Assembly: GCA_963728475.1 (NCBI GenBank)
Contig: CAVSKL010000002.1
Span: 620,001 to 684,000, forward strand
Origin: CAVSKL01 sp963728475 [NCBI: Candidatus Eiseniibacteriota bacterium]
Lineage (GTDB): Bacteria; Eisenbacteria; RBG-16-71-46; JABDJR01
Direction: 5' to 3'
DNA length: 64,000 bases
Shown here: positions 1-64,000 of the stretch, piece after piece
Numbering within the stretch: the stretch's first letter is position 1
Layout of the letters: every line of letters begins with the position of its first letter
The notes under the pieces: generated by a model
Databases searched by the model: none
Told to the model about the DNA's origin: nothing
The model's input: the letters and a program-made list of their open reading frames with translations, nothing else
Translations under genes and position numbers: made by a program

Positions 1-1094
1 GCGCCCAGCCCCGCCCCCACCGGACCGAGGAGCGCGGCCCGCCGCCCGTGGCCGGGGCGGAGGAGTTCCAGCGCGAGGAGGATCCCCGCCACCGCCCCCA
101 CCGAGAGAAGGAAGCCCACCGAGCCGGCCAGGCCCGGGGCGGCCAGGAGGAGCCAGGGGAGCGCCAGCGCGAGCCACTGGAGGGCGGGGCGGGGCCTGCG
201 GGAGAGGAGGCCCGCCGCGAACAGGGAGGCCATGGCCGCCGCCCGCACCGAGGACGGAGAGAAGGCGGCAAGCGCGCTGTATCCCCAACCCACCCCCGCC
301 GCCAGGGCGTACCGCGGGCCCCGCGGGAGCGCCCCGAGGACGAGGAGCGCGAGCCCCACCGCCAGCCCCACGTGGAGCCCGCTCACCGCGGTGAGATGGA
401 GCGCGCCGGAGCGGCGGAACGCTTCGCGCTCCCCGGGGCGGAGCGCGTGGGAGCGACCGAGGAGCATGGCGCGGGCGAGCCGGCCGGGAAAGCCGGGAAG
501 AAGGGCGCGGGTGCGCGCGGCCAGGGCGGCCCGGCGGCTGAGGCCGGCCGGGGGCGGACCCGGTCCCCACTCCGGGGCCGCGCCCCGGTCGGGAACGATC
601 CGGCCGGCGGCCCGCGGGTCGGCGCGGGCGCCGGGGTTGGTGACCCCGCGGTCGGGCTCCACCCGGCCCGCCACCCGGAGCCACCGCGACCGGGGGAGCG
701 CGCCCCAGCCCACCGGCCCCCACCCGCGGAGCACGTAGGGGCGCGCCACCGGCCGGCCGTCCACTGCGCGCACCCGGAGCCGGAATCCCACCCCGCTCTC
801 CCCCGCCTCCCAGGAGAGGATCCGGCCGGCCACCGCGGCGTGCTCGCGGCGCAGCGGGGCCTCGGGGGGGGGCGCGGCGCGCAGGGCCCCCGCGGCCCCC
901 GCCGCCAGAACCACCGCCAGCATCGAGGCCGCATGACCGCGGAGCCGCCGGCGGTCGCGGGTGAGCGCCACCAGGACCACTGCGGCCGCCCCCAGCGCGG
1001 CCCAGGACCGGTCGGAGAGGAGCGGGGAGAGCCGGACCCCGGCGGCGAGGGCGGCGGCGACTGCCGGCCCCGTGGGAAGCCTCCATCCGGACAT
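1..1094 (-). CDS. comEC: ComEC/Rec2-type DNA-uptake channel protein, N-terminal part (cut by window edge)
   Basis: Reading down from ATG 1094 gives an open frame to the window edge (about 364 residues). It begins MSGWRLPTGP and has several hydrophobic segments. A segment around residue 115-150 looks like the soluble DUF4131-type domain. It is followed by AMLLGRSHALRPGE and REAFRRSGALHLTAVSGLHV, the signature of the Competence domain that forms the inner-membrane channel for transforming DNA. The C-terminal part, including any metallo-beta-lactamase domain, lies outside the window. The gene starts 51 bases after the stop of the PHP-type hydrolase and could be cotranscribed with it. Family assignment is secure from the ALHLTAVSGLHV motif; competence as a phenotype is inference. 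Confidence 0.85.
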   Translation of the reverse strand, partial: MSGWRLPTGPAVAAALAAGVRLSPLLSDRSWAALGAAAVVLVALTRDRRRLRGHAASMLAVVLAAGAAGALRAAPPPEAPLRREHAAVAGRILSWEAGESGVGFRLRVRAVDGRPVARPYVLRGWGPVGWGALPRSRWLRVAGRVEPDRGVTNPGARADPRAAGRIVPDRGAAPEWGPGPPPAGLSRRAALAARTRALLPGFPGRLARAMLLGRSHALRPGEREAFRRSGALHLTAVSGLHVGLAVGLALLVLGALPRGPRYALAAGVGWGYSALAAFSPSSVRAAAMASLFAAGLLSRRPRPALQWLALALPWLLLAAPGLAGSVGFLLSVGAVAGILLALELLRPGHGRRAALLGPVGAGLG

Positions 1095-1144
1095 GGCGCG
1101 GGTCCTCCGGACGGGGAGGTGCCGGCGGGGGGAGCCCGCCCGGA

Positions 1145-3054
1145 TCAGGGCAGAACGAGAACGGGAACCGCCCGGGACGAGCCCGCGGAGGCGCGGATCC
1201 GGGCGTAGTAGATGCCTGCGGGGACGCGGCCGGAGCCGCTTCGCCGGTCCCAGCGGAAGGAGGCGGGAAGCACCGAGGGCGCGGAGACGAAGATCCTCCG
1301 CCCGGCCACGTCGAACACCTCGAGCCGGGCCTCGCCGGCCCCCACCGCCCGGAAGAGCGGGGATCCCGGCCCCTCCACCCGCGCCAGCGCCGGACGGGCG
1401 CTCCGGATCGTGGACTCCTGCTCGGGGACGGGGATCCGGCCGCCGGCGGCCGGCCGCCGCTTCAGGAGCCGCTGCCGCGCCGACTCGCACACGTTCCAGA
1501 CTTGCTCCATCTGGTCAGGGTTCTCCCAGGAGCCCCGCGTCAGGACCAGCTGCTCCAGGTCGCCGATCCAGGCGTCGAACCGGCTCACCGCCCCAGGATC
1601 CACCGGCATGGGGTCGCCCTCGTGGTTCACGTAGATGGGGCTGGTGAGCGCTTCCAGGTTGCTCCACACGTCGGTGGGTCCGGGATGCTTGCCCACCAGG
1701 CGCGCCACCACCCACCCCGATTGCGGCGGAAGGTAGATGCGGAAACCCTGCTCGAGCTCGCGGTCGAAGGCGGGCAGGGCCAGGCTCGCGGTCAGCCGGC
1801 CGTTGAAATAGATCTCCAGGGTCTCCACCGGCTCCCGGCTGAAGAGCCGGAGACGGCAATCGACCGGGTCGGTGCCGCCGCCGGCCGTGTTCAGGGTCCC
1901 CCCGATGCCGACCCCGTTCAGGGTGAACTCCACCGGGAGCGGCCCGTTGGTCCCGAAGCTCCTCCCCGCCCGGAGCCCGGCCAGCCAGTGGTCGTAATTG
2001 AAGGCGCCGCTCGGCTGCACGTAGACCCGGAAACCGCCGGGAGGGGGGTCGGTGAGGCGGTTCACCGAGGCGTCGGTGCCCACCGAGAGCGGAAGATGGA
2101 ACCCCAGGTTCAACAGGTCGAACCAGAGCTGCCGCGAGACGGTCTGGTCGTAGTTTGAGTAGGAATAGACGTCGACGGCGTCGATCCTCCCCACCAAGAG
2201 ATCCACCGGCAGCTCGCGCCCGAATCCACTGTAGGGCCACGCGAGATCGGCGTCGCCCATCTCGACCGGGTTCATGGTCACCGGGTGGGCGAAGATCACC
2301 GTCGCCCCCTGGTCGTGGGCCAGCGCGGCCACGTCGCAATTGAGCGGCACCGCGGGATAACCGGGCAGACAGCATCCGAACGGGAGCAGGGTATGCAGCC
2401 CGAGGATCCCCATGTGTCCGTAGAGCGCGCTCCGGTACTCCATGTCGAAGTGGACGACGTGCTCGGGATCGCCGGCGGGGTCGTCGGCGCCGCCGGCGAA
2501 GTACAGGCCGTTGGAGAGGCCGCAGACCAGGTTCAGGTCCTCGGCCCGCCCGATCCGGGCCAGGTCGGCGCCGGTCACCGTGTAGACCGCGCCGGTTCCG
2601 CCGTGGGCGATGTGAACGTGGGTGTCGCCGCTGTACCAGCCGTAGTCCTCGACCGGGAAGAGCGGCGCCAGGGTGATGCGGAGGCGGCGGTCGCCGTTCA
2701 CGTTGAAGGTGCGGTCGTAAACCTCGTACTCCGGACCGTGGGACACCAGCACCCGGACCTTCCCCTTGGGCACCAGCACCGTGAACTCTCCCTCCCCGTA
2801 GTAGTTGGCGGGACCCAGCCAGGAGCGGTGGATGGGGACGGTGGAATCCTCCGGGCTGTACACGGCCTGGGTGGCGGGGTCCATCACCGTGACCCGCGCC
2901 GCCATCGGATTTCCGAAGTGATCGAGAAGGTCGAGGGTGAGCCGCAAGGAAGGCACCGGGACCTGCGGCAGCAGGGGGGGGCGGCCGCGGCCGCGGGGCG
3001 TGCCGCCGCCGGCCCCGCCAGGAGCGCGGCGAAGAGGATCAGGGATGCGCGCAA
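1145..3054 (-). CDS. Secreted CehA/McbA-type PHP-domain metallohydrolase with FlgD-like C-terminal tail (apparent 1-base frameshift)
   Basis: The body (PVEDYGWYSGDTHVHIAHGG, then IFAHPVTMN) matches PHP-fold metal-dependent hydrolases of the CehA/McbA type; GDTHVH supplies metal ligands. The C-terminus (LEVFDVAGRR, then VPAGIYYARIR and a terminal VLVLP) is a FlgD-like/Por-secretion-type tail shared with two other secreted proteins in this window. The best start is TTG 3054: GAGGT lies 6 bases upstream and it opens a clear signal peptide (LRASLILFAALLAGPAAA). That frame leaves the catalytic frame at an 8-base G run (2974-2981). One extra base joins the two into 636 residues. An upstream TTG at 3109 in the body frame has no signal peptide and falls inside a likely -10 box, so I reject it. 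Substrate unknown. Confidence 0.75.
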
Positions 3055-3108
3055 TGCCGTACCTCGAAGCTGGACACGGAAGTTGGGGGGCGTTGCGGGG
3101 GAAAAGCA

Positions 3109-3117
3109 AGTGTAGCA
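3109..3117 (-). promoter_or_regulatory. Extended -10 promoter element for the PHP-type hydrolase
   Basis: On the minus strand TGCTACACT forms an extended -10 (TG-N-TACACT). Transcription would begin near 3102, giving a leader of about 48 bases to TTG 3054. I see no convincing -35. Confidence 0.4.
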
Positions 3118-3135
3118 GGCGCGGGGGGGGGAATC

Positions 3136-3166
3136 AACGGCGCCGCCCGGGGAAGGCGGCGCCGTT
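3136..3166 (-). terminator. Strong hairpin downstream of the BON-TPR-PEGA operon
   Basis: A perfect 12-bp stem (AACGGCGCCGCC at 3136-3147 with its complement at 3155-3166) encloses a 7-base loop, 8 bases past the stop of the PEGA protein. There is no T run on the minus strand, so it may stop transcription by structure or protect the 3' end. Confidence 0.6.
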
Positions 3167-3174
3167 TTCCAGGC

Positions 3175-4332
3175 TCAGCGCAGGGAAACCGAGAAGATCT
3201 CCGAGGTTCCCCGGTGCCCGCCGTCGTCGCGGGCGGAGGCGTAGCCGGTGAGGAAGCCGGAGCTCCCCGCCAGCTGCGGCGGCACCAGCGCGAGGAAGAG
3301 CGCGGGGTCGGTCTTCGACGCCACCAGGGGAACCCCCACCGGACGCGACTGGCCCGCCTTGATCACGAAGAGGGTGCCCTCGGTCAGGGTCACCGGATCG
3401 CCGTCCCGGTCGACGCGCACCGGAAGGGCCAACGGCTCCCCCGCCCGGGCCTGAACCGGAGGCGCCACCGCGAGGGTGAGGCCGTCCTCGTCCCCGAACT
3501 GGGCGTTCACGTAGCGGGTGGTCCCCGCCTCCACGTAGAGCACCTCCACCGAGGGGGCGGACCCGTCCCGGTCGACCCGCACGCTGTGAAAACCCGCGTC
3601 CAGGTTGAGCTCGAGCGGGGTTCGGCCCGCGGCGGCTCCGTCCACGCTCACCCGGATCCCCCCTTCCTCGTGCAGGCCGTCGTCGGCCATGCGGCTCGAC
3701 CGCACCAGGACCCGCCCCTTGCCCCAGGGAGGCCGGGCGGGAACGGTGACCAGCGAGACCTCGCCCGGGCGCACCGTGCAGGCGTCCTCGTAAACCGTGT
3801 CGTCCCCGTTCCTCACCGTGATCCGGTGCCATCCCGGAGCCACCCCGCTCACCGTGCCCGGCGCGGTGCCGGCGAGATGGTCGTCCACGTAGAGCGCGCC
3901 GGTGGGGGCCTGCCGCGAGACCTCCACCACCACGTCCCCGCCGAACTCCGGGTTGAGGGTGTCGGCCCGGCCGGGAGCCAGGTCCAGCCGCGTGGACCAG
4001 AGGGGCCCCTCGTCGCCGCGCACCTCCAGGGTGCGGGTGCCCGCGGCGACGGTGACCACCGAGCCCCGGCCCGAGGGCCGGGGTTCCACCGCGCGGCCGT
4101 CCACGAACAGATGGAGACCGGGAGGCACCGCGCCGGCCAGGTAGAGGGCGCCGGTGACCGGCCGGTCGCCGGTCGCGGTTCCCGCCGAGGCCGGACGGCC
4201 GGCCCAGCCCGGCAGCACCGGCCAGCCGAGGTCGCCGGCGGCCACCAGCGCCAAGGCGGCCAGGATGCCCGCCGCCAGCCCCCAGAAGAATCCCGCCGAG
4301 CGTCTCCGTCCGCCGGCGCCGTCCGTTCTCAT
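3175..4332 (-). CDS. Membrane-anchored PEGA-repeat protein
   Basis: The 385-residue product starts MRTDGAGGRRRSAGFF, with one membrane segment at about residues 13-35 (GFFWGLAAGILAALALVAAG). The rest is beta-rich and extracytoplasmic, with repeated PEGA-like units: ALYVDDHLAGTAPGTVSGVA followed by WHRITVRNG, and VSVDGAAAGRTPLELNL followed by FHSVRVDRDG. PEGA repeats occur in surface-layer and envelope proteins of unknown exact role. The start ATG overlaps the TGA of the upstream TPR gene (ATGA), so the two are translationally coupled. With the BON protein further upstream they form a three-gene envelope operon. No catalytic motif is visible. Confidence 0.7.
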   Translation of the reverse strand: MRTDGAGGRRRSAGFFWGLAAGILAALALVAAGDLGWPVLPGWAGRPASAGTATGDRPVTGALYLAGAVPPGLHLFVDGRAVEPRPSGRGSVVTVAAGTRTLEVRGDEGPLWSTRLDLAPGRADTLNPEFGGDVVVEVSRQAPTGALYVDDHLAGTAPGTVSGVAPGWHRITVRNGDDTVYEDACTVRPGEVSLVTVPARPPWGKGRVLVRSSRMADDGLHEEGGIRVSVDGAAAGRTPLELNLDAGFHSVRVDRDGSAPSVEVLYVEAGTTRYVNAQFGDEDGLTLAVAPPVQARAGEPLALPVRVDRDGDPVTLTEGTLFVIKAGQSRPVGVPLVASKTDPALFLALVPPQLAGSSGFLTGYASARDDGGHRGTSEIFSVSLR

Positions 4333-5678
4333 GACTCGCTCCCCCTCTTCGATGCCGGCGACTCCTCGTCCTCGAGGAGCGCCTCGACCTCGGCCGCGCG
4401 TTGCGGGTCGCGGCACAGCGTGAGGTAGCGCGACCAGGCCCGTTTGGCCTCGGCCCGCCGTCCCGTCCTGCGATAGAGCTTGCCCAGCCGGTAGTGGGCC
4501 AGGGCCTCGCCGGGATTCAGCTTCAGGGCCTCGCGGTAGGCGCTCTCGGCCGCCGCCGGAAGCCCGCGCCGCTCCTCCGCCCGGCCCAGATGGAGCCAGA
4601 TGTCCGAGGAGCGGACCCCCTCCCCGAGCACGTCCCGGTACATCGCCGCAGCCTCCTCCCACCGTTGGAGACGGTCGAGGGAGACCGCCATGTCGAGACG
4701 GGCCAGGCGGTAGCGTGGATTGATGTCGATCGCGGTCCGGAAGGCGCGGAGAGCGTTCTCGTGCCGTCCCAGCGCCCGCTCCAGGAGCCCCATCTGGAAG
4801 TGGAGGTCGGCGTAGCGCGGGGCCCGCTCCAGGGCCTCGGTCAGGGCGCGGTGGGCCGCGTCCAGGTCGCCGGCCGCGCTCCAGTGGTAGGCGAGCGAGA
4901 TGAAGGGCCGGGGATTGCCGGGATCGGTCTCGCACGCCTCGTGGTAGAGCCGCGCGGCCGCGTCGTCCTCGCCGCGGAGGGAGGCCAAGAAGCCCTGCAG
5001 GGTGAGGAGCGCCCCGGGGTCGGACCAGTGGAGGTAGGCGCGCACCGCCGACGCTTCCGCCTCGTCGCTCCGTCCGAGGTGCTCGAGGATGACCGCGGCC
5101 TCCCGCCAGAGATCGCTCAAGCCGAAGACCAGGGAGAGGGGGTTGGTGCGGCCGTTCTCTTCCCCGCGCCAGCCGGCGAGATCCGCTCCCGCGAACCGTG
5201 GATCCCGTCCGGCCTCGGTGCGGAGCCGCCGGGCGTGCCCGGGATCGCGGGCTTCCATCCGGGCGGCGGCGAGCAACAGCCGGTCCGGGCGCCGTACGGT
5301 GTCGGAGAGGGCGTCCACGATCCGCTCATCCTCGCCGGGGGTCCCCGCCCGCCAGGCCAGGAACGCCCGCACCGCCCGCTTGGCCCCCGGCGCGGGCTCG
5401 CTGCCCTGCTCCCAGATCTTGAGCGCGCGCGCGTGCTCGCCGCGCAGCGCGAGGCACTGGGCGAGGTTCAGGGCCGCCCAGCCGTAGCGGGGGTTCAGCT
5501 CCAGGCAATGGGAGAACCGGCGCTCGGCCCGGGCGCGTTTGCCGGTCGCCAGGAGCGCGAGCCCCCAGCGGTTCTGGACGTCCGCCCACTCGGGATGCCC
5601 CTCGGCCTCCGCGCGCACGAACCGGAGCACCTCCGGGTCGAGGGGAAGCCGGTCCGGGGCCGGAAAGGAAGCGCTCAT
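4329..5678 (-). CDS. TPR-repeat protein
   Basis: The 449-residue product is built of tetratricopeptide repeats from end to end, for example RFSHCLELNPRYGWAALNLA, AFRTAIDINPRYRLARLDMA and AYREALKLNPGEALAHYRLG. There is no signal peptide, so it is probably a cytoplasmic scaffold. I chose ATG 5678 because it has GGAG 6 bases upstream and overlaps the stop of the BON gene (ATGA); an in-frame ATG at 5696 lies inside the BON gene. Its stop overlaps the PEGA gene start. Partner and pathway are unknown. Confidence 0.75.
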   Translation of the reverse strand: MSASFPAPDRLPLDPEVLRFVRAEAEGHPEWADVQNRWGLALLATGKRARAERRFSHCLELNPRYGWAALNLAQCLALRGEHARALKIWEQGSEPAPGAKRAVRAFLAWRAGTPGEDERIVDALSDTVRRPDRLLLAAARMEARDPGHARRLRTEAGRDPRFAGADLAGWRGEENGRTNPLSLVFGLSDLWREAAVILEHLGRSDEAEASAVRAYLHWSDPGALLTLQGFLASLRGEDDAAARLYHEACETDPGNPRPFISLAYHWSAAGDLDAAHRALTEALERAPRYADLHFQMGLLERALGRHENALRAFRTAIDINPRYRLARLDMAVSLDRLQRWEEAAAMYRDVLGEGVRSSDIWLHLGRAEERRGLPAAAESAYREALKLNPGEALAHYRLGKLYRRTGRRAEAKRAWSRYLTLCRDPQRAAEVEALLEDEESPASKRGSES

Positions 5679-5965
5679 CGGGGTCTCCATCGCCATCCCA
5701 CCTTGACCACGTTGTCGAGTTGAAAGATCACGTCCCGGACCCCGGGGATCTGCCGCAGCGCCCGCTCCAGACGGCCCGCGTTGACGGCGTCCTGCACGCG
5801 GTCCTGCTGCCCGTCGCTCAACGACTCGCGCACGTGGGGGCGCAGGCTCCCCTGGATGTACACCACGCCGTTGGTGACGCCGAACTGAAGCTTGCTCAGA
5901 TCGATCCAGCGCCGCACGAACAGCGCGCGGACCTGGGCGTTGAGCCGGTAATCCTCGTAGGGCAA
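5675..5965 (-). CDS. Small BON-domain protein
   Basis: The 96-residue product reads MPYEDYRLNAQVRALFVRRW and contains GVTNGVVYIQGSL, then LERALRQIPGVRDVIFQL. That is the alternating BON pattern (V-xx-G-V-V-x-L-x-G, then A-xx-I-xGV-xx-V). BON domains are thought to bind phospholipid or other hydrophobic ligands. The start is TTG 5965 with AGGAGGAG upstream. No signal peptide is seen. First gene of a BON-TPR-PEGA operon; role unknown. Confidence 0.75.
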   Translation of the reverse strand: MPYEDYRLNAQVRALFVRRWIDLSKLQFGVTNGVVYIQGSLRPHVRESLSDGQQDRVQDAVNAGRLERALRQIPGVRDVIFQLDNVVKVGWRWRPR

Positions 5966-6051
5966 GGGCTTCTCCTCCTGGGCATCCCGGTTATCGGTCG
6001 AATTCCCGGGGGCTTGACCCGCCGGTGGTGGCCCCGGGGCCCGGGCGCTGC

Positions 6052-6057
6052 TAGAAT
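6052..6057 (+). promoter_or_regulatory. Possible -10 box giving a nearly leaderless transcript
   Basis: TAGAAT lies 8 bases before GTG 6066, so transcription would start at or next to the start codon. No clear -35 is seen. Confidence 0.3.
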
Positions 6058-6065
6058 CCGCGGCC

Positions 6066-7355
6066 GTGAAGCCTCCACCCCGGCATCTGGCGTCGCTCGC
6101 CGCGCTCCTGGCGGTGACCGGTTGCGCCCACTCCCGGCTCCCGCCTCCCGCAGTCGCCCCCGAGGCCGCCCCCGCCCGTCCGGCGGCCCCCGCCCCCGAT
6201 CCCCGGCTGGACGACCTCCGCCTTCAGGTGGAGGCGGGCCGGATGCTGCTGCACACCGGGCGCCCCCGCGCCGCCGCCCTGGCCGCCCGGGAGGTGGTGC
6301 TCCGGATGGGGGTGGAGCCGGTGCCCGGGGCCCCCGGCGAGCGGGAGGTGCAGGGGGACGCGGTGGGGTTGTGGGCGCTGGCGGATCTGGTCGCCGGGAT
6401 CGCGGCGGCCTTGTCCGAGGCTCCCGCCACCCCGGACCCTCCGGGGTGGTGGACCGCCGCCGATCTGGCCCGGCCCCAGGTCGGGGCCTGGCGGGACTTC
6501 TTCCGGGGGCCCGGGGCGCCCGGCCTCCGGAAGTGGCTGGCCCAGGCCGCCCCCTATCGGGACGACATCCGGCGCACCCTGGCCGAGGAGGGGGTGCCGC
6601 CGGACCTGTGGGTGCTGGCGATTCTGGAGAGCGGTCTCGACATGGAGGCCCGAAGCTCCTCCAACGCGGTCGGACCCTGGCAGCTCGTGCCCGGCACCGC
6701 GCGCTACCTGGGGCTCCTCATCAACGCCGACCGGGACCAGCGACGGGACTGGGAAGCCGCCACCCGCGCGGCCTGCCGGTACCTCTGCGAGCTCAAGAAC
6801 GACCTGGGGAGCGGGCTCCTGGCCCTGGCCGCGTTCAACTGCGGGCCCAGCCGGGTGCTGCGGCAGGTGGCGGCCCGCGACGACGACGAGTTCTGGGATC
6901 TCGACCTGCCGGCCGAGACCCGGAATTACGTTCCTCGGGCGCTGGCGCTTGCCCAGATCGTGGAGGCGGACGATCCGGGTTCCGGCAACCCTCTCGACTA
7001 CGACCTGGTCTCCCTGCCGCATCCGGTGGGGGTAGCGGATCTGGCCCGCGCGGCGGGAACCGACGTGGCCGCGCTCCGTGAACTCAACCCGGCCTGGCTC
7101 CGCGACGTGACCCCCGCCGACGGCCATCCGGTCCGGGCCCGGATCCCCCGGGGGACGGCGGAAGCGGTGGCGGCGGCGCTGCGCAACGGCGGGCTCCCCG
7201 CCGTTCACCCGCAGGCCCACCGGGTCGTGCGGGGGGAGACCCTGTGGGGGATCTCCCACCGCTACGGGGTGAGCCTGAACGCTCTTCTCCGGGCCAACGG
7301 CCTGACCCGCCGGTCGGTGCTCCGGCCGGGGCAGCGGTTGCGGATCCCCGGCTGA
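6066..7355 (+). CDS. MltD-like lytic murein transglycosylase lipoprotein with LysM
   Basis: The 429-residue product starts GTG and has a lipoprotein signal ending LAVTGC, so it is probably anchored in the outer membrane. The transglycosylase (SLT) domain spans about residues 175-290. It carries LWVLAILESGLDMEARSSS (Glu in ESG is the expected catalytic acid), NAVGPWQLVPGTARYLGL and LALAAFNCGPSRV. A degenerate LysM-like stretch follows (SLPHPVGVADLARAAGTDVA). A canonical LysM closes the protein (VVRGETLWGISHRYGVSLNA), for peptidoglycan binding. It cleaves glycan strands to 1,6-anhydroMurNAc ends. It is transcribed alone, opposite to both neighbours. Confidence 0.88.
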   Translation: MKPPPRHLASLAALLAVTGCAHSRLPPPAVAPEAAPARPAAPAPDPRLDDLRLQVEAGRMLLHTGRPRAAALAAREVVLRMGVEPVPGAPGEREVQGDAVGLWALADLVAGIAAALSEAPATPDPPGWWTAADLARPQVGAWRDFFRGPGAPGLRKWLAQAAPYRDDIRRTLAEEGVPPDLWVLAILESGLDMEARSSSNAVGPWQLVPGTARYLGLLINADRDQRRDWEAATRAACRYLCELKNDLGSGLLALAAFNCGPSRVLRQVAARDDDEFWDLDLPAETRNYVPRALALAQIVEADDPGSGNPLDYDLVSLPHPVGVADLARAAGTDVAALRELNPAWLRDVTPADGHPVRARIPRGTAEAVAAALRNGGLPAVHPQAHRVVRGETLWGISHRYGVSLNALLRANGLTRRSVLRPGQRLRIPG

Positions 7356-7394
7356 ACCGCCGGATCCCGGGCGCCGGCGGCGGACGGCCGCCGG

Positions 7395-8672
7395 TCAGCC
7401 GCGGACGGCGGCGGGCCGGGCGAGCGCGCTCTGAAGGGTGGCGCCGTCGGGCAGCTCCGTCCCCGGTTCCACCCGGCTCCGGCCTCCGACGCAGGCGTTC
7501 CGGCCCACCGTGGCTCCGTCCCCCACGGTGACGTCCTTTCCCAGCAGCGCGATCCCGTGGCGGAGCAGCTCCGGATTCTCGCGGTTGGGTTCCCCGTCCC
7601 CCGCCTCCCCGACCCGGGCGTCGCGTCCCACGCTGGCACGCTTGTCCAGGATCGCATGCTCGACCCGGGCCCCGGAGTGGACGTGGACGTCGTTCATGAG
7701 GATGGACCGGCGCACCACCGCCCCCTCCTCCACCACCACCCCCGGGAACAGGATGCTCTCCTCCACCGTGCCCCGCACCACTGCTCCGTTGGCGACCAGG
7801 CTCCGTTCCGCCCGGCCGCTCCCGCTCACCCGGGCCGGGGGGGCGTCCGCGCTGGGGGTGCGGATGGGCCACGCCCGCTCGGAGAGCTGAAGGCTGTGGT
7901 CGGGGTCGAGGAGCTTCATGTTGGCGTCGAAGAACGCCTCCACCGTGCCGATGTCCTGCCAGTACCCGTCGTAGGTGTGGGCCCCCACGTCCGCAACCTG
8001 GATGAGCCGGGGAAAGATGTCCTTGCCGAAGTCGTGGCGGGGAGCTTCGCCGGCCGTTTCCTTGAGGAGCCGCATCAACGTGTCCCGGCGGAACACGTAG
8101 ATCCCCATCGAGGCCAGGTTACCCTGGGCCTCGCGCGGCTTTTCCTGGAAGCCCACGATGTGCCCCTGGTCGCTGGTCTGAACGATACCGAACTGGTCGG
8201 TGATCTCCGGCGCCACCGGGGTCACCGCCACCGTGGCCGGAAACCGGCGCTCGCGGTGGAAGCGGATCATCGGCCGGTAGTCCATGGCGTAGACGTGGTC
8301 GCCGGAAAGGATGAGCACGTCCTCCACCGAGCGCTGGGACACCTGGAGGAGGTTCCGGTACACCGCGTCCGCGGTCCCCTGGTACCAGTCCCCGGACTCC
8401 GCCTCCAGGTACGGCTGGAGGATCTGGAGACCGCCCACGCTCCGGTCCAGGTCCCAGGTCCGGCCGGTGCCCACGTGCTCGATCAGGGACATGGGACGGT
8501 ACTGGGTGAGGAGTCCGACGTCGAAGAGGCCGGAGTTGGCGCAATTGGAGAGAACGAAGTCGATGATGCGGAACTTGCCCCCGAAGGGCACCGCGGGCTT
8601 GGCCCGCTGCTCGGTGAGGATGGAGAGGCGGCTTCCCACCCCGCCGGCCAGGATCATGGTGTAGACGCTCAT
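7395..8672 (-). CDS. glgC: Glucose-1-phosphate adenylyltransferase, catalytic-type subunit
   Basis: The 425-residue product makes ADP-glucose from ATP and glucose 1-phosphate for glycogen synthesis. The nucleotidyltransferase domain has [20 protein letters not shown] and [17 protein letters not shown], with the lysine of RAKPA present. It also has [12 protein letters not shown] (metal-binding Asp), YQGTADAV and [12 protein letters not shown]. The C-terminal third is a left-handed beta-helix of hexapeptide repeats ([20 protein letters not shown]). Its ATG overlaps the TGA of the upstream paralogue, so both are made together in a fixed ratio. Confidence 0.9.
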
Positions 8673-9901
8673 GCCGGCACCTCGCCCAGCCGAAGCCGGA
8701 ACGCCTCCTCGGAGATCGCCTCACCGGGCGGGGTCACCGTTCCCGGCGCGATCTCCGCCCCTTCCGGCAACTGGGCCCACTTTCCCACCACCGCGATGCC
8801 GTCCAGGTCCGGGTCCCCGTCGGCGGAACCGGCGTCGCGGCGGCCGAGCCGCGCCCCCGCGCCGATTACCACGTTCTTGTCCACCACCGCCCGCTCCACG
8901 GTGGCTCCCGGCCCCACCACGGTGCCGTTGAGCAGCACCGCGTCGCGGACCACCGCGCCGCGTCCCACCACCACCCCCGGCGAAAGCACCGAGCGTTCCA
9001 CCGTGCCCGCGATCACCGCGCCGTTGGCGACCAGGCTGTCCACCACCCGGGACCCGTCCCGGAAGAGCACCGGGGACATCTCCTCGCTCCGGGTGAAGAT
9101 GCGCCATCCGGGATCGTGCAGGTTGGGCGCGGGATCGTCGCCCAGGAGCCGCTGATGGGCGCGGAAGTAGTGCGGCACCGTCCCCACGTCGTCCCAGTAC
9201 CCGCCGAAGGGATAGGCGCGGACCAGGTTGGGGTCGCGGATGTGCGGCATGAGCAGGTCCAGGATCAGGTTGGGTCCGGGTATCTCGCGAAGCAGGCGGC
9301 GCAGGAACGAGGCATCGAAGAGGTAGACCCCCATGAAGGCGTGGCGGGCGCCGGTGCTCTCGGGCTTTTCGTTGAATTCGAGGATGCGGCCGTCGTCCCC
9401 CACCTCCACCATCCCGAAGCGCGAGGCCTCGGCGTAGGGGACCGACCCCACCGCGAGGGTGGCGCGGGCCCCCGACTCCAAGTGGTGCTGGAGCATCCAG
9501 GAGTAGTCCATCTTGTACACGAGATCGGTGGAGAGCACGAACACCCGGTCGGCGCCGCTGTTCTCGAGGACGTCCAGGTTCTGGCGGAGGGCGTCCGCGG
9601 TTCCCTCGTACCAGCGGGCGCCTTCCTGGCGGGCGTAGGGCTGGAGGATGCTCACGCCGCCGTCCCGGCGGTTGAGATCCCAGGGCTCGCCGCGGCCGAG
9701 ATGGGCGGCCAGGGAGAGCGGCGCGTACTGGGCCAGCACCGCCACGTGGTAGATCTCGGAGTTGATGCAGTTGGACAGGGTGAAGTCGATGAGCCGGAAC
9801 TTGCCGGCGAAAGGGACCGCCGCCACCGAGCGCGGCTGGGCGAGGACCGAGAGCCCCCGGGTTCGTCCCCCCGCCAACGCGAACGCCATGACCCGCTTCA
9901 T
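8669..9901 (-). CDS. GlgC paralogue with degenerate active site, GlgD-like
   Basis: The 410-residue product has the full GlgC architecture (nucleotidyltransferase domain, then beta-helix with [20 protein letters not shown]). The signature loop is changed to ALAGGRTRGLSVLAQPRSVA: the GxGxRL spacing is altered and the invariant RAKPA has become RSVAA. The VLSTDLVYKMDY and GYWDDVGTVPHY motifs remain. Loss of the substrate-binding lysine suggests a regulatory subunit analogous to GlgD of Bacillus, pairing with the catalytic GlgC encoded immediately downstream (ATGA overlap). The start ATG 9901 has only a weak ribosome site (AGGGG about 11 bases away). Confidence 0.75.
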   Translation of the reverse strand: MKRVMAFALAGGRTRGLSVLAQPRSVAAVPFAGKFRLIDFTLSNCINSEIYHVAVLAQYAPLSLAAHLGRGEPWDLNRRDGGVSILQPYARQEGARWYEGTADALRQNLDVLENSGADRVFVLSTDLVYKMDYSWMLQHHLESGARATLAVGSVPYAEASRFGMVEVGDDGRILEFNEKPESTGARHAFMGVYLFDASFLRRLLREIPGPNLILDLLMPHIRDPNLVRAYPFGGYWDDVGTVPHYFRAHQRLLGDDPAPNLHDPGWRIFTRSEEMSPVLFRDGSRVVDSLVANGAVIAGTVERSVLSPGVVVGRGAVVRDAVLLNGTVVGPGATVERAVVDKNVVIGAGARLGRRDAGSADGDPDLDGIAVVGKWAQLPEGAEIAPGTVTPPGEAISEEAFRLRLGEVPA

Positions 9902-10002
9902 GCACCACCATCCCCTGGGCCGGCACGGCCCCGACGCGTCCCGCGCCGCGGAACCGGCGGCGAGCTGATCGCGCGGACCCGGCGGGGAACTTCAGCAGTC
10001 TG

Positions 10003-11025
10003 TCAGAAGCGGACCACCGCGCTGACCCGGTGGGTACCGTCCAGCTGATCGTGGGAGAGGTAAGCGTAGTCCGCGCCCAGTTGTTTATACCGGATGCCGG
10101 CCCCGGCCGTGAAGTTCCCGGCGTCGGATCCCACCCGGAGCGCGACGGTGTGCCGGAACCAGTACTCCGCTCCGGGAAGAACGTCGCCGGCCAGCCCGCC
10201 GCTGCCGAACTGGGAGTTGGGAGTGTTGTCGAAGTTGAGCGCGGCGTCCACCCCCAGGGTCAGGCTCCCCTGGAGCGAGGAGACCTCGTGGGTGGTGTGG
10301 GCGCCCAGGGTCAGGGTGGGAGCCACCGTTTCCCGGCGGCCGGTGTCCCAGTAGAGCTGGGTGGTGGTGACGTCGGCGAGGCGGGCGCCGAAGGCGAGCG
10401 AGGGGGAGGCCTGGAAGCGCACCCCGAGGTCGGCCCCGATCCCGAAGCTGGCCCCCTCCCCCACCAGCGACTGGCGGATCAGCTTGAGGTTCAGCCCCGC
10501 CGCCCACCGGTCGCCCAGGGTGTGGGCGTAGGACAGGAGGAGCGCCAGGTCGTAGGCGCTCTCGGTGCGGATCTTGCTCGGGTCGAGGATCGGGTTCCCT
10601 TCCGCATCCTCGCCGATCTTGGCGTCCTTGGTGACCTGGATGTCGTCCACCGCGAGGCGGATGAGGGTGGCGCCGATGGCGGCGTGGCCGTTGACGGTGG
10701 TCAGCGGCACCACCACCCCCAGCACGTCGTGGCTCTCCACCCCGCCGAACTGGCTGGAATGCATCCCGAGCGCCTCGCGGCTCTCCAGCTGCACCAGCCC
10801 CGCGGGATTCCAGTAGGCGGCGGTGGCGTCGTCGGCGAGGGAGGCGAACGAGCCGCCCATCCCCATCGCCCGCGCTCCCACCCCGATCTTCAGGAACTCG
10901 GCGGCGAACTTGTCCACCGCCAGCGCCGGGGCCGGCACGGAAACGGCCGCCAGCGCGCTCAGCGCGACGACGGCCGTGAGGGAATGCAACAGGTGTCCGG
11001 TGCTTCGGGGGCGGATCCGATCCAT
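10003..11025 (-). CDS. PorV/PorQ-family outer-membrane protein
   Basis: The 340-residue product starts at ATG 11025 (GAGGAG upstream) with a signal peptide ending VPAPALA. The mature N-terminus KFAAEFLKIGVGARAMGMGG, then SFASLADDATAAYWNPAGL, is the hallmark of the PorV/PorQ (UPF0164) family. The rest alternates in beta-barrel fashion and ends in VSAVVRF, a typical barrel-closing strand with terminal Phe. In Bacteroidetes PorV shuttles type IX secretion cargo by recognising C-terminal tails; three such tails occur in this window. PilZ is encoded 35 bases upstream on the same strand. Confidence 0.82.
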   Translation of the reverse strand: MDRIRPRSTGHLLHSLTAVVALSALAAVSVPAPALAVDKFAAEFLKIGVGARAMGMGGSFASLADDATAAYWNPAGLVQLESREALGMHSSQFGGVESHDVLGVVVPLTTVNGHAAIGATLIRLAVDDIQVTKDAKIGEDAEGNPILDPSKIRTESAYDLALLLSYAHTLGDRWAAGLNLKLIRQSLVGEGASFGIGADLGVRFQASPSLAFGARLADVTTTQLYWDTGRRETVAPTLTLGAHTTHEVSSLQGSLTLGVDAALNFDNTPNSQFGSGGLAGDVLPGAEYWFRHTVALRVGSDAGNFTAGAGIRYKQLGADYAYLSHDQLDGTHRVSAVVRF

Positions 11026-11060
11026 CGACGTTCTCCTCGTCCGGTCCTCCGCCCCGGGGG

Positions 11061-11468
11061 TCAGGGTTGGGACAGGCGTTCGTCCACCAGGTCCTGCATC
11101 AGGCGCCAGCCGATGTACTCCTGGATGAGCTGCCGGTCTTCGTTCTTGATGTCGGTAAAGGTACAGGCGAGTTCGTACTCCTGGGCCGCGGCGTGGCTCT
11201 CGCAACGGACGATCACGCCGTTGCAGCTCACCACTTGCGTCTTCTTCCCCTTGCGTCCGAACGAAGGAAGGAGAAGCGTGAGCCCTACCTTGGTCAGGGG
11301 TTCGACGTAGGCGCGAACGTTGCAGCAGACTCCCCCGCTGGAGAGATTCATACTTTCGGTCGTCATCGGCCGCTCGGTGGCGGTCCGTGCCGCCCGTTCC
11401 ACCTGCAGGGCCAGACGCGATTCGATGCGCTGGTCCTTCCGCCGCTCCTTAACTGGCCGCTTCGGCAT
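11061..11468 (-). CDS. PilZ-domain protein, likely c-di-GMP binding
   Basis: The 135-residue product begins MPKRPVKERRKDQRIESRLA, with the RxxxR motif of PilZ (RRKDQR), and continues with SMNLSSGGVCCNV (the N/DxSxxG motif). Both nucleotide-binding motifs are present, so binding of cyclic di-GMP is expected. I prefer ATG 11468, which has GGAGG 6 bases upstream, over an in-frame start at 11483. It is encoded just upstream of the PorV-like gene on the same strand. It has an unusually long, hairpin-rich upstream region. Confidence 0.8.
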   Translation of the reverse strand: MPKRPVKERRKDQRIESRLALQVERAARTATERPMTTESMNLSSGGVCCNVRAYVEPLTKVGLTLLLPSFGRKGKKTQVVSCNGVIVRCESHAAAQEYELACTFTDIKNEDRQLIQEYIGWRLMQDLVDERLSQP

Positions 11469-11481
11469 TGTTTTCCTCCGC

Positions 11482-11529
11482 ACCGCCCATCGGCGTGTCT
11501 ACGGGGGATGGGCCGGGGACCGCCCATCG
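11482..11529. repeat. Two 11-base direct repeats 26 bases apart, upstream of pilZ
   Basis: ACCGCCCATCG occurs at 11482-11492 and again at 11519-11529, directly upstream of the pilZ ribosome site. Possibly paired protein-binding sites; function unknown. Confidence 0.4.
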
Positions 11530-11575
11530 CAGACAGATACACCACGCCCTCCGGAGAGTTCCCTTCCCCAGGGAA

Positions 11576-11598
11576 ATGCCCCGCCAGGGGGGGGGCAT
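11576..11598 (-). terminator. Hairpin in the pilZ leader (terminator or leader structure)
   Basis: ATGCCCC at 11576-11582 pairs with GGGGCAT at 11592-11598 around a 9-base G-rich loop. On the minus strand TTTCCC follows. Its role, attenuation or structure, cannot be told from sequence. Confidence 0.3.
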
Positions 11599-11693
11599 CC
11601 ACGACTCCGGCGCGATTGGACCGCGGACCCCGGGGGGGCCGCCTCAAAACCGGCTTCGGACCGGCCGCCAAGGGCCGACCCGGACGAGCGAAG

Positions 11694-11713
11694 GCCCCTC
11701 TCGGGGGAGGGGC
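11694..11713 (-). terminator. GC-rich hairpin between sppA and pilZ
   Basis: GCCCCTC (11694-11700) pairs perfectly with GAGGGGC (11707-11713) over a 6-base loop, about 190 bases after the sppA stop on the minus strand. CCTTCG follows with no T run. A weak terminator or leader structure. Confidence 0.35.
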
Positions 11714-11823
11714 GCCTCGGTCCCGTATACGTTACCACAGGGTTTACACGGTGGAGCCGCCCACGACGCGAACCGGGGGCCGGGACCGCGAATCCTCCGT
11801 CCGGGGATCGAAGCCTGGGGCGC

Positions 11824-11853
11824 AACCTACCACAAAATGATGGGGTGGGTCAA
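11824..11853 (-). promoter_or_regulatory. Possible promoter far upstream of pilZ
   Basis: TTGACC (11848-11853) is spaced 18 bases from TAGGTT (11824-11829) on the minus strand. Starting here the pilZ leader would be about 350 bases long. The -10 is poor. Confidence 0.35.
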
Positions 11854-11901
11854 TGCGGAAGCTACCAGACCGGGGGTTTCCGGACGGCGGTGGTCAGCCG
11901 T

Positions 11902-12783
11902 TCACCGAAAGCGGTACTCGAGGAGGGGTCCCCAGCTCGCCCGGGCGCTCTGGCGGAGGAACCGGTCCACCACCTCCAGGATGGGCAGCCGGGGGCGGGC
12001 CTTGCGGACCACCGTGGGCTCCCCCCGGAGCCCGGCCATCCGGGCGGCCAGCCGCTCGGCGGCGTCCAGGTCGCCCAGGCGGTCCACCAGGCCCAGCTCC
12101 ACCGCCTGGCGGCCGGTGAACACCCGGCCGTCGGCCATGGCCAGGACCCGGTCCCGGTCCAGGCGGCGCCCCTGCGCGACCGCGGTCACGAACTGGTCGT
12201 AGACGTCGGCCACCAGGGCGTCGAAGACCGCCTCCTCCTTCTCGGTGGGATCGCGGGCGAAGGAACCCATGTCCTTGAGCTCCCCGCTCTTGAACACCTG
12301 CATCTTGACCCCGGCCTTCTCCATCAGATCGTGCACGGTGGGAAAGGAGAAGATCACCCCGATGCTGCCGGTAAGGCTTCCGGGATCGGCCACGATCGAG
12401 TCGGCGGCCACCGCCACGTAATATCCGCCGGAAGCGGCCACCGAACCCAGGGACGCCACCACCGGCTTGGTCTCGGCGAGACGGGCGACGGCGTCGTGGA
12501 TTTCCTGCGAGGGCGCGACTTCCCCCCCGGGGCTGTCGATGCGGAGCACGACCGCCTTGACCGAGGAATCTTCACGGTTTTCCTCGATCTCCTGGATGAG
12601 GCCGCGGGACTCACCGATCGGTCCCTCCAGCACCACCAGGCCGACCTTGTTCTCGGCGAGGAGGGACATGTCTCCCGCGTTCCAGTGGCCCACGAACAGA
12701 ACCCACATCAGGGCCGTGAACGCGGCGCCCACCACCGCGAGAAAGGTGCAGCCCAGCAACAATCCTTGGGTTCGACCGGTCAT
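11902..12783 (-). CDS. sppA: Signal peptide peptidase SppA
   Basis: The 293-residue product has one N-terminal membrane segment (about residues 9-31) and a ClpP-fold serine-lysine protease domain outside the membrane. SVKAVVLRIDSPGGEVAPSQ, GSVAASGGYYVAVAAD and VFKSGELKDMG are the family motifs. Ser118 (AASGG) and Lys170 (GELKD) lie 52 residues apart, the spacing seen in the Bacillus enzyme. It is the short single-domain form. It degrades signal peptides left in the membrane. It has its own promoter and is preceded by a hairpin-plus-T-rich terminator. Confidence 0.93.
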   Translation of the reverse strand: MTGRTQGLLLGCTFLAVVGAAFTALMWVLFVGHWNAGDMSLLAENKVGLVVLEGPIGESRGLIQEIEENREDSSVKAVVLRIDSPGGEVAPSQEIHDAVARLAETKPVVASLGSVAASGGYYVAVAADSIVADPGSLTGSIGVIFSFPTVHDLMEKAGVKMQVFKSGELKDMGSFARDPTEKEEAVFDALVADVYDQFVTAVAQGRRLDRDRVLAMADGRVFTGRQAVELGLVDRLGDLDAAERLAARMAGLRGEPTVVRKARPRLPILEVVDRFLRQSARASWGPLLEYRFR

Positions 12784-12832
12784 GAGGTGTCCCGGAAATC
12801 GAGAATGAGATCGTGCGCCCCGGAGCCGGGCG

Positions 12833-12862
12833 ACGGTATCAAAGGGCGGAGAAGGGTGTCAA
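12833..12862 (-). promoter_or_regulatory. Vegetative promoter of sppA
   Basis: TTGACA (12857-12862) and TACCGT (12833-12838) are spaced 18 bases apart on the minus strand, and TGA precedes the -10 (extended form). The start point would be near 12826, about 43 bases before the sppA ATG. Confidence 0.6.
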
Positions 12863-12875
12863 TCGAGGGGGAACA

Positions 12876-13037
12876 AGGAAAGGCCGACCTTTCGGCCGGC
12901 CCTTCCCGTTCCCCGCATGTGGCGTGTGCCTGGTGAAGGTGTCTACTCTGGCGGATCAACGTCTCAACACAGGCGATCACGGTCGCCGCAGGGAGAATCC
13001 TGCGCTCGTTTCGTGCGCCGGCTCGACCGGCGCATGC
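12876..13037 (-). ncRNA. Candidate structured small RNA driven by a sigma-54-type promoter
   Basis: Predicted from signals only. A -24/-12 element ends 11 bases before 13037. The transcript would open with a perfect 8-bp hairpin (13014-13034). It continues with a 6-bp stem (12987-13004, CGCAGG/CCTGCG) and a 5-bp stem (12972-12987), and ends at a hairpin followed by a T-rich stretch (12882-12897). Length is about 160 bases. No known RNA family was recognised. Confidence 0.35.
12882..12897 (-). terminator. Terminator just upstream of the sppA promoter
   Basis: GGCCGA (12882-12887 on the plus strand) pairs perfectly with TCGGCC (12892-12897) over a 4-base loop. On the minus strand it is followed by TTTCCTTGTT, a T-rich tail, and then the sppA -35 box. 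Confidence 0.5.
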
Positions 13038-13047
13038 CCGGTGTAAA

Positions 13048-13063
13048 TGCATCGCGCGTGCCA
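13048..13063 (-). promoter_or_regulatory. Candidate sigma-54 (RpoN) -24/-12 promoter
   Basis: The minus strand reads TGGCACGCGCGATGCA. GG and GC are separated by exactly 10 bases, and all but one base match the TGGCACG-N4-TTGCA consensus. No protein gene follows for about 250 bases; a structured RNA could. Confidence 0.5.
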
Positions 13064-13188
13064 GAGGCGGCGGCGGGGGCCCGCGGCGGCGGTAACCGGG
13101 GATTCCGGTGAGAGATGAACGCCGCCGGCCGCGACCGGGGCGGCGGGGCGGGGCCGCGCGGGAAGGTTCCCGGCGGTCGGGCGCGGGG

Positions 13189-13214
13189 GAATTCCCCCGG
13201 GACCGGGGGAATTC
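13189..13214 (-). terminator. 12-bp inverted repeat downstream of the M6 protease/propeller operon
   Basis: GAATTCCCCCGG (13189-13200) and its exact complement (13203-13214) are separated by 2 bases, starting 25 bases past the stop of the propeller gene. No T run follows, so a structural terminator or 3'-end stabiliser is likely. Confidence 0.55.
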
Positions 13215-13238
13215 ACGCGAGGCCGCCGCGCGCCGGGA

Positions 13239-14426
13239 TCAGGGACGTCCGAGCGCCGATCCGTCGCGCGCGATGACCTGGAAGGTCCCGGTGTCCCCGG
13301 CGTTCGACCACAGGATCACCAGGTTTCCGTCGGGAGCGGTGACCAGGGTTGGATGCTGCGAGGAGAACTGATCGTCCGTGATGCGGGTGGCGTTCTGGTC
13401 CCAGCCGATCTCCGGGGTGATCTGCCGGTAATAGATCTCGGGGTTCCCGGCCCGGTAGTCCTCCCACACCACGTTCAACGAGTTCCCCGCCCCCGCCACG
13501 ATCACCGGACGGGCGTGGGTGCGGTTGTCGTAGGTGAACCGCTTGTCGTGCCCCCAGCCGATCCCCGGGAGGTACCGCTTGTAGTAGATCTCGTAGTAGT
13601 TGTTGAGCGCGGTGATCCGGTCGTCGACCCACACCAGGTGCAGGGTGCCGTCGGCGGTCGCCTCGATGAAGGGGTCCAGGGAATTGCCGATGTGGCTGAC
13701 CAGGTGCACCGGCTGGGGATCGGTCTGGTTGGGATCGAGGCGCAGGTAGAAGATGTCGCTGCTGACCCCGGTGTGCTGGGTGCCCACCCGGTCGTGCCAG
13801 ACCACGTGCACCGCGCCGTTCCCGTCGGCGGCGATTTCGGGCTGGTCGGGGGAGTTGCCCCCCACGCTCAGGACCTGGGCGGCGCTCCACGGCTCCCCCG
13901 CCTTGCAGGAGGCGTGCAGGATCTGGGGGGTGCCGCTCCGGGCGTCTTCCCACACCACGTGCACCCGGTCGAAGGCGTCCACCGCCCCCGCCGGGAACCC
14001 GGAGAGTCCGGGGGCGGGATCCACCAGCGCCGGCCCGGTCCAGGTGCCGTCGGTGTCCCGCATGCAGTAGGCCACGTCCCCGTCCTGGCTGGTGTTGTCG
14101 GTCCAGAACACGTGCACCCGCCCCTCCCGGTCCACCGCCAGATTCGGGTTGACCCCGCTCCGGTCCGGAAGCGAAAGCTCGACCGGCGTGTTCCAGATCC
14201 CGTCGGGGGAGCGGGCCACGTAGACGATGCCCGCGGTCTCGGCGGTGAGGGCGTTCTGGTAGACCAGATGGAGGGTGCCGTCCGGTCCGAACGCGGCCGG
14301 CCGGCCCGCCACCCCGAGGACGGAGTTCGTCCCCACCGCCGGAACCACCACGTCCGGCGACTGCCAGGTGGCGGCGGCGGCGGGCGAGGCCAGGAGCGCG
14401 GCGGCGAGCACCAGGGCGCGCCTCAC
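13239..14426 (-). CDS. Secreted beta-propeller (BNR/sialidase-like repeat) protein
   Basis: The 395-residue product starts GTG 14426 (GAGG 5 bases upstream) with a signal peptide VRRALVLAAALLASPAAA. It then repeats a pattern of about 50-60 residues: GTLHLVYQNAL, GRVHVFWTDNT, DRVHVVWEDARSG, GAVHVVWHDRVG, GTLHLVWVDDR, NSLNVVWEDYRAG, GNLVILWSNAG. These resemble the blades of sialidase-type or exo-sialidase-like propellers (about seven). No catalytic residues of true sialidases are recognised, so it is more likely a binding or surface protein. Its GTG overlaps the TGA of the M6 protease gene (GTGA). Confidence 0.7.
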   Translation of the reverse strand: MRRALVLAAALLASPAAAATWQSPDVVVPAVGTNSVLGVAGRPAAFGPDGTLHLVYQNALTAETAGIVYVARSPDGIWNTPVELSLPDRSGVNPNLAVDREGRVHVFWTDNTSQDGDVAYCMRDTDGTWTGPALVDPAPGLSGFPAGAVDAFDRVHVVWEDARSGTPQILHASCKAGEPWSAAQVLSVGGNSPDQPEIAADGNGAVHVVWHDRVGTQHTGVSSDIFYLRLDPNQTDPQPVHLVSHIGNSLDPFIEATADGTLHLVWVDDRITALNNYYEIYYKRYLPGIGWGHDKRFTYDNRTHARPVIVAGAGNSLNVVWEDYRAGNPEIYYRQITPEIGWDQNATRITDDQFSSQHPTLVTAPDGNLVILWSNAGDTGTFQVIARDGSALGRP

Positions 14427-17283
14427 GGCAACCTCACCACGCGCAGGGGCTCGAGCCGGGTTCCCGAGATCCGTGCGAAGTAGATCCCGGGAGGCGCGCT
14501 CCGCCCGTTCCGGTCCCGGCCGTCCCAGACCGCGGTACCGGGAACGGCGGGGAGCGCCCGCGTCGAAACCAGCCGCCCGCTCACGTCGAAGATCTCCAGG
14601 GCGGCGCCGGGAGGGAGCGTCACCGACCACGCGAACTCCATGGTTCCCCGCGTGGGGTTGGCGAGGACCCGCCAGGGGCGGAGCGCCACGCCGGAACCGG
14701 TCACCGTCCACGGCCCCCACCGTTCCACCGAACCGTCGCGGTTCTCCCCCTCCAGCCAATAGCCGGCGGGTAGCCGCGCCGCGCCCCCGGCGTCGAGAAG
14801 GCTCCCCGAGGCCTCGGCGGGGATCCACCCCGCCCCCACCGGGTGCACGGCGGCCGCGCCCGCCCCGGCCAGCCAGCGGACCCGGAGCGGCAGCGGCTCG
14901 GCCAGCCGCCAGGAAAGCAGCACGTCCGCGCCCCGGAGTTCGGCGGAGGCGGAGAGCACGCGCACCGGGGTATTTCCCGAGGAGATCGCCACGTTGTCGA
15001 TCCACCAGCCCAGCCCGAGCCGGGACTCCGCCTCGGAGAAGAAATGGAAGCGCACCCGCACCGAGCCCACGTACTCGGAGAGGTTCACGTGGTAGGTGGC
15101 GAAGCGGGCGTCCGCCGGCTCTCCCGCGAACACCGGTTTGGCCGCGTAGTCGGGATTGGCCCCGCCGAAAAACGCGCTGTACCCCTCGCGGGGCGTGGCC
15201 ACCGTCCAGTCCCCGCCGTTCACCGAGATCTCCACCACCCCGCCGGCCAGGACCTCGCCGGAGTCGGGGAAGATGATGTCGACCAGGGAGTCGAAGCTCA
15301 GCTCGGCGTCGGGGGGAAGCAGGACCGGGGGGGAGGTGAGCGCGGCGTCGGACCCCTTGTAGAACCCGGACTTGGCGAAGCCGAACTTGAACCCCGCGGA
15401 GTGGTTCCCGTAGGCGGCGCCGTAGGTCCACTGGTCCACCGCGGTCGGCCGCACCGGCTGGTGGGTCCAGGACAGGGGCGGGTTCTCGAAGTCCTCCGCG
15501 CTCCCCACCCGGGTCCCCAGCCCCAGCTCCACCGGCACCCGGCGGACGGGCGCGTTCTCCCAGCCGAGCTCCAGGCGGAGCGGAAGCCCGTAGGGGTCGC
15601 TGGGAAGGTCCCCGGAGATCCGGACCCGGATGGGGTCGGCGGGGACGAGCGTGGATCCCGCCGCCACCGGTCCCAGGTCGAGATCGGCATCGAGCACCAC
15701 CGCCCGGGGGTCCTCCGAGATCACGTGGATCCGCAGGTCCTGGACCGGCTTCCGGCTCACCGCGATCCGCGGGAACACCCCCGCGGTCTCGCCGCCGGAG
15801 ACCAGTCCGTCCCCGTTGCCCTCCAGCTCCGTCATGTTGACGCTGGGCACGTCCACCACCGGGCCCGGCTGCACGTGGAGATTGGCGGTCACGACGCCGT
15901 CGGCGCCGGGACCGGTGATGCCGAACACGGACACGTAGGTATCGTCCCCGGAGTAGGAGCGGTTGGAGGGACTGCTGTAGCGCCAGAACGCCTGCCCCGC
16001 CGTGTAGGGATCGCCGGCGTCCCCGAACGAGACCGCGCCGTAGCGGTTCTCGAGCTGGTAGAGCCCATCCGCCTGTTCCAGCGCCACCTTGTAGTGGTTC
16101 GGGTTGTCGTTGTTGGGCGCCCGCTCGTCCACGTGGTAGATGAGGAGGCCCCCGCCGGGGAGCGCGGCGTCGATCCCCATCGGCTGCCGGTTCTCGAGCA
16201 GGAAGTACTCGGTGTCGCCGGCCCCGTTCGCCCACAGGCGGTACACCGTGCCCGAGGTCTCCTCGGGGGGATCCCCACCGCATCGCGGTCGGTATAGATG
16301 GTGACCGCGTCGTCGAACCCCAGCTTCACCTTGCACCAGGCGTCGAAGCCGGTGGGGACCTGGCCGGGCCCCACCGCGACTCCCCCGCTCATGATCGACC
16401 AGACCCCGAGGCCGGCGCTGGCCGGCACCCCGCCGGCGCTCCCGTCGGTGTCGTAGAGATCCGGAAGCCCCATCAGGTGCCCCAGCTCGTGCACGAAGAT
16501 CCCCACCCCCCCGTTCTCGGCGTTCAGGGTGAAGTAGCGGCCGAACACTCCGTCCATGGGGATCGGTTCGGTGGTATACCAGAAGACGCTCACGAAGTCG
16601 TTGCTGCTGGTCTGTCCCTCATTCCGCCCGGGTCCGGCGTGGACGATCAGGATGCCGTCGACGGTCTCGTCGTCGTCCCCGGAGTCGGGAACGCCGTCGG
16701 GCCCCTCGTCGTCGAAGCTCGCGTAGTTGATGGTGTCGTCGGAGAGGTAGAGCGTCTCCTCGGCCAGGCGCTGCGAGTTCCGGGGATAGGCCAGGGGCGA
16801 GATCCCCCCCACCCCGGCGGTGTAGGAGTTGCGGGTCTGGGAGGCGGTGAACCAGCCCCGCACCTCGCCGGTGAGCTGGAGGCGGCCGTGGGAGGCGGCG
16901 GCGAGGAAATCGGCCACCGAACCGCCGGGGAAGGTGCCGCGGCTGAACAGGAAATCGCGGTAGTAGTCGGGGGTGTGGTGCTCGCGGTCCGCGGCGAGGT
17001 CCGGGAAGTCCACGAGGAGCGCCACCACCCGGAGCTCGGTCACCCCGCCCTCCTTGCGAACGGCGGACTGAGCGGCGAGATGCGGCGCGGGGAGGTCCAC
17101 CCCGCTCTCCGGCCACAGCCGGGCCTCGGCCGGGGTGAGATGCCGCCACGCCGGCGCCGCGGGGGCGGCAGCCCCGGATCCGGCCATGAACGCGTTCAGC
17201 GCAAACGGCACCAGGAGGAGCGGAAGCGTCCGGACTATGGTGGGTCGGTGGCCCCGAGGGCCCCGATCTCGGGCAGAGTTCAT
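14423..17283 (-). CDS. Secreted M6-family (immune inhibitor A-like) metalloprotease with FlgD-like tail (apparent 1-base frameshift)
   Basis: Read as one gene it encodes 953 residues. It has a signal peptide (TLPLLLVPFALNAFMAGSGA) and an M6 catalytic domain (RVVALLVDFPDL, GRLQLTGEVRGWF, then GIFVHELGHLMGLPDLYDTD with the HExxH zinc site). Next come ENRQPMGIDAALPGGGLLIY, a beta-rich region with a MAM/jelly-roll-like segment (GLGWWIDNVAISSG), and a C-terminal tail (LEIFDVSGRLVSTRALP, then PPGIYFARISG, ending RVVRLP). The frame breaks at a run of 6 G (16265-16270); one added base joins the halves. In the other frame the zinc site and the rest of the protein are undamaged. Extracellular protein degradation is the likely role. 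Confidence 0.8.
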
Positions 17284-17346
17284 GCTGCGGTCACGTCCCA
17301 CAGGCAGCGGGGTGACGGGGGACCGAGGGTTCCAGCCCCGGGGAAG

Positions 17347-17375
17347 AGTCTAGGGGCGGCAACTCCCCCGGTCAA
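17347..17375 (-). promoter_or_regulatory. Vegetative promoter of the M6 protease operon
   Basis: TTGACC (17370-17375), 17 bases, TAGACT (17347-17352) on the minus strand. The -35 overlaps the stop of the PAP2 gene. The leader would be about 57 bases. Both hexamers are identical to those before the M50 protease gene. Confidence 0.7.
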
Positions 17376-17941
17376 GTTGTGATATGGCGGACGAGCCGGT
17401 CCCCCCATCGCTTCCGCACCCGCGCCGCCAGCCAGGCCGCCCCGGCGCCGAGGGCGCCCCCCACCAGCCAGCCCCCGAGGATGTCGCTCGGGTAGTGCAC
17501 GCCCAGATAGACCCGGCTGTACCCCACCGCGAGCACCAGGAACGCGGCGGGAACGGCCCATTTCCGGTAGATGAGGGCGAGCAGGACGGCGACGGCGGCG
17601 GTGTTCACCGCGTGGGAGGAGGGGAACGAACCCCGGCTCGAGCAATGGGCGCCGTGGTTCTTCACCCCGGCGATGCCCGCCTCCACGCGGCAGGGGCGGG
17701 GCCGGTGCACCAGAGGCTTGAGAACGTGGCTCGAGAGCTGGTCGGCGGCCGGCACCAGGAGGAGCAGCACCAGCACCACCGCCCGCCCCCGGGCGCCGTC
17801 GCGGAAGAGCATCCACAGCACCAGGGCGAGAAAGAGCGGGATCCCGTAGACCGGGTTGCTGAACGCGCGCATCACCGGGGCGAGGGCGTCGGTCCCCCAC
17901 CGGATGTTGATCAGGCGGAACAGGGCGAGGTCGAGGCTCAC
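17372..17941 (-). CDS. PAP2-superfamily membrane phosphatase
   Basis: The 189-residue integral membrane protein carries all three phosphatase motifs: KPLVHRPRP (K-x6-RP, Lys75), SFPSSH (about residues 105-110) and YSRVYLGVHYPSD (SR-x5-H). It likely dephosphorylates undecaprenyl diphosphate or another lipid phosphate on the outer face of the inner membrane. The GTG start overlaps the stop of the glycosyltransferase gene (GTGA), which fits recycling or processing of a polyprenyl-phosphate sugar donor. Substrate is inference. Confidence 0.85.
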   Translation of the reverse strand: MSLDLALFRLINIRWGTDALAPVMRAFSNPVYGIPLFLALVLWMLFRDGARGRAVVLVLLLLVPAADQLSSHVLKPLVHRPRPCRVEAGIAGVKNHGAHCSSRGSFPSSHAVNTAAVAVLLALIYRKWAVPAAFLVLAVGYSRVYLGVHYPSDILGGWLVGGALGAGAAWLAARVRKRWGDRLVRHITT

Positions 17942-19857
17942 GGGTTCTCCAGTTGTTCGAGGAACGCCCGGTAGGCGGGCGGCCGCCGCGCCGCCTCCAG
18001 GCCGCGAAGCACCGCCAGCGCCTCCGGGCGCCGGCCGAGCGCGGCGAACGCCCGGGCCTCCCCCATCCGGGCATCGGGGCTCCAGGGCTCCAGGTCCACC
18101 AGCGCGCGGAAGGCGTCGAGCGCGGTGGGGACGTCCCCCAGGTTCCCCAGCACCACCGCCGCGTTGTAGAGGGCGTCGGGCTCGCGGCCCGCCACCTCCA
18201 GGGTGCGGCGGGCCAGCGAGTCCGCCTCGGCCCGGCGCCCTTCGCGGAAGGCCAGCGAGGCCAGGTTTCCCAGCGCCTTGGGGTGGCGGGGCGCGACCAG
18301 GAGCGCGGACTCGAAGGCGCGGCGGGCATCGTCGAGGCGCCCCGCCTGGGCATCGGCCACCCCCAGGTTGTTCCACCCGTCGGCGAAGGTGGGGTCGAAC
18401 ATGAGCGCGGTCTTGTAGTACGCCAGAGCCTGGGCGGTTTCCCCGCGGGAGGCGAAGTAGATCCCCAGGCGCAGGTTCGACTCGGAGTTCGAATGAAGGC
18501 GGCGGTGCCCCCACAGGTCCGCGTTCATCGCCCACGCTCCCGCGATGAGGAGCGCCCCGTAGAGCAGGAAGGTCCCCCGCCGGTGTCCCCGGAGGAGGGT
18601 GACCCCCTCGGCCAGGCCCACCCCCGCCCACACCGCCAGGAGCGGGATCATCGAGGCCCGGAAGCGGCCGCACACGAAGAAGGCCACGATCACCGCGATC
18701 AGCACGACCGGGCCCGCCACCCACGCGAAGGGGAGCCGCCGGCGCAGAAGCCCCAGCCCCAGCCCGGCCAGGGCCAGGGGGCCGAGCACGCCGAACCCCA
18801 CCAGGAGCGGCACCCGGTAGATCCGGGCCAGGCGGGAAAAGTAGTAGTAGTCCTGGTTGTTGGGGATCTCGAACCCGTCCCAGAAATAGCCGAGCTTCCG
18901 CGCCTCCAGGGCCAGGAAATCCCCGGGCCGGCTCCGGATCCAGTCGAAGGCGCGCCCGTACCAGTAGCGCGAGACCTCGGACGGCTTGAGCGGCCGTCCC
19001 GCCGCCCGCTCGGCGTCGCGGCGCGCGTCCTCGATCCCCCCGGTCCAGGTCCGGCGGAAGCCCGGGGCCACCGCGGCCATGCCGTCGGCGGTGGGGTTGT
19101 TGCCGAGGTAGAAGTTCAGCCCTCCCTGCGAAGCCACCGGCACCAGGTCCCGGCCCACCGCGTAGTTGCGCGCCAGCGCCGGGGCGAGGACCAGCAGCGC
19201 CGACGCGGCGTAGAGCAGCGCGGGCCGCCGGGCCGCGCGGCCGCGCCGGAGCAGGATCCACACCACCGCCACCGGGACCAGGGCGAGGATGGTGGGCCGG
19301 ACCAGGGCGGCCAGCCCCAGCGCCGCGCCCGCTCCCAGGCAGCGGCGGGGGGACCCGCGCGCGATCGCCCGGTCCAGGGCGAACACCGCGAGAAGATCGA
19401 GCGGCGCCTCGAGCACGGTCAGGAGCAGCTCCCCCTCGAAGTAGATGAGCGGCCCCGAGAGCGCGACCAGGAGCCCCGCCGCCACCGCCACCCCCCGCCC
19501 GAACCGCGGGTAGGCGAAGGCGGCGGTGAGAAGCGCGGTGCCGGCCCCGATCGTGAACTGCACCACCCGCACCAGGAGATAGTCGGGTCCGGCCAGGGCG
19601 TAAAGGACGCCGAGGAAGTACGGATAGAGGGGCGCCCGGAAGAAGACCTCGTGCCCCAGCCAGTGCCCGGCGGCCAGCCGCCTCGCCCACTGGTCGTGAT
19701 AGAGCGCGTCCATCTGGGGCGCGGCGAAGAACGGAGTGTGGCGAAGATCCACCAGGTAGCCGAGCCGGGCGGCCAGGGCCAGCGCGAAGACCACCCACAG
19801 CCAGGGATCGCGCAGCGCTCGCCCCACCCCGGCGCGGTTGCTATGCTCGACGGTCAT
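17938..19857 (-). CDS. ArnT/PMT-type (GT39-like) membrane glycosyltransferase fused to TPR repeats
   Basis: The 639-residue product has about ten membrane segments. The first extracytoplasmic loop reads FFAAPQMDALYHDQWARRLA, with the acidic residue expected of polyprenyl-phosphate-dependent transferases. GLNFYLGNNPTADGM and YWYGRAFDWIRSRPGDF are typical of this group in uncultured bacteria. From about residue 460 the chain becomes TPR repeats (AYYKTALMFDPTFADGWNNL, ALLVAPRHPKALGNLASLAF). The start ATG 19857 overlaps the divergent pgeF start; a GTG at 19827 is an alternative and neither has a good ribosome site. Acceptor unknown. Confidence 0.75.
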   Translation of the reverse strand: MTVEHSNRAGVGRALRDPWLWVVFALALAARLGYLVDLRHTPFFAAPQMDALYHDQWARRLAAGHWLGHEVFFRAPLYPYFLGVLYALAGPDYLLVRVVQFTIGAGTALLTAAFAYPRFGRGVAVAAGLLVALSGPLIYFEGELLLTVLEAPLDLLAVFALDRAIARGSPRRCLGAGAALGLAALVRPTILALVPVAVVWILLRRGRAARRPALLYAASALLVLAPALARNYAVGRDLVPVASQGGLNFYLGNNPTADGMAAVAPGFRRTWTGGIEDARRDAERAAGRPLKPSEVSRYWYGRAFDWIRSRPGDFLALEARKLGYFWDGFEIPNNQDYYYFSRLARIYRVPLLVGFGVLGPLALAGLGLGLLRRRLPFAWVAGPVVLIAVIVAFFVCGRFRASMIPLLAVWAGVGLAEGVTLLRGHRRGTFLLYGALLIAGAWAMNADLWGHRRLHSNSESNLRLGIYFASRGETAQALAYYKTALMFDPTFADGWNNLGVADAQAGRLDDARRAFESALLVAPRHPKALGNLASLAFREGRRAEADSLARRTLEVAGREPDALYNAAVVLGNLGDVPTALDAFRALVDLEPWSPDARMGEARAFAALGRRPEALAVLRGLEAARRPPAYRAFLEQLENP

Positions 19858-20539
19858 GAGATGGATCTGGCGCCTGGAGGACGGCCGCTTCGTGCTTCGC
19901 CCGGACCCGGCGCCCCCGGGGTTTACCGCCGGGGTGGCGGGACGGGGGCTCCGGCCGGACGCGCCGCTTCCCTATCCCGCCGAGGCCTCGGTGTGGATGG
20001 GCCAGGTCCACGGGACCGATCTCCGCGAGGCCGGCGGTCCCGGCGCGCTTCCCGCCTGCGACGCGGTCCATTCGCGGGAGCGGGGGCTGTGGCTCACGGT
20101 GCAGGTGGCCGACTGCCTGCCGCTTCTCCTCGCCTCCCCCGGCGAGGGCTCGGCGGCGGTCCACGCCGGCTGGCGGGGGCTGGCCGGAGGGGTGATCGAA
20201 GCCGCCCTCGCCCGATTCCGCCACCCGGACGCGCTCACGGTGTGGCTCGGCCCCGCCATCGGCCCCTGCTGCTTCGAGGTGGGGCCCGAGGTGGCGGCGC
20301 GGTTCCCGGAGACGGCGCGCCGCCCCGGCCCCCGCGACCGTCCCCACGTGGACCTCTTCACCGCCGCCCGCGAGCGGCTCACCGCCGGCGGGGTCCCCGC
20401 GGCGGCGATTTCCGCGCCCGGTCCCTGCACCCGCTGCCACCAGCACCTCCTCCACTCGCATCGCGGGAGCGGGGGCGCCCCCGGGCGCAACGTCGCGTTC
20501 ATCGGGCCGGCGCCCGCGGATCAGTCGCAATCGCCGTAG
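19856..20539 (+). CDS. pgeF: PgeF/YfiH-family polyphenol oxidase (peptidoglycan editing factor)
   Basis: The 227-residue product has the family core. It reads QVHGTDLREA, TVQVADCLPLLLA (Asp-Cys), AAVHAGWRGLAGGVIEAALA (His), WLGPAIGPCCFEVGPEVAARF and a late CTRC pair. The conserved Cys and His residues form the zinc/active site. Members act on purine nucleosides and keep peptidoglycan stems free of mis-incorporated serine. TATGCT lies 8 bases upstream, suggesting a nearly leaderless message. Its last 19 bases overlap the 3' end of bshA on the other strand. Confidence 0.85.
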   Translation: MRWIWRLEDGRFVLRPDPAPPGFTAGVAGRGLRPDAPLPYPAEASVWMGQVHGTDLREAGGPGALPACDAVHSRERGLWLTVQVADCLPLLLASPGEGSAAVHAGWRGLAGGVIEAALARFRHPDALTVWLGPAIGPCCFEVGPEVAARFPETARRPGPRDRPHVDLFTAARERLTAGGVPAAAISAPGPCTRCHQHLLHSHRGSGGAPGRNVAFIGPAPADQSQSP

Positions 20540-21633
20540 ACCTTCAGGTACTCGGGCAGCACGTGCTCGATCCGGAACCGCTCGTTCACCCGGCGCCTGG
20601 CGTTCTCGCGCACCGAGGCCGCCAGCTCCGGCTCCCGGAGGAGGCGGACCAGGATCTCGACCATGCCCGGCACGTCGTGGGGTTCGCGCAGGAATCCCGA
20701 CTCCCCGTCCACCACCACCTCGCGGGTCCCTCCCACGTTGGTGGCCACCACCGGCACCCCCACCGCCATCGCCTCCAGCACGGTGAGCCCGAAGCTCTCG
20801 TGCAGGGAGGGGAGGAGGAACGCGTCGGCCAGGGGGAAGATGTCCTCGATGTACTCCTGGTTCCCCAAGAACGCCACCCGGCCGGCCAGGCCCAGCTCCC
20901 CCACCAGCCGCTCGGTGGAGAGCCGCTCCGGCCCGTCCCCCACCAACAGGAGCCGCGCCGGCAGGCGCTCGGCCACTCCGTGGAACGCGCGCACCACCGC
21001 CGGGAGGTTCTTGACCGCGCGGAAGTTCGAGATATGGAGAATGATTTTTTCGTTGTCGGCGGCGTATTGACACCGGCGTCCGGCCGGACGGGGACGGAAG
21101 GTGCCGGTGTCCACGAAGTTGGGGATCACGTGGATGGGGCGCCCGGTGCGGAAGATGCGGCGGGTTTCCTCCTCCAGCCAGCCGCTCACCGAGGTCACGC
21201 AGTCCGACTCCTCGATCGAGAACTTGGTCACCGCGTAGAACGACGGGGCCTGCCCCACCAGGGTGATGTCGGTGCCGTGGAGGGTGGCCACCGTCTTGAT
21301 CCGCCGTCTCCGGAGCATCTTCTTGGCCAGGTAGGCGCAGGCGGCGTGGGGCATGGCGTAGTGGGCGTGGAGCACGTCCAGGTCGTAGGCCTCGGCCACC
21401 TCGGCCATCTTGGCCGAGAGGGAGAGCGAATAGGGCGGGTAGTGGAAGACCGGGTAGTTCTCGGGGCGGACCTCGTGGAAGAAGATGTTCTCCTCGAACC
21501 GCCGGAGCCGGACCGGCAGGCTGGAGGTGATGAAGTGGACCTGGTGCCCCTCGCGGGCCAGGGCCTTGCCCAGCTCGGTGGCGACCACGCCGCTCCCCCC
21601 CTCGGTGGGATAGCAGGAGATGCCGATCCTCAC
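20521..21633 (-). CDS. bshA: N-acetyl-alpha-D-glucosaminyl L-malate synthase
   Basis: The 370-residue GT4-type glycosyltransferase catalyses the first step of bacillithiol synthesis, joining UDP-GlcNAc and L-malate. It opens RIGISCYPTEGGSGVVATEL, then GHQVHFITSSLPVRL, NIFFHEVRPENYPVF and TLHGTDITLVG. These stretches are near-diagnostic for BshA rather than for generic GT4 enzymes. The donor-binding ESFGLTVLEAMAVGVPVVAT segment is intact. The GTG start overlaps the bshB1 stop. All three bsh genes lie in one operon in the order C, B1, A. Confidence 0.93.
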   Translation of the reverse strand: MRIGISCYPTEGGSGVVATELGKALAREGHQVHFITSSLPVRLRRFEENIFFHEVRPENYPVFHYPPYSLSLSAKMAEVAEAYDLDVLHAHYAMPHAACAYLAKKMLRRRRIKTVATLHGTDITLVGQAPSFYAVTKFSIEESDCVTSVSGWLEEETRRIFRTGRPIHVIPNFVDTGTFRPRPAGRRCQYAADNEKIILHISNFRAVKNLPAVVRAFHGVAERLPARLLLVGDGPERLSTERLVGELGLAGRVAFLGNQEYIEDIFPLADAFLLPSLHESFGLTVLEAMAVGVPVVATNVGGTREVVVDGESGFLREPHDVPGMVEILVRLLREPELAASVRENARRRVNERFRIEHVLPEYLKVYGDCD

Positions 21634-22349
21634 CGCCGCGCCTCCCCCGCGAGCGCGGCGGCGCTGCGGACCGGAACCGGCCCCAGCTCGAAGAAGGGTT
21701 CCCCGAACTCCGCCCCCACCATGCCGCCGTAGTAGCGGTCCCGCGACTCCACCCGGGCCAGAAAACCGGGCTCGGAGATCGGGGTGACCAGGGGGTCGCC
21801 CGGCTCGCGCCGGAACTGGCTCCGGTAGGCGGCGACCGCCCGCCGCTTGGCCTCGTAGTGGGCGCTCACGTCCACCACCAGGCTCGGCTTGAACGGGCGC
21901 CGGCCCATGGCGAAGAGCAGGCGGGCGGGGCGGTGGGGATCGTTTCCGGGGTCGGGAAAGTTCCGGAGCCCGGCCAGGAAGGCCGCCCGCTTCACCAGCT
22001 TTCCCGCCTCCTCATGGTCGGGGTGGTCGTCGAACCAGTGCATGGCCAGGACCAGGGCGGGGCGCTCGTCCCGGATCGCCCGCACCACCGCCTCCACCTG
22101 CCCGGGGTCGCGGGAGGAGAGCCCGCCGTCGGGCAGCCCCAGCGACGTCCGGCCCGCCGCGCCCAGCGCCCGGGCCGCGGCCTCGGATTCGGCGGCACGG
22201 ATCTCGGGGGTGCCGCGAGTGGCGCGCTCCCCCCGCGTGAGGTCCACGAACCGCACCGAGAGGCCGGCGGCGGCGAGGAGGGCCACCGTGCCTCCGGCGG
22301 AAAGCTCGATGTCGTCGGGATGGGGCGCGATGGCCAGGACGTCAGACAC
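21630..22349 (-). CDS. bshB1: Bacillithiol biosynthesis deacetylase
   Basis: The 239-residue LmbE-family zinc enzyme deacetylates GlcNAc-malate to GlcN-malate. Visible motifs are LAIAPHPDDIELSAGG (zinc ligands His and Asp), FVDLTRGERATRGTPEIRAA and AMHWFDDHPDHEEAGKLV (third ligand). ALLFAMGRRPF-like and KPSLVVDVSAHYEAKRRAVA segments fit the BshB1 subgroup. The GTG start overlaps the bshC stop by 8 bases and its own stop overlaps bshA. Confidence 0.93.
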   Translation of the reverse strand: MSDVLAIAPHPDDIELSAGGTVALLAAAGLSVRFVDLTRGERATRGTPEIRAAESEAAARALGAAGRTSLGLPDGGLSSRDPGQVEAVVRAIRDERPALVLAMHWFDDHPDHEEAGKLVKRAAFLAGLRNFPDPGNDPHRPARLLFAMGRRPFKPSLVVDVSAHYEAKRRAVAAYRSQFRREPGDPLVTPISEPGFLARVESRDRYYGGMVGAEFGEPFFELGPVPVRSAAALAGEARR

Positions 22350-23853
22350 CGGGGCCCTCCAGGACGAAGTGGTGCACGCTCCCCTCCTCCAGCCGGTCGA
22401 GGTGGGCGCGCGCGGTGCGAAGCGCGATCCCCGGCGCCTCGTCGCGATAGAAGAGCGCCAGGGTCGCCCCCGAGAGCCCGCGGTCCTGGTCTCCGCGGTG
22501 GGGACGAAGGAACTCGGGGAGGTTCCGGAGCGCGGGGCGCTCCCGGTAGAGATCCTGCCGGGCGCGGCGGTCCAGAACCTCCTCCAGCCGGTGGATCTGC
22601 CCGTCGATCTTCCGGCGGGCGGCCTCCGCGGACTGCTCCATGTCCTTGCGGAATCCCTCCGAGGCCCCGACCAGCTGCTCCAGGTGCTGGGAGACCGCGC
22701 CGCGGAGCGCGGCCACCGCCGCCGCCGCCCCCGCGGGAACGCGATCCCGGGCCAGCCCGGCCAGCCACGCCTCCGGATCCCGGACGATCTCCGCGGTGCG
22801 CTCCAGCGGAAGCAGCCCGGCGGGGATCAGGGTGGCGGCCAGCCGCGGCACCCGCTCCGGCTCCGGGATGCCGAAGGCGTGGTAGATCGGGGTGAGCTGG
22901 CGGAGGTAGGCGGCCTCGCCCGCCCCCACCACCTGGGCGGCGGTGCCGAAGAGATGATCCTGGAGCGGCGCCCGGAGGAGCACCGAAGGGGCCAGGTTCG
23001 CGTCCCCGCCCGAGGCCAGGGCGGCCGCGACGTCGGCTTCCCAGCGCCGGGGATCGATCTCCCCGCGGCGGTCCCCGTCCAGCAGGAAGAGGCCGTGGTC
23101 GGCGGCGGCGGCGTCCAGGGGTGCGGGCGCCCCCTCCGCGGCCAGTTCGCGCCCCCGCGCGATCACCGCCTCGGCCAGGGGGCGGTGGCGCGGCAGGTAC
23201 CCGCTCCAGAGCGCGCTCCCGGCCGCGCGAACTTCGGGCCAGCGGGCGTCGAGGGGCACGAGGCCGCGCTCTCCCAGGTAGGCGAGGAGGCAGCGGGCGA
23301 AGGTCTCGCCCAGCTCGACCGCGGCTCCGCCCTGGGGTGCGCCCAGGAGCGAGCCCGAAGCCCCCCAGGCCGCGAACACCTCCTCCGCCCCGTCGGGGAT
23401 CCGGATCCGCGCCCCCCCCACCCAGCGGCGGGAGCCCACCGGGGAGACCGTCCACCGGGTGCGGTAGAGGTCGAGATCGGGCCGGGGAAGCGCTCCCCAA
23501 CCCACCTCGTCCCAGTCGGTGTCGTCGGCGTTCATCCAGAACACCGCCGCCGCCGGGCCGGTCCCGTCCCGTTCCAGGCGTTCGGCCAGCGCGACCGCGG
23601 TGGCCGCCTTGTACAGGCAGTAGAGAGGGCCGCCCCACACCCCGGGTTGCTGTCCGGTGACCACCACCCGGGTCCGGGGATCGGCCAGCCGCTCCAGCGC
23701 CGCATGGGCGGGAGCGGGGGCGTCCCACCCCTCCAGCGCCCGCCCCCACCGCGTGGTGAGCGCCCCGGGGAGATGCTTGGGGCCGGGAGGGGCGGCCGGC
23801 CGCCCGGAGCCGGGAGCGTCGGCCACCGGAAGCGAGAGGAGCGGCGCCTTCAT
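22342..23853 (-). CDS. bshC: Putative cysteine ligase of bacillithiol synthesis
   Basis: The 503-residue product matches BshC, which adds cysteine to GlcN-malate in the last step of bacillithiol assembly. Key stretches are RVVVTGQQPGVWGGPLYCLY, AVFWMNADDTDWDEVGW, APSVLLRAPLQDHLFGTAAQ and VGAGEAAYLRQLTPIYHAFG. A coiled coil near the C-terminus (about residues 390-440) is also typical. The start ATG 23853 overlaps the methyltransferase stop (ATGA). Confidence 0.9.
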   Translation of the reverse strand: MKAPLLSLPVADAPGSGRPAAPPGPKHLPGALTTRWGRALEGWDAPAPAHAALERLADPRTRVVVTGQQPGVWGGPLYCLYKAATAVALAERLERDGTGPAAAVFWMNADDTDWDEVGWGALPRPDLDLYRTRWTVSPVGSRRWVGGARIRIPDGAEEVFAAWGASGSLLGAPQGGAAVELGETFARCLLAYLGERGLVPLDARWPEVRAAGSALWSGYLPRHRPLAEAVIARGRELAAEGAPAPLDAAAADHGLFLLDGDRRGEIDPRRWEADVAAALASGGDANLAPSVLLRAPLQDHLFGTAAQVVGAGEAAYLRQLTPIYHAFGIPEPERVPRLAATLIPAGLLPLERTAEIVRDPEAWLAGLARDRVPAGAAAAVAALRGAVSQHLEQLVGASEGFRKDMEQSAEAARRKIDGQIHRLEEVLDRRARQDLYRERPALRNLPEFLRPHRGDQDRGLSGATLALFYRDEAPGIALRTARAHLDRLEEGSVHHFVLEGPGV

Positions 23854-24596
23854 CGCGCCTCCCCCCGCTCGGCCACCGTCACCAGCCGGGGGGCGGCCGG
23901 AGACCAGGCGGAGCCGTCGTAGTCGCCCAGGCTCGCGAGCGGGCGCCAGCCGCTCCGCTCCAGGAGACCGTTCAGGGTCTCTCGGTCGTACAAGGCCACC
24001 TCCTCGCGAAAGCGTTCGACCTCGGCGCCTTCGGCGTCGAGGATCACCAGGTCCTTCACCACCGCCCGGTCGTCGGCGCGGGAGACGATGCTCCGACGCT
24101 CCTCCACCCGGTAGCCCTCCACCCGGCGCACCGAGCGCGGGACCAGCCCCGCCCGCACCGCGGGAGCGTTCAGGTAATCCAGCACCAGGCGTCCGCCCGG
24201 CCGGGTCACCCGGGCGTACTCGGCCAGGAGCCGGACGTGGGCGTCGGGGGATTCGAAGTAACCGAAGGTGGTGAACATGCTGAGCACGGCTCCGAAGCGC
24301 CCGCCGGCGAAGGGAAGGTAGCGCATGTCGCACCGGACGAGCCGGCCCTCGAGGCCCGGCCGGCGCGCGGCCTCGGACAACAGCGCCCGCGACCGGTCGA
24401 CTCCGATCACCGCGCGGCCCGCCCCGGCGAGGATGCGCAGGTGCCGGCCCGGCCCGCACCCCACGTCGAGGACGGCGCCCGCGTCGGGCAGCCATGAAGC
24501 CACCGCCCCGATCGCGCGCTCGGCCTCCGACAGGTCCCGGTGGGGATAGAGCTTCAGGTACCAGGGGCCGAAGGCGCGATCGTACCAGGCAATCAT
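23850..24596 (-). CDS. Class I SAM-dependent methyltransferase in the bacillithiol operon
   Basis: The 248-residue product starts MIAWYDRAFGPWYLKLYPHR. It has the SAM-binding motif AVLDVGCGPGRHLRILAGAG, then VIGVDRSRALL and PGGRLVLDYLNAP. An upstream in-frame start at 24674 would add 26 residues that look unlike the family; ATG 24596 is better. It is coupled to bshC by an ATGA overlap. Its substrate is unknown; the position suggests a thiol-related or lipid substrate, but nothing in the sequence shows it. Confidence 0.78.
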   Translation of the reverse strand: MIAWYDRAFGPWYLKLYPHRDLSEAERAIGAVASWLPDAGAVLDVGCGPGRHLRILAGAGRAVIGVDRSRALLSEAARRPGLEGRLVRCDMRYLPFAGGRFGAVLSMFTTFGYFESPDAHVRLLAEYARVTRPGGRLVLDYLNAPAVRAGLVPRSVRRVEGYRVEERRSIVSRADDRAVVKDLVILDAEGAEVERFREEVALYDRETLNGLLERSGWRPLASLGDYDGSAWSPAAPRLVTVAERGEAR

Positions 24597-24704
24597 GGCA
24601 AAAACGCTAGCATGGGGCCGGGACCGCGGCAACGACGCCGGGAGACACGCGAAGGCGCCCCGGGACGCGGTCATCCCGGGGCGCCCACGCGGGCCGGTCC
24701 GCGG

Positions 24705-25037
24705 TTACTTGCCCAGGATCTCCTCGACTTTGCGCTGGAGCCGGTCCTTGGGAACCGCGCCGATCACCTGGTCCACCACCTGGCCGTTCTTGAAGAAGAG
24801 GAGGGTGGGGATCGAACGGATGTTGAACTGCGACGCCACCGAGGGGCTGTCGTCGGTGTTGACCTTGGCCACCTGGAGGCGGCCGGAGTAAGCCTCAGCC
24901 AGTTCCTCCACGATCGGGGCCACCAGGCGGCAGGGGCCGCACCAGGGCGCCCAGAAATCCACCATCACCGGCAACGCGGATTCCTTCACCGTGTTCGAAA
25001 AGTTGGCGTCGGTCAATTCCATGGTGTTCTTCGTCAT
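24705..25037 (-). CDS. trxA: Thioredoxin
   Basis: The 110-residue cytosolic thioredoxin has the WCGPC active site at residues 32-36 ([20 protein letters not shown]) and the cis-proline loop ([20 protein letters not shown]). It serves as a general disulfide reductant. It lies directly upstream of the methyltransferase-bsh operon on the same strand, so protein and low-molecular-weight thiol systems are grouped. Confidence 0.95.
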
Positions 25038-25100
25038 GTCGTCTCGATCTCCTTTGGTTCGCGCGATGAGGAGGGCCGGCGGTCGATCCCGGCCGCGGGG

Positions 25101-25562
25101 TCAGGGGGGCCCCTTGCCTCCGCCCCCCGCCGTCGGGGGATTGGTCGATCCCTGCGTGAGCAGGAGGAACGTGGCCACCCCCGCGATGAGAGCGCCGGCC
25201 GCGAAGAAGACGCTGTTGTCGGAGGAACGGCCCTGTTCGGCTTCCACCGTCGCCACCTGGGACCAGGGGAGGTTCACCTCCTCGTACCGGTTGGTCACGT
25301 TGGTCCGGGCGGCATCCCCCGTTCCCTCGGTCTCCCGCGTGGTGTACCGCACCGTACCCTCCAGGGATTCCCCCTCCAGGTGCAGGGAGATGAAGGTGAG
25401 GGTCCGCCCGTCGACGGTGGTCACCCGGTACTCCTCGGCCGGCTTGGGATCCACGAGATCCTTGCGCTCCAGCGTCTTGGCTCCGCCCGCGCACCCCGTC
25501 TGGAGGGTGAACAGACCCAGGACCGCCCAGGCGGTGAGTTTTCGGACGTGTTGAAGCGCCAT
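25101..25562 (-). CDS. Small lipoprotein of unknown function
   Basis: The 153-residue product starts MALQHVRKLTAWAVLG and has a lipobox ending LQTGC, so it is a lipoprotein. The body (KPAEEYRVTTVDGRTLTFIS, NLPWSQVATVEAEQ) is short and beta-rich. A second hydrophobic segment lies near the C-terminus (SVFFAAGALIAGVATFLLLT), followed by a Gly/Pro tail. No domain recognised. It is upstream of trxA on the same strand. Confidence 0.6.
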   Translation of the reverse strand: MALQHVRKLTAWAVLGLFTLQTGCAGGAKTLERKDLVDPKPAEEYRVTTVDGRTLTFISLHLEGESLEGTVRYTTRETEGTGDAARTNVTNRYEEVNLPWSQVATVEAEQGRSSDNSVFFAAGALIAGVATFLLLTQGSTNPPTAGGGGKGPP

Positions 25563-25824
25563 TGCCCGTGACCTGCTGAAGCCCCTGTCGCTCATCATCG
25601 TAGCAGAAGCGGGGAGAAGGAGGCATCGAAGAGGGGGCGGGAGCGAGCCGGCGGGGCGGTCTCCACCGGGCCGGCGGGATGGGGAGCCGGGGCGGCAGTC
25701 GGGACCCGACCCGCCGCCGCCGCTAAGGAGGTCGAAAATACGGCTGCGGATCGCTGCTGCCTTGCCCTCCGCACCACCCCGTCCCCCCCCAAAACCGGCC
25801 GGTGTGGATCTTCGGCTTGAATTC

Positions 25825-25853
25825 AATTTATGCGCTGTTTCCGGAATTGTCAA
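25825..25853 (-). promoter_or_regulatory. Strong vegetative promoter upstream of the lipoprotein-trxA genes
   Basis: TTGACA (25848-25853), 17 bases, TAAATT (25825-25830) on the minus strand, in the only clearly AT-rich patch nearby. The leader to the lipoprotein ATG would be about 256 bases. The stretch between has no gene and no feature I can name. Confidence 0.65.
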
Positions 25854-25861
25854 CGGAAGGG

Positions 25862-26509
25862 CTATCGGAGCCGCTTGGGACCTCGAAAGGTGTTGCCCAG
25901 GCCGATCCGGTATTCCAGCCCTCCGCTCAACTCCACCGAGTCCACCGTGACCTGGTTGGAGTTGGACGGGTCCCCCTGGGACTCGGTGAAGAACGTGTCG
26001 CGCAGGTTCCCGCGGAGGCTGAGGTGCGAGGAGAGATCGGCCTTGAGCCCCCCGCCCAGGTGGAACGCGATGTGGGTCCGGTCGAGGCCGGCGGAGCCGG
26101 AGGTGAGGGCCCCTCCGCGCCGGACCGAGGCTCCCCCGCCCAGGTCGAGGAACGGATAGACCCGGGCATCCACCAGGGACCGGAAGTTGACCACGAACGA
26201 GGCCTCGATCTGGGTGAGACGGACCGAAACCCAGCGGTCCCCGTCCTTCACCTCGTTGGTGCCGGTGAGGAACACCAGCTCCCCGCCGAAGGCGTCGATG
26301 GGCGAGAACCCGGCGCGGCCCCCGTAGACCGGCGCGGTCCGGTGGCGGAGATCCAGCCCCTGGACCCCGCTCCGGTCCCAGTGCCAGACCCCCAGGGTGG
26401 GGGTGAGATAGACGTTGGGAATGGGGATCCACGCCTCGTCCGCGGCCGCGGAGCCCGCCGAGGCGAGGAGTCCCGTCAGGGCCAGGCCGATCAGCTTCCG
26501 TCCGTTCAT
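25862..26509 (-). CDS. Small outer-membrane beta-barrel protein
   Basis: The 215-residue product has a signal peptide (RKLIGLALTGLLASAGSAAA) and alternating amphipathic strands (YLTPTLGVWHWDRSG, VYPFLDLGGGASV, IAFHLGGGLKADLSSHLSLR) typical of an 8-stranded OmpA/OmpW-like barrel. The last strand reads LSGGLEYRIGLG. It ends without an aromatic terminal residue. Function unknown. It follows the subtilase gene on the same strand with a 73-base gap. Confidence 0.7.
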   Translation of the reverse strand: MNGRKLIGLALTGLLASAGSAAADEAWIPIPNVYLTPTLGVWHWDRSGVQGLDLRHRTAPVYGGRAGFSPIDAFGGELVFLTGTNEVKDGDRWVSVRLTQIEASFVVNFRSLVDARVYPFLDLGGGASVRRGGALTSGSAGLDRTHIAFHLGGGLKADLSSHLSLRGNLRDTFFTESQGDPSNSNQVTVDSVELSGGLEYRIGLGNTFRGPKRLR

Positions 26510-26582
26510 GGCTTGTTCTCCCCTCCTCGGCAGCCGCCTGCCGTGCCCCCGTCGCGATCGCGGCCGGGTCGCCGGACCGCGC

Positions 26583-29132
26583 TCAGGGGATTCTCACCAG
26601 TTTGACCGTCTGCGACAAGCCGCCGGCCCGGAAACGCATCCAGTAGAGGCCGGCGGGGGCGCGCCGCCCGCCGGCGCCGGTCCCGTCCCAGTCCACCGAG
26701 CCGCCGCTCGCCGCCGTCTCCCAGGATCGCAGGCGGCGGCCGGAGGCGTCGAACACCTCCACCCGCAGGGGGGTGCCGGCGGCGAACCCGTCGGTCCGGA
26801 AGGGCACCTCGACCTCGCCGGAGAAGGGGTTGGGCCGGGCGGGGCCGGCGGCCAGCGCCGGGCGGGCCACCGGCCCCGCCCACGAGGCCTCGGCCCACGC
26901 CGTCTCGACGCCGGTCCGCAAAAGCGCCCGGAGGCGGTAGCGGATCCCCGCCGAGGCCTCGTCGTCGGTGAAGAGATGGGGCCCGGATCCCGGGAAACGT
27001 CTCCGCTCGCGCCAGTCGCCCCCGGGAACGCGGCTCAGGAGCCGGAACTCCACCACCGGGTCCCCCTCCATCGCCTCCCAGGAGAGGACCGGCCGGCCGC
27101 CGGAGCCGGCCGCGATCGTGAGCTCGCGCACGCGGACCGGAACCAGGTTGGAGTCCACCAGCGCGGCGGCGTCCAGTTTTCCGAACCCGGCGGCGGGGTT
27201 GTAGACCGGCCCGGTGAACTCGTCCCCCCGGGCGGAGGAGATCACCCGGCTCCTCGCGGTCTCGGGGGTGATGTCCGGGTAGCGCTCGAGCAGCAACGCC
27301 AGCGCTCCGCTCAGGTGCGGAGCGGAGACGCTGGTCCCGGCGAAGACCGAGTGCTCGCCGTCGGCAAGGAAGGTGGGAGTGATCCGGAGGGCGAGGAGCG
27401 GGTCGAGCTGGTGCGAGAGCGAGGTGGCGATGATGAACCCCGGCGCCACCACCTCGGGCTTCAGCCGCCCGTCCCGGGTGGGGCCCCGGCTCGAGAACGG
27501 GGTCACCGGTCCCGGAGCGTAGTCGGCGGGATCGGCGCCGGCGGGCACCGCCACGTGGTGGACGGTCCCCCCCGCGTCGGTCCAGGCGTCCTTGGTGTTG
27601 AAGGAGCCGGCGGTGATCACCCGGCCGGCGGTGCCGGGCGAGGTGATCTCCTCGCCGGGATCCACCGCGTGCCCGGACCAGCGCACTTCCATGTCGTTGC
27701 CGGGATCGCGCGGCGCGTACCCGGCCACCCACAGGTCCACCACGCCCCCGGCCGGGGTCCCGTTCAGGTCCCGGAACACGATCCGCCAGGTGCCGGCGGC
27801 GGGCGGGGGGGCGGGACCGGTCTTGCCCTCGGGGACGAAGTCGGTGAGATCGAAGGCCACCTGGAGGTTGGAACCCAGGGGATCGGTGTCGAGGTGGGCC
27901 AGCGCCAGGGTGCCGCTTCCGGTGAGGGTGTCGGGTTGCTCCGCCCCCAGCCGGTAGGGGCCGAAGCGCTTCCCGGTGGGGGCGACCACCGTCACCTCGA
28001 AGCGGTCGGGATCGTGGTAATAGGCGTCCACGGTGAAGTAGTCGGCGTCGGTGGTGCGGGGGGAGTAGGGCCCCACCACCACGTCGGCGCTGTCCGCGCT
28101 CTGATGCGGCACGTGGAGCTCGGCGTGGACCCGGGTGTCGCCGTCGTTGCCGGCGGAGGCGGCCAGGAGCCTCCCCGCGCCCGCCAACCCGTCCAGGGCC
28201 ATGTCCAGCTCCGAGGTTCCGTCGTGCGGTCCGAACTGTGTGCCCAGAGAGAGGTTGACCACCGCGGGTTCACCTAACATCTGAGCCCGTTCGAACACAT
28301 AGGAGGCGCCGTCGATGATATCGGCGTCGGTGATCGTCCCGTCCTGGCCCAGCGCCACCACCACCAGGTCGGCCTCGGGGGCGACCCCCACGAACCGGTC
28401 GCGAAGGCTGTCCACGTCCGAGGCGCTCCCGTCCCCCGCCGCCACCCCCGCCACCCAGGTGCCGTGGCCGGGGACGTCGGTCCCCCGGGCATGGCCGGCG
28501 TCGATGTCGGAGGCGGACCATTCGCTCCCGTAGAGCGCGCTGCCCCCGACCGAGGGGGCGGGCCCGCCGCCGTCTCCCTGATCCCAGTAGTACCGGACGC
28601 GGGTGGTGCCGTCGGGATGGCGGAAGTCGTCGTGGGTGAGGTCCAGCCCCGAGTCGAGGATCCCCACCACCACCCCCTTGCCGGTGAGGCCGGTGAAGGC
28701 GTCCCCGTCCCGGGCGCGGAGCTCGCCGGCGTGGATGGCGGGAACCGACACGTCGAGCTGGGGGCGGACCGGCGCGGCCAGGGCGATCCGCTCCACCCCG
28801 GGAATCCGGGCCAGCGCCTCCACCGCGGCCGCCGGTCCGGCCGCCGTCCAGATTCCCCCGGCCCGGGTGCGAAGCCGGAGCCCCGCGCGCCGGAGGGCGG
28901 CGGGATCGGGGTCGCCGGTGATGAGGAGATCCACCCGCGCCGCGGAGGCGGCCCGCCCGAGGCCGGGGGCGATCGCCTCCTCGCCCCGGCCGGAGCGGTC
29001 CAGAGCCAGGCGGAGCCGGGCGCCGAGTGGGGCCTCGGGAGAGGCTGCGCCGGCCCTCAGGCCCGCGCCCACCGTGCCCAGCGCCGCCGCCAGGAGCGTC
29101 ATCGCAATCGGACCGAGAACTCGTCGTCGCAT
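26583..29132 (-). CDS. Secreted S8 (subtilisin-like) serine protease with FlgD-like tail
   Basis: The 849-residue product has a signal peptide and an inhibitor I9-like propeptide region (about residues 60-125). The subtilase domain carries the full triad: VGILDSGLDLTHDD (Asp160), VPGHGTWVAGVAAG (His223) and VFAGTSVSAPHLSGALALLL (Ser). A C-terminal beta domain (TWRIVFRDLNGTPAGGVVDL) is inserted before the Ser. The protein ends with LRVEVFDASGRRLRSWE, APAGLYWMRFRAG and VKLVRIP, a Por-secretion-like tail. The start ATG overlaps the mutS stop (TGATG). Confidence 0.88.
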   Translation of the reverse strand: MRRRVLGPIAMTLLAAALGTVGAGLRAGAASPEAPLGARLRLALDRSGRGEEAIAPGLGRAASAARVDLLITGDPDPAALRRAGLRLRTRAGGIWTAAGPAAAVEALARIPGVERIALAAPVRPQLDVSVPAIHAGELRARDGDAFTGLTGKGVVVGILDSGLDLTHDDFRHPDGTTRVRYYWDQGDGGGPAPSVGGSALYGSEWSASDIDAGHARGTDVPGHGTWVAGVAAGDGSASDVDSLRDRFVGVAPEADLVVVALGQDGTITDADIIDGASYVFERAQMLGEPAVVNLSLGTQFGPHDGTSELDMALDGLAGAGRLLAASAGNDGDTRVHAELHVPHQSADSADVVVGPYSPRTTDADYFTVDAYYHDPDRFEVTVVAPTGKRFGPYRLGAEQPDTLTGSGTLALAHLDTDPLGSNLQVAFDLTDFVPEGKTGPAPPPAAGTWRIVFRDLNGTPAGGVVDLWVAGYAPRDPGNDMEVRWSGHAVDPGEEITSPGTAGRVITAGSFNTKDAWTDAGGTVHHVAVPAGADPADYAPGPVTPFSSRGPTRDGRLKPEVVAPGFIIATSLSHQLDPLLALRITPTFLADGEHSVFAGTSVSAPHLSGALALLLERYPDITPETARSRVISSARGDEFTGPVYNPAAGFGKLDAAALVDSNLVPVRVRELTIAAGSGGRPVLSWEAMEGDPVVEFRLLSRVPGGDWRERRRFPGSGPHLFTDDEASAGIRYRLRALLRTGVETAWAEASWAGPVARPALAAGPARPNPFSGEVEVPFRTDGFAAGTPLRVEVFDASGRRLRSWETAASGGSVDWDGTGAGGRRAPAGLYWMRFRAGGLSQTVKLVRIP

Positions 29133-31723
29133 CACCGCGAACCTCCGTAGCGCGCTTTCCAACTGGCCAAGAGGGCCAGGGCCTCGATCGGGGTCATCGA
29201 TTCCGGGTCCAGCTCGCCCAGCTCCTCCACCAGCTCGTGCCCCACCGGCTCGAACAGGGTGAGCTGCGGGGTGGGCTCGGGGTCCCCGGCGCCGCGGCGG
29301 GCGAAACGGCCCGCCTCGAGCTGGGCCAGGACCTCGCGGGCCCGGGCCACCACCGCGGGAGGGAGCCCGGCCAGCTCCGCCACGTGGATCCCGTAGCTCT
29401 TGTCCGCCGCCCCCTCCACGATCTTCCGGAGGAAGATCACCTTGCCGTTCCACTCCTTGACCTGCACGTTCAGGTTCACCACCCGGGGGAGCCGTGCCGC
29501 CAGGGCGGTCAGCTCGTGGTAGTGGGTGGCGAACAGAGTGCGGGGACGGCCCCCCTCCCGTCCATGGAGATGTTCGGTCACCGCCCAGGCCAGGCTTAGC
29601 CCGTCGTAAGTGGAGGTCCCCCGGCCCACCTCGTCCAGCAGCACCAGGCTCCGGCCGGTGGCGGCGTTGAGGATGGTGGCGGTCTCCTCCATCTCCACCA
29701 TGAAGGTGGACTGGCCGCGGGCGATGTTGTCCGAGGCCCCCACCCGGGTGAACACCCGGTCCACGATGCCCATCCGCGCGCGGGCCGCGGGCACGAAGGA
29801 GCCGATCTGGGCCATCACCGCCAGCAGCCCGGCCTGGCGGAGGTAGGTCGATTTGCCGGCCATGTTGGGGCCGGTGATGATGGCGACCTGGCGGGTGCGC
29901 GCGTCCAGGTCCAGGTCGTTGGGGACGAACTCCCCCGCGGGGAGCAGCCGCTCCACCACCGGGTGGCGGGCCTCGGAGACGTCCAGCACCGGCTCCTCGA
30001 CCATCTCCGGCCGCGCGTACCGCCCCTCCCGGGCGACCCGGGCCAGGGCCAGGAGCACGTCGCTCTCCCCCACCGAGTCCGCCACCGCCTGGATGGCCGC
30101 GGCCTCGGCCACCGCCTCGGCGCGCAGCGCGCCGAACAGTTCGATCTCGAGCGCGCGGAGCTTCTCCTCTGCGCCCAGAATCCGCTCCTCCTCCGCCTTG
30201 AGCTCGGGGGTGACGTAGCGCTCGGCGTTGACCAGGGTCTGCTTGCGGAGGTAGCGCTCGGGCACCTTCTCGCGGTGGGAGGCGGTCACCTCCAGGTAGT
30301 AACCGAACACCTTGTTGAAACCCACCTTGAGGCTGGGGATCCCGGTGGCCTTGCGTTCGGTCTCCTGGAGCCGGGCGATCCACGCCTTCCCCCCACGGGC
30401 CAGATCCCGCAGCTCGTCCAGCCCCGCGTGGTACCCGGGGCGGAACGCCGTCCCGTCCCCCGGCGCCAGCGGAGGCTCGTCGGCGAGCGCGGCGGTGAGA
30501 CGCGCGCCGAGGGGGGAAAGATCGGGCGCGTCCGCCTCCATCCGGGCCAGGAGCGGGGCGCGGAAGGCGGCCAGCCGCGCCTTGAACTCGGGGACGGCCG
30601 CGGCGCTCTCCCCCAGCGCGCGCAGGTCGCGCGGCCCGGCCTTGCCGCCGGCCGCCTTCCCCAGGAGCCGCTCCAGATCGCGGAAGCGGCGGAGCGCGCC
30701 GGCGAGGGCGTCGCTCTCCTCGGAGCGGTTCACCAGTTCCTCCACCGCGTCCAGACGCGCCTCGATCCGCTCCCGCTCCAGCAGCGGACGTTCCAGGCGC
30801 GCGCGGAGCCGGCGGGCGCCGAGCCCGGTCAGGGTCCGGTCGAGCACGCCGAGGAGAGTGGGCTCGCGGGACTCGCCGGCGAGCGAACGGGTGATCTCCA
30901 GGTTCCGCCGGGTGGTCGGGTCGAGCACCATGTACTCGCGCACCCCCAGCCGGCGGATCCGCACCAGGTGGGCGAGCTCGGGGCCGCGCACCTCGCGCAG
31001 GTAATCGAGGAGGGCGCCTCCCGCCCCCAGGGCGGGCCCCAGGTCGTCGCAGTCGAACCCGGCCAGGCTCTGCACCCCGAACTGGGCGAGCAGCTCGCGG
31101 CGCCCGCGGGCCTCGTCGAACCACCAGCCGGGGCGGCGCACCGGCGCCGCCGCCTCCCGGGGAAGGTACGGGGCCTCGTCTCCGTCCGCGACCACCCACT
31201 CGGATACCGCGAGCCGGGCGGCGTCCTCCCCGAACCGCTCCAGGGGAACGTCCTCCAGGAGGAACTCCCCGGTGGTGATGTCGGCGGCGGCCAGCCCCAC
31301 CGTGTCCCGGGCCGGATGCATGGCGGCCACGTAGTTGCTGGCGGACTCGGGGACGAGGGCGTCGCTGAGGGCGGTGCCGGGGGTGACGATCTCGGTGATG
31401 CTTCGCTCCACCAGCCCCTTGCCCCGGGCGGGGTCGCCGGTCTGGTCGCACACCGCCACCCGGTGCCCCTTGCGCACCAGCCGGGCGATGTACCCCTCGG
31501 CGGCGTGGAACGGCACCCCGGCCATGGGAACGCCGTCCGCCTTGTTCTTGTCGCGGCTGGTGAGGGTGAGGCCGAGCTCGCGCGCGGCCAGCTCCGCGTC
31601 GGCGAAGAACATCTCGTAGAAATCGCCCATGCGGAAGAAGAGCACCGCGTCGGGGTGCTTCTCCTTGAAGGAGAGGTACTGGCGCATGACCGGCGTCTCC
31701 GCCGGGGGGCGGGCCCGGGCCAC
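29132..31723 (-). CDS. mutS: DNA mismatch repair protein MutS
   Basis: The 863-residue product recognises mismatches. The N-terminal mismatch-binding motif is LFFRMGDFYEMFFADA (Phe and Glu of FYE), followed by the connector, lever and clamp domains. The ATPase has Walker A TGPNMAGKSTYLRQ, the Walker B region SLVLLDEVGRGTSTYDGLSL and FATHYHELT. A C-terminal segment (PIEALALLASWKA) matches the usual end. The start is GTG 31723 with GGGAGG 9 bases upstream. No mutL lies in the window. It sits oddly between an SPOR-domain protein and a secreted protease. Confidence 0.96.
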   Translation of the reverse strand: MARARPPAETPVMRQYLSFKEKHPDAVLFFRMGDFYEMFFADAELAARELGLTLTSRDKNKADGVPMAGVPFHAAEGYIARLVRKGHRVAVCDQTGDPARGKGLVERSITEIVTPGTALSDALVPESASNYVAAMHPARDTVGLAAADITTGEFLLEDVPLERFGEDAARLAVSEWVVADGDEAPYLPREAAAPVRRPGWWFDEARGRRELLAQFGVQSLAGFDCDDLGPALGAGGALLDYLREVRGPELAHLVRIRRLGVREYMVLDPTTRRNLEITRSLAGESREPTLLGVLDRTLTGLGARRLRARLERPLLERERIEARLDAVEELVNRSEESDALAGALRRFRDLERLLGKAAGGKAGPRDLRALGESAAAVPEFKARLAAFRAPLLARMEADAPDLSPLGARLTAALADEPPLAPGDGTAFRPGYHAGLDELRDLARGGKAWIARLQETERKATGIPSLKVGFNKVFGYYLEVTASHREKVPERYLRKQTLVNAERYVTPELKAEEERILGAEEKLRALEIELFGALRAEAVAEAAAIQAVADSVGESDVLLALARVAREGRYARPEMVEEPVLDVSEARHPVVERLLPAGEFVPNDLDLDARTRQVAIITGPNMAGKSTYLRQAGLLAVMAQIGSFVPAARARMGIVDRVFTRVGASDNIARGQSTFMVEMEETATILNAATGRSLVLLDEVGRGTSTYDGLSLAWAVTEHLHGREGGRPRTLFATHYHELTALAARLPRVVNLNVQVKEWNGKVIFLRKIVEGAADKSYGIHVAELAGLPPAVVARAREVLAQLEAGRFARRGAGDPEPTPQLTLFEPVGHELVEELGELDPESMTPIEALALLASWKARYGGSR

Positions 31724-31725
31724 GG

Positions 31726-32781
31726 TCAGCGGCCTCCCTCCGGGACCACGCTGTAGCCCAGCCCCAGGGCCACTCCCAGGGAGTCGCCCACGCTCTCGGC
31801 GCGTCCCCGCCCGGCGAAGGAGCCGACCAGGACCCGGAAGAGCCCGTCGGCGCCCTTGGCCACCCGCACCGGATCGAAGCCCCGTCCCCGGACGGTGGCG
31901 GCCAGGGCCTCGGCGTTGTCCTGCACCTTGAACGCCCCCACCTGGAGGGTGAAGGCGGCGGCGGTGGTGTCGGCGGGGGTGCCGGGCGCGGGGACGGCCT
32001 CCGGAGGCGGGCCCCCCGCCGGGACCTCGGCCGCGCTCTCGCGAAGGCGGGACCGGGCCCGGGGAGCGGCGTAGGAACCCGGCGCCCGCCGGAGGATCTC
32101 CTCCCACGCCGCCACCGCGTCGTCGTGACGGCCCAGGTTCTCCAGGCACTCGGCCCGCTGGATGGCCGCGGTAGGCCACCAGCCGGGGCCGCCGTCGAGA
32201 TCGATCTCCACCTTGGCGTAGCGCGAGGCCGCCTCCTCCCACTGCCCGGCCAGGCGGTAGCTGTCCCCGATCGCCACCAGCGCACGCTGGCGGATGCCCC
32301 GGTTGCCCGACGCCGCCGCCCGTTCGAGCGCCTCGCGCGCCGCGGATCCGTCTCCCAGGGCCATGGCGGTGATCCCCTCCCACAGGCTCCCCTCCTCCTC
32401 CCGGCCGCGGTCGCGGGCCTCGCTGAACTCGTGGAGCGCCACCTCCAGGTTCCCCTGGGCGAACAGCGCTCTTCCGAGGTCGAGGTGGAGGGCGGCCTCG
32501 CGGGCCGGATCCTTTTCGCGGGAAAGGAGGTCGCGGAGCCGGCTCTGGTAGGCGGATCCGTCCACCTCGAGCTGGGCCCGCAGATACCCGGCGGCGGCGC
32601 GGTCGTCGGACCCGAGCGCGTCGGGAAGGGCCAGCAGGGAGTCCAGCGCCGCCCGGGCCCGGTCGCGGTCGCCCGAGGCGGCCAGGGCCCGCGCCCGGTC
32701 CAGGGTGGCGGCGCGTCCGGCCAGGGTCGTCCCCAGGACGAGGACCGCCGCCGCCGCCACGGCAAGGAGGAGGCGTCTCAC
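31726..32781 (-). CDS. TPR and SPOR-domain periplasmic protein
   Basis: The 351-residue product has a signal peptide (RRLLLAVAAAAVLVLGTTLA) and TPR-like helices (DLGRALFAQGNLEVALHEFS, AIQRAECLENLGRHDDAVAA). A Pro-rich linker follows, then a C-terminal SPOR domain (FTLQVGAFKVQDNAEALAAT, GLFRVLVGSFAGRGRAES). SPOR domains bind glycan strands lacking stem peptides at division sites. The mutS start follows within 3 bases. A division or envelope role is inferred from the SPOR domain. Confidence 0.82.
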   Translation of the reverse strand: MRRLLLAVAAAAVLVLGTTLAGRAATLDRARALAASGDRDRARAALDSLLALPDALGSDDRAAAGYLRAQLEVDGSAYQSRLRDLLSREKDPAREAALHLDLGRALFAQGNLEVALHEFSEARDRGREEEGSLWEGITAMALGDGSAAREALERAAASGNRGIRQRALVAIGDSYRLAGQWEEAASRYAKVEIDLDGGPGWWPTAAIQRAECLENLGRHDDAVAAWEEILRRAPGSYAAPRARSRLRESAAEVPAGGPPPEAVPAPGTPADTTAAAFTLQVGAFKVQDNAEALAATVRGRGFDPVRVAKGADGLFRVLVGSFAGRGRAESVGDSLGVALGLGYSVVPEGGR

Positions 32782-32782
32782 C

Positions 32783-33937
32783 TCAGATCCCCAGGGGATC
32801 GAGGGCCTGGCAACCCGGACAGCGCCACGCCGGCCGATCCAGGGCGCGGCCGCAGGTCCGGCAGGAGCCGGCCGCGGCGGAGTCCTCGAGGGTGGAGAGC
32901 AGGCGGTCGAGACGCGCCAGCGCCGTCCCCGCGTCCCGCCGGTCCAGGGCCAGCTTCACCAGGTGGCGCTGGGCCCGAGGGTGTCCGGGATCCACCTCCA
33001 GCGCCTCCTGGACGAAGGCCTCGGCCTGATCCAGGTCCCCCTTGCGCCGGTGGATCTCGGCCAGGGCCAGGAGCGGCTCCACCGAGGCCTCGCGGGGGGT
33101 GCGATGAAGAAGCTCCCGATAGAACGAGACCACCTCCTCGTAATGGCCGAGTTCGAAGAAGGCGCGCTCGAGCCGGTCGAAGACCAGCCCCGCCCGCTCC
33201 GGCGCCTTGAGCGCCAGGGTGCGCCAGTACTCGGCCGCCTTCTCGGTGCGGCCCGCCTTCTCCTCCATGTCGCCGAGCGACAGGTAGGCCATGAGGCAGT
33301 CGGGATCGAGCTTGAGCACCTCCTCGAAGTGCTGGCGGGCCTCCTTCTCGTGCCCGGCGGCCAGCTCCTCGGCCCCCACGTAGCCGCGATAGCGGGCCAG
33401 GAGCTTCCGGTCGCGCCCTTCCACCTTCACCCGCTCCTCCACCACTTCCACCGCCCGCGGCCAGTCCTTGAGCGCCTCCGCCACCTGCTGCAGCGCCCGG
33501 TAGGCGAACCGGTTCTGGCGGTCCACGTGGCGCAGCCGCTCCGCGCTCTGGCCCGCCTCCTCGTGGCGGCCGGCGGCCAGGTAGTCGCGGGTGAGGGCTT
33601 CCAGGATGCGCACCCGGTCGGCCTCCCCCAGGCGCGGGCGCACGGTGAGATCGCGGTGCACCGCCAGCGCCTTCTGCACCTCGCCGCTCTCGCGCAGCAG
33701 GTCGCCGAGGCGGATGTAGGCGTCCAGGTTCTCGGAGTCGAGCTGGACCGCCTCCTTGAGCTCGCGGAGCGCGGCCCGGCGGTCGCCGGAGATGAGCGCG
33801 GAGAGCGCCTTGGTGTAGGGAGCCTGGGGCGGGGGGGTGCGGCGGCGCTGCACCCGCATCCAGGCCCACAGGAGCCACGACAGGATGATGACGGCGACGA
33901 CGACGACGGCCAGGCCCATGGTCTGCGTTGGGGTCAT
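32783..33937 (-). CDS. lapB: LapB (YciM)-type heat-shock/lipopolysaccharide assembly protein
   Basis: The 384-residue product has an N-terminal membrane anchor (TMGLAVVVVAVIILSWLLWA), about nine TPR units (AYTKALSALISGDRRAALRE-like start, AFVQEALEVDPGHPRAQRHL) and a C-terminal rubredoxin-type metal site (CRTCG and CPGC). This architecture defines LapB, which in E. coli links FtsH-mediated LpxC turnover with LPS export. lapA lies 33 bases upstream, the usual pairing. ATG 33937 is preferred; GTG 33955 is possible. Confidence 0.9.
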   Translation of the reverse strand: MTPTQTMGLAVVVVAVIILSWLLWAWMRVQRRRTPPPQAPYTKALSALISGDRRAALRELKEAVQLDSENLDAYIRLGDLLRESGEVQKALAVHRDLTVRPRLGEADRVRILEALTRDYLAAGRHEEAGQSAERLRHVDRQNRFAYRALQQVAEALKDWPRAVEVVEERVKVEGRDRKLLARYRGYVGAEELAAGHEKEARQHFEEVLKLDPDCLMAYLSLGDMEEKAGRTEKAAEYWRTLALKAPERAGLVFDRLERAFFELGHYEEVVSFYRELLHRTPREASVEPLLALAEIHRRKGDLDQAEAFVQEALEVDPGHPRAQRHLVKLALDRRDAGTALARLDRLLSTLEDSAAAGSCRTCGRALDRPAWRCPGCQALDPLGI

Positions 33938-33970
33938 GGCTCCCAGCTCCTCCACCCGGCTCTCCGGCGG

Positions 33971-34324
33971 CTAGCGGTCGTGGATCTCTTCCTCATCGAG
34001 CCCCGGCGGGAGGCTCTCCGGATCCAGATCCTTGACCGGCATGTTGCGAAGATCGGTCAGCTCCCGGGTGAGCTGGCGGTTGCGCTTCTTGAGCGCGCCG
34101 ATCTCGGACTTGGCCGTCACCACCTGGAAGAACGAGACCACGAACCAGAACAGGACCCCGATCACGAACGCTCCCAACAGGGCCAGCGAGAGGGGCACCT
34201 GGGAGATGTCGGCGGTGCGGCTGTTGGTGAGGAAGATGTCGACGGTGACCTTGGAATTGAGCATCAGCTCGGCCAGGATCACCGCCAGCACCAGGATGGT
34301 GAAGAGCGCCTTCACGAACCACAT
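33971..34324 (-). CDS. lapA: LapA-domain inner-membrane protein
   Basis: The 117-residue product has two membrane segments (about residues 3-20 and 42-68) and a C-terminal coiled coil (SEIGALKKRNRQLTRELTDL). The N-terminal hairpin and the NSKVTVDIFL stretch are typical of LapA/YciS (DUF1049). It acts with LapB in lipopolysaccharide assembly. It is encoded between miaB and lapB on the same strand, with gaps of 9 and 33 bases. Confidence 0.85.
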   Translation of the reverse strand: MWFVKALFTILVLAVILAELMLNSKVTVDIFLTNSRTADISQVPLSLALLGAFVIGVLFWFVVSFFQVVTAKSEIGALKKRNRQLTRELTDLRNMPVKDLDPESLPPGLDEEEIHDR

Positions 34325-34333
34325 GGACCCCTC

Positions 34334-35659
34334 CTAGGCCACCGCCGGGGCCGCGTCCGCCCCCGCCGGCATGCCGACCAGGGTGACGCCCCGGGCCTCG
34401 ACGACCCGCATCGTCCGCAGGGACCCGATCCAGTCGGGATCCCCCGGCATGAACGCGTTCTTGAATTCGCGGGTCTTCCCCACCACCGTTCCCGGCTCCC
34501 GATGGCTCGTCCCGTCCACCAGCACCTCGACCTCCCTCCCCACGAACCGCTGCGAGCACTCGTCGGTGATCCCGCGCTGCATCTCGATGATCGAGGCCAG
34601 GCGGCGTTGCTTCACCTCCGCCGGCACGTCGTCCGTCCGCCCCGCCGCCACCGTGCCCCGCCGGGGAGAATACTTGAACATGTACGCGGAGTCGAAACGG
34701 ATCTCCTCCATGGCCCGCCGGGTGGCGTCGAAGTCCTCTTCGGTCTCCCCCGGATACCCGACGATCACGTCGGTGGACAGCGCCAGGTCCGGCATCAGCT
34801 CCCGCCCCCTCTCCACCAGCCGGCGGTAGCGGTCGAAGGTGTACTCGCGGTTCATCGCCGCCAGCACCCGGTCGCTTCCGGACTGCATGGGGAGGTGGAG
34901 CTGCGGCATGATCCGCGGATCCCCGGCCATGGCCACCAGGACGTCGTCGGTCATGTAGCCGGGATGCGAGGTGGTGAACCGCACCCGCTCCACCCCGTCC
35001 ACCCGCGCGGTCAGGCGCAGGGCGTCGGCGAGTCCGAACTCCCCGTCCCGGTAGTGGTTCACGTTCTGGCCGAGGAGGGTGATCTCCTTCACCCCCTGGG
35101 ACACGCACCAGGCGGTCTCGGAGAGGATCCGGCCGATCGGCTTGGAGCGCTCGCGCCCCCGGGTGAAAGGGACGATGCAGTAGTGGCAGGCGTTGTCGCA
35201 GCCGCGGATGATGGTGATGAAGGTCTTGATCGAGTCCGGTCCCAGCCGGGGCCGGTCCTCGGTCTGGAAGTCGCGGGCGAAGCCCACGTCCACCTGGGGC
35301 CGGCCGGTGTCGAGCCGCGCCTGCAGCGTCTCCAGGAACCGCGGATAGGCCCCCGAGCCCACCACCAGGTCCACGAACGGCGCCTTCCCCAGGATCTCGC
35401 CCCCCAGCCGCTGGGCCATGCAGCCGGTCACCGCCAGCACCGAGCAGCTCCCCGAATCCTTGAGCTTGCGCAGCACCCCCAGCCGGCTCATCACCTTGGC
35501 CTCGGCGTGCTCGCGGATGCTGCAGGTGTTGACCAGGATGAGCTCCGCTTCCTCCGGTTTCCCCACCAGACGGTAGCCGCTCTCGGCCAGGCGTCGGCCC
35601 AGCACGTCGGATTCGTTCAGGTTCATCTGGCAGCCGAAGGTTTCCAGATAGGCGTTCAT
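34334..35659 (-). CDS. miaB: tRNA-2-methylthio-N6-dimethylallyladenosine synthase
   Basis: The 441-residue radical-SAM methylthiotransferase has three parts. The N-terminal UPF0004 domain reads YLETFGCQMNLNESDVLGRR, with NTCSIREHAEAKV and TGCMAQRLG providing three auxiliary-cluster cysteines. The radical SAM CxxxCxxC site is RGCDNACHYCIVPFTRGRE. A C-terminal TRAM domain (VGREVEVLVDG) follows. It modifies A37 of tRNAs reading UNN codons. ATG 35659 is the proper start. Confidence 0.95.
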   Translation of the reverse strand: MNAYLETFGCQMNLNESDVLGRRLAESGYRLVGKPEEAELILVNTCSIREHAEAKVMSRLGVLRKLKDSGSCSVLAVTGCMAQRLGGEILGKAPFVDLVVGSGAYPRFLETLQARLDTGRPQVDVGFARDFQTEDRPRLGPDSIKTFITIIRGCDNACHYCIVPFTRGRERSKPIGRILSETAWCVSQGVKEITLLGQNVNHYRDGEFGLADALRLTARVDGVERVRFTTSHPGYMTDDVLVAMAGDPRIMPQLHLPMQSGSDRVLAAMNREYTFDRYRRLVERGRELMPDLALSTDVIVGYPGETEEDFDATRRAMEEIRFDSAYMFKYSPRRGTVAAGRTDDVPAEVKQRRLASIIEMQRGITDECSQRFVGREVEVLVDGTSHREPGTVVGKTREFKNAFMPGDPDWIGSLRTMRVVEARGVTLVGMPAGADAAPAVA

Positions 35660-35675
35660 GACGTCTCCGAAGGCG

Positions 35676-37027
35676 TCAGGGAAGGGCTTCGAGGGGCCGT
35701 CCGCGGAGACCATCGTCGGCCAATCCCGTCACCCTGACAAGGGCGAAACGCCCCTCCAGCATCTTGTTGCCGGTGAAGCGCACGCGCAGGTAATGCTCTC
35801 CCAGCCCCTGGCTCTCGCCGCCGGGCGCGGTCTCCTCCACCAGCACCGTCTGCACCGATCCGACCAGGCTCTCGCGGAACGCCCGGTTCTTCTCGGCGAC
35901 CAGGGCCCGGGCGGCGGCGAGGCGCCGCCCCGCCACCTCCCCCGGCGGCCGTCCCTTCCACTCCGAGGCCGGGGTGCCGGGCCTCGGCGAGTAGGTGAAG
36001 GGGTGAAGATAGGTGAAGGGAAGCTCGGCCAAGAGCGCCGTGGTCCGCCGCCAATCCCCCTCGGTCTCGCCGGGGAAGCCCACGATGAGGTCGGCGCCCA
36101 GGGCCAGGGGCCGCACCGCCGCCGCCACCCGCTTCACCTGGCGGCGGTAGGCGGGGGTGCGATAGCCTCGGCGCATGGCCCGGAGCAGGCGGTCGCTCCC
36201 CGACTGGAGCGGCAAGTGCAGGTGCGGGGCGAGCACCCCGGAGCCGGCCAGCATCTCCACCATCCGGTCGTCGATCTCCTGCGGTTCGACCGAGGACAGC
36301 CGGAGCCGCCAGCGGTGCGGGGCGCGGAGGGCGAGGAGCGCGGCGGTGAGCTCCGACAGGGACCGGCGCGGGGAAAGGTCGAGGCCGTAGTGCCCGAGGT
36401 GGGTGCCGGTCAGCACCATCTCCCGGAACCCGGCGTCCAAGAGCCGCGCCGCCTCTTCCACCGTCTCCTCGAAGGGAAGGCTGGCGGAGGCCCCGCGGGT
36501 CCTGGGGATCACGCAGTAGGTGCAGGCGGCGTTGCACCCGTCCTGCACCCGCAACAGGGCCCGGGTGCGCCCCTCCACCCCCACCGAGCGGAGCTTGGCC
36601 ATCCCCTTCCCGGCCAGCGAGCCCACCGCGACCCGGGCCGGAGCGCCGGGCGCGGGCAGCTCGTCCAGAAGCGTCTCCAGCACGTCCTTCTCGGCATGAC
36701 CGGCCACCAGCGCCACCCCCGGGAGCGAGGCCAGCTCGCCGGGTGCGCGCTGGGCGTAACAACCGGTCACCACCACCCGGGCGGCGGGATTGCGCCGGTG
36801 GACGGCGCGGATGTACTGCCGGGCCTCCTGGTCGGCGCGCATGGTCACCGAGCAGGTGTTGACCACCACGATGTCGGCGTGGGCGTCGTCGGGGGAGAGG
36901 GCGTAGCCGGAGCGCTCCGCCGCCTGCCCCATGCCCGAGGACTCGTAGAGGTTGAGCTTGCAGCCGAATGTGCGGAAGGCGACCCGCGCCGGGCGGGCCG
37001 CCTCCGCGATCACCGGAAGCCGGGAGC

Positions 37028-37031
<4 letters not shown>
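35676..37031 (-). CDS. mtaB: tRNA t6A37 methylthiotransferase
   Basis: The 451-residue radical-SAM methylthiotransferase has ARVAFRTFGCKLNLYESSGM, VVNTCSVTMRADQEARQYIR and VTGCYAQRAPGELASLPGV. The radical SAM site is QDGCNAACTYCVIPRTRGA. The CKLNxxES and ADQEARQxIR signatures mark the MtaB/YqeV subgroup, which converts t6A to ms2t6A. The GTG start overlaps the rpsA stop (GTGA). It lies directly upstream of miaB, an unusual tandem of two methylthiotransferases. Confidence 0.9.
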
Positions 37032-38963
<1,932 letters not shown>

Positions 38964-38974
<11 letters not shown>

Positions 38975-39086
38975 GGTCTGAACGGTTCCTCCAGATCGGT
39001 CCCACGCGGGACGGGCCCGCGCTCACGGTCGGCGGCGGAAACGGGACGGTCGCCCCGCACCCGCCGGTTGGGGTTGTATTGCGCAC
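38964..39086 (-). CDS. Possible 40-residue leader peptide overlapping the rpsA start
   Basis: A short frame (GTG 39086 to TGA 38964) begins VRNTTPTGGCGATVPF. It has a very strong ribosome site (GGAGGAGG 7 bases upstream) and ends 11 bases inside rpsA. Its composition is unremarkable. It may control rpsA translation or be chance. Confidence 0.25.
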
Positions 39087-39223
39087 GGAACTCCCTCCTC
39101 CTCACCTGGATTCGGTTCTCCTGCCGCTCGTTTCGGTGCGTTCCCCGGCACCACGGCGCCGGAGGGACGGCTCGCCGGACGGCCGGCGGCGGCGCAGGAA
39201 CCCTCTGCGGAGGGAAATTCGAT

Positions 39224-39952
39224 TCATGCCCCGTCGAACGCGCCCCCGCGAATGGCGGCCAGCGCCTCCACCACCCGGCGGACCGCGGCCACCTGCTGGG
39301 GCGCGTTCAGGGCGGTACAGTCTACCACAACCGCGTCCGGAGCCGGGCGGAGCGGCGAGGTCTCGCGCCCCTGGTCGCGGGCGTCCCGCTCGGTAATGTC
39401 CCGGAGCACCGATTCGAAGGTGGGATTGCCCCCCTTCTCCACCAGCTCCCGGTGCCGCCGCCGGGCCCGCTCCTCCGCCGACGCGGTGAGGAAGACCTTG
39501 GCCTCGGCGTCGCGGAGCACCACCGTCCCGATGTCCCGCCCCTCCATCACCACCCCGCCGCCGGCCGCCAGCTTCCGCTGCCACGCCACCAGCTCCCGGC
39601 GTACCCCGGGATGGATCGAGATCCGGCTGGCCCCGTCCGAGGCGGCGTCGGTGCGGATGTCCGCGGTCAGGTCCTCGCCGTCGAGGACCACGGGCAGGGT
39701 TCCGTCCTCGCGCCGCCCCAGCTCGATCCGGGCGCCCGCGGCCAGCTTCGCCGAGGCCCCGGCGTCGTCTACCGAGACCCCCCGCCGGGCCGCCAGGACG
39801 GCCAGCGCCCGGTACATGGCCCCGGTGTCCACGTAGAGGAGCCGGAGCTGGTCGGCGAGGGCACGGGCGGTGGTGGTCTTGCCCACCCCGGCGGGGCCGT
39901 CGATGGCGACCCGGATCCTGGCGATCGGAAAGGTGGTGGAAGGCGTTGTCAT
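39224..39952 (-). CDS. cmk: Cytidylate kinase
   Basis: The 242-residue product has Walker A RVAIDGPAGVGKTTTARALA, LLYVDTGAMYRALAVL, GGGVVMEGRDIGTVVLRDAE and KVFLTASAEERARRRHREL, all diagnostic of bacterial CMP/dCMP kinase. Its start overlaps the aroA stop (ATGA). rpsA follows. Confidence 0.95.
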   Translation of the reverse strand: MTTPSTTFPIARIRVAIDGPAGVGKTTTARALADQLRLLYVDTGAMYRALAVLAARRGVSVDDAGASAKLAAGARIELGRREDGTLPVVLDGEDLTADIRTDAASDGASRISIHPGVRRELVAWQRKLAAGGGVVMEGRDIGTVVLRDAEAKVFLTASAEERARRRHRELVEKGGNPTFESVLRDITERDARDQGRETSPLRPAPDAVVVDCTALNAPQQVAAVRRVVEALAAIRGGAFDGA

Positions 39953-41238
39953 AGCGCTTCTTCCAGGATTCGGTTCAAGTTCGGTAGGAAGTAGGGATCC
40001 GACGTCTCGATCCCGGGGACGCCGGCGATCCACACCCCGTCCCGGGAACCGAGGCCGGCGATGAGGAAGGCCATGGCGATCCGGTGGTCCCCCCGGCTCC
40101 GGACCTCCCCCCCGCGGAGCGGCGCCCCCCCCGAGCCGGTGATGTCCCAGCCGTCGGGGTGGAGGGTGACCGGCACCCCGATCGCGGCCAGCCCCTCGGC
40201 CACCGCAGCCAGCCGGTCGGACTCCTTCACCCGGAGCTCGCCCGCCCCCCGGACCTCGGTAGTCCCGGCGGCGAAGGCGGCGGCGACGGCCAGGGCCGGC
40301 AACTCGTCGATCAGCCCGGGGACCTCGGCCGGGGAGATCCGCACCGCCCGCGCGCCCCCGGCCCGCGCGGTGACCCTTCCCCGAGGCTCTCCCGCTTCCC
40401 CGTCCCCCACCATCCGGATTTCCACCCCCATGCGTTTCAGAACCTCCAGGTACCCGGTGCGCGTGGGGTTGAGGCTCATGTCTTCGAGTGAAATCTCGGA
40501 GCCCGGGACCGCCAGGACGGCGGCCAGATAGAAGGCGGCCGCCGAGGGATCCCCCGGCACCGCCACCCACCGCCCGGTGAGCGGGACGGGGCCGGTGAGC
40601 GCCACGCGGTCGCCGCTCCCCGTGACCGGGACCCCGAACTCCCGGAGCATGCGCTCGGTGTGGTCCCGGGAGCCGCCCCCCCCCTCCACCACCGTGGTCC
40701 CCTCCGCCTGGACCCCGGCCAGGAGCAGCGCCGACTTCACCTGGGCGCTGGGCACCGCGAGCCGGTGGGAGACGCCCCGAAGGCCTCCGCCGGCCAGGGT
40801 GACCGGGGGATGGTCGCCCGGGGCCTCGGCGCGGGCCCCCATGAGCCGAAGGGGAGCGAGGACGCGCTCCACCGGGCGGGTGCGGAGCGAGTCGTCCCCG
40901 GTGAGCACGCAGGTGAAGGGCTGTCCCGCGAGCACCCCCAGGAGGAGCCGGAGCCCGGTGCCGGAATTGCCCAGGTCGAGGGGGGCCCCCGGCTCCCGGA
41001 AGCGGCCGCTCCGCCCCTGGAGCACCACCTCGTCCCGGCCGCGGCGGACCGGCCGCGCGCCGAGAGCGTCGAGAGCGGCCAGGGTGGCGCGGCAGTCGGC
41101 CCCGTCGTTGGCCCCGGCCACCGTGGTCTCCCCCGCCGCCAGCGCGCCCAGGAGGAACGCGCGGTGGGTGATCGACTTGTCGCCGGGGAGCGCGGGGGTG
41201 ATCCGGAAGGGGCGGACGGGATGGGAGGCGAGGCTCAC
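39949..41238 (-). CDS. aroA: 3-phosphoshikimate 1-carboxyvinyltransferase (EPSP synthase)
   Basis: The 429-residue product has LPGDKSITHRAFLLGALAAG, LDLGNSGTGLRLLLGVLA, the pairs DDSLRTRPVERVLAPL and LAVPSAQVKSALLLAGVQA, and VKESDRLAAVAEGL. The GNSGTG loop has Gly and the usual PxRPM is TRPVERV. It makes EPSP in the shikimate pathway. GTG 41238 overlaps the hisC stop. Coupled genes hisC-aroA-cmk form a common biosynthetic cluster. Confidence 0.95.
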   Translation of the reverse strand: MSLASHPVRPFRITPALPGDKSITHRAFLLGALAAGETTVAGANDGADCRATLAALDALGARPVRRGRDEVVLQGRSGRFREPGAPLDLGNSGTGLRLLLGVLAGQPFTCVLTGDDSLRTRPVERVLAPLRLMGARAEAPGDHPPVTLAGGGLRGVSHRLAVPSAQVKSALLLAGVQAEGTTVVEGGGGSRDHTERMLREFGVPVTGSGDRVALTGPVPLTGRWVAVPGDPSAAAFYLAAVLAVPGSEISLEDMSLNPTRTGYLEVLKRMGVEIRMVGDGEAGEPRGRVTARAGGARAVRISPAEVPGLIDELPALAVAAAFAAGTTEVRGAGELRVKESDRLAAVAEGLAAIGVPVTLHPDGWDITGSGGAPLRGGEVRSRGDHRIAMAFLIAGLGSRDGVWIAGVPGIETSDPYFLPNLNRILEEAL

Positions 41239-42341
41239 GCGGCCGGGATCTCCGCGGCGACCTCGTCGAGGGCGTCCAGGAAGGCCTGGTTCTGGTCGCG
41301 GAAGCCGTGGCTCACCCGGAAGAAGCGGTCCGGAAGGCCGAACGCGGTGAGCGGCCGGAGGATGAACCCGCGGCGGAGGAGCCCCTCCGCCACCGGGCCG
41401 CCGGGCAGCGGCGACTCTGCGAACACGAAGTTGGTCCAGGTCGGTTCCACCTTCCAGTTCCGCCGGGCCAGGCCCGCGGCCAGGAACGCGGTCTCGGAAC
41501 GGGCCAGCTCGCGGCTCCGGCGGATGTGGTCCTCGCCCGCCAGGGCGGCGATCGCCGCGGCCTGTGCCACGTTGCTCACGTTGAACGGCAACCGCGCCCG
41601 GTCCAGGTAACCCACCAGCTCCGGGGGCCCGAACCCGAACCCCACCCGGAGCCCGGCCAGGGAATGGATCTTCGAGAAGGTGCGGAAGACGAGGAGGGGC
41701 TTGCCCCGGTCCAGGTAGCGGAGGCCGTCGGGATGGCCGGGATCGTCCACGAACTCGAAGTAGGCCTCGTCGAGGATGGTGAGGACGTCGCCGGGGACGC
41801 GGGCCAGGAAGCGCTCGAGTTCGTCCGCGGTGAACCGCGAGCCGGTGGGGTTGTTGGGATTCACCAGCACGAGCACCCGGGTGCGGGGACCGACCGCGGC
41901 CAGCATGGCCTCGAGGTCGTGGGAGTAGGGGGCGCCGGGGCTCCCCGGAATCGCCTTCACCACCCCCCCCGCGTTGTGCGCGGCCACCGCGTAGCGCACG
42001 AACCCGGGATGGGCCATCACCAGATCGTCCCCGGGCTCCAGCACGCTCCGCACGGTGAGGTCGAGAAGATCGTCGACCCCCGCGCCGGCCAGGGTCTCCT
42101 CCACCCGCCGCCGGTAGTGGGCGGCCAGGGCCCGCCGGAGCCGCGGCGCGCCCGGCTCGGGGTAGAGGCGGGTCTCGCCGAGGGCCCGGAGCATGGCGTC
42201 GTGAACCTCGGGCGCGGGGCCGAGCGGGTTCTCGTTGGAGCCGAGCTTGATCCCCGCGGAGAGGCCGAAACGGCGGAGATCCTCCACGGTCTGGCCGGGA
42301 CGGTAGGGTTCGAGTGATTTGACGGCCTCGCGAACGTGCAT
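41235..42341 (-). CDS. hisC: Histidinol-phosphate/aromatic aminotransferase
   Basis: The 368-residue PLP fold-type I aminotransferase has KLGSNENPLGPAPEV, VLVLVNPNNPTGSRFTADEL, TILDEAYFEFVDDP and RTFSKIHSLAGLRVGFGF (Lys of SKI binds PLP). The neighbours (aroA, and pheA nearby) suggest use in aromatic amino-acid synthesis as much as in histidine synthesis. It is first in the hisC-aroA-cmk run and has its own promoter. Confidence 0.92.
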   Translation of the reverse strand: MHVREAVKSLEPYRPGQTVEDLRRFGLSAGIKLGSNENPLGPAPEVHDAMLRALGETRLYPEPGAPRLRRALAAHYRRRVEETLAGAGVDDLLDLTVRSVLEPGDDLVMAHPGFVRYAVAAHNAGGVVKAIPGSPGAPYSHDLEAMLAAVGPRTRVLVLVNPNNPTGSRFTADELERFLARVPGDVLTILDEAYFEFVDDPGHPDGLRYLDRGKPLLVFRTFSKIHSLAGLRVGFGFGPPELVGYLDRARLPFNVSNVAQAAAIAALAGEDHIRRSRELARSETAFLAAGLARRNWKVEPTWTNFVFAESPLPGGPVAEGLLRRGFILRPLTAFGLPDRFFRVSHGFRDQNQAFLDALDEVAAEIPAA

Positions 42342-42384
42342 CGGTCACTCCGGAAGAGTACGGGGGGCGCCCGGCGGCCCGAGG

Positions 42385-42413
42385 AGTGTAGCCGCGTCCC
42401 CGTTCCCCCTCAA
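42385..42413 (-). promoter_or_regulatory. Promoter of the hisC-aroA-cmk operon
   Basis: TTGAGG (42408-42413), 17 bases, TACACT (42385-42390) on the minus strand, giving a leader of about 37 bases before the hisC ATG. Confidence 0.55.
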
Positions 42414-42441
42414 GGGGGTCGCTGGCCCCGGGCCGGATCGC

Positions 42442-42447
42442 TACAAT
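42442..42447 (+). promoter_or_regulatory. Possible -10 box for the Rossmann-fold gene
   Basis: TACAAT about 98 bases before ATG 42546; no good -35 at 16-18 bases. Confidence 0.35.
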
Positions 42448-42545
42448 GGCGGGGTCCGGCCGGCACGCGCGGGGCCGCTTGGGCCCGCCGGCGCCCGGAC
42501 GCGGGGTTCGACGCGGAGGCGGGGCCTCCGGGGAGGTGCACGGTC

Positions 42546-44321
42546 ATGGGTCAGGGCGACAGGACGGCCATGGTGCTGGGGGGAAGCGGTCTGGTGGGGT
42601 ATCAGGTGGCCCGCAATCTCGCCGGAAAGACCGAGATCGAGGAGCTCACCCTGGTCGCCCGGTTCCAAGGCGAGACCGCGGACGCGGTCCAGAAGCTGCG
42701 CCGCGAGTTCCCCCGGCTCAAGGTGCGAGGCTACCATGGGGATCTCTTTCTCCCCGGACGGCCCACCCCGGTGGGCGAGGACGACGCCCGCCAGCCCCAC
42801 CGCCGCGATCCCGCCCTCCGCAAGCGGCTCTTCCAGGACACCTACCGCGATTTCGACGCCGCCTACCGCGACAGCTTCCTGGCCCAGCTCCTCACCCGGG
42901 AGAGGCCGGACGTGATCGTGGACTGCGTCAACACCGCCACCGGCATCTCCTACCAGGACGTGTTCACCAGCTGCCAGGCGGTGCAGGCGGACCTGGACGC
43001 GGGAGAGAAGGGAAGCTCGGAGCTACGCGAGGACGTCGAGAAGCTCATGGTCTCGATCTCCATTCCCCAGCTCATCCTCCACATCCGCATCCTCAACCGG
43101 GGCCTGGTCGAGAGCGGGGCGCGGCTGTACCTGAAGGTCGGCACCACCGGCACCGGCGGGATGGGGCTCAACATCCCCTACACCCACGGCGAGGAGCGCC
43201 CCAGCCCGCAGCTCCTCAACAAGACCGCGATCGCGTTCGCCCACACCGGCATGCTCTTCCTCATGGCCCGCACCCCGGGGGGACCGATCATCAAGGAGGT
43301 GAAGCCGGCGGCGCTGATCGGCTATCGCGGCGTGGACTTCCGGGCCGCGGTGGGAAAGCAGTTCCACCGGCGCGAGGAGGAGGGCCGGATCGACTTCGAG
43401 CTGAGCGAAGCGTCGGAACCGTACGTGCTCTACCGCGCCCGCCGGGTGAAGCTGGGGAAGACCCTCGACCTCACCCCCGACGCCTCGAGCTACGAGACGC
43501 TCCCCGGCCCCGACGGGAGCGGGGTGGTGAAGGTGCCGCTGGTCGACACCGGCGAGAACGGCCTCTTCACCAAGGGCGAGTTCGAGGCCATCACCTCCCT
43601 CGACCAGATGGAGTACATCACCCCCGAGGAGATCGCCGACGTGGTGCTCCTGGAGGTGCGGGGGGTGGGCACCGGCCGGGACGTGGTGAGCGCCATCGAT
43701 TCCTCGGTGCTGGGCTCGACCTACAAGGCGGGGCTCTTGCGGGGCGCCGCCCTCGAGATGCTGGAGCGTCTGGAGGAGGAGCACGGCGTCCCCTCCATCG
43801 CGCTGGGGCGGCTGGGCCCTCCCGGCCTGGCCAAGGTTCTGTTCGAGGCCTACCTCTTCCGCCGGGTGTTCGGCTCGCTGGACGCGGTGCTCGCCGCCGG
43901 CCGCGACCCGAAGGCGGCGGAGACCCTGAGCGCGCGCCTCTTCGCCGCCCTGGAGGAGGATCCGCTCCTCACCAGCCTCGCCACCTCGGTGGGGATCCCC
44001 GTGCTGTGCCCGGACGGCGAGACGCTCCTGCGCGGGCCGTTCGTGAGCGCGCCCCCCTACCGCAAGTTCCGGAGCGAGGTGGAGATCACCCCCGAGAGCC
44101 TGGACGCCTACTCGGCGACCTGGGTGGATCTGCGGCCCCGGCGGGTGGCGTGGTGGCTGGAGACCTTCCGGCACATGGAGGCCAGCCGCTCCACCCGGGA
44201 CCGCCACGGCTGGGCCACCGCGCGGGTGAACCGCACCACCTACCTCTCGGAACGGATCGAGATCGGGAGCGTGGTGGCGTGGATCCTCGGCAACCAGGAC
44301 GAGGGCTTCCGGATGATCTGA
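42546..44321 (+). CDS. Large NAD(P)-binding Rossmann-fold protein of unknown function
   Basis: The 591-residue product starts MGQGDRTAMVLGGSGLVGYQ, a dinucleotide-binding loop, with GGGGAGG 9 bases upstream of ATG 42546. Further stretches are RPDVIVDCVNTATGISYQDV, GARLYLKVGTTGTGGMGLNI, the pair PYTHGEERPSPQLLNKTAIA and TEGEFEAIT-like GEFEAITSLDQMEYITPEEI, and a C-terminal PYRKFRSEVEITPESLDAYS. It resembles extended short-chain dehydrogenases at the N-terminus only. Well-formed, in its own transcription unit, no signal peptide or membrane segment. I do not recognise the family. Confidence 0.75.
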   Translation: MGQGDRTAMVLGGSGLVGYQVARNLAGKTEIEELTLVARFQGETADAVQKLRREFPRLKVRGYHGDLFLPGRPTPVGEDDARQPHRRDPALRKRLFQDTYRDFDAAYRDSFLAQLLTRERPDVIVDCVNTATGISYQDVFTSCQAVQADLDAGEKGSSELREDVEKLMVSISIPQLILHIRILNRGLVESGARLYLKVGTTGTGGMGLNIPYTHGEERPSPQLLNKTAIAFAHTGMLFLMARTPGGPIIKEVKPAALIGYRGVDFRAAVGKQFHRREEEGRIDFELSEASEPYVLYRARRVKLGKTLDLTPDASSYETLPGPDGSGVVKVPLVDTGENGLFTKGEFEAITSLDQMEYITPEEIADVVLLEVRGVGTGRDVVSAIDSSVLGSTYKAGLLRGAALEMLERLEEEHGVPSIALGRLGPPGLAKVLFEAYLFRRVFGSLDAVLAAGRDPKAAETLSARLFAALEEDPLLTSLATSVGIPVLCPDGETLLRGPFVSAPPYRKFRSEVEITPESLDAYSATWVDLRPRRVAWWLETFRHMEASRSTRDRHGWATARVNRTTYLSERIEIGSVVAWILGNQDEGFRMI

Positions 44322-44345
44322 CCGGCGTCCTCCGCCGGATACCCC

Positions 44346-45413
44346 TCAGCCCGCGCTTTCCACCGGGTAGGACCCCAGCACCTGGAGGTGGCTGGCCATC
44401 CGCGCCGCCGCCTCCAGCGCGCGCCCGACCGGGGCGTCCTCGGCGTGGCCGTCGGTCTCCAGGAAGAACGCGTGTTCCCACGGCCGGTGGCGGCTCACCC
44501 GGATCTCGATCCAGGCCACGTTGGCCCCGGCGTCCGCGAACGCGGCCAGGAGGCCGGCCAGCGCCCCCGGCCGGTTGGGGAGGACGCACACCAGCGCGGT
44601 GCGGTCGCGGCCGCTGCGCGGAGGGCGGCTCCGGGCCAGGATGAGAAAGCGCCGGACCGGATCGGTCTCGTCCTCGGCCCGCTCCTCCAGCACCTCCCGC
44701 GCCTTCCCGTCGGCGAGGTGCGGGGGGGCCAGGGCCGCGTGCCCCGGCCGGTTCGCCGCCTCCGCCGCCTCGCGCGAGCCCGCCGCGGCCAGGACCGAGG
44801 CGCCGGCGTGCCGCGAGATCAGCTCGCCGCAGCGCGCGAGGGCGGCGGGATGGCCGTGGAGAAAGGCCGGAGCCGCCCCCCCTGGGCTCCCGAGAAGCGC
44901 GTACCCCTGCCGGAGGACCACCTCGCCGAAAAGGGTCACCCGGGTGTCGAGGAAGAGGTCGAACGAGTCGAGGGCGGGGTCCTCGTCCCCCACGTCGCGG
45001 GCCAGCAGCGCGTACTGGAGGCGCCCGCCGTCCAGGTCGCGCAGGAGCGCGGCGGGGTCGCGGTAGGCGGAGACGCTGGACGAGGCCCCGAACCGGCGCC
45101 GGGCCGCGGCCTCGGCGAAGCCGCCGGCGGCGCCCAGGTAGCCCACGGTCATGGGCGCTTCCAGGGCCCGCGACGCCGAGAGGATCTCGCGATAGACCGC
45201 GGTGAGGGCTCCCGGCGGATAGCGGCCGGCGTTGCGGGCGAGAAGCCGCTCCAGGAGTTCCCGTTCGCGCCCGGGGTCGAGCACCGAGGCCCCGCTCCCC
45301 GCCTTGAGCGCGCCGACCTCCCGCGCCGCCTCCGCCCGCTCGATCAGAAGCTCCAGCAACCGGCGGTCCACCTCGTCGATGCGGGCGCGCAGGGCGTCGA
45401 GGTCCTCGCTCAT
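44346..45413 (-). CDS. pheA: P-protein: chorismate mutase with degenerate prephenate dehydratase and ACT domains
   Basis: The 355-residue product has an intact AroQ chorismate mutase domain (residues 1-85: LRARIDEVDRRLLELLIERA, then EILSASRALE). The prephenate dehydratase region follows, then an ACT domain (RPGALAGLLAAFADAGANVA, RPWEHAFFLETDGH). In the dehydratase part the usual GPxGTF is GAAGGF, the ENSxxG stretch is gone, and the catalytic TRF motif reads VRRF, without the threonine. Dehydratase activity is therefore doubtful. The start overlaps the scpB stop (ATGA). Confidence 0.8.
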   Translation of the reverse strand: MSEDLDALRARIDEVDRRLLELLIERAEAAREVGALKAGSGASVLDPGRERELLERLLARNAGRYPPGALTAVYREILSASRALEAPMTVGYLGAAGGFAEAAARRRFGASSSVSAYRDPAALLRDLDGGRLQYALLARDVGDEDPALDSFDLFLDTRVTLFGEVVLRQGYALLGSPGGAAPAFLHGHPAALARCGELISRHAGASVLAAAGSREAAEAANRPGHAALAPPHLADGKAREVLEERAEDETDPVRRFLILARSRPPRSGRDRTALVCVLPNRPGALAGLLAAFADAGANVAWIEIRVSRHRPWEHAFFLETDGHAEDAPVGRALEAAARMASHLQVLGSYPVESAG

Positions 45414-46342
45414 GCCTCGGGCCGGAATCCCTCCGCCGCCTCGTCCTGCCCCCCGTCCCGCTCCCGGCCGGCGCCGCCTTCCTCGTCGTCGTCCGGTTCC
45501 GCCGGCGCGTCGTCGTCCGGCCCCGCCGGCACCTCGTCGTCCCCCACCGAGCGCGGCTCCTCCGGGGAGAGTTCCCAGGGGGCGTCCCCCTCGTCCACCC
45601 CCGGCGGGTCCTCCTCGGCGGCCAGGGCCGACACCACTTCCCGGAACTCGGCCCGGTCGGCCTCCCGCTCCGCCTCCTCGTCGAGGGCGGCCGCGCCGTC
45701 CCCGGCGGCGGCCTCCGGCCCCTCCGGGTAGGGGACGCTCTCCGCGTCCACCCCGAACTTCTCGAACCGGGCGCGCTCGGTGTCGTCCCAGGCCGGCGGG
45801 GCCTCCGCCTTGGCCAGGGCCGCGATCTCGTCCAGGCGCGGGAGATCGGTGAGCCGCGAGAGCCCGAAGTGGTTCAGGAATTCCTGGGTGGTGCCGTAGA
45901 GGAGCGGGCGCCCGGGCCCGGGGTCGCGCCCCTTGATCATGATCAGGCTCCGCTCGAGCAGCGTGTTCAGCACCGCCCCCGCGTCTACCCCGCGGATGCG
46001 CTCGATATCGAGCCGGGTGATCGGCTGCTTGTAGGCGATCACCGCCGCCGTCTCCAGGGCGGCCCGGGAGAGGCGGGCCTTGCGCTTGCCCGACACCATC
46101 GCCTCGACCCAGGGCGCGTACCGCTCGCGGGTCACCACCTGGTAGCCGCTGCCCAGCCGCACCAGGCGGAAGCCGCGCTCCTGGAAGTCGTAGGTCTCGA
46201 CCAGCGCCTCCAGCGCCGCCCGCACCTCCGCCGCCTGCGCCCGCTCGTCGTCCACCGCCTTCACCATCGCGTTCACGGTGAGCGGCTGGTCGGAGGCGAA
46301 GAGCAGGGCCTCCAGGAGCGGGGTCAATTCATGCCGTTCCAT
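45410..46342 (-). CDS. scpB: Segregation and condensation protein B
   Basis: The 310-residue product has the tandem winged helices of ScpB in its first 190 residues (PLLEALLFASDQPLTVNAMV, AVIAYKQPITRLDIERIRGV, LYGTTQEFLNHFGL). An acidic Asp/Glu/Pro-rich tail of about 110 residues follows, longer than usual. It works with ScpA and SMC in chromosome condensation. It overlaps the scpA 3' end by 14 bases. Confidence 0.94.
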   Translation of the reverse strand: MERHELTPLLEALLFASDQPLTVNAMVKAVDDERAQAAEVRAALEALVETYDFQERGFRLVRLGSGYQVVTRERYAPWVEAMVSGKRKARLSRAALETAAVIAYKQPITRLDIERIRGVDAGAVLNTLLERSLIMIKGRDPGPGRPLLYGTTQEFLNHFGLSRLTDLPRLDEIAALAKAEAPPAWDDTERARFEKFGVDAESVPYPEGPEAAAGDGAAALDEEAEREADRAEFREVVSALAAEEDPPGVDEGDAPWELSPEEPRSVGDDEVPAGPDDDAPAEPDDDEEGGAGRERDGGQDEAAEGFRPEA

Positions 46343-47423
46343 CCACGTCCTCCGCCCCGTGGGGCTCGTGTTCGGGGAGCGTCGCGGGCGCGTCGCTGGT
46401 GCCGGGGGCCGCCGCGGCCCCGTCCGAGGCCTCGGCGGGGGCCGCCCCCCGCCCCGCGCCCTCCTCGGGGACCGGCTCCCCCTCCCCCGCCGCGTCCAGC
46501 ACCACCCTGCCGTCCACCACCGGGTAGATCCACACCTGTCCGAAGTTGGCCTCCTGGGCCACCGCGATCCGTCCCTGCTTGGCCATCTCCAGCACCGCCA
46601 TCAACGTCACCACCACGTGCATGCGCCGGGGGATGCGGCTCACCAGATCCAGGAGGAGCACGCGGCCGGCGGCCGCCAGCTCCCCGGCGATCAGCGCGAT
46701 CTTCTCGTCGAGGGTGACCTCCTCCAGCTCCACCTCGTAGAAGAACTCCTCCCCCACCCGCGAGAGCACGTCCTTCATCACCTCGATCAGCGCGAAGTGC
46801 GACACCGGCTCCAGATCCGCCGGCAGCTCGCTCTCCACCACCGGGACGTAGCCGCGTCCGTACCACCGCCGCCGCTCGTCCTCCTTGTCGCGGAAGAGCC
46901 GCGCCGCCTCCTTGAATTGGCGGTACTCCAGGAGCTGGCGCACCAGCTCCGAGCGCGGGTCCTCCTCGTCCTCCTCCCCCTCCGGCCAGGTGGGGAGGAG
47001 CATGCGCGCCTTGAGCCGCATGAGGCTCGCGGCCATCACCAGGAACTCACCGGCCACCTCCAGGTCCAGGTCCTTCATGGCGGTGAGCATGCCCAGGTAC
47101 TGCTCGGTGATATGCCCGATGGGAATGTCGTAGATGTCGAGCTTGTCCCGGCGGATGAGGTAGAGGAGGAGGTCGAGCGGCCCCTCGAACACCGGGATCC
47201 GCACCCCCAGGTGGGTCTTCATCTCGATCGGGGGCGACTCCTCCCCCTCGTCCCCCCCGCCGCCGGCGGAGGCCTCGCGCTCCATGGCGGCGGCGTCGAG
47301 GAAGGTGAGCTGGACCGCGTTCGCCGGGATCCGGAGCGCCGGCCCCATGGGATAGACCGGCTGCGCCCTGGCCTCGGCGGGTTCGCCGGACTCGGGGTCG
47401 TCGTGTTCAGGGTCGAGGGCCAC
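46329..47423 (-). CDS. scpA: Segregation and condensation protein A
   Basis: The 364-residue kleisin has the ScpA core from about residue 74 ([20 protein letters not shown], then [16 protein letters not shown]) through the C-terminal winged helix ([20 protein letters not shown]). Both ends carry low-complexity extensions, about 70 residues at the N-terminus and about 60 acidic/Ala-rich ones at the C-terminus. It bridges the SMC heads. It lies between an M50 protease gene and scpB. Confidence 0.94.
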
Positions 47424-47444
47424 GGGCGGTCGCTCCCTCCGGGG

Positions 47445-48082
47445 TCATCCCAAAAGCCCCAGGGTGAAGATCGAGGAGAAGAAGTGGACCGGGGTGCCGA
47501 GCACCAGCCACAGCGGGCTGGTGTGGAAGAAGTAGCCCCAGCCCACCAGGACCAGGAGCAGCATGGGGCCGATGGCCTCCACCCGGGACCAGGAGTGGAG
47601 CACGTCCTCGGGAAGGATGCCCCGGAGCACGGCCGCCCCGTCGAGGGGGGGAGGGGGATCAGGTTGAAGAAGGCGAGGACCAGGTTGATCTGAACCGAGA
47701 AGCTCAGCATCTTGGCCGCGCTCAAGGCCAGGGTCCCGCCCTGGTGGAGGAAGGGGAAGAAGAGGCGGAGCGCCACTCCCGAGGCCAGGGCCACCAGGAG
47801 GTTGGACCCGGGCCCGGCGGCGGCCACCCACAGCATGTCGCGCCGGGGATTGCGGAAGTTCAAGGGGTTCACCGGCACCGGCCGCGCCCAGCCGAAGCCG
47901 GCGAAGAACAGGAGCAGGGTCCCCATCGGATCCAGGTGGCGGAGCGGGTTCAGGGTGAGGCGCCCCAGGGCCGCGGCGGTCGCGTCGCCCAGCCGGTAGG
48001 CCATCCACGCGTGGCAGAACTCGTGGAAACAGAGCGCGAAAAGGATGGGGGGGACCGCGAGGAAATCCATCCTGAAGCCCAC
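47445..48082 (-). CDS. Site-2 protease (M50 family) with apparent 1-base frameshift
   Basis: Read through, 212 residues with about six membrane segments. Motifs are [20 protein letters not shown] (HExxH), [20 protein letters not shown], and LIPLPP joined to LDGAAVLRG (the LDG metal-ligand motif). The break falls between LPP and LDG at a run of 7 G (47645-47651); one added base restores the NLIPLPPLDG signature. This YwhC-like subgroup cleaves proteins inside the membrane. The start GTG 48082 has GGAG 5 bases upstream. It heads an operon with scpA, scpB and pheA. Confidence 0.85.
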
Positions 48083-48140
48083 GTCGTCTCCTTCCGAAGG
48101 CGCGGGCACGCCGGACGCGTGCCCCCGGTAAAATCAAGCG

Positions 48141-48169
48141 AGTCTATCGTCCGGTCCCGCCTCGGTCAA
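48141..48169 (-). promoter_or_regulatory. Promoter of the M50 protease-scpAB-pheA operon
   Basis: TTGACC (48164-48169), 17 bases, TAGACT (48141-48146) on the minus strand, about 52 bases of leader. Same hexamers and spacing as the M6 protease promoter. Confidence 0.72.
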
Positions 48170-48245
48170 TGCCGCGCGGCCTCCGGGGCCGGCGGCGCGG
48201 GCCGGGGCCGGGAGCGGTCCCCGGGTGGGCGGCCGCGATGCGCGG

Positions 48246-49598
48246 CTAGAACATGGACCCCACGTCGGACCCGTGGGTGGGATAGGCGAAGGTCACCGCG
48301 GTGAGCTCGCCGGCGGTCATTTCCCGGGCGATGGCCAGCGCGAACACGTTCACCAGCTCGCCGGCGCCCGCGCCGAAGAGGTGCGCGCCCAGGATACGGC
48401 CGGTGGCCGCGTCCACCAATGTCTTTACCGCGGACCGGGTCTCATGAATCCGCCGGGAGGAATACCAGCCCGAGGTGTCCTGGAGCCGCGCCTCCACCGC
48501 GATCCCCGCGCTCCGGGCCTCCTCCTCGCCGAGCCCCACCCGGGCCAGGGGCGGCACCGTGAACACCACGCTCGGCACCGCCCGCCGGTCGATCTCCCGG
48601 CGGTCGCCGTGGAGGATGTTCTCGATCGCCACCGATCCCTCCAGCCCCGCGGTGGGGGTAAGGGGGGGGAGGCCGGCGGCGGCGCAATCGCCGGCGGCGT
48701 AGACCGCGGGGTTGGTGGTGCTGCGCAGGTGCCGGTCCACCACCACCCCCTCGCGCCCGTGGGCCACCCCGGCCACATCCAGGTCCAGTTCCTCCAGGTT
48801 CGGGGTCCGGCCCGCGCCGTGCACCGCGGCCGCCCCGGTGAAGGCGAGCGTTTCGCCGTCGCGCTCGGCGTGCACGGTGACCTCGGATCCGGCGCGCGTG
48901 ATCCTGGTGACCTCCGCCCCCAGCTCCACCCGGATCCCGAGATCGCGGCTGTGGGCGAGGAGCGCGTCCACCAGGTCCGGATCGAAGGACTCGAGCGGCC
49001 GGGGGCCGCGATGGACGATGGTCGCCTGCGCCCCCGCGCGGGCGGCCACGTGGGCGAACTCGAACGAGATGTAGCCGCCCCCCACGAACACCAGGGACGG
49101 GGGGAGCGCGTCCAGCTCCAGGAAGTCGTCGCTGGTAAGGAGATGCTCTCTGCCGGGAACCCCGAGGGGGGCGGGACGGGCGCCGGTGGCCACCACCAGG
49201 CGCTCCGCCTGCAACCGGTCGTCTCCCACCCGGACGGTGTCGGAGCCGGTGAAGGTGGCGACGCCGTGGAAGGGGGCGATCCCCGCGTCGAGGAAGCTCT
49301 TCTCCTTGCTCGCGGGGACGGGGTCGGTGAAGGTGCGCTTGAAGCGCATGAGCTCGGGCCAGTCGACGGCCGGGGCCCCGGTCCGCACCCCGCGGCCGCG
49401 GAGACGGCGCGCCCCCGCCACCGCCTGGGCCGCCCCCACCAGGACCTTCTTCGGATCGCAGCCGCGGAGCGCGCAGGTGCCTCCGAAGGGGCGGGCGTCC
49501 ACGATGGCGGTGCGGCGGCCGGCCCCGGCCCCGGCCTGGGCGGCGGCGGTTCCGGCGGCGCCGGTTCCGAGCACGATGAGATCAAAGGTACGCTTCAT
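48246..49598 (-). CDS. FAD-dependent pyridine nucleotide-disulfide oxidoreductase
   Basis: The 450-residue product is of the glutathione reductase/dihydrolipoamide dehydrogenase/mercuric reductase class. It has an FAD-binding LIVLGTGAAGTAAAQAGAGA, a redox-active disulfide in GGTCALRGCDPKKVLVGAAQ, an NAD(P)-binding LVFVGGGYISFEFAHVAARA and a second FAD site AVYAAGDCAA. The dimerisation domain ends TFAYPTHGSDVGSMF, where the usual HPTxxE His-Glu pair is replaced. Substrate unknown. Since the organism makes bacillithiol, reduction of its disulfide is one possibility, not shown. Confidence 0.85.
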   Translation of the reverse strand: MKRTFDLIVLGTGAAGTAAAQAGAGAGRRTAIVDARPFGGTCALRGCDPKKVLVGAAQAVAGARRLRGRGVRTGAPAVDWPELMRFKRTFTDPVPASKEKSFLDAGIAPFHGVATFTGSDTVRVGDDRLQAERLVVATGARPAPLGVPGREHLLTSDDFLELDALPPSLVFVGGGYISFEFAHVAARAGAQATIVHRGPRPLESFDPDLVDALLAHSRDLGIRVELGAEVTRITRAGSEVTVHAERDGETLAFTGAAAVHGAGRTPNLEELDLDVAGVAHGREGVVVDRHLRSTTNPAVYAAGDCAAAGLPPLTPTAGLEGSVAIENILHGDRREIDRRAVPSVVFTVPPLARVGLGEEEARSAGIAVEARLQDTSGWYSSRRIHETRSAVKTLVDAATGRILGAHLFGAGAGELVNVFALAIAREMTAGELTAVTFAYPTHGSDVGSMF

Positions 49599-49743
49599 GA
49601 TGATGGCCTCCGAAGCGGGCGAATCCCGATTGGTTCCGGTGAATCGTGACAGGACGCTCGGGTTCGAGAATACGGGACTTCGAGGCCGCGCGCGACCGGG
49701 TCGCGCCGGGGGGGCACGGCCGGAGCCGGAGGGCGGGGTGGGT

Positions 49744-49819
49744 TGGTGGAGCTGACGGGGATCGAACCCGTGACCTCTTGTCTGCCAGACAAGCGCTCTC
49801 CCAGCTGAGCTACAGCCCC
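49744..49819 (-). tRNA. tRNA-Ala(GGC)
   Basis: A complete 76-base cloverleaf with encoded CCA. The acceptor GGGGCTG pairs with CAGCTCC, the D-arm contains AGCTCAGCTGGGAGAGCG, and the anticodon stem CTTGT/ACAAG encloses CTGGCAG (anticodon GGC). The T-arm GGGTTCGATCCC is intact. Confidence 0.97.
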
Positions 49820-49862
49820 AGGGCGGGATGCGCCGGAGCCGGGCCCCGGCGCAAGGTCGAAG

Positions 49863-49892
49863 AGAGTACCCGGAGGCCCGCCCCGGTGTCAA
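49863..49892 (-). promoter_or_regulatory. Promoter of tRNA-Ala
   Basis: TTGACA (49887-49892), 18 bases, TACTCT (49863-49868) on the minus strand, about 37 bases before the mature 5' end. Confidence 0.6.
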
Positions 49893-49932
49893 CGCGTACG
49901 GTGCCCGCGGAGGCGGTGGCGCGGGCGCCCTG

Positions 49933-49941
49933 TGCTACCAT
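49933..49941 (+). promoter_or_regulatory. Extended -10 element for the long GreA gene
   Basis: TGCTACCAT (TG-N-TACCAT) ends 36 bases before ATG 49978, divergent from the tRNA-Ala promoter. No good -35. Confidence 0.4.
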
Positions 49942-49977
49942 GGGCGACTTTCCGAACCCAGGGAACGAGGACCGCCG

Positions 49978-52610
49978 ATGAACGAAACCCTCCTGCGTCT
50001 TTCCGCCGCCGCCGCCCAGGATCTCTCCTCCGAAGCCGCGGCCCTGGCCGCGCTCGAGGCGGCCGAGTCCGCCGGCGACGTTCCCCCGCCCGACGACATC
50101 CTGGCCGAGCTCCCCGATCGAGGGAGCACGGTGGGACTGCACCGTCTGCTCGCCCGCGCCCAGGCCGAGGCCGGCCAGGAGGACGAGTCCGACCGCACCC
50201 TGTTCGCGGTGGCGGAGCGCCTGAACCAGGCCGGTTACTGGAAAGCGCTGGCCCGGGTGGCGGCGAGCCTCCTGGAGGACCATCCCCAGCAGGCGGCGCC
50301 GCTCCTGGCCCGGGCCCGGATCCGGGGGGGGGCGGAGGCGGTGTCCGACGACCTCCTGGAAGCGGCGCACGCGGGGGCTCCCCGGCACGGATTCCTGTCC
50401 CGGCTCACCGCCGAGGCGAGGTTCGCCCGCGGCGACGACGCGGGCGGGCGCAAGGCCGCCGCGGGGGCGCTCCCGGAGCTGGCCGAGGACAAGAACGTGG
50501 AATCGGTGGAGGAGGTGCTGCTCCTGCTCGGTGACGACGTCTCCCCCCCACCGTGCGCGCGCTCACCCGCACCCTCGAGATCTTCGCCCGGCAGGAGGCG
50601 TGGCCGGCGTTCGAGACCGTGCTCTCGATGGGCCGCGCCGCCCTCACCTCCCCCCGCGGCACCGCCCAGGCCTGGCCGGTGGTCCGGGAGGTCTGGCTGA
50701 AGCACCCCGAGCGCGAGGCCCTCCGCGAACCCGCGGTGCAGCTGGCCCGGGCCGCCCTCGCCGGCTATCCCGACCCCGCCGCCCTCATCCGCATCTCGGA
50801 GATGGAGCGGCCCTCGGTCACCCCGGAGGCGGCGCTGGAGCGGCTCCGCCGGGCCTTGAAGTTTCCCCCCGGCCACTATGCCCGCCACTCCAACTGGGGA
50901 GTGGGCAAGATCCGGGACAACGACACCGAGAACGTGCTCATCGACTTCCCTTCCCGCCCCATGCACCGCATGAGCTTCGCCACCGCCGAGAACGCGCTGG
51001 ACAGCCTTCCCCCCGGGGACCTCCGGGTGCGCCTGGCGGTGGATCCGGCCGGGGTGAAGACCCTGGCCCGCGAGGACCCGGTGGGGCTGGTGGCGCTGGC
51101 CCTGGCCACCCTCCGGAACCGCGAGGGGGCGACCGAGGATCTCCGCCGGGCGCTGGTGCCCGCGGTCTTCCCCTCCTCCGGCTGGTCCGGCTGGTGGCGC
51201 GCCGCCCGGAACGCCGCCGCCTCCGATCCGCGGGTCGACTCCCGCCGCGCCTACCAGAACGTCTACCGGCTTCCCGGCGCCGACGAGGATGAGACCGAGG
51301 TGGATCTGCCGATCTGGGACGTGCGCAAGCCCGCGCTCAAGAGCCTCGCGGTGCTCGACACCTTCCTCGAACACCATCCCGGAGAGCTGCCCCGGGTGCT
51401 GGAGGAGTTCAGCCCCCGGATCACCGCGCTGATCGGCGACCGGCGCCGTCCCCGCGAGGGCCGGGCCGCCGCCGCGCTCTGGCTGAGCCGCCGGGGCGCC
51501 CCCGGCGCCCCTCCCGCCGAGGCGCTGGTGACCGCCGACTTCGACTTCAACGCGCTCTCCAAATCGGAACAGGAGGATCTCCTCGGGCGGATCAGCGAAC
51601 CCGACGGGCTCCTCGCCGCGCTCGGCTCCCGCAACGTGAGCATCCGGCGCGCGGCCTGGGACCGGCTGGAGGAGGCGGGGGCGCTCGACGGCGCCCTCCG
51701 GCGGGCTCTGGCCGAGGCGGTGGACCGGCCCGAGGCCGCCCTCCACGTCCTGGAGGAGGGGCTCGACCGAGAGGCCACCGGACCCGGCGACCCCGCATGG
51801 ACCGCCCGGCTCCTCCACGGCTGGCTGGACCTCCTGGAGCGCCCCCCGCGCGCGACCCACGGCAAGCGCGCCCTGGCGCTGATGAAGCGCGGGTCGGACT
51901 GGGCCCGGCGGCTGGCCGCGGCCCCGGTTCCCGAAGCGGCGCAGGATCCGTTCACCCTCAAGCTCAAGCGCTGGGCCGGAACCGACCGCGTGCGCTATCC
52001 GCTCCTCGAGTTCCTGCGCGACGTGAATCACGGTTCGATCGCCGAGGAGGTGGAGGGCCACCGGCTCCGTTCGGCGGCCCGCCTGGCCGACCGGATGTCC
52101 ACCGGCGCCGAGGTTCCCTACGACGGCGCGCTGGTGGTGACCCGGGCCACCCTCTCCCGGCTGGAGCAGGAACGGGTCCGGATCGGGAACGAGCTCAAGA
52201 CCACCATCCCCGCGGCCATCCAGAAGGCGCGGGAGCTGGGAGACCTCCGCGAGAACGCCGAGTACAAGGCGGCCAAGGACAAGCAGGCGAACTACGCCCA
52301 GCGCTTCTCGGAGCTGGAGACCCTCCTCAACAAGGTGCGCCTGATCGAGAACCTGGAGCGGAAGCCGGGCATCGCCCTGCCCGGGACCCAGGTGAAGCTG
52401 GTGGCCGAGGTACCCTCCGGTGACGAGGACACTCTCGACATCTGGCTCCTGGGAGAAGGGGATCAGGACCTGGGGGAGGGGGTCGTCTCCTACAAGGCGC
52501 CGGTGGGGCAATCGGTGTTCGGCCACGCCGAGGGGGAGACGGTGGAGGTCCCCCGGGAATCCGGTCCGCGCCGCTACGCGATCCGCTCGGTCACCGAACG
52601 CCTCCCCTGA
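49978..52610 (+). CDS. greA: Long GreA-type transcript cleavage factor with helical-repeat N-terminus (apparent 1-base frameshift)
   Basis: Read as one gene it encodes 877 residues. About 720 N-terminal residues are helical and repeat-like (LLRLSAAAAQDLSSEAAALA, LARVAASLLEDHPQQAAPLL). The C-terminal 155 are a complete GreA. The coiled coil carries ARELGDLRENAEYKAAKDKQ, with the Asp and Glu that act at the RNA polymerase active site, and an FKBP-like domain has APVGQSVFGHAEGETVEV. The frame breaks at 7 C (50543-50549); one added base continues SP-TVRALTRTLEIFAR. Very long GreA proteins are known in spirochaetes and chlamydiae. It rescues backtracked polymerase. ATG 49978 has GAGG 7 bases upstream. 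Confidence 0.82.
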
Positions 52611-52670
52611 GGCGGGGCTTCGGAGCGGGCGCTTCCACTCCGCTCGCGGCCGTTTCCGGCGAGGGGGTGG

Positions 52671-52700
52671 GGACGGGGGTTCCAGGTGGCGACCCCGTTC
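52671..52700 (+). terminator. Hairpin after the GreA gene
   Basis: GGACGGGG (52671-52678) pairs with CCCCGTTC (52693-52700) with one G-T pair and a 14-base loop; no T run. Weak terminator candidate. Confidence 0.3.
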
Positions 52701-52739
52701 CCGGCACCGGGGGTACCGGCGGGCCCGGCCGCCGGGACG

Positions 52740-52898
52740 CTAGTCCACCAGCCACACCGCCAGCCCGTCCAGCTTCAGGCAGACCAGCCCCGAAGCCAGG
52801 GCCTCGGTGATGAGGGCGGAAGGTGGTGCGGCGTCGTCGATTGACGCCTCGCCGGCGGGGACGGGCTCCTCGTCCAGTTCCTGCGGAGTGATCGGCAT
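52740..52898 (-). CDS. Possible small protein of unknown function
   Basis: A 52-residue frame starts MPITPQELDEEPVPAGEASI and ends LVCLKLDGLAVWLVD, an acidic N-terminal half followed by an amphipathic hydrophobic half. The ribosome site is weak (AAGGA 12 bases away). It is the only plausible frame in 52611-53049, which otherwise holds just a hairpin and the tRNA-Leu promoter. Confidence 0.35.
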   Translation of the reverse strand: MPITPQELDEEPVPAGEASIDDAAPPSALITEALASGLVCLKLDGLAVWLVD

Positions 52899-53001
52899 GG
52901 GCGCTGCGGTTCCTTGCTGGTGGCGGACCGTGGTGGGATATCCTGGGCTCTCGCCCTTCCAGTAGAGCAAGGTCCGTACCAGCATCCGCACCCGGAAGCG
53001 G

Positions 53002-53030
53002 TTGACACCGAGGCCTCCGCCCCCGACACT
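53002..53030 (+). promoter_or_regulatory. Promoter of tRNA-Leu
   Basis: TTGACA (53002-53007), 17 bases, GACACT (53025-53030), 19 bases before the mature 5' end. Confidence 0.55.
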
Positions 53031-53049
53031 CCTCTCCCGGTTTTCGTCC

Positions 53050-53136
53050 GCCGGAGTGGCGAAATTGGCAGACGCAGGGGACTCAAAATCCCCCGTCCGC
53101 AAGGACATGCCGGTTCAAATCCGGCCTCCGGCACCA
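53050..53136 (+). tRNA. tRNA-Leu(CAA)
   Basis: A complete 87-base type II tRNA with encoded CCA. The acceptor GCCGGAG pairs with CTCCGGC. The anticodon loop CTCAAAA (anticodon CAA) sits on the stem GGGGA/TCCCC. It has a long variable arm (CGTCCGCAAGGACA) and a T-loop GGTTCAAATCC. Confidence 0.97.
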
Positions 53137-53155
53137 CCGGCCCCGGTGCGTTCCG

Positions 53156-54028
53156 TCAGCCCCCCAGGACCGCGTCCAGGAACCCCATGGTTTCGCCCTT
53201 CTGCTTGACCACCAGGATGGGGGCCGCACAGACCCCCACCAGCTTCTCGGTGGCGCTTCCCAGGAGCAGCGCCGCCGCCCCCGTCCGGCCGCGGCTTCCC
53301 ATCGCCACCAGGTCCACCTTCTCCGCCAGCGCCATCTCACCCACCGCCGGGGCCACGTGGTCGGAGGGGGTGTAGAGGCACCGCACCTCCTCCCCTCCGG
53401 TGGGAAGCCCGGACGCGAACCGGGCGAATTCCTCCTCGGCGTGCTCCTGCTGCTCCCGGGCGAAATCGGCCCGGCTCACCCCCGCGTAGGCGTACCCGTA
53501 GGGCACCTCGAACACGTGATGGCAGAGCACCTCGCCTCCGCTCGTCCCCACCGCCTGGCGGAGCCGCAGCGCCAGCTCCAGCGCGCGCCGGGAGTGGGGG
53601 GAGAAGTCCACCGGAACCAGGATCCGGTCGAACGCGGGGCGCGCGTGCCCGGTGACCAGGAGGATGTCGCAGGGAGCCTTGCGGACCACGCGCGGGTACA
53701 GCGAGGTGTGGGCGAGCTGGTGGGACGGGATCCGTCGCCCCAGCACCAGCAGATCCAGGTCGCGCTTCCGGGTGAGATCGAGGATCTCGTCCAGCGAGGG
53801 CTTCTCGTGAGCGACGATCTCCGGCGCCGGCTCCGCCCCGCTCCAGCCCTCCCCCACCCGGCGCTCGAAGGTCTTGCCGCCCCCGTCGAGCGGGCCGTCC
53901 TCGGGCATCCCCACCACCACCGTCGCCGCCGCCCCGCCCGCCTCGGCCAGCCGCGCCGCGTACGCCAGCACCGCCTCGTCGGCGGGGCCGCCGGTCAGAA
54001 ACGCCCCGATTCTCGAAAACAGGTTCAT
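53156..54028 (-). CDS. Tandem universal stress protein (UspA family)
   Basis: The 290-residue product has two Usp folds. The first half is degenerate (VLAYAARLAEAGGAAATVVV, LDLLVLGRRIP). The second (about residues 130-280) has RILVPVDFSPHSRRALELAL and the ATP-binding VAMGSRGRTGAAALLLGSAT. It is cytosolic and stress-related by family. It is transcribed divergently from the Lon-like protease gene across a 343-base gap containing a perfect palindrome. Confidence 0.88.
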   Translation of the reverse strand: MNLFSRIGAFLTGGPADEAVLAYAARLAEAGGAAATVVVGMPEDGPLDGGGKTFERRVGEGWSGAEPAPEIVAHEKPSLDEILDLTRKRDLDLLVLGRRIPSHQLAHTSLYPRVVRKAPCDILLVTGHARPAFDRILVPVDFSPHSRRALELALRLRQAVGTSGGEVLCHHVFEVPYGYAYAGVSRADFAREQQEHAEEEFARFASGLPTGGEEVRCLYTPSDHVAPAVGEMALAEKVDLVAMGSRGRTGAAALLLGSATEKLVGVCAAPILVVKQKGETMGFLDAVLGG

Positions 54029-54116
54029 GCCGCCCTCCGTGCCCGGGATCCGGTCCCGGGCGGCTCACCCCCGCCGCCGCCGCCGTCGAAAGAGGGAACG
54101 GCGCGGCCTCGGCGTC

Positions 54117-54132
54117 TGCAGGATATCCTGCA
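54117..54132. promoter_or_regulatory. Perfect 16-base palindrome, likely operator
   Basis: TGCAGGATATCCTGCA is its own reverse complement and lies in the divergent uspA/lon control region. Its symmetry and AT centre are typical of a dimeric repressor or activator site. The regulator is unknown. Confidence 0.5.
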
Positions 54133-54239
54133 ACCGGGCGCTTGGCCGCCGCAAGATGGTGCTTGTCCTTCCCGCCGCCGTTCCGATCGCCGGCATCCGT
54201 GACCGGCGGATCCCGGAGCCCGCGACCGGTCCCGGTCGG

Positions 54240-54268
54240 GTGCCAACTCTCCTTCGGTGGTCTATGCT
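54240..54268 (+). promoter_or_regulatory. Possible promoter of the Lon-like protease gene
   Basis: GTGCCA (54240-54245), 17 bases, TATGCT (54263-54268). A second box, TATCAT, lies at 54304-54309 without a -35. Confidence 0.42.
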
Positions 54269-54371
54269 GTGCGACGAACCGGACCGGACGCCGGCTGCAC
54301 GAGTATCATGCGCCGCGAACGTCCACAACCCCGGAAGGCTCCGGGCGCTGGTTCGGGGCGGGAGGACGAGG

Positions 54372-56816
54372 ATGAATTCGGTCGATCGCCTGCGGGTGCC
54401 CGCGGAGCAGCTCCGCTGGTCGCTGGACGCCTCCGAGCTGGGCTTCGAGACCACCCGCGAGGTGGCCGCCTGCGCCACCACCCCCGGGCAGCACCGGGCG
54501 GTGCGCGCGCTGGAGCTGGGGCTCTCGCTCCGCGGGCACGGCTACAACGTCTACGTGGCCGGCGACCCCGGCACCAATCGCACCGAGACGGTGCGCCACC
54601 TGCTCGACCACTTCGAGGATCCCGGCTTCCTCCCCGAGGATCTGTGCTACGTGCAGAACTTCCGGGATCCCGACCAGCCCTGCCTCCTCCGGTTCCCGGC
54701 CGGCCGGGGCCGCCGGTTCCGCTCGGCCATGGGCGAGATCGTGGACCGGCTGCGGGACGGCATCCCGCGCATCTTCCAGAGCGAGGTGTACGCCAAGCGC
54801 CGCCGCGCCCGCATGAAGCGGTTCTCCTCCCGAATGGAGGAACTGGCGGCGCCGCTCAAGACCAAGGCGGAGCCGGTCGGCCTGGTGCTGGTCCAGGTCG
54901 AGATGGGCGACCACGCCGAGGCCGAACTTTTGCCGCTGGTGGACGGGGAGCCGGTGGCGTTCGAGGACCTCGAGACCAAGGTCGAGGAGCATGAGTTCGA
55001 GCGTTCGGACCTGGAACGGCTCCTCGCCGCCCGCGCCGATCTCGCCGGCAACCTGCGCACCTTCAGCGAAGCGGCCAACCGTTTGGTCCGTGAGGCGGAG
55101 ACCGACCTCCGCGATCTCGACCGCCAGATGACCCGACCCTATCTGAACCTGGTGCTGAGCAACGTGTATCGCGAGTTCCAGGACGTGACCGGGGTGGTGG
55201 AGTACCTGCGCGAGGTGGAGGCGTGGCTGGAGGCCCGGATGGCGCTGTTCCGGGCCGGGGACGACGAGGAGGGGGACGAGGAGGCGGAGGGGATCGACCC
55301 CGAGGAGGCGCTGCGCCCGCTCATGGTCAACCTGATCCTGGACAACTCCGGGGAGCGCCGGCGCCCGGTGATCTACGAGAACAACCCCAGCGTGGCGAAC
55401 CTGCGGGGTTCGGTGGACCGGGAGGTCCGCTCCAACGGGATGGTGGTCTCCGACTTCACCCACATCAAGGCGGGTTCGCTCATCCGGGCCCACGGGGGGT
55501 TCCTGGTCCTCCACGTGGACGACTTCGACTCCGAGGGGCGGGCGTGGGGGGTGATCAAGCGGGCGCTGCGCACCGGACAGATCCAGATCGAATCCGAGGA
55601 CGGCAACATGGGCCCGGTGCCGCGGGCCCTCCGTCCCGCGCCGGCGGCGGTGGACGTGAAGGTGATCCTGATCGGCACCACCGACCTCTACCACGACCTC
55701 CTCGACGTGGACCCCGACTTTCCCAAGCTGTTCAAGGTCAAGGCGGAGTTCGACACCGAGATGGAGCTGGGGCTCCAGGCCATGACCGAGTACGCCTGCA
55801 TGGTGCGCGCGGTGTGCGACGAGGACCTCCTCCCCCCCATGACCGCGAGCGGGGTGGCGGCGGTGGTGGAGTTCGGAGTGCGGCTGGCCGGGCACCGGAG
55901 CCGGATCACCACCCGCTTCACCCAGGTCTCGGACCTGGTGCGCGAAGCCGCCTACTGGGCGGCGCGGCGGAGGCGGACGATGGTGGACGCCGAGGACGTG
56001 TTCCAGGCGGTGGAGGAGCGCCGCACCCGGGTCAACCTGGCCGAGGAGAAGACCCAGCGCCTCATCCGCGAGGGGGTCATCCTCATCGATACCGAGGGGG
56101 CCACCGTGGGCCAGGTGAACGGGCTGGCCGTGCTCGACGTGGGCGACCACCGCTTCGGCCGCCCCACCCGCATCACCGCCAGCGTGGCTGCGGGGACGAG
56201 CGGGGTGGTCAACATCGAGCGCATGGCCGCGCTCTCCGGCCGCTATCACGACAAGGGGGTGCTCATCCTCAACGGGTACCTCCTCCAGACCTTCGCCCCC
56301 GACGCGCCCCTGGCCATGACCGCGGGCATCACCCTGGAACAGTCCTACGACGAGGTCGACGGGGACAGCGCCTCCACCGCCGAAATCTTCGCGCTCCTCT
56401 CGGCGCTGGCCCGGACGCCGCTGCGCCAGGATCTGGCCGTGACCGGGTCCATGAACCAGAAGGGACAGGTGCAGGCGGTGGGCGGGGTGAACGAGAAGAT
56501 CGAGGGGTTCTTCGACCTCTGCGCGGCCCGGGGGCTGACCGGGAGCCAGGGGGTGGTCCTCCCCGCCCCGAACCTCCCCCACCTCATGCTGCGCCCCGCG
56601 GTGGTGCAGGCGGTGAGGGACCGCCGGTTCCACATCTTCGCGATCTCGCGGGTGGAGGAGGGGATCGAGCTCCTGACCGGCCTTCCCGCCGGGGAGCGCG
56701 CCGCGGACGGGGTCTTCCCCGCCGACACGCTGTTCGGCCGGGTCCAGACCCGGCTGGGCGAGCTCTCGCGGGTGGCCCGGGACTTCCTCCCCTGGCGCGA
56801 CCCGGGCATGGCCTGA
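54372..56816 (+). CDS. Lon-like ATP-dependent protease (AAA_32/LonB-YcbZ type)
   Basis: The 814-residue product lacks the classical Lon N-domain. The nucleotide loop reads YVAGDPGTNRTETVRHLLDH, with Asn where Gly is usual. A long helical insert follows, then GTTDLYHDLLDVDPDFPKLF and VSDLVREAAYWAARRRRTMV. The C-terminal Lon protease domain has EVDGDSASTAEIFALLSALA (catalytic Ser) and GQVQAVGGVNEKIEGFFDLC (catalytic Lys). It degrades damaged or regulatory proteins. ATG 54372 has GGAGGACGAGG just upstream. Divergence from uspA suggests stress control. Confidence 0.88.
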   Translation: MNSVDRLRVPAEQLRWSLDASELGFETTREVAACATTPGQHRAVRALELGLSLRGHGYNVYVAGDPGTNRTETVRHLLDHFEDPGFLPEDLCYVQNFRDPDQPCLLRFPAGRGRRFRSAMGEIVDRLRDGIPRIFQSEVYAKRRRARMKRFSSRMEELAAPLKTKAEPVGLVLVQVEMGDHAEAELLPLVDGEPVAFEDLETKVEEHEFERSDLERLLAARADLAGNLRTFSEAANRLVREAETDLRDLDRQMTRPYLNLVLSNVYREFQDVTGVVEYLREVEAWLEARMALFRAGDDEEGDEEAEGIDPEEALRPLMVNLILDNSGERRRPVIYENNPSVANLRGSVDREVRSNGMVVSDFTHIKAGSLIRAHGGFLVLHVDDFDSEGRAWGVIKRALRTGQIQIESEDGNMGPVPRALRPAPAAVDVKVILIGTTDLYHDLLDVDPDFPKLFKVKAEFDTEMELGLQAMTEYACMVRAVCDEDLLPPMTASGVAAVVEFGVRLAGHRSRITTRFTQVSDLVREAAYWAARRRRTMVDAEDVFQAVEERRTRVNLAEEKTQRLIREGVILIDTEGATVGQVNGLAVLDVGDHRFGRPTRITASVAAGTSGVVNIERMAALSGRYHDKGVLILNGYLLQTFAPDAPLAMTAGITLEQSYDEVDGDSASTAEIFALLSALARTPLRQDLAVTGSMNQKGQVQAVGGVNEKIEGFFDLCAARGLTGSQGVVLPAPNLPHLMLRPAVVQAVRDRRFHIFAISRVEEGIELLTGLPAGERAADGVFPADTLFGRVQTRLGELSRVARDFLPWRDPGMA

Positions 56817-56841
56817 GCGGCCCCGGCGCCGGGCGCGGGTC

Positions 56842-59649
56842 CTACCAGGCCTGGGCCTCGGCCAGCACCGCCTTGGCCACCGGGTGGTCGGGGTCGTACT
56901 TGAGCGCCAGCCGGGCGAAGTAGGCCGCCTCCTCGGCGTCGCCCCGCTTCAGGTAGTAGCGCGCCATCCCCACCATCGACTCGACGCTCTTCAGGTCGAT
57001 CGTCCGCGCCCGCAGGAAGAGTTCGTAGGCGTCACGGTCCCGCCCCAGGAGCAGGTAGGCCTGACCGAGGAGCCCGTCCACGTCGGGGTCCAGCGGGAGC
57101 GAGCCCGCGGCGAAGGCCAGGGCCTGGGCGGCGGCGTCCCCGTTTCCGGCGTTGAGCTCCAGCCGCGCCAGCTCCACCGCCGCCGAGCCCGCCCCGTCGT
57201 CTTGCGAGAGCAGGGTGTGGTAGGCGAAGCGGGCGGAGGCGGTGTCCCCTTCCGCGGTGAAGATGTGCGCCCGCGCGACCAGGGCCGGCGAGGCGAGAGG
57301 GTAGACGGCCAGCGCCCGTCCATAGGCATCGAGCGCCCCCGCGGTGTCCGCGGCGGCCAGCCGCATCTCCCCCAGGGCGAGCCAGGCGGGGACGTCGCGG
57401 CTTCCCGCGGTCGCCGCCCGTTCCAGGTCCCTGCGGGCGTCCTCGGTCCGCCCATCCGCGCGCTCGGCCAGCCCGATGACCGCCTGGGCCCGGCCGTCCC
57501 CGGGCCGGAGCTTCAGCACCGCGCCGGCCGCCTCGATCGCCGGCCCGGCCTGCCCCTGCTGATATCGGGCCACCGCCAGCTTCTCCCACAGGTCCGCGTC
57601 CCCCGGCGCGTCCTGGGCCGCCGCCTCCAGGCGGCCGGTCCGCTCCCGGTCGGCGCGGGGCCACACCGGGAGCGCGGCCGCGACGGTGCGCACCCGGTCC
57701 AGGCAGCGCCCGGAAAACTCCGGGTAGCTCTCCCCGAGCACGTCGTGGACCGCTTCCGGGAGCTTCTTCCCGTCGCCGAATTCGCGGAGGAGCTTGGGCA
57801 CGGAGTCCCAGCCGTGGCGGTCGACGATGTCGTCGACGATGAGCGCCGCCTCGTGATAGGCCAGGAGCCGCTGATCGAACGACTTGGGCCGGGTGAAGGC
57901 GAGGGTGAGCGAGTCCACCGGGACCAGCTCCCCGTCCTCGTAGGCCGCGCGCAGGTTCTCGTCCCAGGTAAGGCCGCGCGGATACCCCTCGAGGTGCACG
58001 CTCAATCCCTCGGTGAACCAGAACGGGACCTTCATGCGGGTCATCCCGAGCGCCAGCACGTGGCCGTACTCGTGGCGCAGCACCTCCCGCCAGTTCGTCC
58101 CCCCGGTCAGCGTTCGCGGCGAATCCATGGCGATCACGTCCCCGAAACAGACCGCGGGAATCCCTTCCACCCAGGCGAATCCGGTGACCCGCGCGCTGAA
58201 CCAGTCGTGGGTGGGAAAGACCTCGACCACGGTGGGCACCTTGGGCTTCCACCCATGGAGCTTGGTGAGATCGTCGTAGATCCCGGCCAGCGCCGTCTCC
58301 ATCCGGGGAACGAGGAGGCTGTCGGTGTCGGCCTGGTAGCGGATGACGAAGTGGTCGGTGCGGGCGACGGCGAAGGTGTCCATCTTGTCCAGGAGCTGGA
58401 GCTGGTTGAACGCGCGGATGTTGTACTTGTCCCCGGCGAAACCTTTCTCCAGGTAGCCCCGGGCGTCCTTTTCGTTCCCCTCCCGCATGAGCAGGAGCCC
58501 GATGCCGTTGAGCGCCACCGCGTTTCCGGGGTCCCGGGCCAGCATCCGCCGGTACTGGGCGATCGCCTCGTCGTTGCGGCGCCCGTCCTCCAGGATCCCG
58601 GCCAGCCGGGAGAAGACCTCGAGATAGCCCGGATCCTGCTCGAGCACCTGCTTCACCGAACTCCGGTAGAGGGTGGAGTCCCCGGACACGTATCCGGCCG
58701 CGGCCAGCCAGGAGCGGGCGGCCCGGTCGGTGGGGTCGGCGGCCAGGACCGGCTCCAGGAACGCCCGCGCGCCGGCGGCGTCGTCCGCGACCAGGGCGAC
58801 CTGGGCCCGGACCGCCAGCGCCGACGCGTCGCCGGGGCGGAAGGAGAGCACCTCGCGCGCGGCTTCGTCGGCCCGGGTGAACTGGTGGTTGTCGGCGGCG
58901 AACCTCGCGGCCAGGAGCAGCACCTCCGGATCGTGGGGGGCGATCTGTCCCGCCGCCTGCACCTCGTCCCCGGCCAGCTTCGACTGGTACCGGGATTGGA
59001 AGAGATCGGCCAACGCGATCCGGGCGGGAAGGAAGCCGGTGCTGTCCTTGATCGCGGTCTGGAGCATGCGCGAGGCGTCCTGGTAGGCGCCGCGGTAGGC
59101 GGCGGCCCGGCCGAGCGCGGTGAGGTCGCCGGGATCGTACGAACGGGACGGATCGTACGCGTCCAGGACCCCCTGCATGACCTCCGAGGCCTCGTCGCGT
59201 TTCCCGGTCACGGTGAGGAGTTGCGCCCGCTCCACCGCCGCCGGCCACGACGCCCCGGCGACCGCGGCGAGGAGCTGCGCCCCATCCCCCGGCCGCCCCC
59301 GGGCGGCCAGGCCCCGGGCGCGAAGGATCGCCGCCCGCGCCCATCCCGGGTCGGCGGAGAGCGCCTTCTGCGCCTCCGCGTCGAGCTCGTCGTAGGCCCC
59401 GGTGTCGTAGAGGACCTCGAGATAGCCTTCCACCGCCCGCCGATGCCCGGGGCCGGTCGCCGCGGGGTCGTGGGCGAGTTCCTTCCACAGGGCCGCCGCC
59501 TGCGGCCAGTGCCCGGCGTCCTGGGCCTTCACCGCCGCCTCGAGGGTGGCGGCATCCGCGCGCGGAGCGCCCACCGCCGCCGCGCCGGCCAGGATCGCGG
59601 CGAGGACGCAACCCTCGAGAAACCTGCACCGGATGCGGGATCGGTTCAC
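56842..59649 (-). CDS. Exported TPR protein with peptidase MA-like (gluzincin) domain
   Basis: The 935-residue product starts GTG 59649, overlapping the upstream oxidase stop (GTGA), with a signal peptide (LEGCVLAAILAGAAAVGAPR). TPR repeats flank a metallopeptidase centre with LRHEYGHVLALGMTRMKVPF and WFTEGLSVHLEG. HEYGH and the downstream Glu are the gluzincin zinc ligands and catalytic base. Repeats such as AYRGAYQDASRMLQTAIKDS and YYLKRGDAEEAAYFARLALK fill the rest. It is probably periplasmic. Substrate unknown. Confidence 0.82.
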   Translation of the reverse strand: MNRSRIRCRFLEGCVLAAILAGAAAVGAPRADAATLEAAVKAQDAGHWPQAAALWKELAHDPAATGPGHRRAVEGYLEVLYDTGAYDELDAEAQKALSADPGWARAAILRARGLAARGRPGDGAQLLAAVAGASWPAAVERAQLLTVTGKRDEASEVMQGVLDAYDPSRSYDPGDLTALGRAAAYRGAYQDASRMLQTAIKDSTGFLPARIALADLFQSRYQSKLAGDEVQAAGQIAPHDPEVLLLAARFAADNHQFTRADEAAREVLSFRPGDASALAVRAQVALVADDAAGARAFLEPVLAADPTDRAARSWLAAAGYVSGDSTLYRSSVKQVLEQDPGYLEVFSRLAGILEDGRRNDEAIAQYRRMLARDPGNAVALNGIGLLLMREGNEKDARGYLEKGFAGDKYNIRAFNQLQLLDKMDTFAVARTDHFVIRYQADTDSLLVPRMETALAGIYDDLTKLHGWKPKVPTVVEVFPTHDWFSARVTGFAWVEGIPAVCFGDVIAMDSPRTLTGGTNWREVLRHEYGHVLALGMTRMKVPFWFTEGLSVHLEGYPRGLTWDENLRAAYEDGELVPVDSLTLAFTRPKSFDQRLLAYHEAALIVDDIVDRHGWDSVPKLLREFGDGKKLPEAVHDVLGESYPEFSGRCLDRVRTVAAALPVWPRADRERTGRLEAAAQDAPGDADLWEKLAVARYQQGQAGPAIEAAGAVLKLRPGDGRAQAVIGLAERADGRTEDARRDLERAATAGSRDVPAWLALGEMRLAAADTAGALDAYGRALAVYPLASPALVARAHIFTAEGDTASARFAYHTLLSQDDGAGSAAVELARLELNAGNGDAAAQALAFAAGSLPLDPDVDGLLGQAYLLLGRDRDAYELFLRARTIDLKSVESMVGMARYYLKRGDAEEAAYFARLALKYDPDHPVAKAVLAEAQAW

Positions 59650-61133
59650 GCGGCCTCCGTGTCGAACAGGGTGCCCCGGCCGAGGATCCACGCCGGGTCC
59701 CAACGTCGTTTGATCGCGCGCATCGCGCGGATGCGCGCCTGGGGATACTGGACCGCGAGGAGGTCGCGCTTGAGCTTCCCCAGCCCGTGCTCCCCCGCCA
59801 CCCCGCCGCCGGCCGCCACCGCCTCGCGGCACATGGCCGCGGCCAGCTTCCGCGCCCGGGCGAGTTCGCCCGCGTCCCGGGGCAGGAAGTTCACATGAGG
59901 GTGCCCGTTTCCGATGTGGCCGAACATCACCGTGCGAAGCCCCGCCCCGGCGATCCGCTGCCGCCATCCCTCCAGGAAGTCGGGGAGGCCCGGATACGGC
60001 ACCCACCAGTCGGTACCGAGCTTCCCCCCGCCCGCTTCCCGGAACCGGGCGACCTCCTCGTTCACGGTGGCGGGAACCCGGTGGCGGAAGGACCGGAGGC
60101 GGGCGCGGCCGGGAACGTCGTCCACCACCAGCGCCGCGTCCAGGAGCTCCGCCCCCCCGGTCCCGGCCAGGGCCGACTCGATCAGGGAGAGCCACGCCTC
60201 CAGGTAGCGCTCCCGCTCGTGTTCGTCCCGGTATTCCTGCTTGAATTCGATGGCGGCGCCGGCGGCGGCGGGGCGGACGATCCCCTCCGGGTTCTCCCCC
60301 ACCAGGTCGAAGGCGGCGGCGTCCACCAGCTCCAGGGCCCGGGGGCGCACCGAATCCGCTCTCCGCGCCGCCACCGTGAACCGCAACGCCGCCAACAGCG
60401 ACGGGAAGAAGGCCAGCCCGGCGAAGTGCGGCGGGGGGAGCGGCACCACGTCCACCGTGACCCCGGTGATCGCGGCCAGGGTTCCCTCGCTCCCGATCAC
60501 CAGGTCGATCTCCTCCCGGGCGTCGAAATAGCCCGCAGTCGCCTTCTCCTCCGCGGGTGGATCCCCGGGCGCGCGCCGGAGCCGGCGCGGGGCGCCGTCC
60601 GCGCCGACCACGGCGAGGGCGCGCACCCAGCGACGGGTGGGGCCGTAAAGCAGGGTGTCCTCGCCGGTCGCGTTGGTAGCCACGGTGGCCCCCAGCCGCG
60701 CCTCGTCCCGGCTGGTGGGATCGGGCGGGTAGGCCCAGCCCTCCGCGGCCAGCGCCCGCTGGAAGTCGCCCAGGAACATGCCGGGACCGGCGGTGGCGGT
60801 CATCCCCCCGGTCTCCGGATCCCGCCCGAGGTCGAGCAGGCCGTCGAGCCGCTCGGTGGCGAGGAGGATCCCCTCCTCGGCCACGCTGCTCCCGGTGAGG
60901 CTGGTCTGGCCGCCGGCGAAGGTGACGGGGATGCGATGGGCGTGGGCGTGGGCGAGAAGGGCGGACACCTCGGCCGCGGAGTCGGGACGGGCCACCCCGT
61001 CGGGATCGCCCTCCATCACCGCGTCGCCGCGGTAGCCCTCGTAGCCCGGATCGCCGGGCGCGAGCAGCGTCCCCGCCGCGAACAGCGGCCGCAACGCATC
61101 GCGGTTCCACCCCTGCCCTTTGGACTCGCTCAT
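59646..61133 (-). CDS. FAD-binding oxidase of the GlcD/D-lactate dehydrogenase family
   Basis: The 495-residue product has a PCMH/FAD_binding_4 domain (VTFAGGQTSLTGSSVAEEGI, RLGATVATNATGEDTLLYG, LVIGSEGTLAAITGV) and a C-terminal FAD-oxidase domain (MFGHIGNGHPHVNFLPRD, VAGEHGLGKLKRDLLA). It oxidises a 2-hydroxy acid such as D-lactate or glycolate. No GlcE or GlcF partner is nearby, so a stand-alone enzyme is likely. The start ATG 61133 is only 10 bases after a TACAAT box. Confidence 0.88.
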   Translation of the reverse strand: MSESKGQGWNRDALRPLFAAGTLLAPGDPGYEGYRGDAVMEGDPDGVARPDSAAEVSALLAHAHAHRIPVTFAGGQTSLTGSSVAEEGILLATERLDGLLDLGRDPETGGMTATAGPGMFLGDFQRALAAEGWAYPPDPTSRDEARLGATVATNATGEDTLLYGPTRRWVRALAVVGADGAPRRLRRAPGDPPAEEKATAGYFDAREEIDLVIGSEGTLAAITGVTVDVVPLPPPHFAGLAFFPSLLAALRFTVAARRADSVRPRALELVDAAAFDLVGENPEGIVRPAAAGAAIEFKQEYRDEHERERYLEAWLSLIESALAGTGGAELLDAALVVDDVPGRARLRSFRHRVPATVNEEVARFREAGGGKLGTDWWVPYPGLPDFLEGWRQRIAGAGLRTVMFGHIGNGHPHVNFLPRDAGELARARKLAAAMCREAVAAGGGVAGEHGLGKLKRDLLAVQYPQARIRAMRAIKRRWDPAWILGRGTLFDTEAA

Positions 61134-61143
61134 GGTGCGGGCG

Positions 61144-61152
61144 ATTGTAGCA
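61144..61152 (-). promoter_or_regulatory. Extended -10 element for the FAD oxidase
   Basis: TGCTACAAT on the minus strand, 10 bases before the ATG, so the leader would be about 3 bases. Confidence 0.45.
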
Positions 61153-61188
61153 GTAGCCGGAGGGACGGGAACCGGGGCCGGCCGGAGG

Positions 61189-62133
61189 TCATTGCTCCCG
61201 GATGCCGTACTTCTTCTCGAAGGCCAGCACCATGTCGTCCAGCCGCGAGTCGCCGCGCTGCTCCCGCCGGAGATCGATCAGCCGGTAGTCCACCGCGGTC
61301 AGGCTGTCGGGGCCCTGGTAGCGAAGCTCGAGCTGCGCCACCGCGCGCGAGCTGGGGCCGGCCCGGAGCACGTAGGTCCCGTCGATCATCGAGACCCCGT
61401 GGGCGGCGGGAGGCCGGTGCCCCTGCACCAGCACGGTGGCGCCAGGCACCGCATCCAGCCACTCCTCGACCTCGTCGGTGTCCCCGTGGCCCAGCACCAC
61501 CACGAAATCGGCCTTGCCCCGGAGGCCGGCCATCACCGGGGTCAGCGCCTGGATGGGATCCGTCACCAGCAGGCTGTCGGGACTCCGGTCGATGGCCCCG
61601 GGAAGGGTGTAGTAGAGAAGCGGATCCACGTACCCGGTCACCGCGATCCGGCGTCCGTCCCGGTCCAGCCAGCGAACCGGGGGGATCCGCGACCGGAGGC
61701 CGGGGGGAACCCGCACGTTGGCGCACACCAGCGGCAGCCGGCCGGCGGCGCGGGCCAGGAACTCCGGGCCCAGCATCAGCTCGTCCTCGCCGAGGCCCAC
61801 CGCGTCGTAGTCCATGAGGTTCATGGCCTCGATCATCAGCGCCGCCCGCTCCTCGACCAGGCTGTCGCCGGGAGCGGGGACGAAGTCGCCGCCGTCCAGG
61901 ATCACCGAGGCGCGGTCGAGGGCCCGCGCCCGCTGATACACCCCGCTTCTGAGGGCCAGTCCCCCGACCGGCATGTGGTGTCAGGTGCAGGGTCGGAGCT
62001 CGCCCCGGCTGTCGGTCTGGGCGAGAAACGCGATGCTCCAGGAGGCGTCGTCGCCGGCGGCGGAGCGGCCGGCGAACGGAGCGGCGGCGGCGCAAGCGAG
62101 CAAGAGGAGGGCCAGGGGGCGGAGTCGGTTCAT
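61189..62133 (-). CDS. Secreted metallophosphatase-like protein, candidate selenoprotein (in-frame TGA at codon 51)
   Basis: ATG 62133 opens a signal peptide (NRLRPLALLLLACAAAAPFA). The frame then runs to FLAQTDSRGELRPCT, meets TGA (61983-61981), and continues without another stop as HHMPVGGLALRSGVYQRARA to residue 314. The downstream part is a 5'-nucleotidase/UshA-like metallophosphatase fold (ASVILDGGDF, DFVVVLGHGDTDEVEEWL, VLVQGHRPP). As I recall this family it carries PCGC followed by GGLARR; here PCT-TGA-HHMPVGGLALR puts the TGA exactly on the second Cys. A SECIS-like hairpin follows directly. A nonsense mutation or base error are the alternatives. No sel genes lie in the window. Confidence 0.72.
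61939..61983 (-). promoter_or_regulatory. Candidate bacterial SECIS element at the in-frame TGA
   Basis: Downstream of the TGA, GCCGGT (61972-61967) pairs with ACTGGC (61960-61955), one G-T pair, around loop CGGGGG. An outer CACC/GGTG stem (61980-61977 with 61942-61939) encloses it. The loop starts 15 bases after the TGA and has G as its second base, near what bacterial SECIS elements show. Confidence 0.5.
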
Positions 62134-62185
62134 GGAGCGCTGTCCTCGGTTTCGGAGCGGGGCCGGCGGGCCGGCCGCGAGCCTC

Positions 62186-63358
62186 TCAACGATACACGAT
62201 CTTCTCGATCTCTTCCCGGACGTCGTCCGGCTCCCGGCCGCGGGCCAGCGCCACCTCGCGGCTCAGGATGCGGAGCGCGGTGCTCAGGATCTTGCGCTCC
62301 TCGTAGGAAAGGGACTTCTTGAGCGAGAGCCGGGCCAGGTCGCGGACCGCTTCCGCCAGCGAGGTGGGATCCCCCAGGCTCAGGCGTTTCCGGTAGTCCA
62401 CCACCCGCTTGGCCGAGCGTCGCTTGGCGTCGAAGGTCGCCCGCCCCTTGAGCACCTCGAACACGTCGTCGATCTGCTTGCGCCCGATGGGGCGGCGGAG
62501 CCCCGACCGCTCCACCTGGTCCACCGGGATGGTGAGCCGCATCTCCTGGTAGGAAAAGCTGATCTCCAGGCAGGGGACGGTCCGGGTGCTGAGGTGGCGC
62601 TCGGTGATCCGGTCGATCTTTCCCAGCCCGTACTTGGGATGCACCACGAACTGCCCCTCCGCGTAGGGGAGCATCTCGCGCGCCTCCTCGACGGTGATCC
62701 GGGGGGCGGGAGGAGGAGGCTCGACCTTGGCCCGCTTGGCCGGCTTGGCAGCCTGGGAAGCCTGGGTGGACTTGAGGGCGTTCGCCGCCGCCGGCGCCGG
62801 GACGGCGGGCCCGCCCTTGCCCACCGCCTGTTTGCGGGAGCGGGCGGTGGCCGGCGCGCGCCTGGCCGCGCTCCCGGCCTCCGCGGCCTGCTTTGAGGCC
62901 TGCTTCGAGGCCTGCTTCGAGGCCTGTCTCGAACGCTGCTTCGCGGTCGGATTCGGGGTCTGCTTCGAACTCGTCTTCGCGGCCTTCTTCGAGGTTTGCT
63001 TCGAGCTCTTCTTCTTCACCGGCTTGGACTTGGAGGCGGTCCTTCGCGCGGTCCGCGAGCCCGTCGCCTTCTTCGTCGAGGCTTTTTTCTTGGCGGACTT
63101 CGAATTGGAAGACTTGCTGGAGGTCGACCCGGAAGACCCGGTGGACTTCTTGCGTACGGCGGGGCCTCGGGCCGCGGTGGCGGACCGCGGGGTCTTGCGC
63201 TTGGGGGCGGACGCCGTCCGGGCGCCGCCGGCACTCGCGGAACGCTTCTTTCCGGCCTTGGAACTTGTTGTTTTTTTTATGGTTAACGCTCTGGCCAAGT
63301 CCCTCTCCGATCCCGGGAACCGACCGGGGAGCCGTCCCCTCGCCCGCTTCTGAAGCAC
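62186..63358 (-). CDS. CarD-family RNA polymerase-binding regulator with long basic tail
   Basis: The 390-residue product has about 215 N-terminal residues rich in Lys, Ser, Ala and Thr, like a histone H1 tail (KKKASTKKATGSRTARRTAS, then SKQA repeats). A CarD domain follows: VVHPKYGLGKIDRITERHLS, then EISFSYQEMRLTIPVDQVER, and a helical C-terminal DNA-contact domain (AEAVRDLARLSLKKSLSYEE). CarD binds the RNA polymerase beta subunit and stabilises open promoters. The promoter is at 63380-63408. GTG 63358 fits that promoter; a shorter start is possible. Confidence 0.85.
   Translation of the reverse strand: MLQKRARGRLPGRFPGSERDLARALTIKKTTSSKAGKKRSASAGGARTASAPKRKTPRSATAARGPAVRKKSTGSSGSTSSKSSNSKSAKKKASTKKATGSRTARRTASKSKPVKKKSSKQTSKKAAKTSSKQTPNPTAKQRSRQASKQASKQASKQAAEAGSAARRAPATARSRKQAVGKGGPAVPAPAAANALKSTQASQAAKPAKRAKVEPPPPAPRITVEEAREMLPYAEGQFVVHPKYGLGKIDRITERHLSTRTVPCLEISFSYQEMRLTIPVDQVERSGLRRPIGRKQIDDVFEVLKGRATFDAKRRSAKRVVDYRKRLSLGDPTSLAEAVRDLARLSLKKSLSYEERKILSTALRILSREVALARGREPDDVREEIEKIVYR
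62885..62932. repeat. Four tandem 12-base repeats inside the CarD gene
   Basis: Units of GGCCTGCTTCGA (with small changes in the first and last copies) encode the SKQA repeats of the basic tail. Such repeats can change copy number by slippage without shifting the frame. Confidence 0.8.
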
Positions 63359-63379
63359 AACCCCCCGAAGAGTGCTCCA

Positions 63380-63408
63380 AGACTACACAAACATGCAGTC
63401 GCTGTCGA
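63380..63408 (-). promoter_or_regulatory. Promoter of the CarD gene
   Basis: TCGACA (63403-63408), 17 bases, TAGTCT (63380-63385) on the minus strand; TG precedes the -10. Leader about 15 bases to GTG 63358. Confidence 0.6.
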
Positions 63409-63422
63409 GCCCCCGCGGACGG

Positions 63423-64000
63423 TCAGGCGCCGGCCTGGATGCTGAGCTGGCGGGCCAGCTCCCCCGCCACCCGGCGGAATGCCGCGGCCTGGGGCGAGTC
63501 CGGGTGGCCCACCACCAGGGGAACCCCGGCGTCCCCCCCTCTCGCACCGCCGGGTCGATGGGGATCTCGCCGAGGAAGGGAACCTCGAACCGGCGGGCGG
63601 CCTCGGCCCCGCCGCCGTGGCTGAAGATCTCGTGGCGGGCGCCGCAGTCGGGGCAGACGAAGTAGGCCATGTTCTCGACGATTCCCAGGACCGGAACGTT
63701 GACCTTCTCGAACATGCGGACGCCGCGCCGCACGTCCTCGAGGGCCACGTCCTGGGGAGTGGTCACGATCACCGCCCCCGCGAGCGGCGCCACCTGGGCC
63801 AGGGTGAGCTGGGCGTCGCCGGTCCCGGGCGGAAGATCCACCACCAGGTAGTCCAGTTCCCCCCAGTCCACGTCGGAAAGGAACTGCTGCACCAGCTTGG
63901 CCACCATGGGGCCGCGCCAGATGACCGGGGTCTCGTCGTCGGTGAGAAAGCCCAGGGACATCATCCCGATCCCGTAGCGCTCGAGCGGCACCAGCCGGTT
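63423..64000 (-). CDS. apbC: Mrp/ApbC-type iron-sulfur carrier ATPase, C-terminal part (apparent 1-base frameshift, cut by window edge)
   Basis: The visible part has MSLGFLTDDETPVIWRGPMV, LDYLVVDLPPGTGDAQLTLA (Walker B), and a cluster-binding FVCPDCGARHEIFSHGGG, all typical of Mrp/ApbC. The Walker A lies beyond the edge. At a run of 7 C on the plus strand (63533-63539) the frame breaks after PAVREGG. One added base gives DAGVPLVVGHPDSPQAAAFR, the expected family ending, and stop TGA at 63423. It loads or carries Fe-S clusters; several Fe-S enzymes (miaB, mtaB) are in the window. Confidence 0.87.
   Translation of the reverse strand, partial: PAGAARALRDRDDVPGLSHRRRDPGHLARPHGGQAGAAVPFRRGLGGTGLPGGGSSARDRRRPAHPGPGGAARGGGDRDHSPGRGPRGRAARRPHVREGQRSGPGNRREHGLLRLPRLRRPPRDLQPRRRGRGRPPVRGSLPRRDPHRPGGARGGDAGVPLVVGHPDSPQAAAFRRVAGELARQLSIQAGA

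Follow-up and report, generated by a model that had tools for sequence, protein, structure and literature searches.

The window, a 64-kb stretch of DNA, holds on its minus strand a reading frame of 314 codons plus a stop (61189..62133) that is open from end to end apart from one internal TGA at codon 51 (61981..61983), the proposed selenocysteine (Sec) of a C49-x-U51 motif (PCTU). The frame begins with an ATG at 62133-62131, ends with a TGA at 61191-61189, and is preceded by a candidate ribosome-binding site, GAGGA, 9 nt upstream of the ATG (62143..62147). A signal peptide of approximately 22 residues (62068..62133) was read off the translation by eye, and LLAC at residues 11-14 is a possible lipobox. 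The sequence around the motif is ...TDSRGELRPCT-U-HHMPVGGLALR..., with 263 codons after the TGA and no further internal stop among them, so that the predicted product has 314 residues if the TGA is decoded. The first-pass annotation of this DNA had described one frame running from a signal peptide through PCT and TGA into HHMPVGGLALR, and this is confirmed, on the minus strand and with no other internal stop; it was also right that 263 residues follow the TGA, but it counted these as additional to HHMPVGGLALR, which the total already includes.

Gene finders stop at a TGA, and the call they would offer instead is a 261-codon frame from the ORF list (61189..61974, minus strand), with its ATG three codons past the TGA, which would lose both the export signal and the C-x-U motif. 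On the same strand, a CarD-domain gene occupies 62186-63358 upstream, and downstream the stretch 59646-61133 is an FAD-linked oxidase gene; the gaps between the three genes are about 50 nt, and the whole set (59646-63358) is possibly one transcript.

A six-frame scan of the window for stops with open coding-like sequence on both sides returned three TGA, two TAG and no TAA, and by our reading each of the other four flanked stops marks a boundary between two successive genes. The occurrence of this TGA in an open coding frame exceeds chance. A stricter first scan of the window for interrupted genes flagged no site, the codon-51 TGA included, because the 50 codons ahead of the TGA have a codon-use score of only 0.21. 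Codon use there is weak, the lower quartile for segments of the training genes being 0.34, and past the TGA it is normal, at 0.52 against a gene median of 0.48. A variant genetic code, with TGA read as tryptophan or glycine, would account for the open frame, but TGA terminates 30 of the 45 ORFs in the mechanical gene list for the window (some of those frames being spurious) and the scan found no other clear TGA-interrupted gene in the window, so the probability of a variant code is negligible.

Among NCBIfam models, the best match to the window protein is NF041198 (UshA_like_PCGU; E-value 2.5e-23), at 82.4 bits against a curated cut-off of 275 and over profile positions 23-269 of 519 only. The protein departs from this equivalog in two further respects, having no CxxCH heme motif and carrying PCTU in place of PCGU. 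What it shares with NF041198, and with the COG0737 UshA-like CxU proteins described in 2008, is the place of the putative selenocysteine in C-x-U, followed by five residues and GGL, together with a 5'-nucleotidase-type domain and predicted export. NF049981 (UshA-like family 2; 1.3e-7, 31.4 bits against a cut-off of 140) has a related domain of similar length (model 262), but its motif is given as CxxU in a table of a 2026 review (PMC13188914), while the window protein has CxU. The thiosulfohydrolase SoxB (TIGR04486; 8.5e-9, 34.2 bits against a cut-off of 550) has a related fold, and the window protein is much shorter.

A sequence search of the PDB returned 5'-nucleotidases, the best being 3ivd_A (6.2e-7). 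The same entry was the top Foldseek match to a predicted structure (E-value 3.9e-14, TM-score 0.62 by query), although the AlphaFold model behind this match is intermediate in quality (mean pLDDT 59.6, pTM 0.64) and was built from five sequences, three canonical relatives among them, which may have steered the fold match. The motif region, residues 42-58, has pLDDT below 50. For the broad UshA-like CxU kind, then, a UshA/5'-nucleotidase-type domain is present by the NF041198 match and by the sequence and fold matches to 3ivd_A, and a C-x-U with TGA at the aligned place is present as PCTU, residues 49-51.

The first-pass annotation knew of no described selenoprotein of this family, a statement contradicted by the 2008 Global Ocean Sampling paper, which lists "COG0737, UshA-like", motif CxU, as a selenoprotein family (PMC2398784), by the appearance of UshA-like selenoproteins in a 2022 review (PMC9312934) and in the 2026 review (PMC13188914), and by the existence of the two NCBIfam models. 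Our literature search, which was not exhaustive, found no work on the function of UshA-like CxU selenoproteins, and a search combining selenocysteine with Eisenbacteria, the group that GC content and gene style tentatively suggest as the source, returned 0 papers. The window gene is a distant, divergent, heme-less member of an already known kind of UshA-like selenoprotein; the new points are this single remote member and possibly how wide the heme-less branch is.

Four loci came from a scan of genome contigs: L001, with an in-frame TGA, and L002, L003 and L004, which are canonical and lack the motif. In L001, from a metagenome-assembled genome titled Deltaproteobacteria, PCGU-KSSQL-GGL aligns without a gap to PCTU-HHMPV-GGL of the window protein. 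The place of codon 51 was then read residue by residue in 81 loci (L001, L010-L049 and L053-L092) and holds TGA in 67, Cys in 10 and neither in 4; 40 of these loci were hand-picked, mainly TGA rows, and the ratio is not a frequency. The 10 Cys loci carry Cys at or beside the place of codon 51, and one of them, L092, shows T at the Sec column of the multiple alignment. The idea, put forward in the first-pass annotation, that the TGA replaces a conserved Cys of relatives finds some support in these 10 loci, but many more of the relatives (67 of 81) carry TGA themselves. The motif is missing from L048, L049 and L091, which are canonical. L022, from the same phylum as L001, has an open frame reading PSGR for PCGU, in which Arg (CGA) stands where Sec would be and Ser replaces Cys, and is possibly a natural loss of the C-x-U pair.

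The Cys forms raise the possibility that the window gene is one of them, with an original PCTC in which a single-base sequencing or assembly error has turned TGC or TGT into TGA. Besides the Cys at or beside this place in 10 of 81 loci, two Cys forms are the nearest rows to the window row by path in a quick tree (support 19), and the hairpin past the TGA, described below, is unremarkable. Such an error, however, would need to strike the one codon in 314 at which relatives use TGA, in a frame that no other stop breaks, and we regard it as very improbable. The placement of the window row in that tree was itself rejected as unusable: its end branch has a length of 2.16 and no supported set holds it.

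Two phyla were searched more broadly. In the phylum of G001, the genome that holds L001, a search of 297 genomes with NF041198 found matches at E of 0.001 or below in 250, of which 58 exceed the cut-off; among the matches listed, those with the highest scores mostly contain one in-frame TGA. A search of 82 genomes from the phylum of G002 (titled KSB1) with the window protein found a match in 71. The window itself is probably not from the KSB1 phylum, as a GlgC that it encodes reaches no more than 48% identity over long matches in 81 genomes of that phylum, with 57% and 50% on two partial matches. Among the 123 KSB1-phylum matches listed, one in-frame TGA is present in 52 of the 87 that begin no later than residue 49, and in none of the 36 that begin at residue 52 or beyond. 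These late-starting matches cannot show codon 51, but they do show that in-frame TGAs are absent elsewhere in the domain. In 31 loci of the KSB1 phylum the TGA could be placed directly at codon 51. A search of IMG/VR found no relatives. In L079 (G174) and in several of the rows listed from the G001 phylum that have two TGAs, a second in-frame stop occurs soon past the Sec codon; the cause may be a pseudogene, an error or a second selenocysteine.

The multiple alignment contains 79 relatives, 65 of them TGA rows; two of the 67 TGA loci were left out, L016 being the same gene as L001 and L079 having a short frame. The motif in the 65 TGA rows is PCGU in 54, PCSU in 3, PCAU and GCGU in 2 each, and KCGU, DSGU, ASGU and PCVU in 1 each, with PCTU in none of them. 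The partner cysteine, C49, is kept in 63 of the 65. In L082 and L083 the TGA is kept and Ser takes the place of the partner Cys (DSGU and ASGU), and therefore a disulfide-like C-x-U pair is not universal. By length, the TGA rows divide into 41 short ones, of no more than 380 residues, and 24 long ones, and the CxxCH heme motif is found in all 24 of the long rows, in none of the 41 short ones and not in the window protein. Nine short relatives searched with NF041198 scored 121.0-207.7 bits, below the cut-off, as against 450.3 for one long, heme-bearing relative. Short, heme-less UshA-like selenoproteins of this sort would thus go unnamed by NF041198.

The relatives conserve hairpins past the TGA. 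By a rule like that used for bacterial SECIS elements, 48 of the 67 TGA sites in relatives are followed by a hairpin with a stem of 6 bp or more, compared with 12.4% of 10526 other codons in the same loci. The hairpins occur in two registers, with the loop starting mostly 18-19 nt past the TGA in the G001 phylum and mostly 28 nt past it in the KSB1 phylum. In an alignment of all 34 G001-phylum sites (A3), 82.8% of the pair cells are formed, and in an alignment of 26 of the 31 KSB1-phylum TGA sites (A4) the figure is 93.4%; the five left out of A4 are L059, L060, L062 and L065, which are three bases shorter, and L068, which has another hairpin. When the partners are slid by 1-3 columns, the values fall to 23.0-52.0% (A3) and 24.7-44.5% (A4). 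The covariation score and the number of cells paired were each reached by 0 of 500 shuffles in both alignments, while pairs changed on both sides are in no excess over shuffles, 458 of 500 (A3) and 154 of 500 (A4) reaching the observed count. Two phyla with two SECIS distances after the same Sec codon would make SECIS turnover testable within one gene family.

The window has a candidate SECIS of its own, the 7-bp hairpin GCCGGUC-GGGG-GACUGGC (61955..61972, minus strand), whose loop starts 15 nt past the TGA. A published bacterial SECIS model has a loop of 3-9 nt, an upper stem of 4-16 bp, a G in the first two loop places, a minimum free energy of -7.5 or lower, and 16-37 nt between the TGA and the loop (PMC13188914). 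The window hairpin agrees with this model in its loop (GGGG), stem (7 bp), loop G and energy (-12.4 kcal/mol in a 40-nt fold), and its spacing of 15 nt is one nucleotide short. Shuffling gave fold z-scores of -1.61 to +0.21. The DNA of the window has a GC content of 72.5%, and a comparable hairpin occurs in 29.8, 22.3 and 15.8% of its 6345 in-frame coding 47-mers when the minimum stem is set at 5, 6 and 7 bp, respectively. With 15.8% of coding 47-mers reaching the 7-bp level, the hairpin at this site neither proves nor excludes selenocysteine, and on the background rate and the shuffles we rejected it as independent proof.

Nor could the hairpin of the relatives be placed at the window site. 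The window sequence forms only 3 of 6 and 4 of 7 pairs of the relatives' two conserved hairpins, and on this ground that candidate was rejected; it forms all 7 of its own, of which at most 5 are formed in any relative. An Rfam search of the gene region returned no SECIS family, and one chance match below the gathering score. The hairpin of SECIS size that the first-pass annotation placed directly after the TGA is therefore present, at 61972-61955, but it lies within background and differs from the conserved hairpin of the relatives.

Evidence from the selenocysteine machinery comes from the genomes of relatives. G001 has a tRNA-Sec at 72.1 bits, over the cut-off. Among the 82 KSB1-phylum genomes, selB is over the cut-off in 57 and tRNA-Sec was found under strict filters in 49. 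The TGA gene is present in 51 of the 82, and selB or tRNA-Sec is found in 47 of these 51 versus 17 of the 31 genomes without the gene (Fisher p 1.7e-4); for selB alone the numbers are 41 of 51 versus 16 of 31 (p 0.012). Four genomes, G332, G341, G350 and G370, have the TGA gene with neither selB over the cut-off nor tRNA-Sec, and many genomes of this phylum are probably incomplete.

These observations also bear on the possibility that the window gene once encoded a selenoprotein but now belongs to a lineage without selenocysteine decoding, leaving either a pseudogene or the 261-codon ORF (ATG at 61974) as the only product. The tRNAs of the 64-kb window are tRNA-Ala and tRNA-Leu only, with no tRNA-Sec, the SECIS pairs of the relatives are broken in the window sequence, and 4 of 51 KSB1-phylum genomes with the TGA gene have no selB over the cut-off or tRNA-Sec, although this may reflect incompleteness. 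Against such a loss, the 263 codons past the TGA are free of stops and normal in codon use, neither the signal peptide nor the ribosome-binding site is damaged, and a product of the 261-codon ORF would have no export signal, no C49 and no first strand of the fold. We consider the loss of decoding even a little less probable than a sequencing error.

We favor an UshA-like protein with selenocysteine encoded by codon 51, at a probability of about 0.88. Comparison with relatives supports the family, the fold relationship, the place of the selenocysteine and the loss of metal-site residues. The gene would encode an exported UshA-like CxU selenoprotein, in a short form without the heme-binding domain. 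In the source organism the ribosome would decode the codon-51 TGA as selenocysteine, presumably with the hairpin at 61972-61955 as the SECIS, giving a C49-T-U51 motif predicted to sit directly past the first strand of the 5'-nucleotidase-type fold. A selenenyl-sulfide at C49/U51 might then be made and reduced, which would amount to selenol/thiol redox chemistry and not to phosphate hydrolysis; we propose a redox role because a large part of the phosphatase metal site has been lost.

The loss can be seen by comparison with L048, L049 and L091, which served as the metal-site reference (L091 itself differs at D80). The window protein keeps D41, D80, H216 and H239, but has R43, E116, D117 and P241 where the canonical rows have H43, N116, H117 and H241. 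Thus it does not have the full canonical 5'-nucleotidase metal site (D, H, D, N, H, H, H, H), with 4 of the 8 residues replaced, and, unlike 5'-nucleotidases and UshA (for example PDB 3ivd, 1ush, CD73), it is without a C-terminal substrate-binding domain. Variation at these positions extends to the 65 selenocysteine rows of the relatives, of which 25 have E and 7 have D at 116, and 22 have K and 18 have R at 117.

The protein could still be an ordinary metallophosphatase of the 5'-nucleotidase/UshA type in which the selenocysteine is incidental, as its sequence and fold matches are to 5'-nucleotidases and D41, D80, H216 and H239 are all in place. The four replacements speak against this, as does a Pfam search of the window protein, which at E up to 10 gave no match, the metallophosphatase domain included. 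We consider an ordinary phosphatase unlikely, if less so than either a sequencing error or a loss of decoding. The name "metallophosphatase" in the first-pass annotation captured the fold relationship correctly, by the NCBIfam and 3ivd_A matches, but with half of the metal site replaced the label "phosphatase" seems doubtful for the window protein.

Returning to the selenoprotein reading, the variation of the metal site while C49 is kept leads us to infer that phosphatase chemistry has been left behind and that C49/U51 may carry out redox chemistry outside the cytoplasm. We would give the redox role, taken alone, an even chance. The 2008 discussion counts UshA-like among the major selenoprotein families that lack a conserved redox motif based on Cys (PMC2398784), which speaks somewhat against it. 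In the long relatives the fused CxxCH region is suggestive of electron transfer. That four phosphatase residues are lost and the C-x-U is kept offers a testable idea of what the selenium is for. In a wider and more speculative form, to which we assign clearly less than an even chance, there may be a large heme-less UshA-like branch in which a decayed metallophosphatase turned into a periplasmic redox enzyme of the C-x-U type and the SECIS shifted along the coding sequence between lineages, the 15 nt of the window being a third position beside 18-19 and 28 nt.

Elsewhere in the window, two glgC-like genes are adjacent on the minus strand with a 4-base overlap (7395-9901), and the same pairing occurs in many KSB1-phylum genomes.
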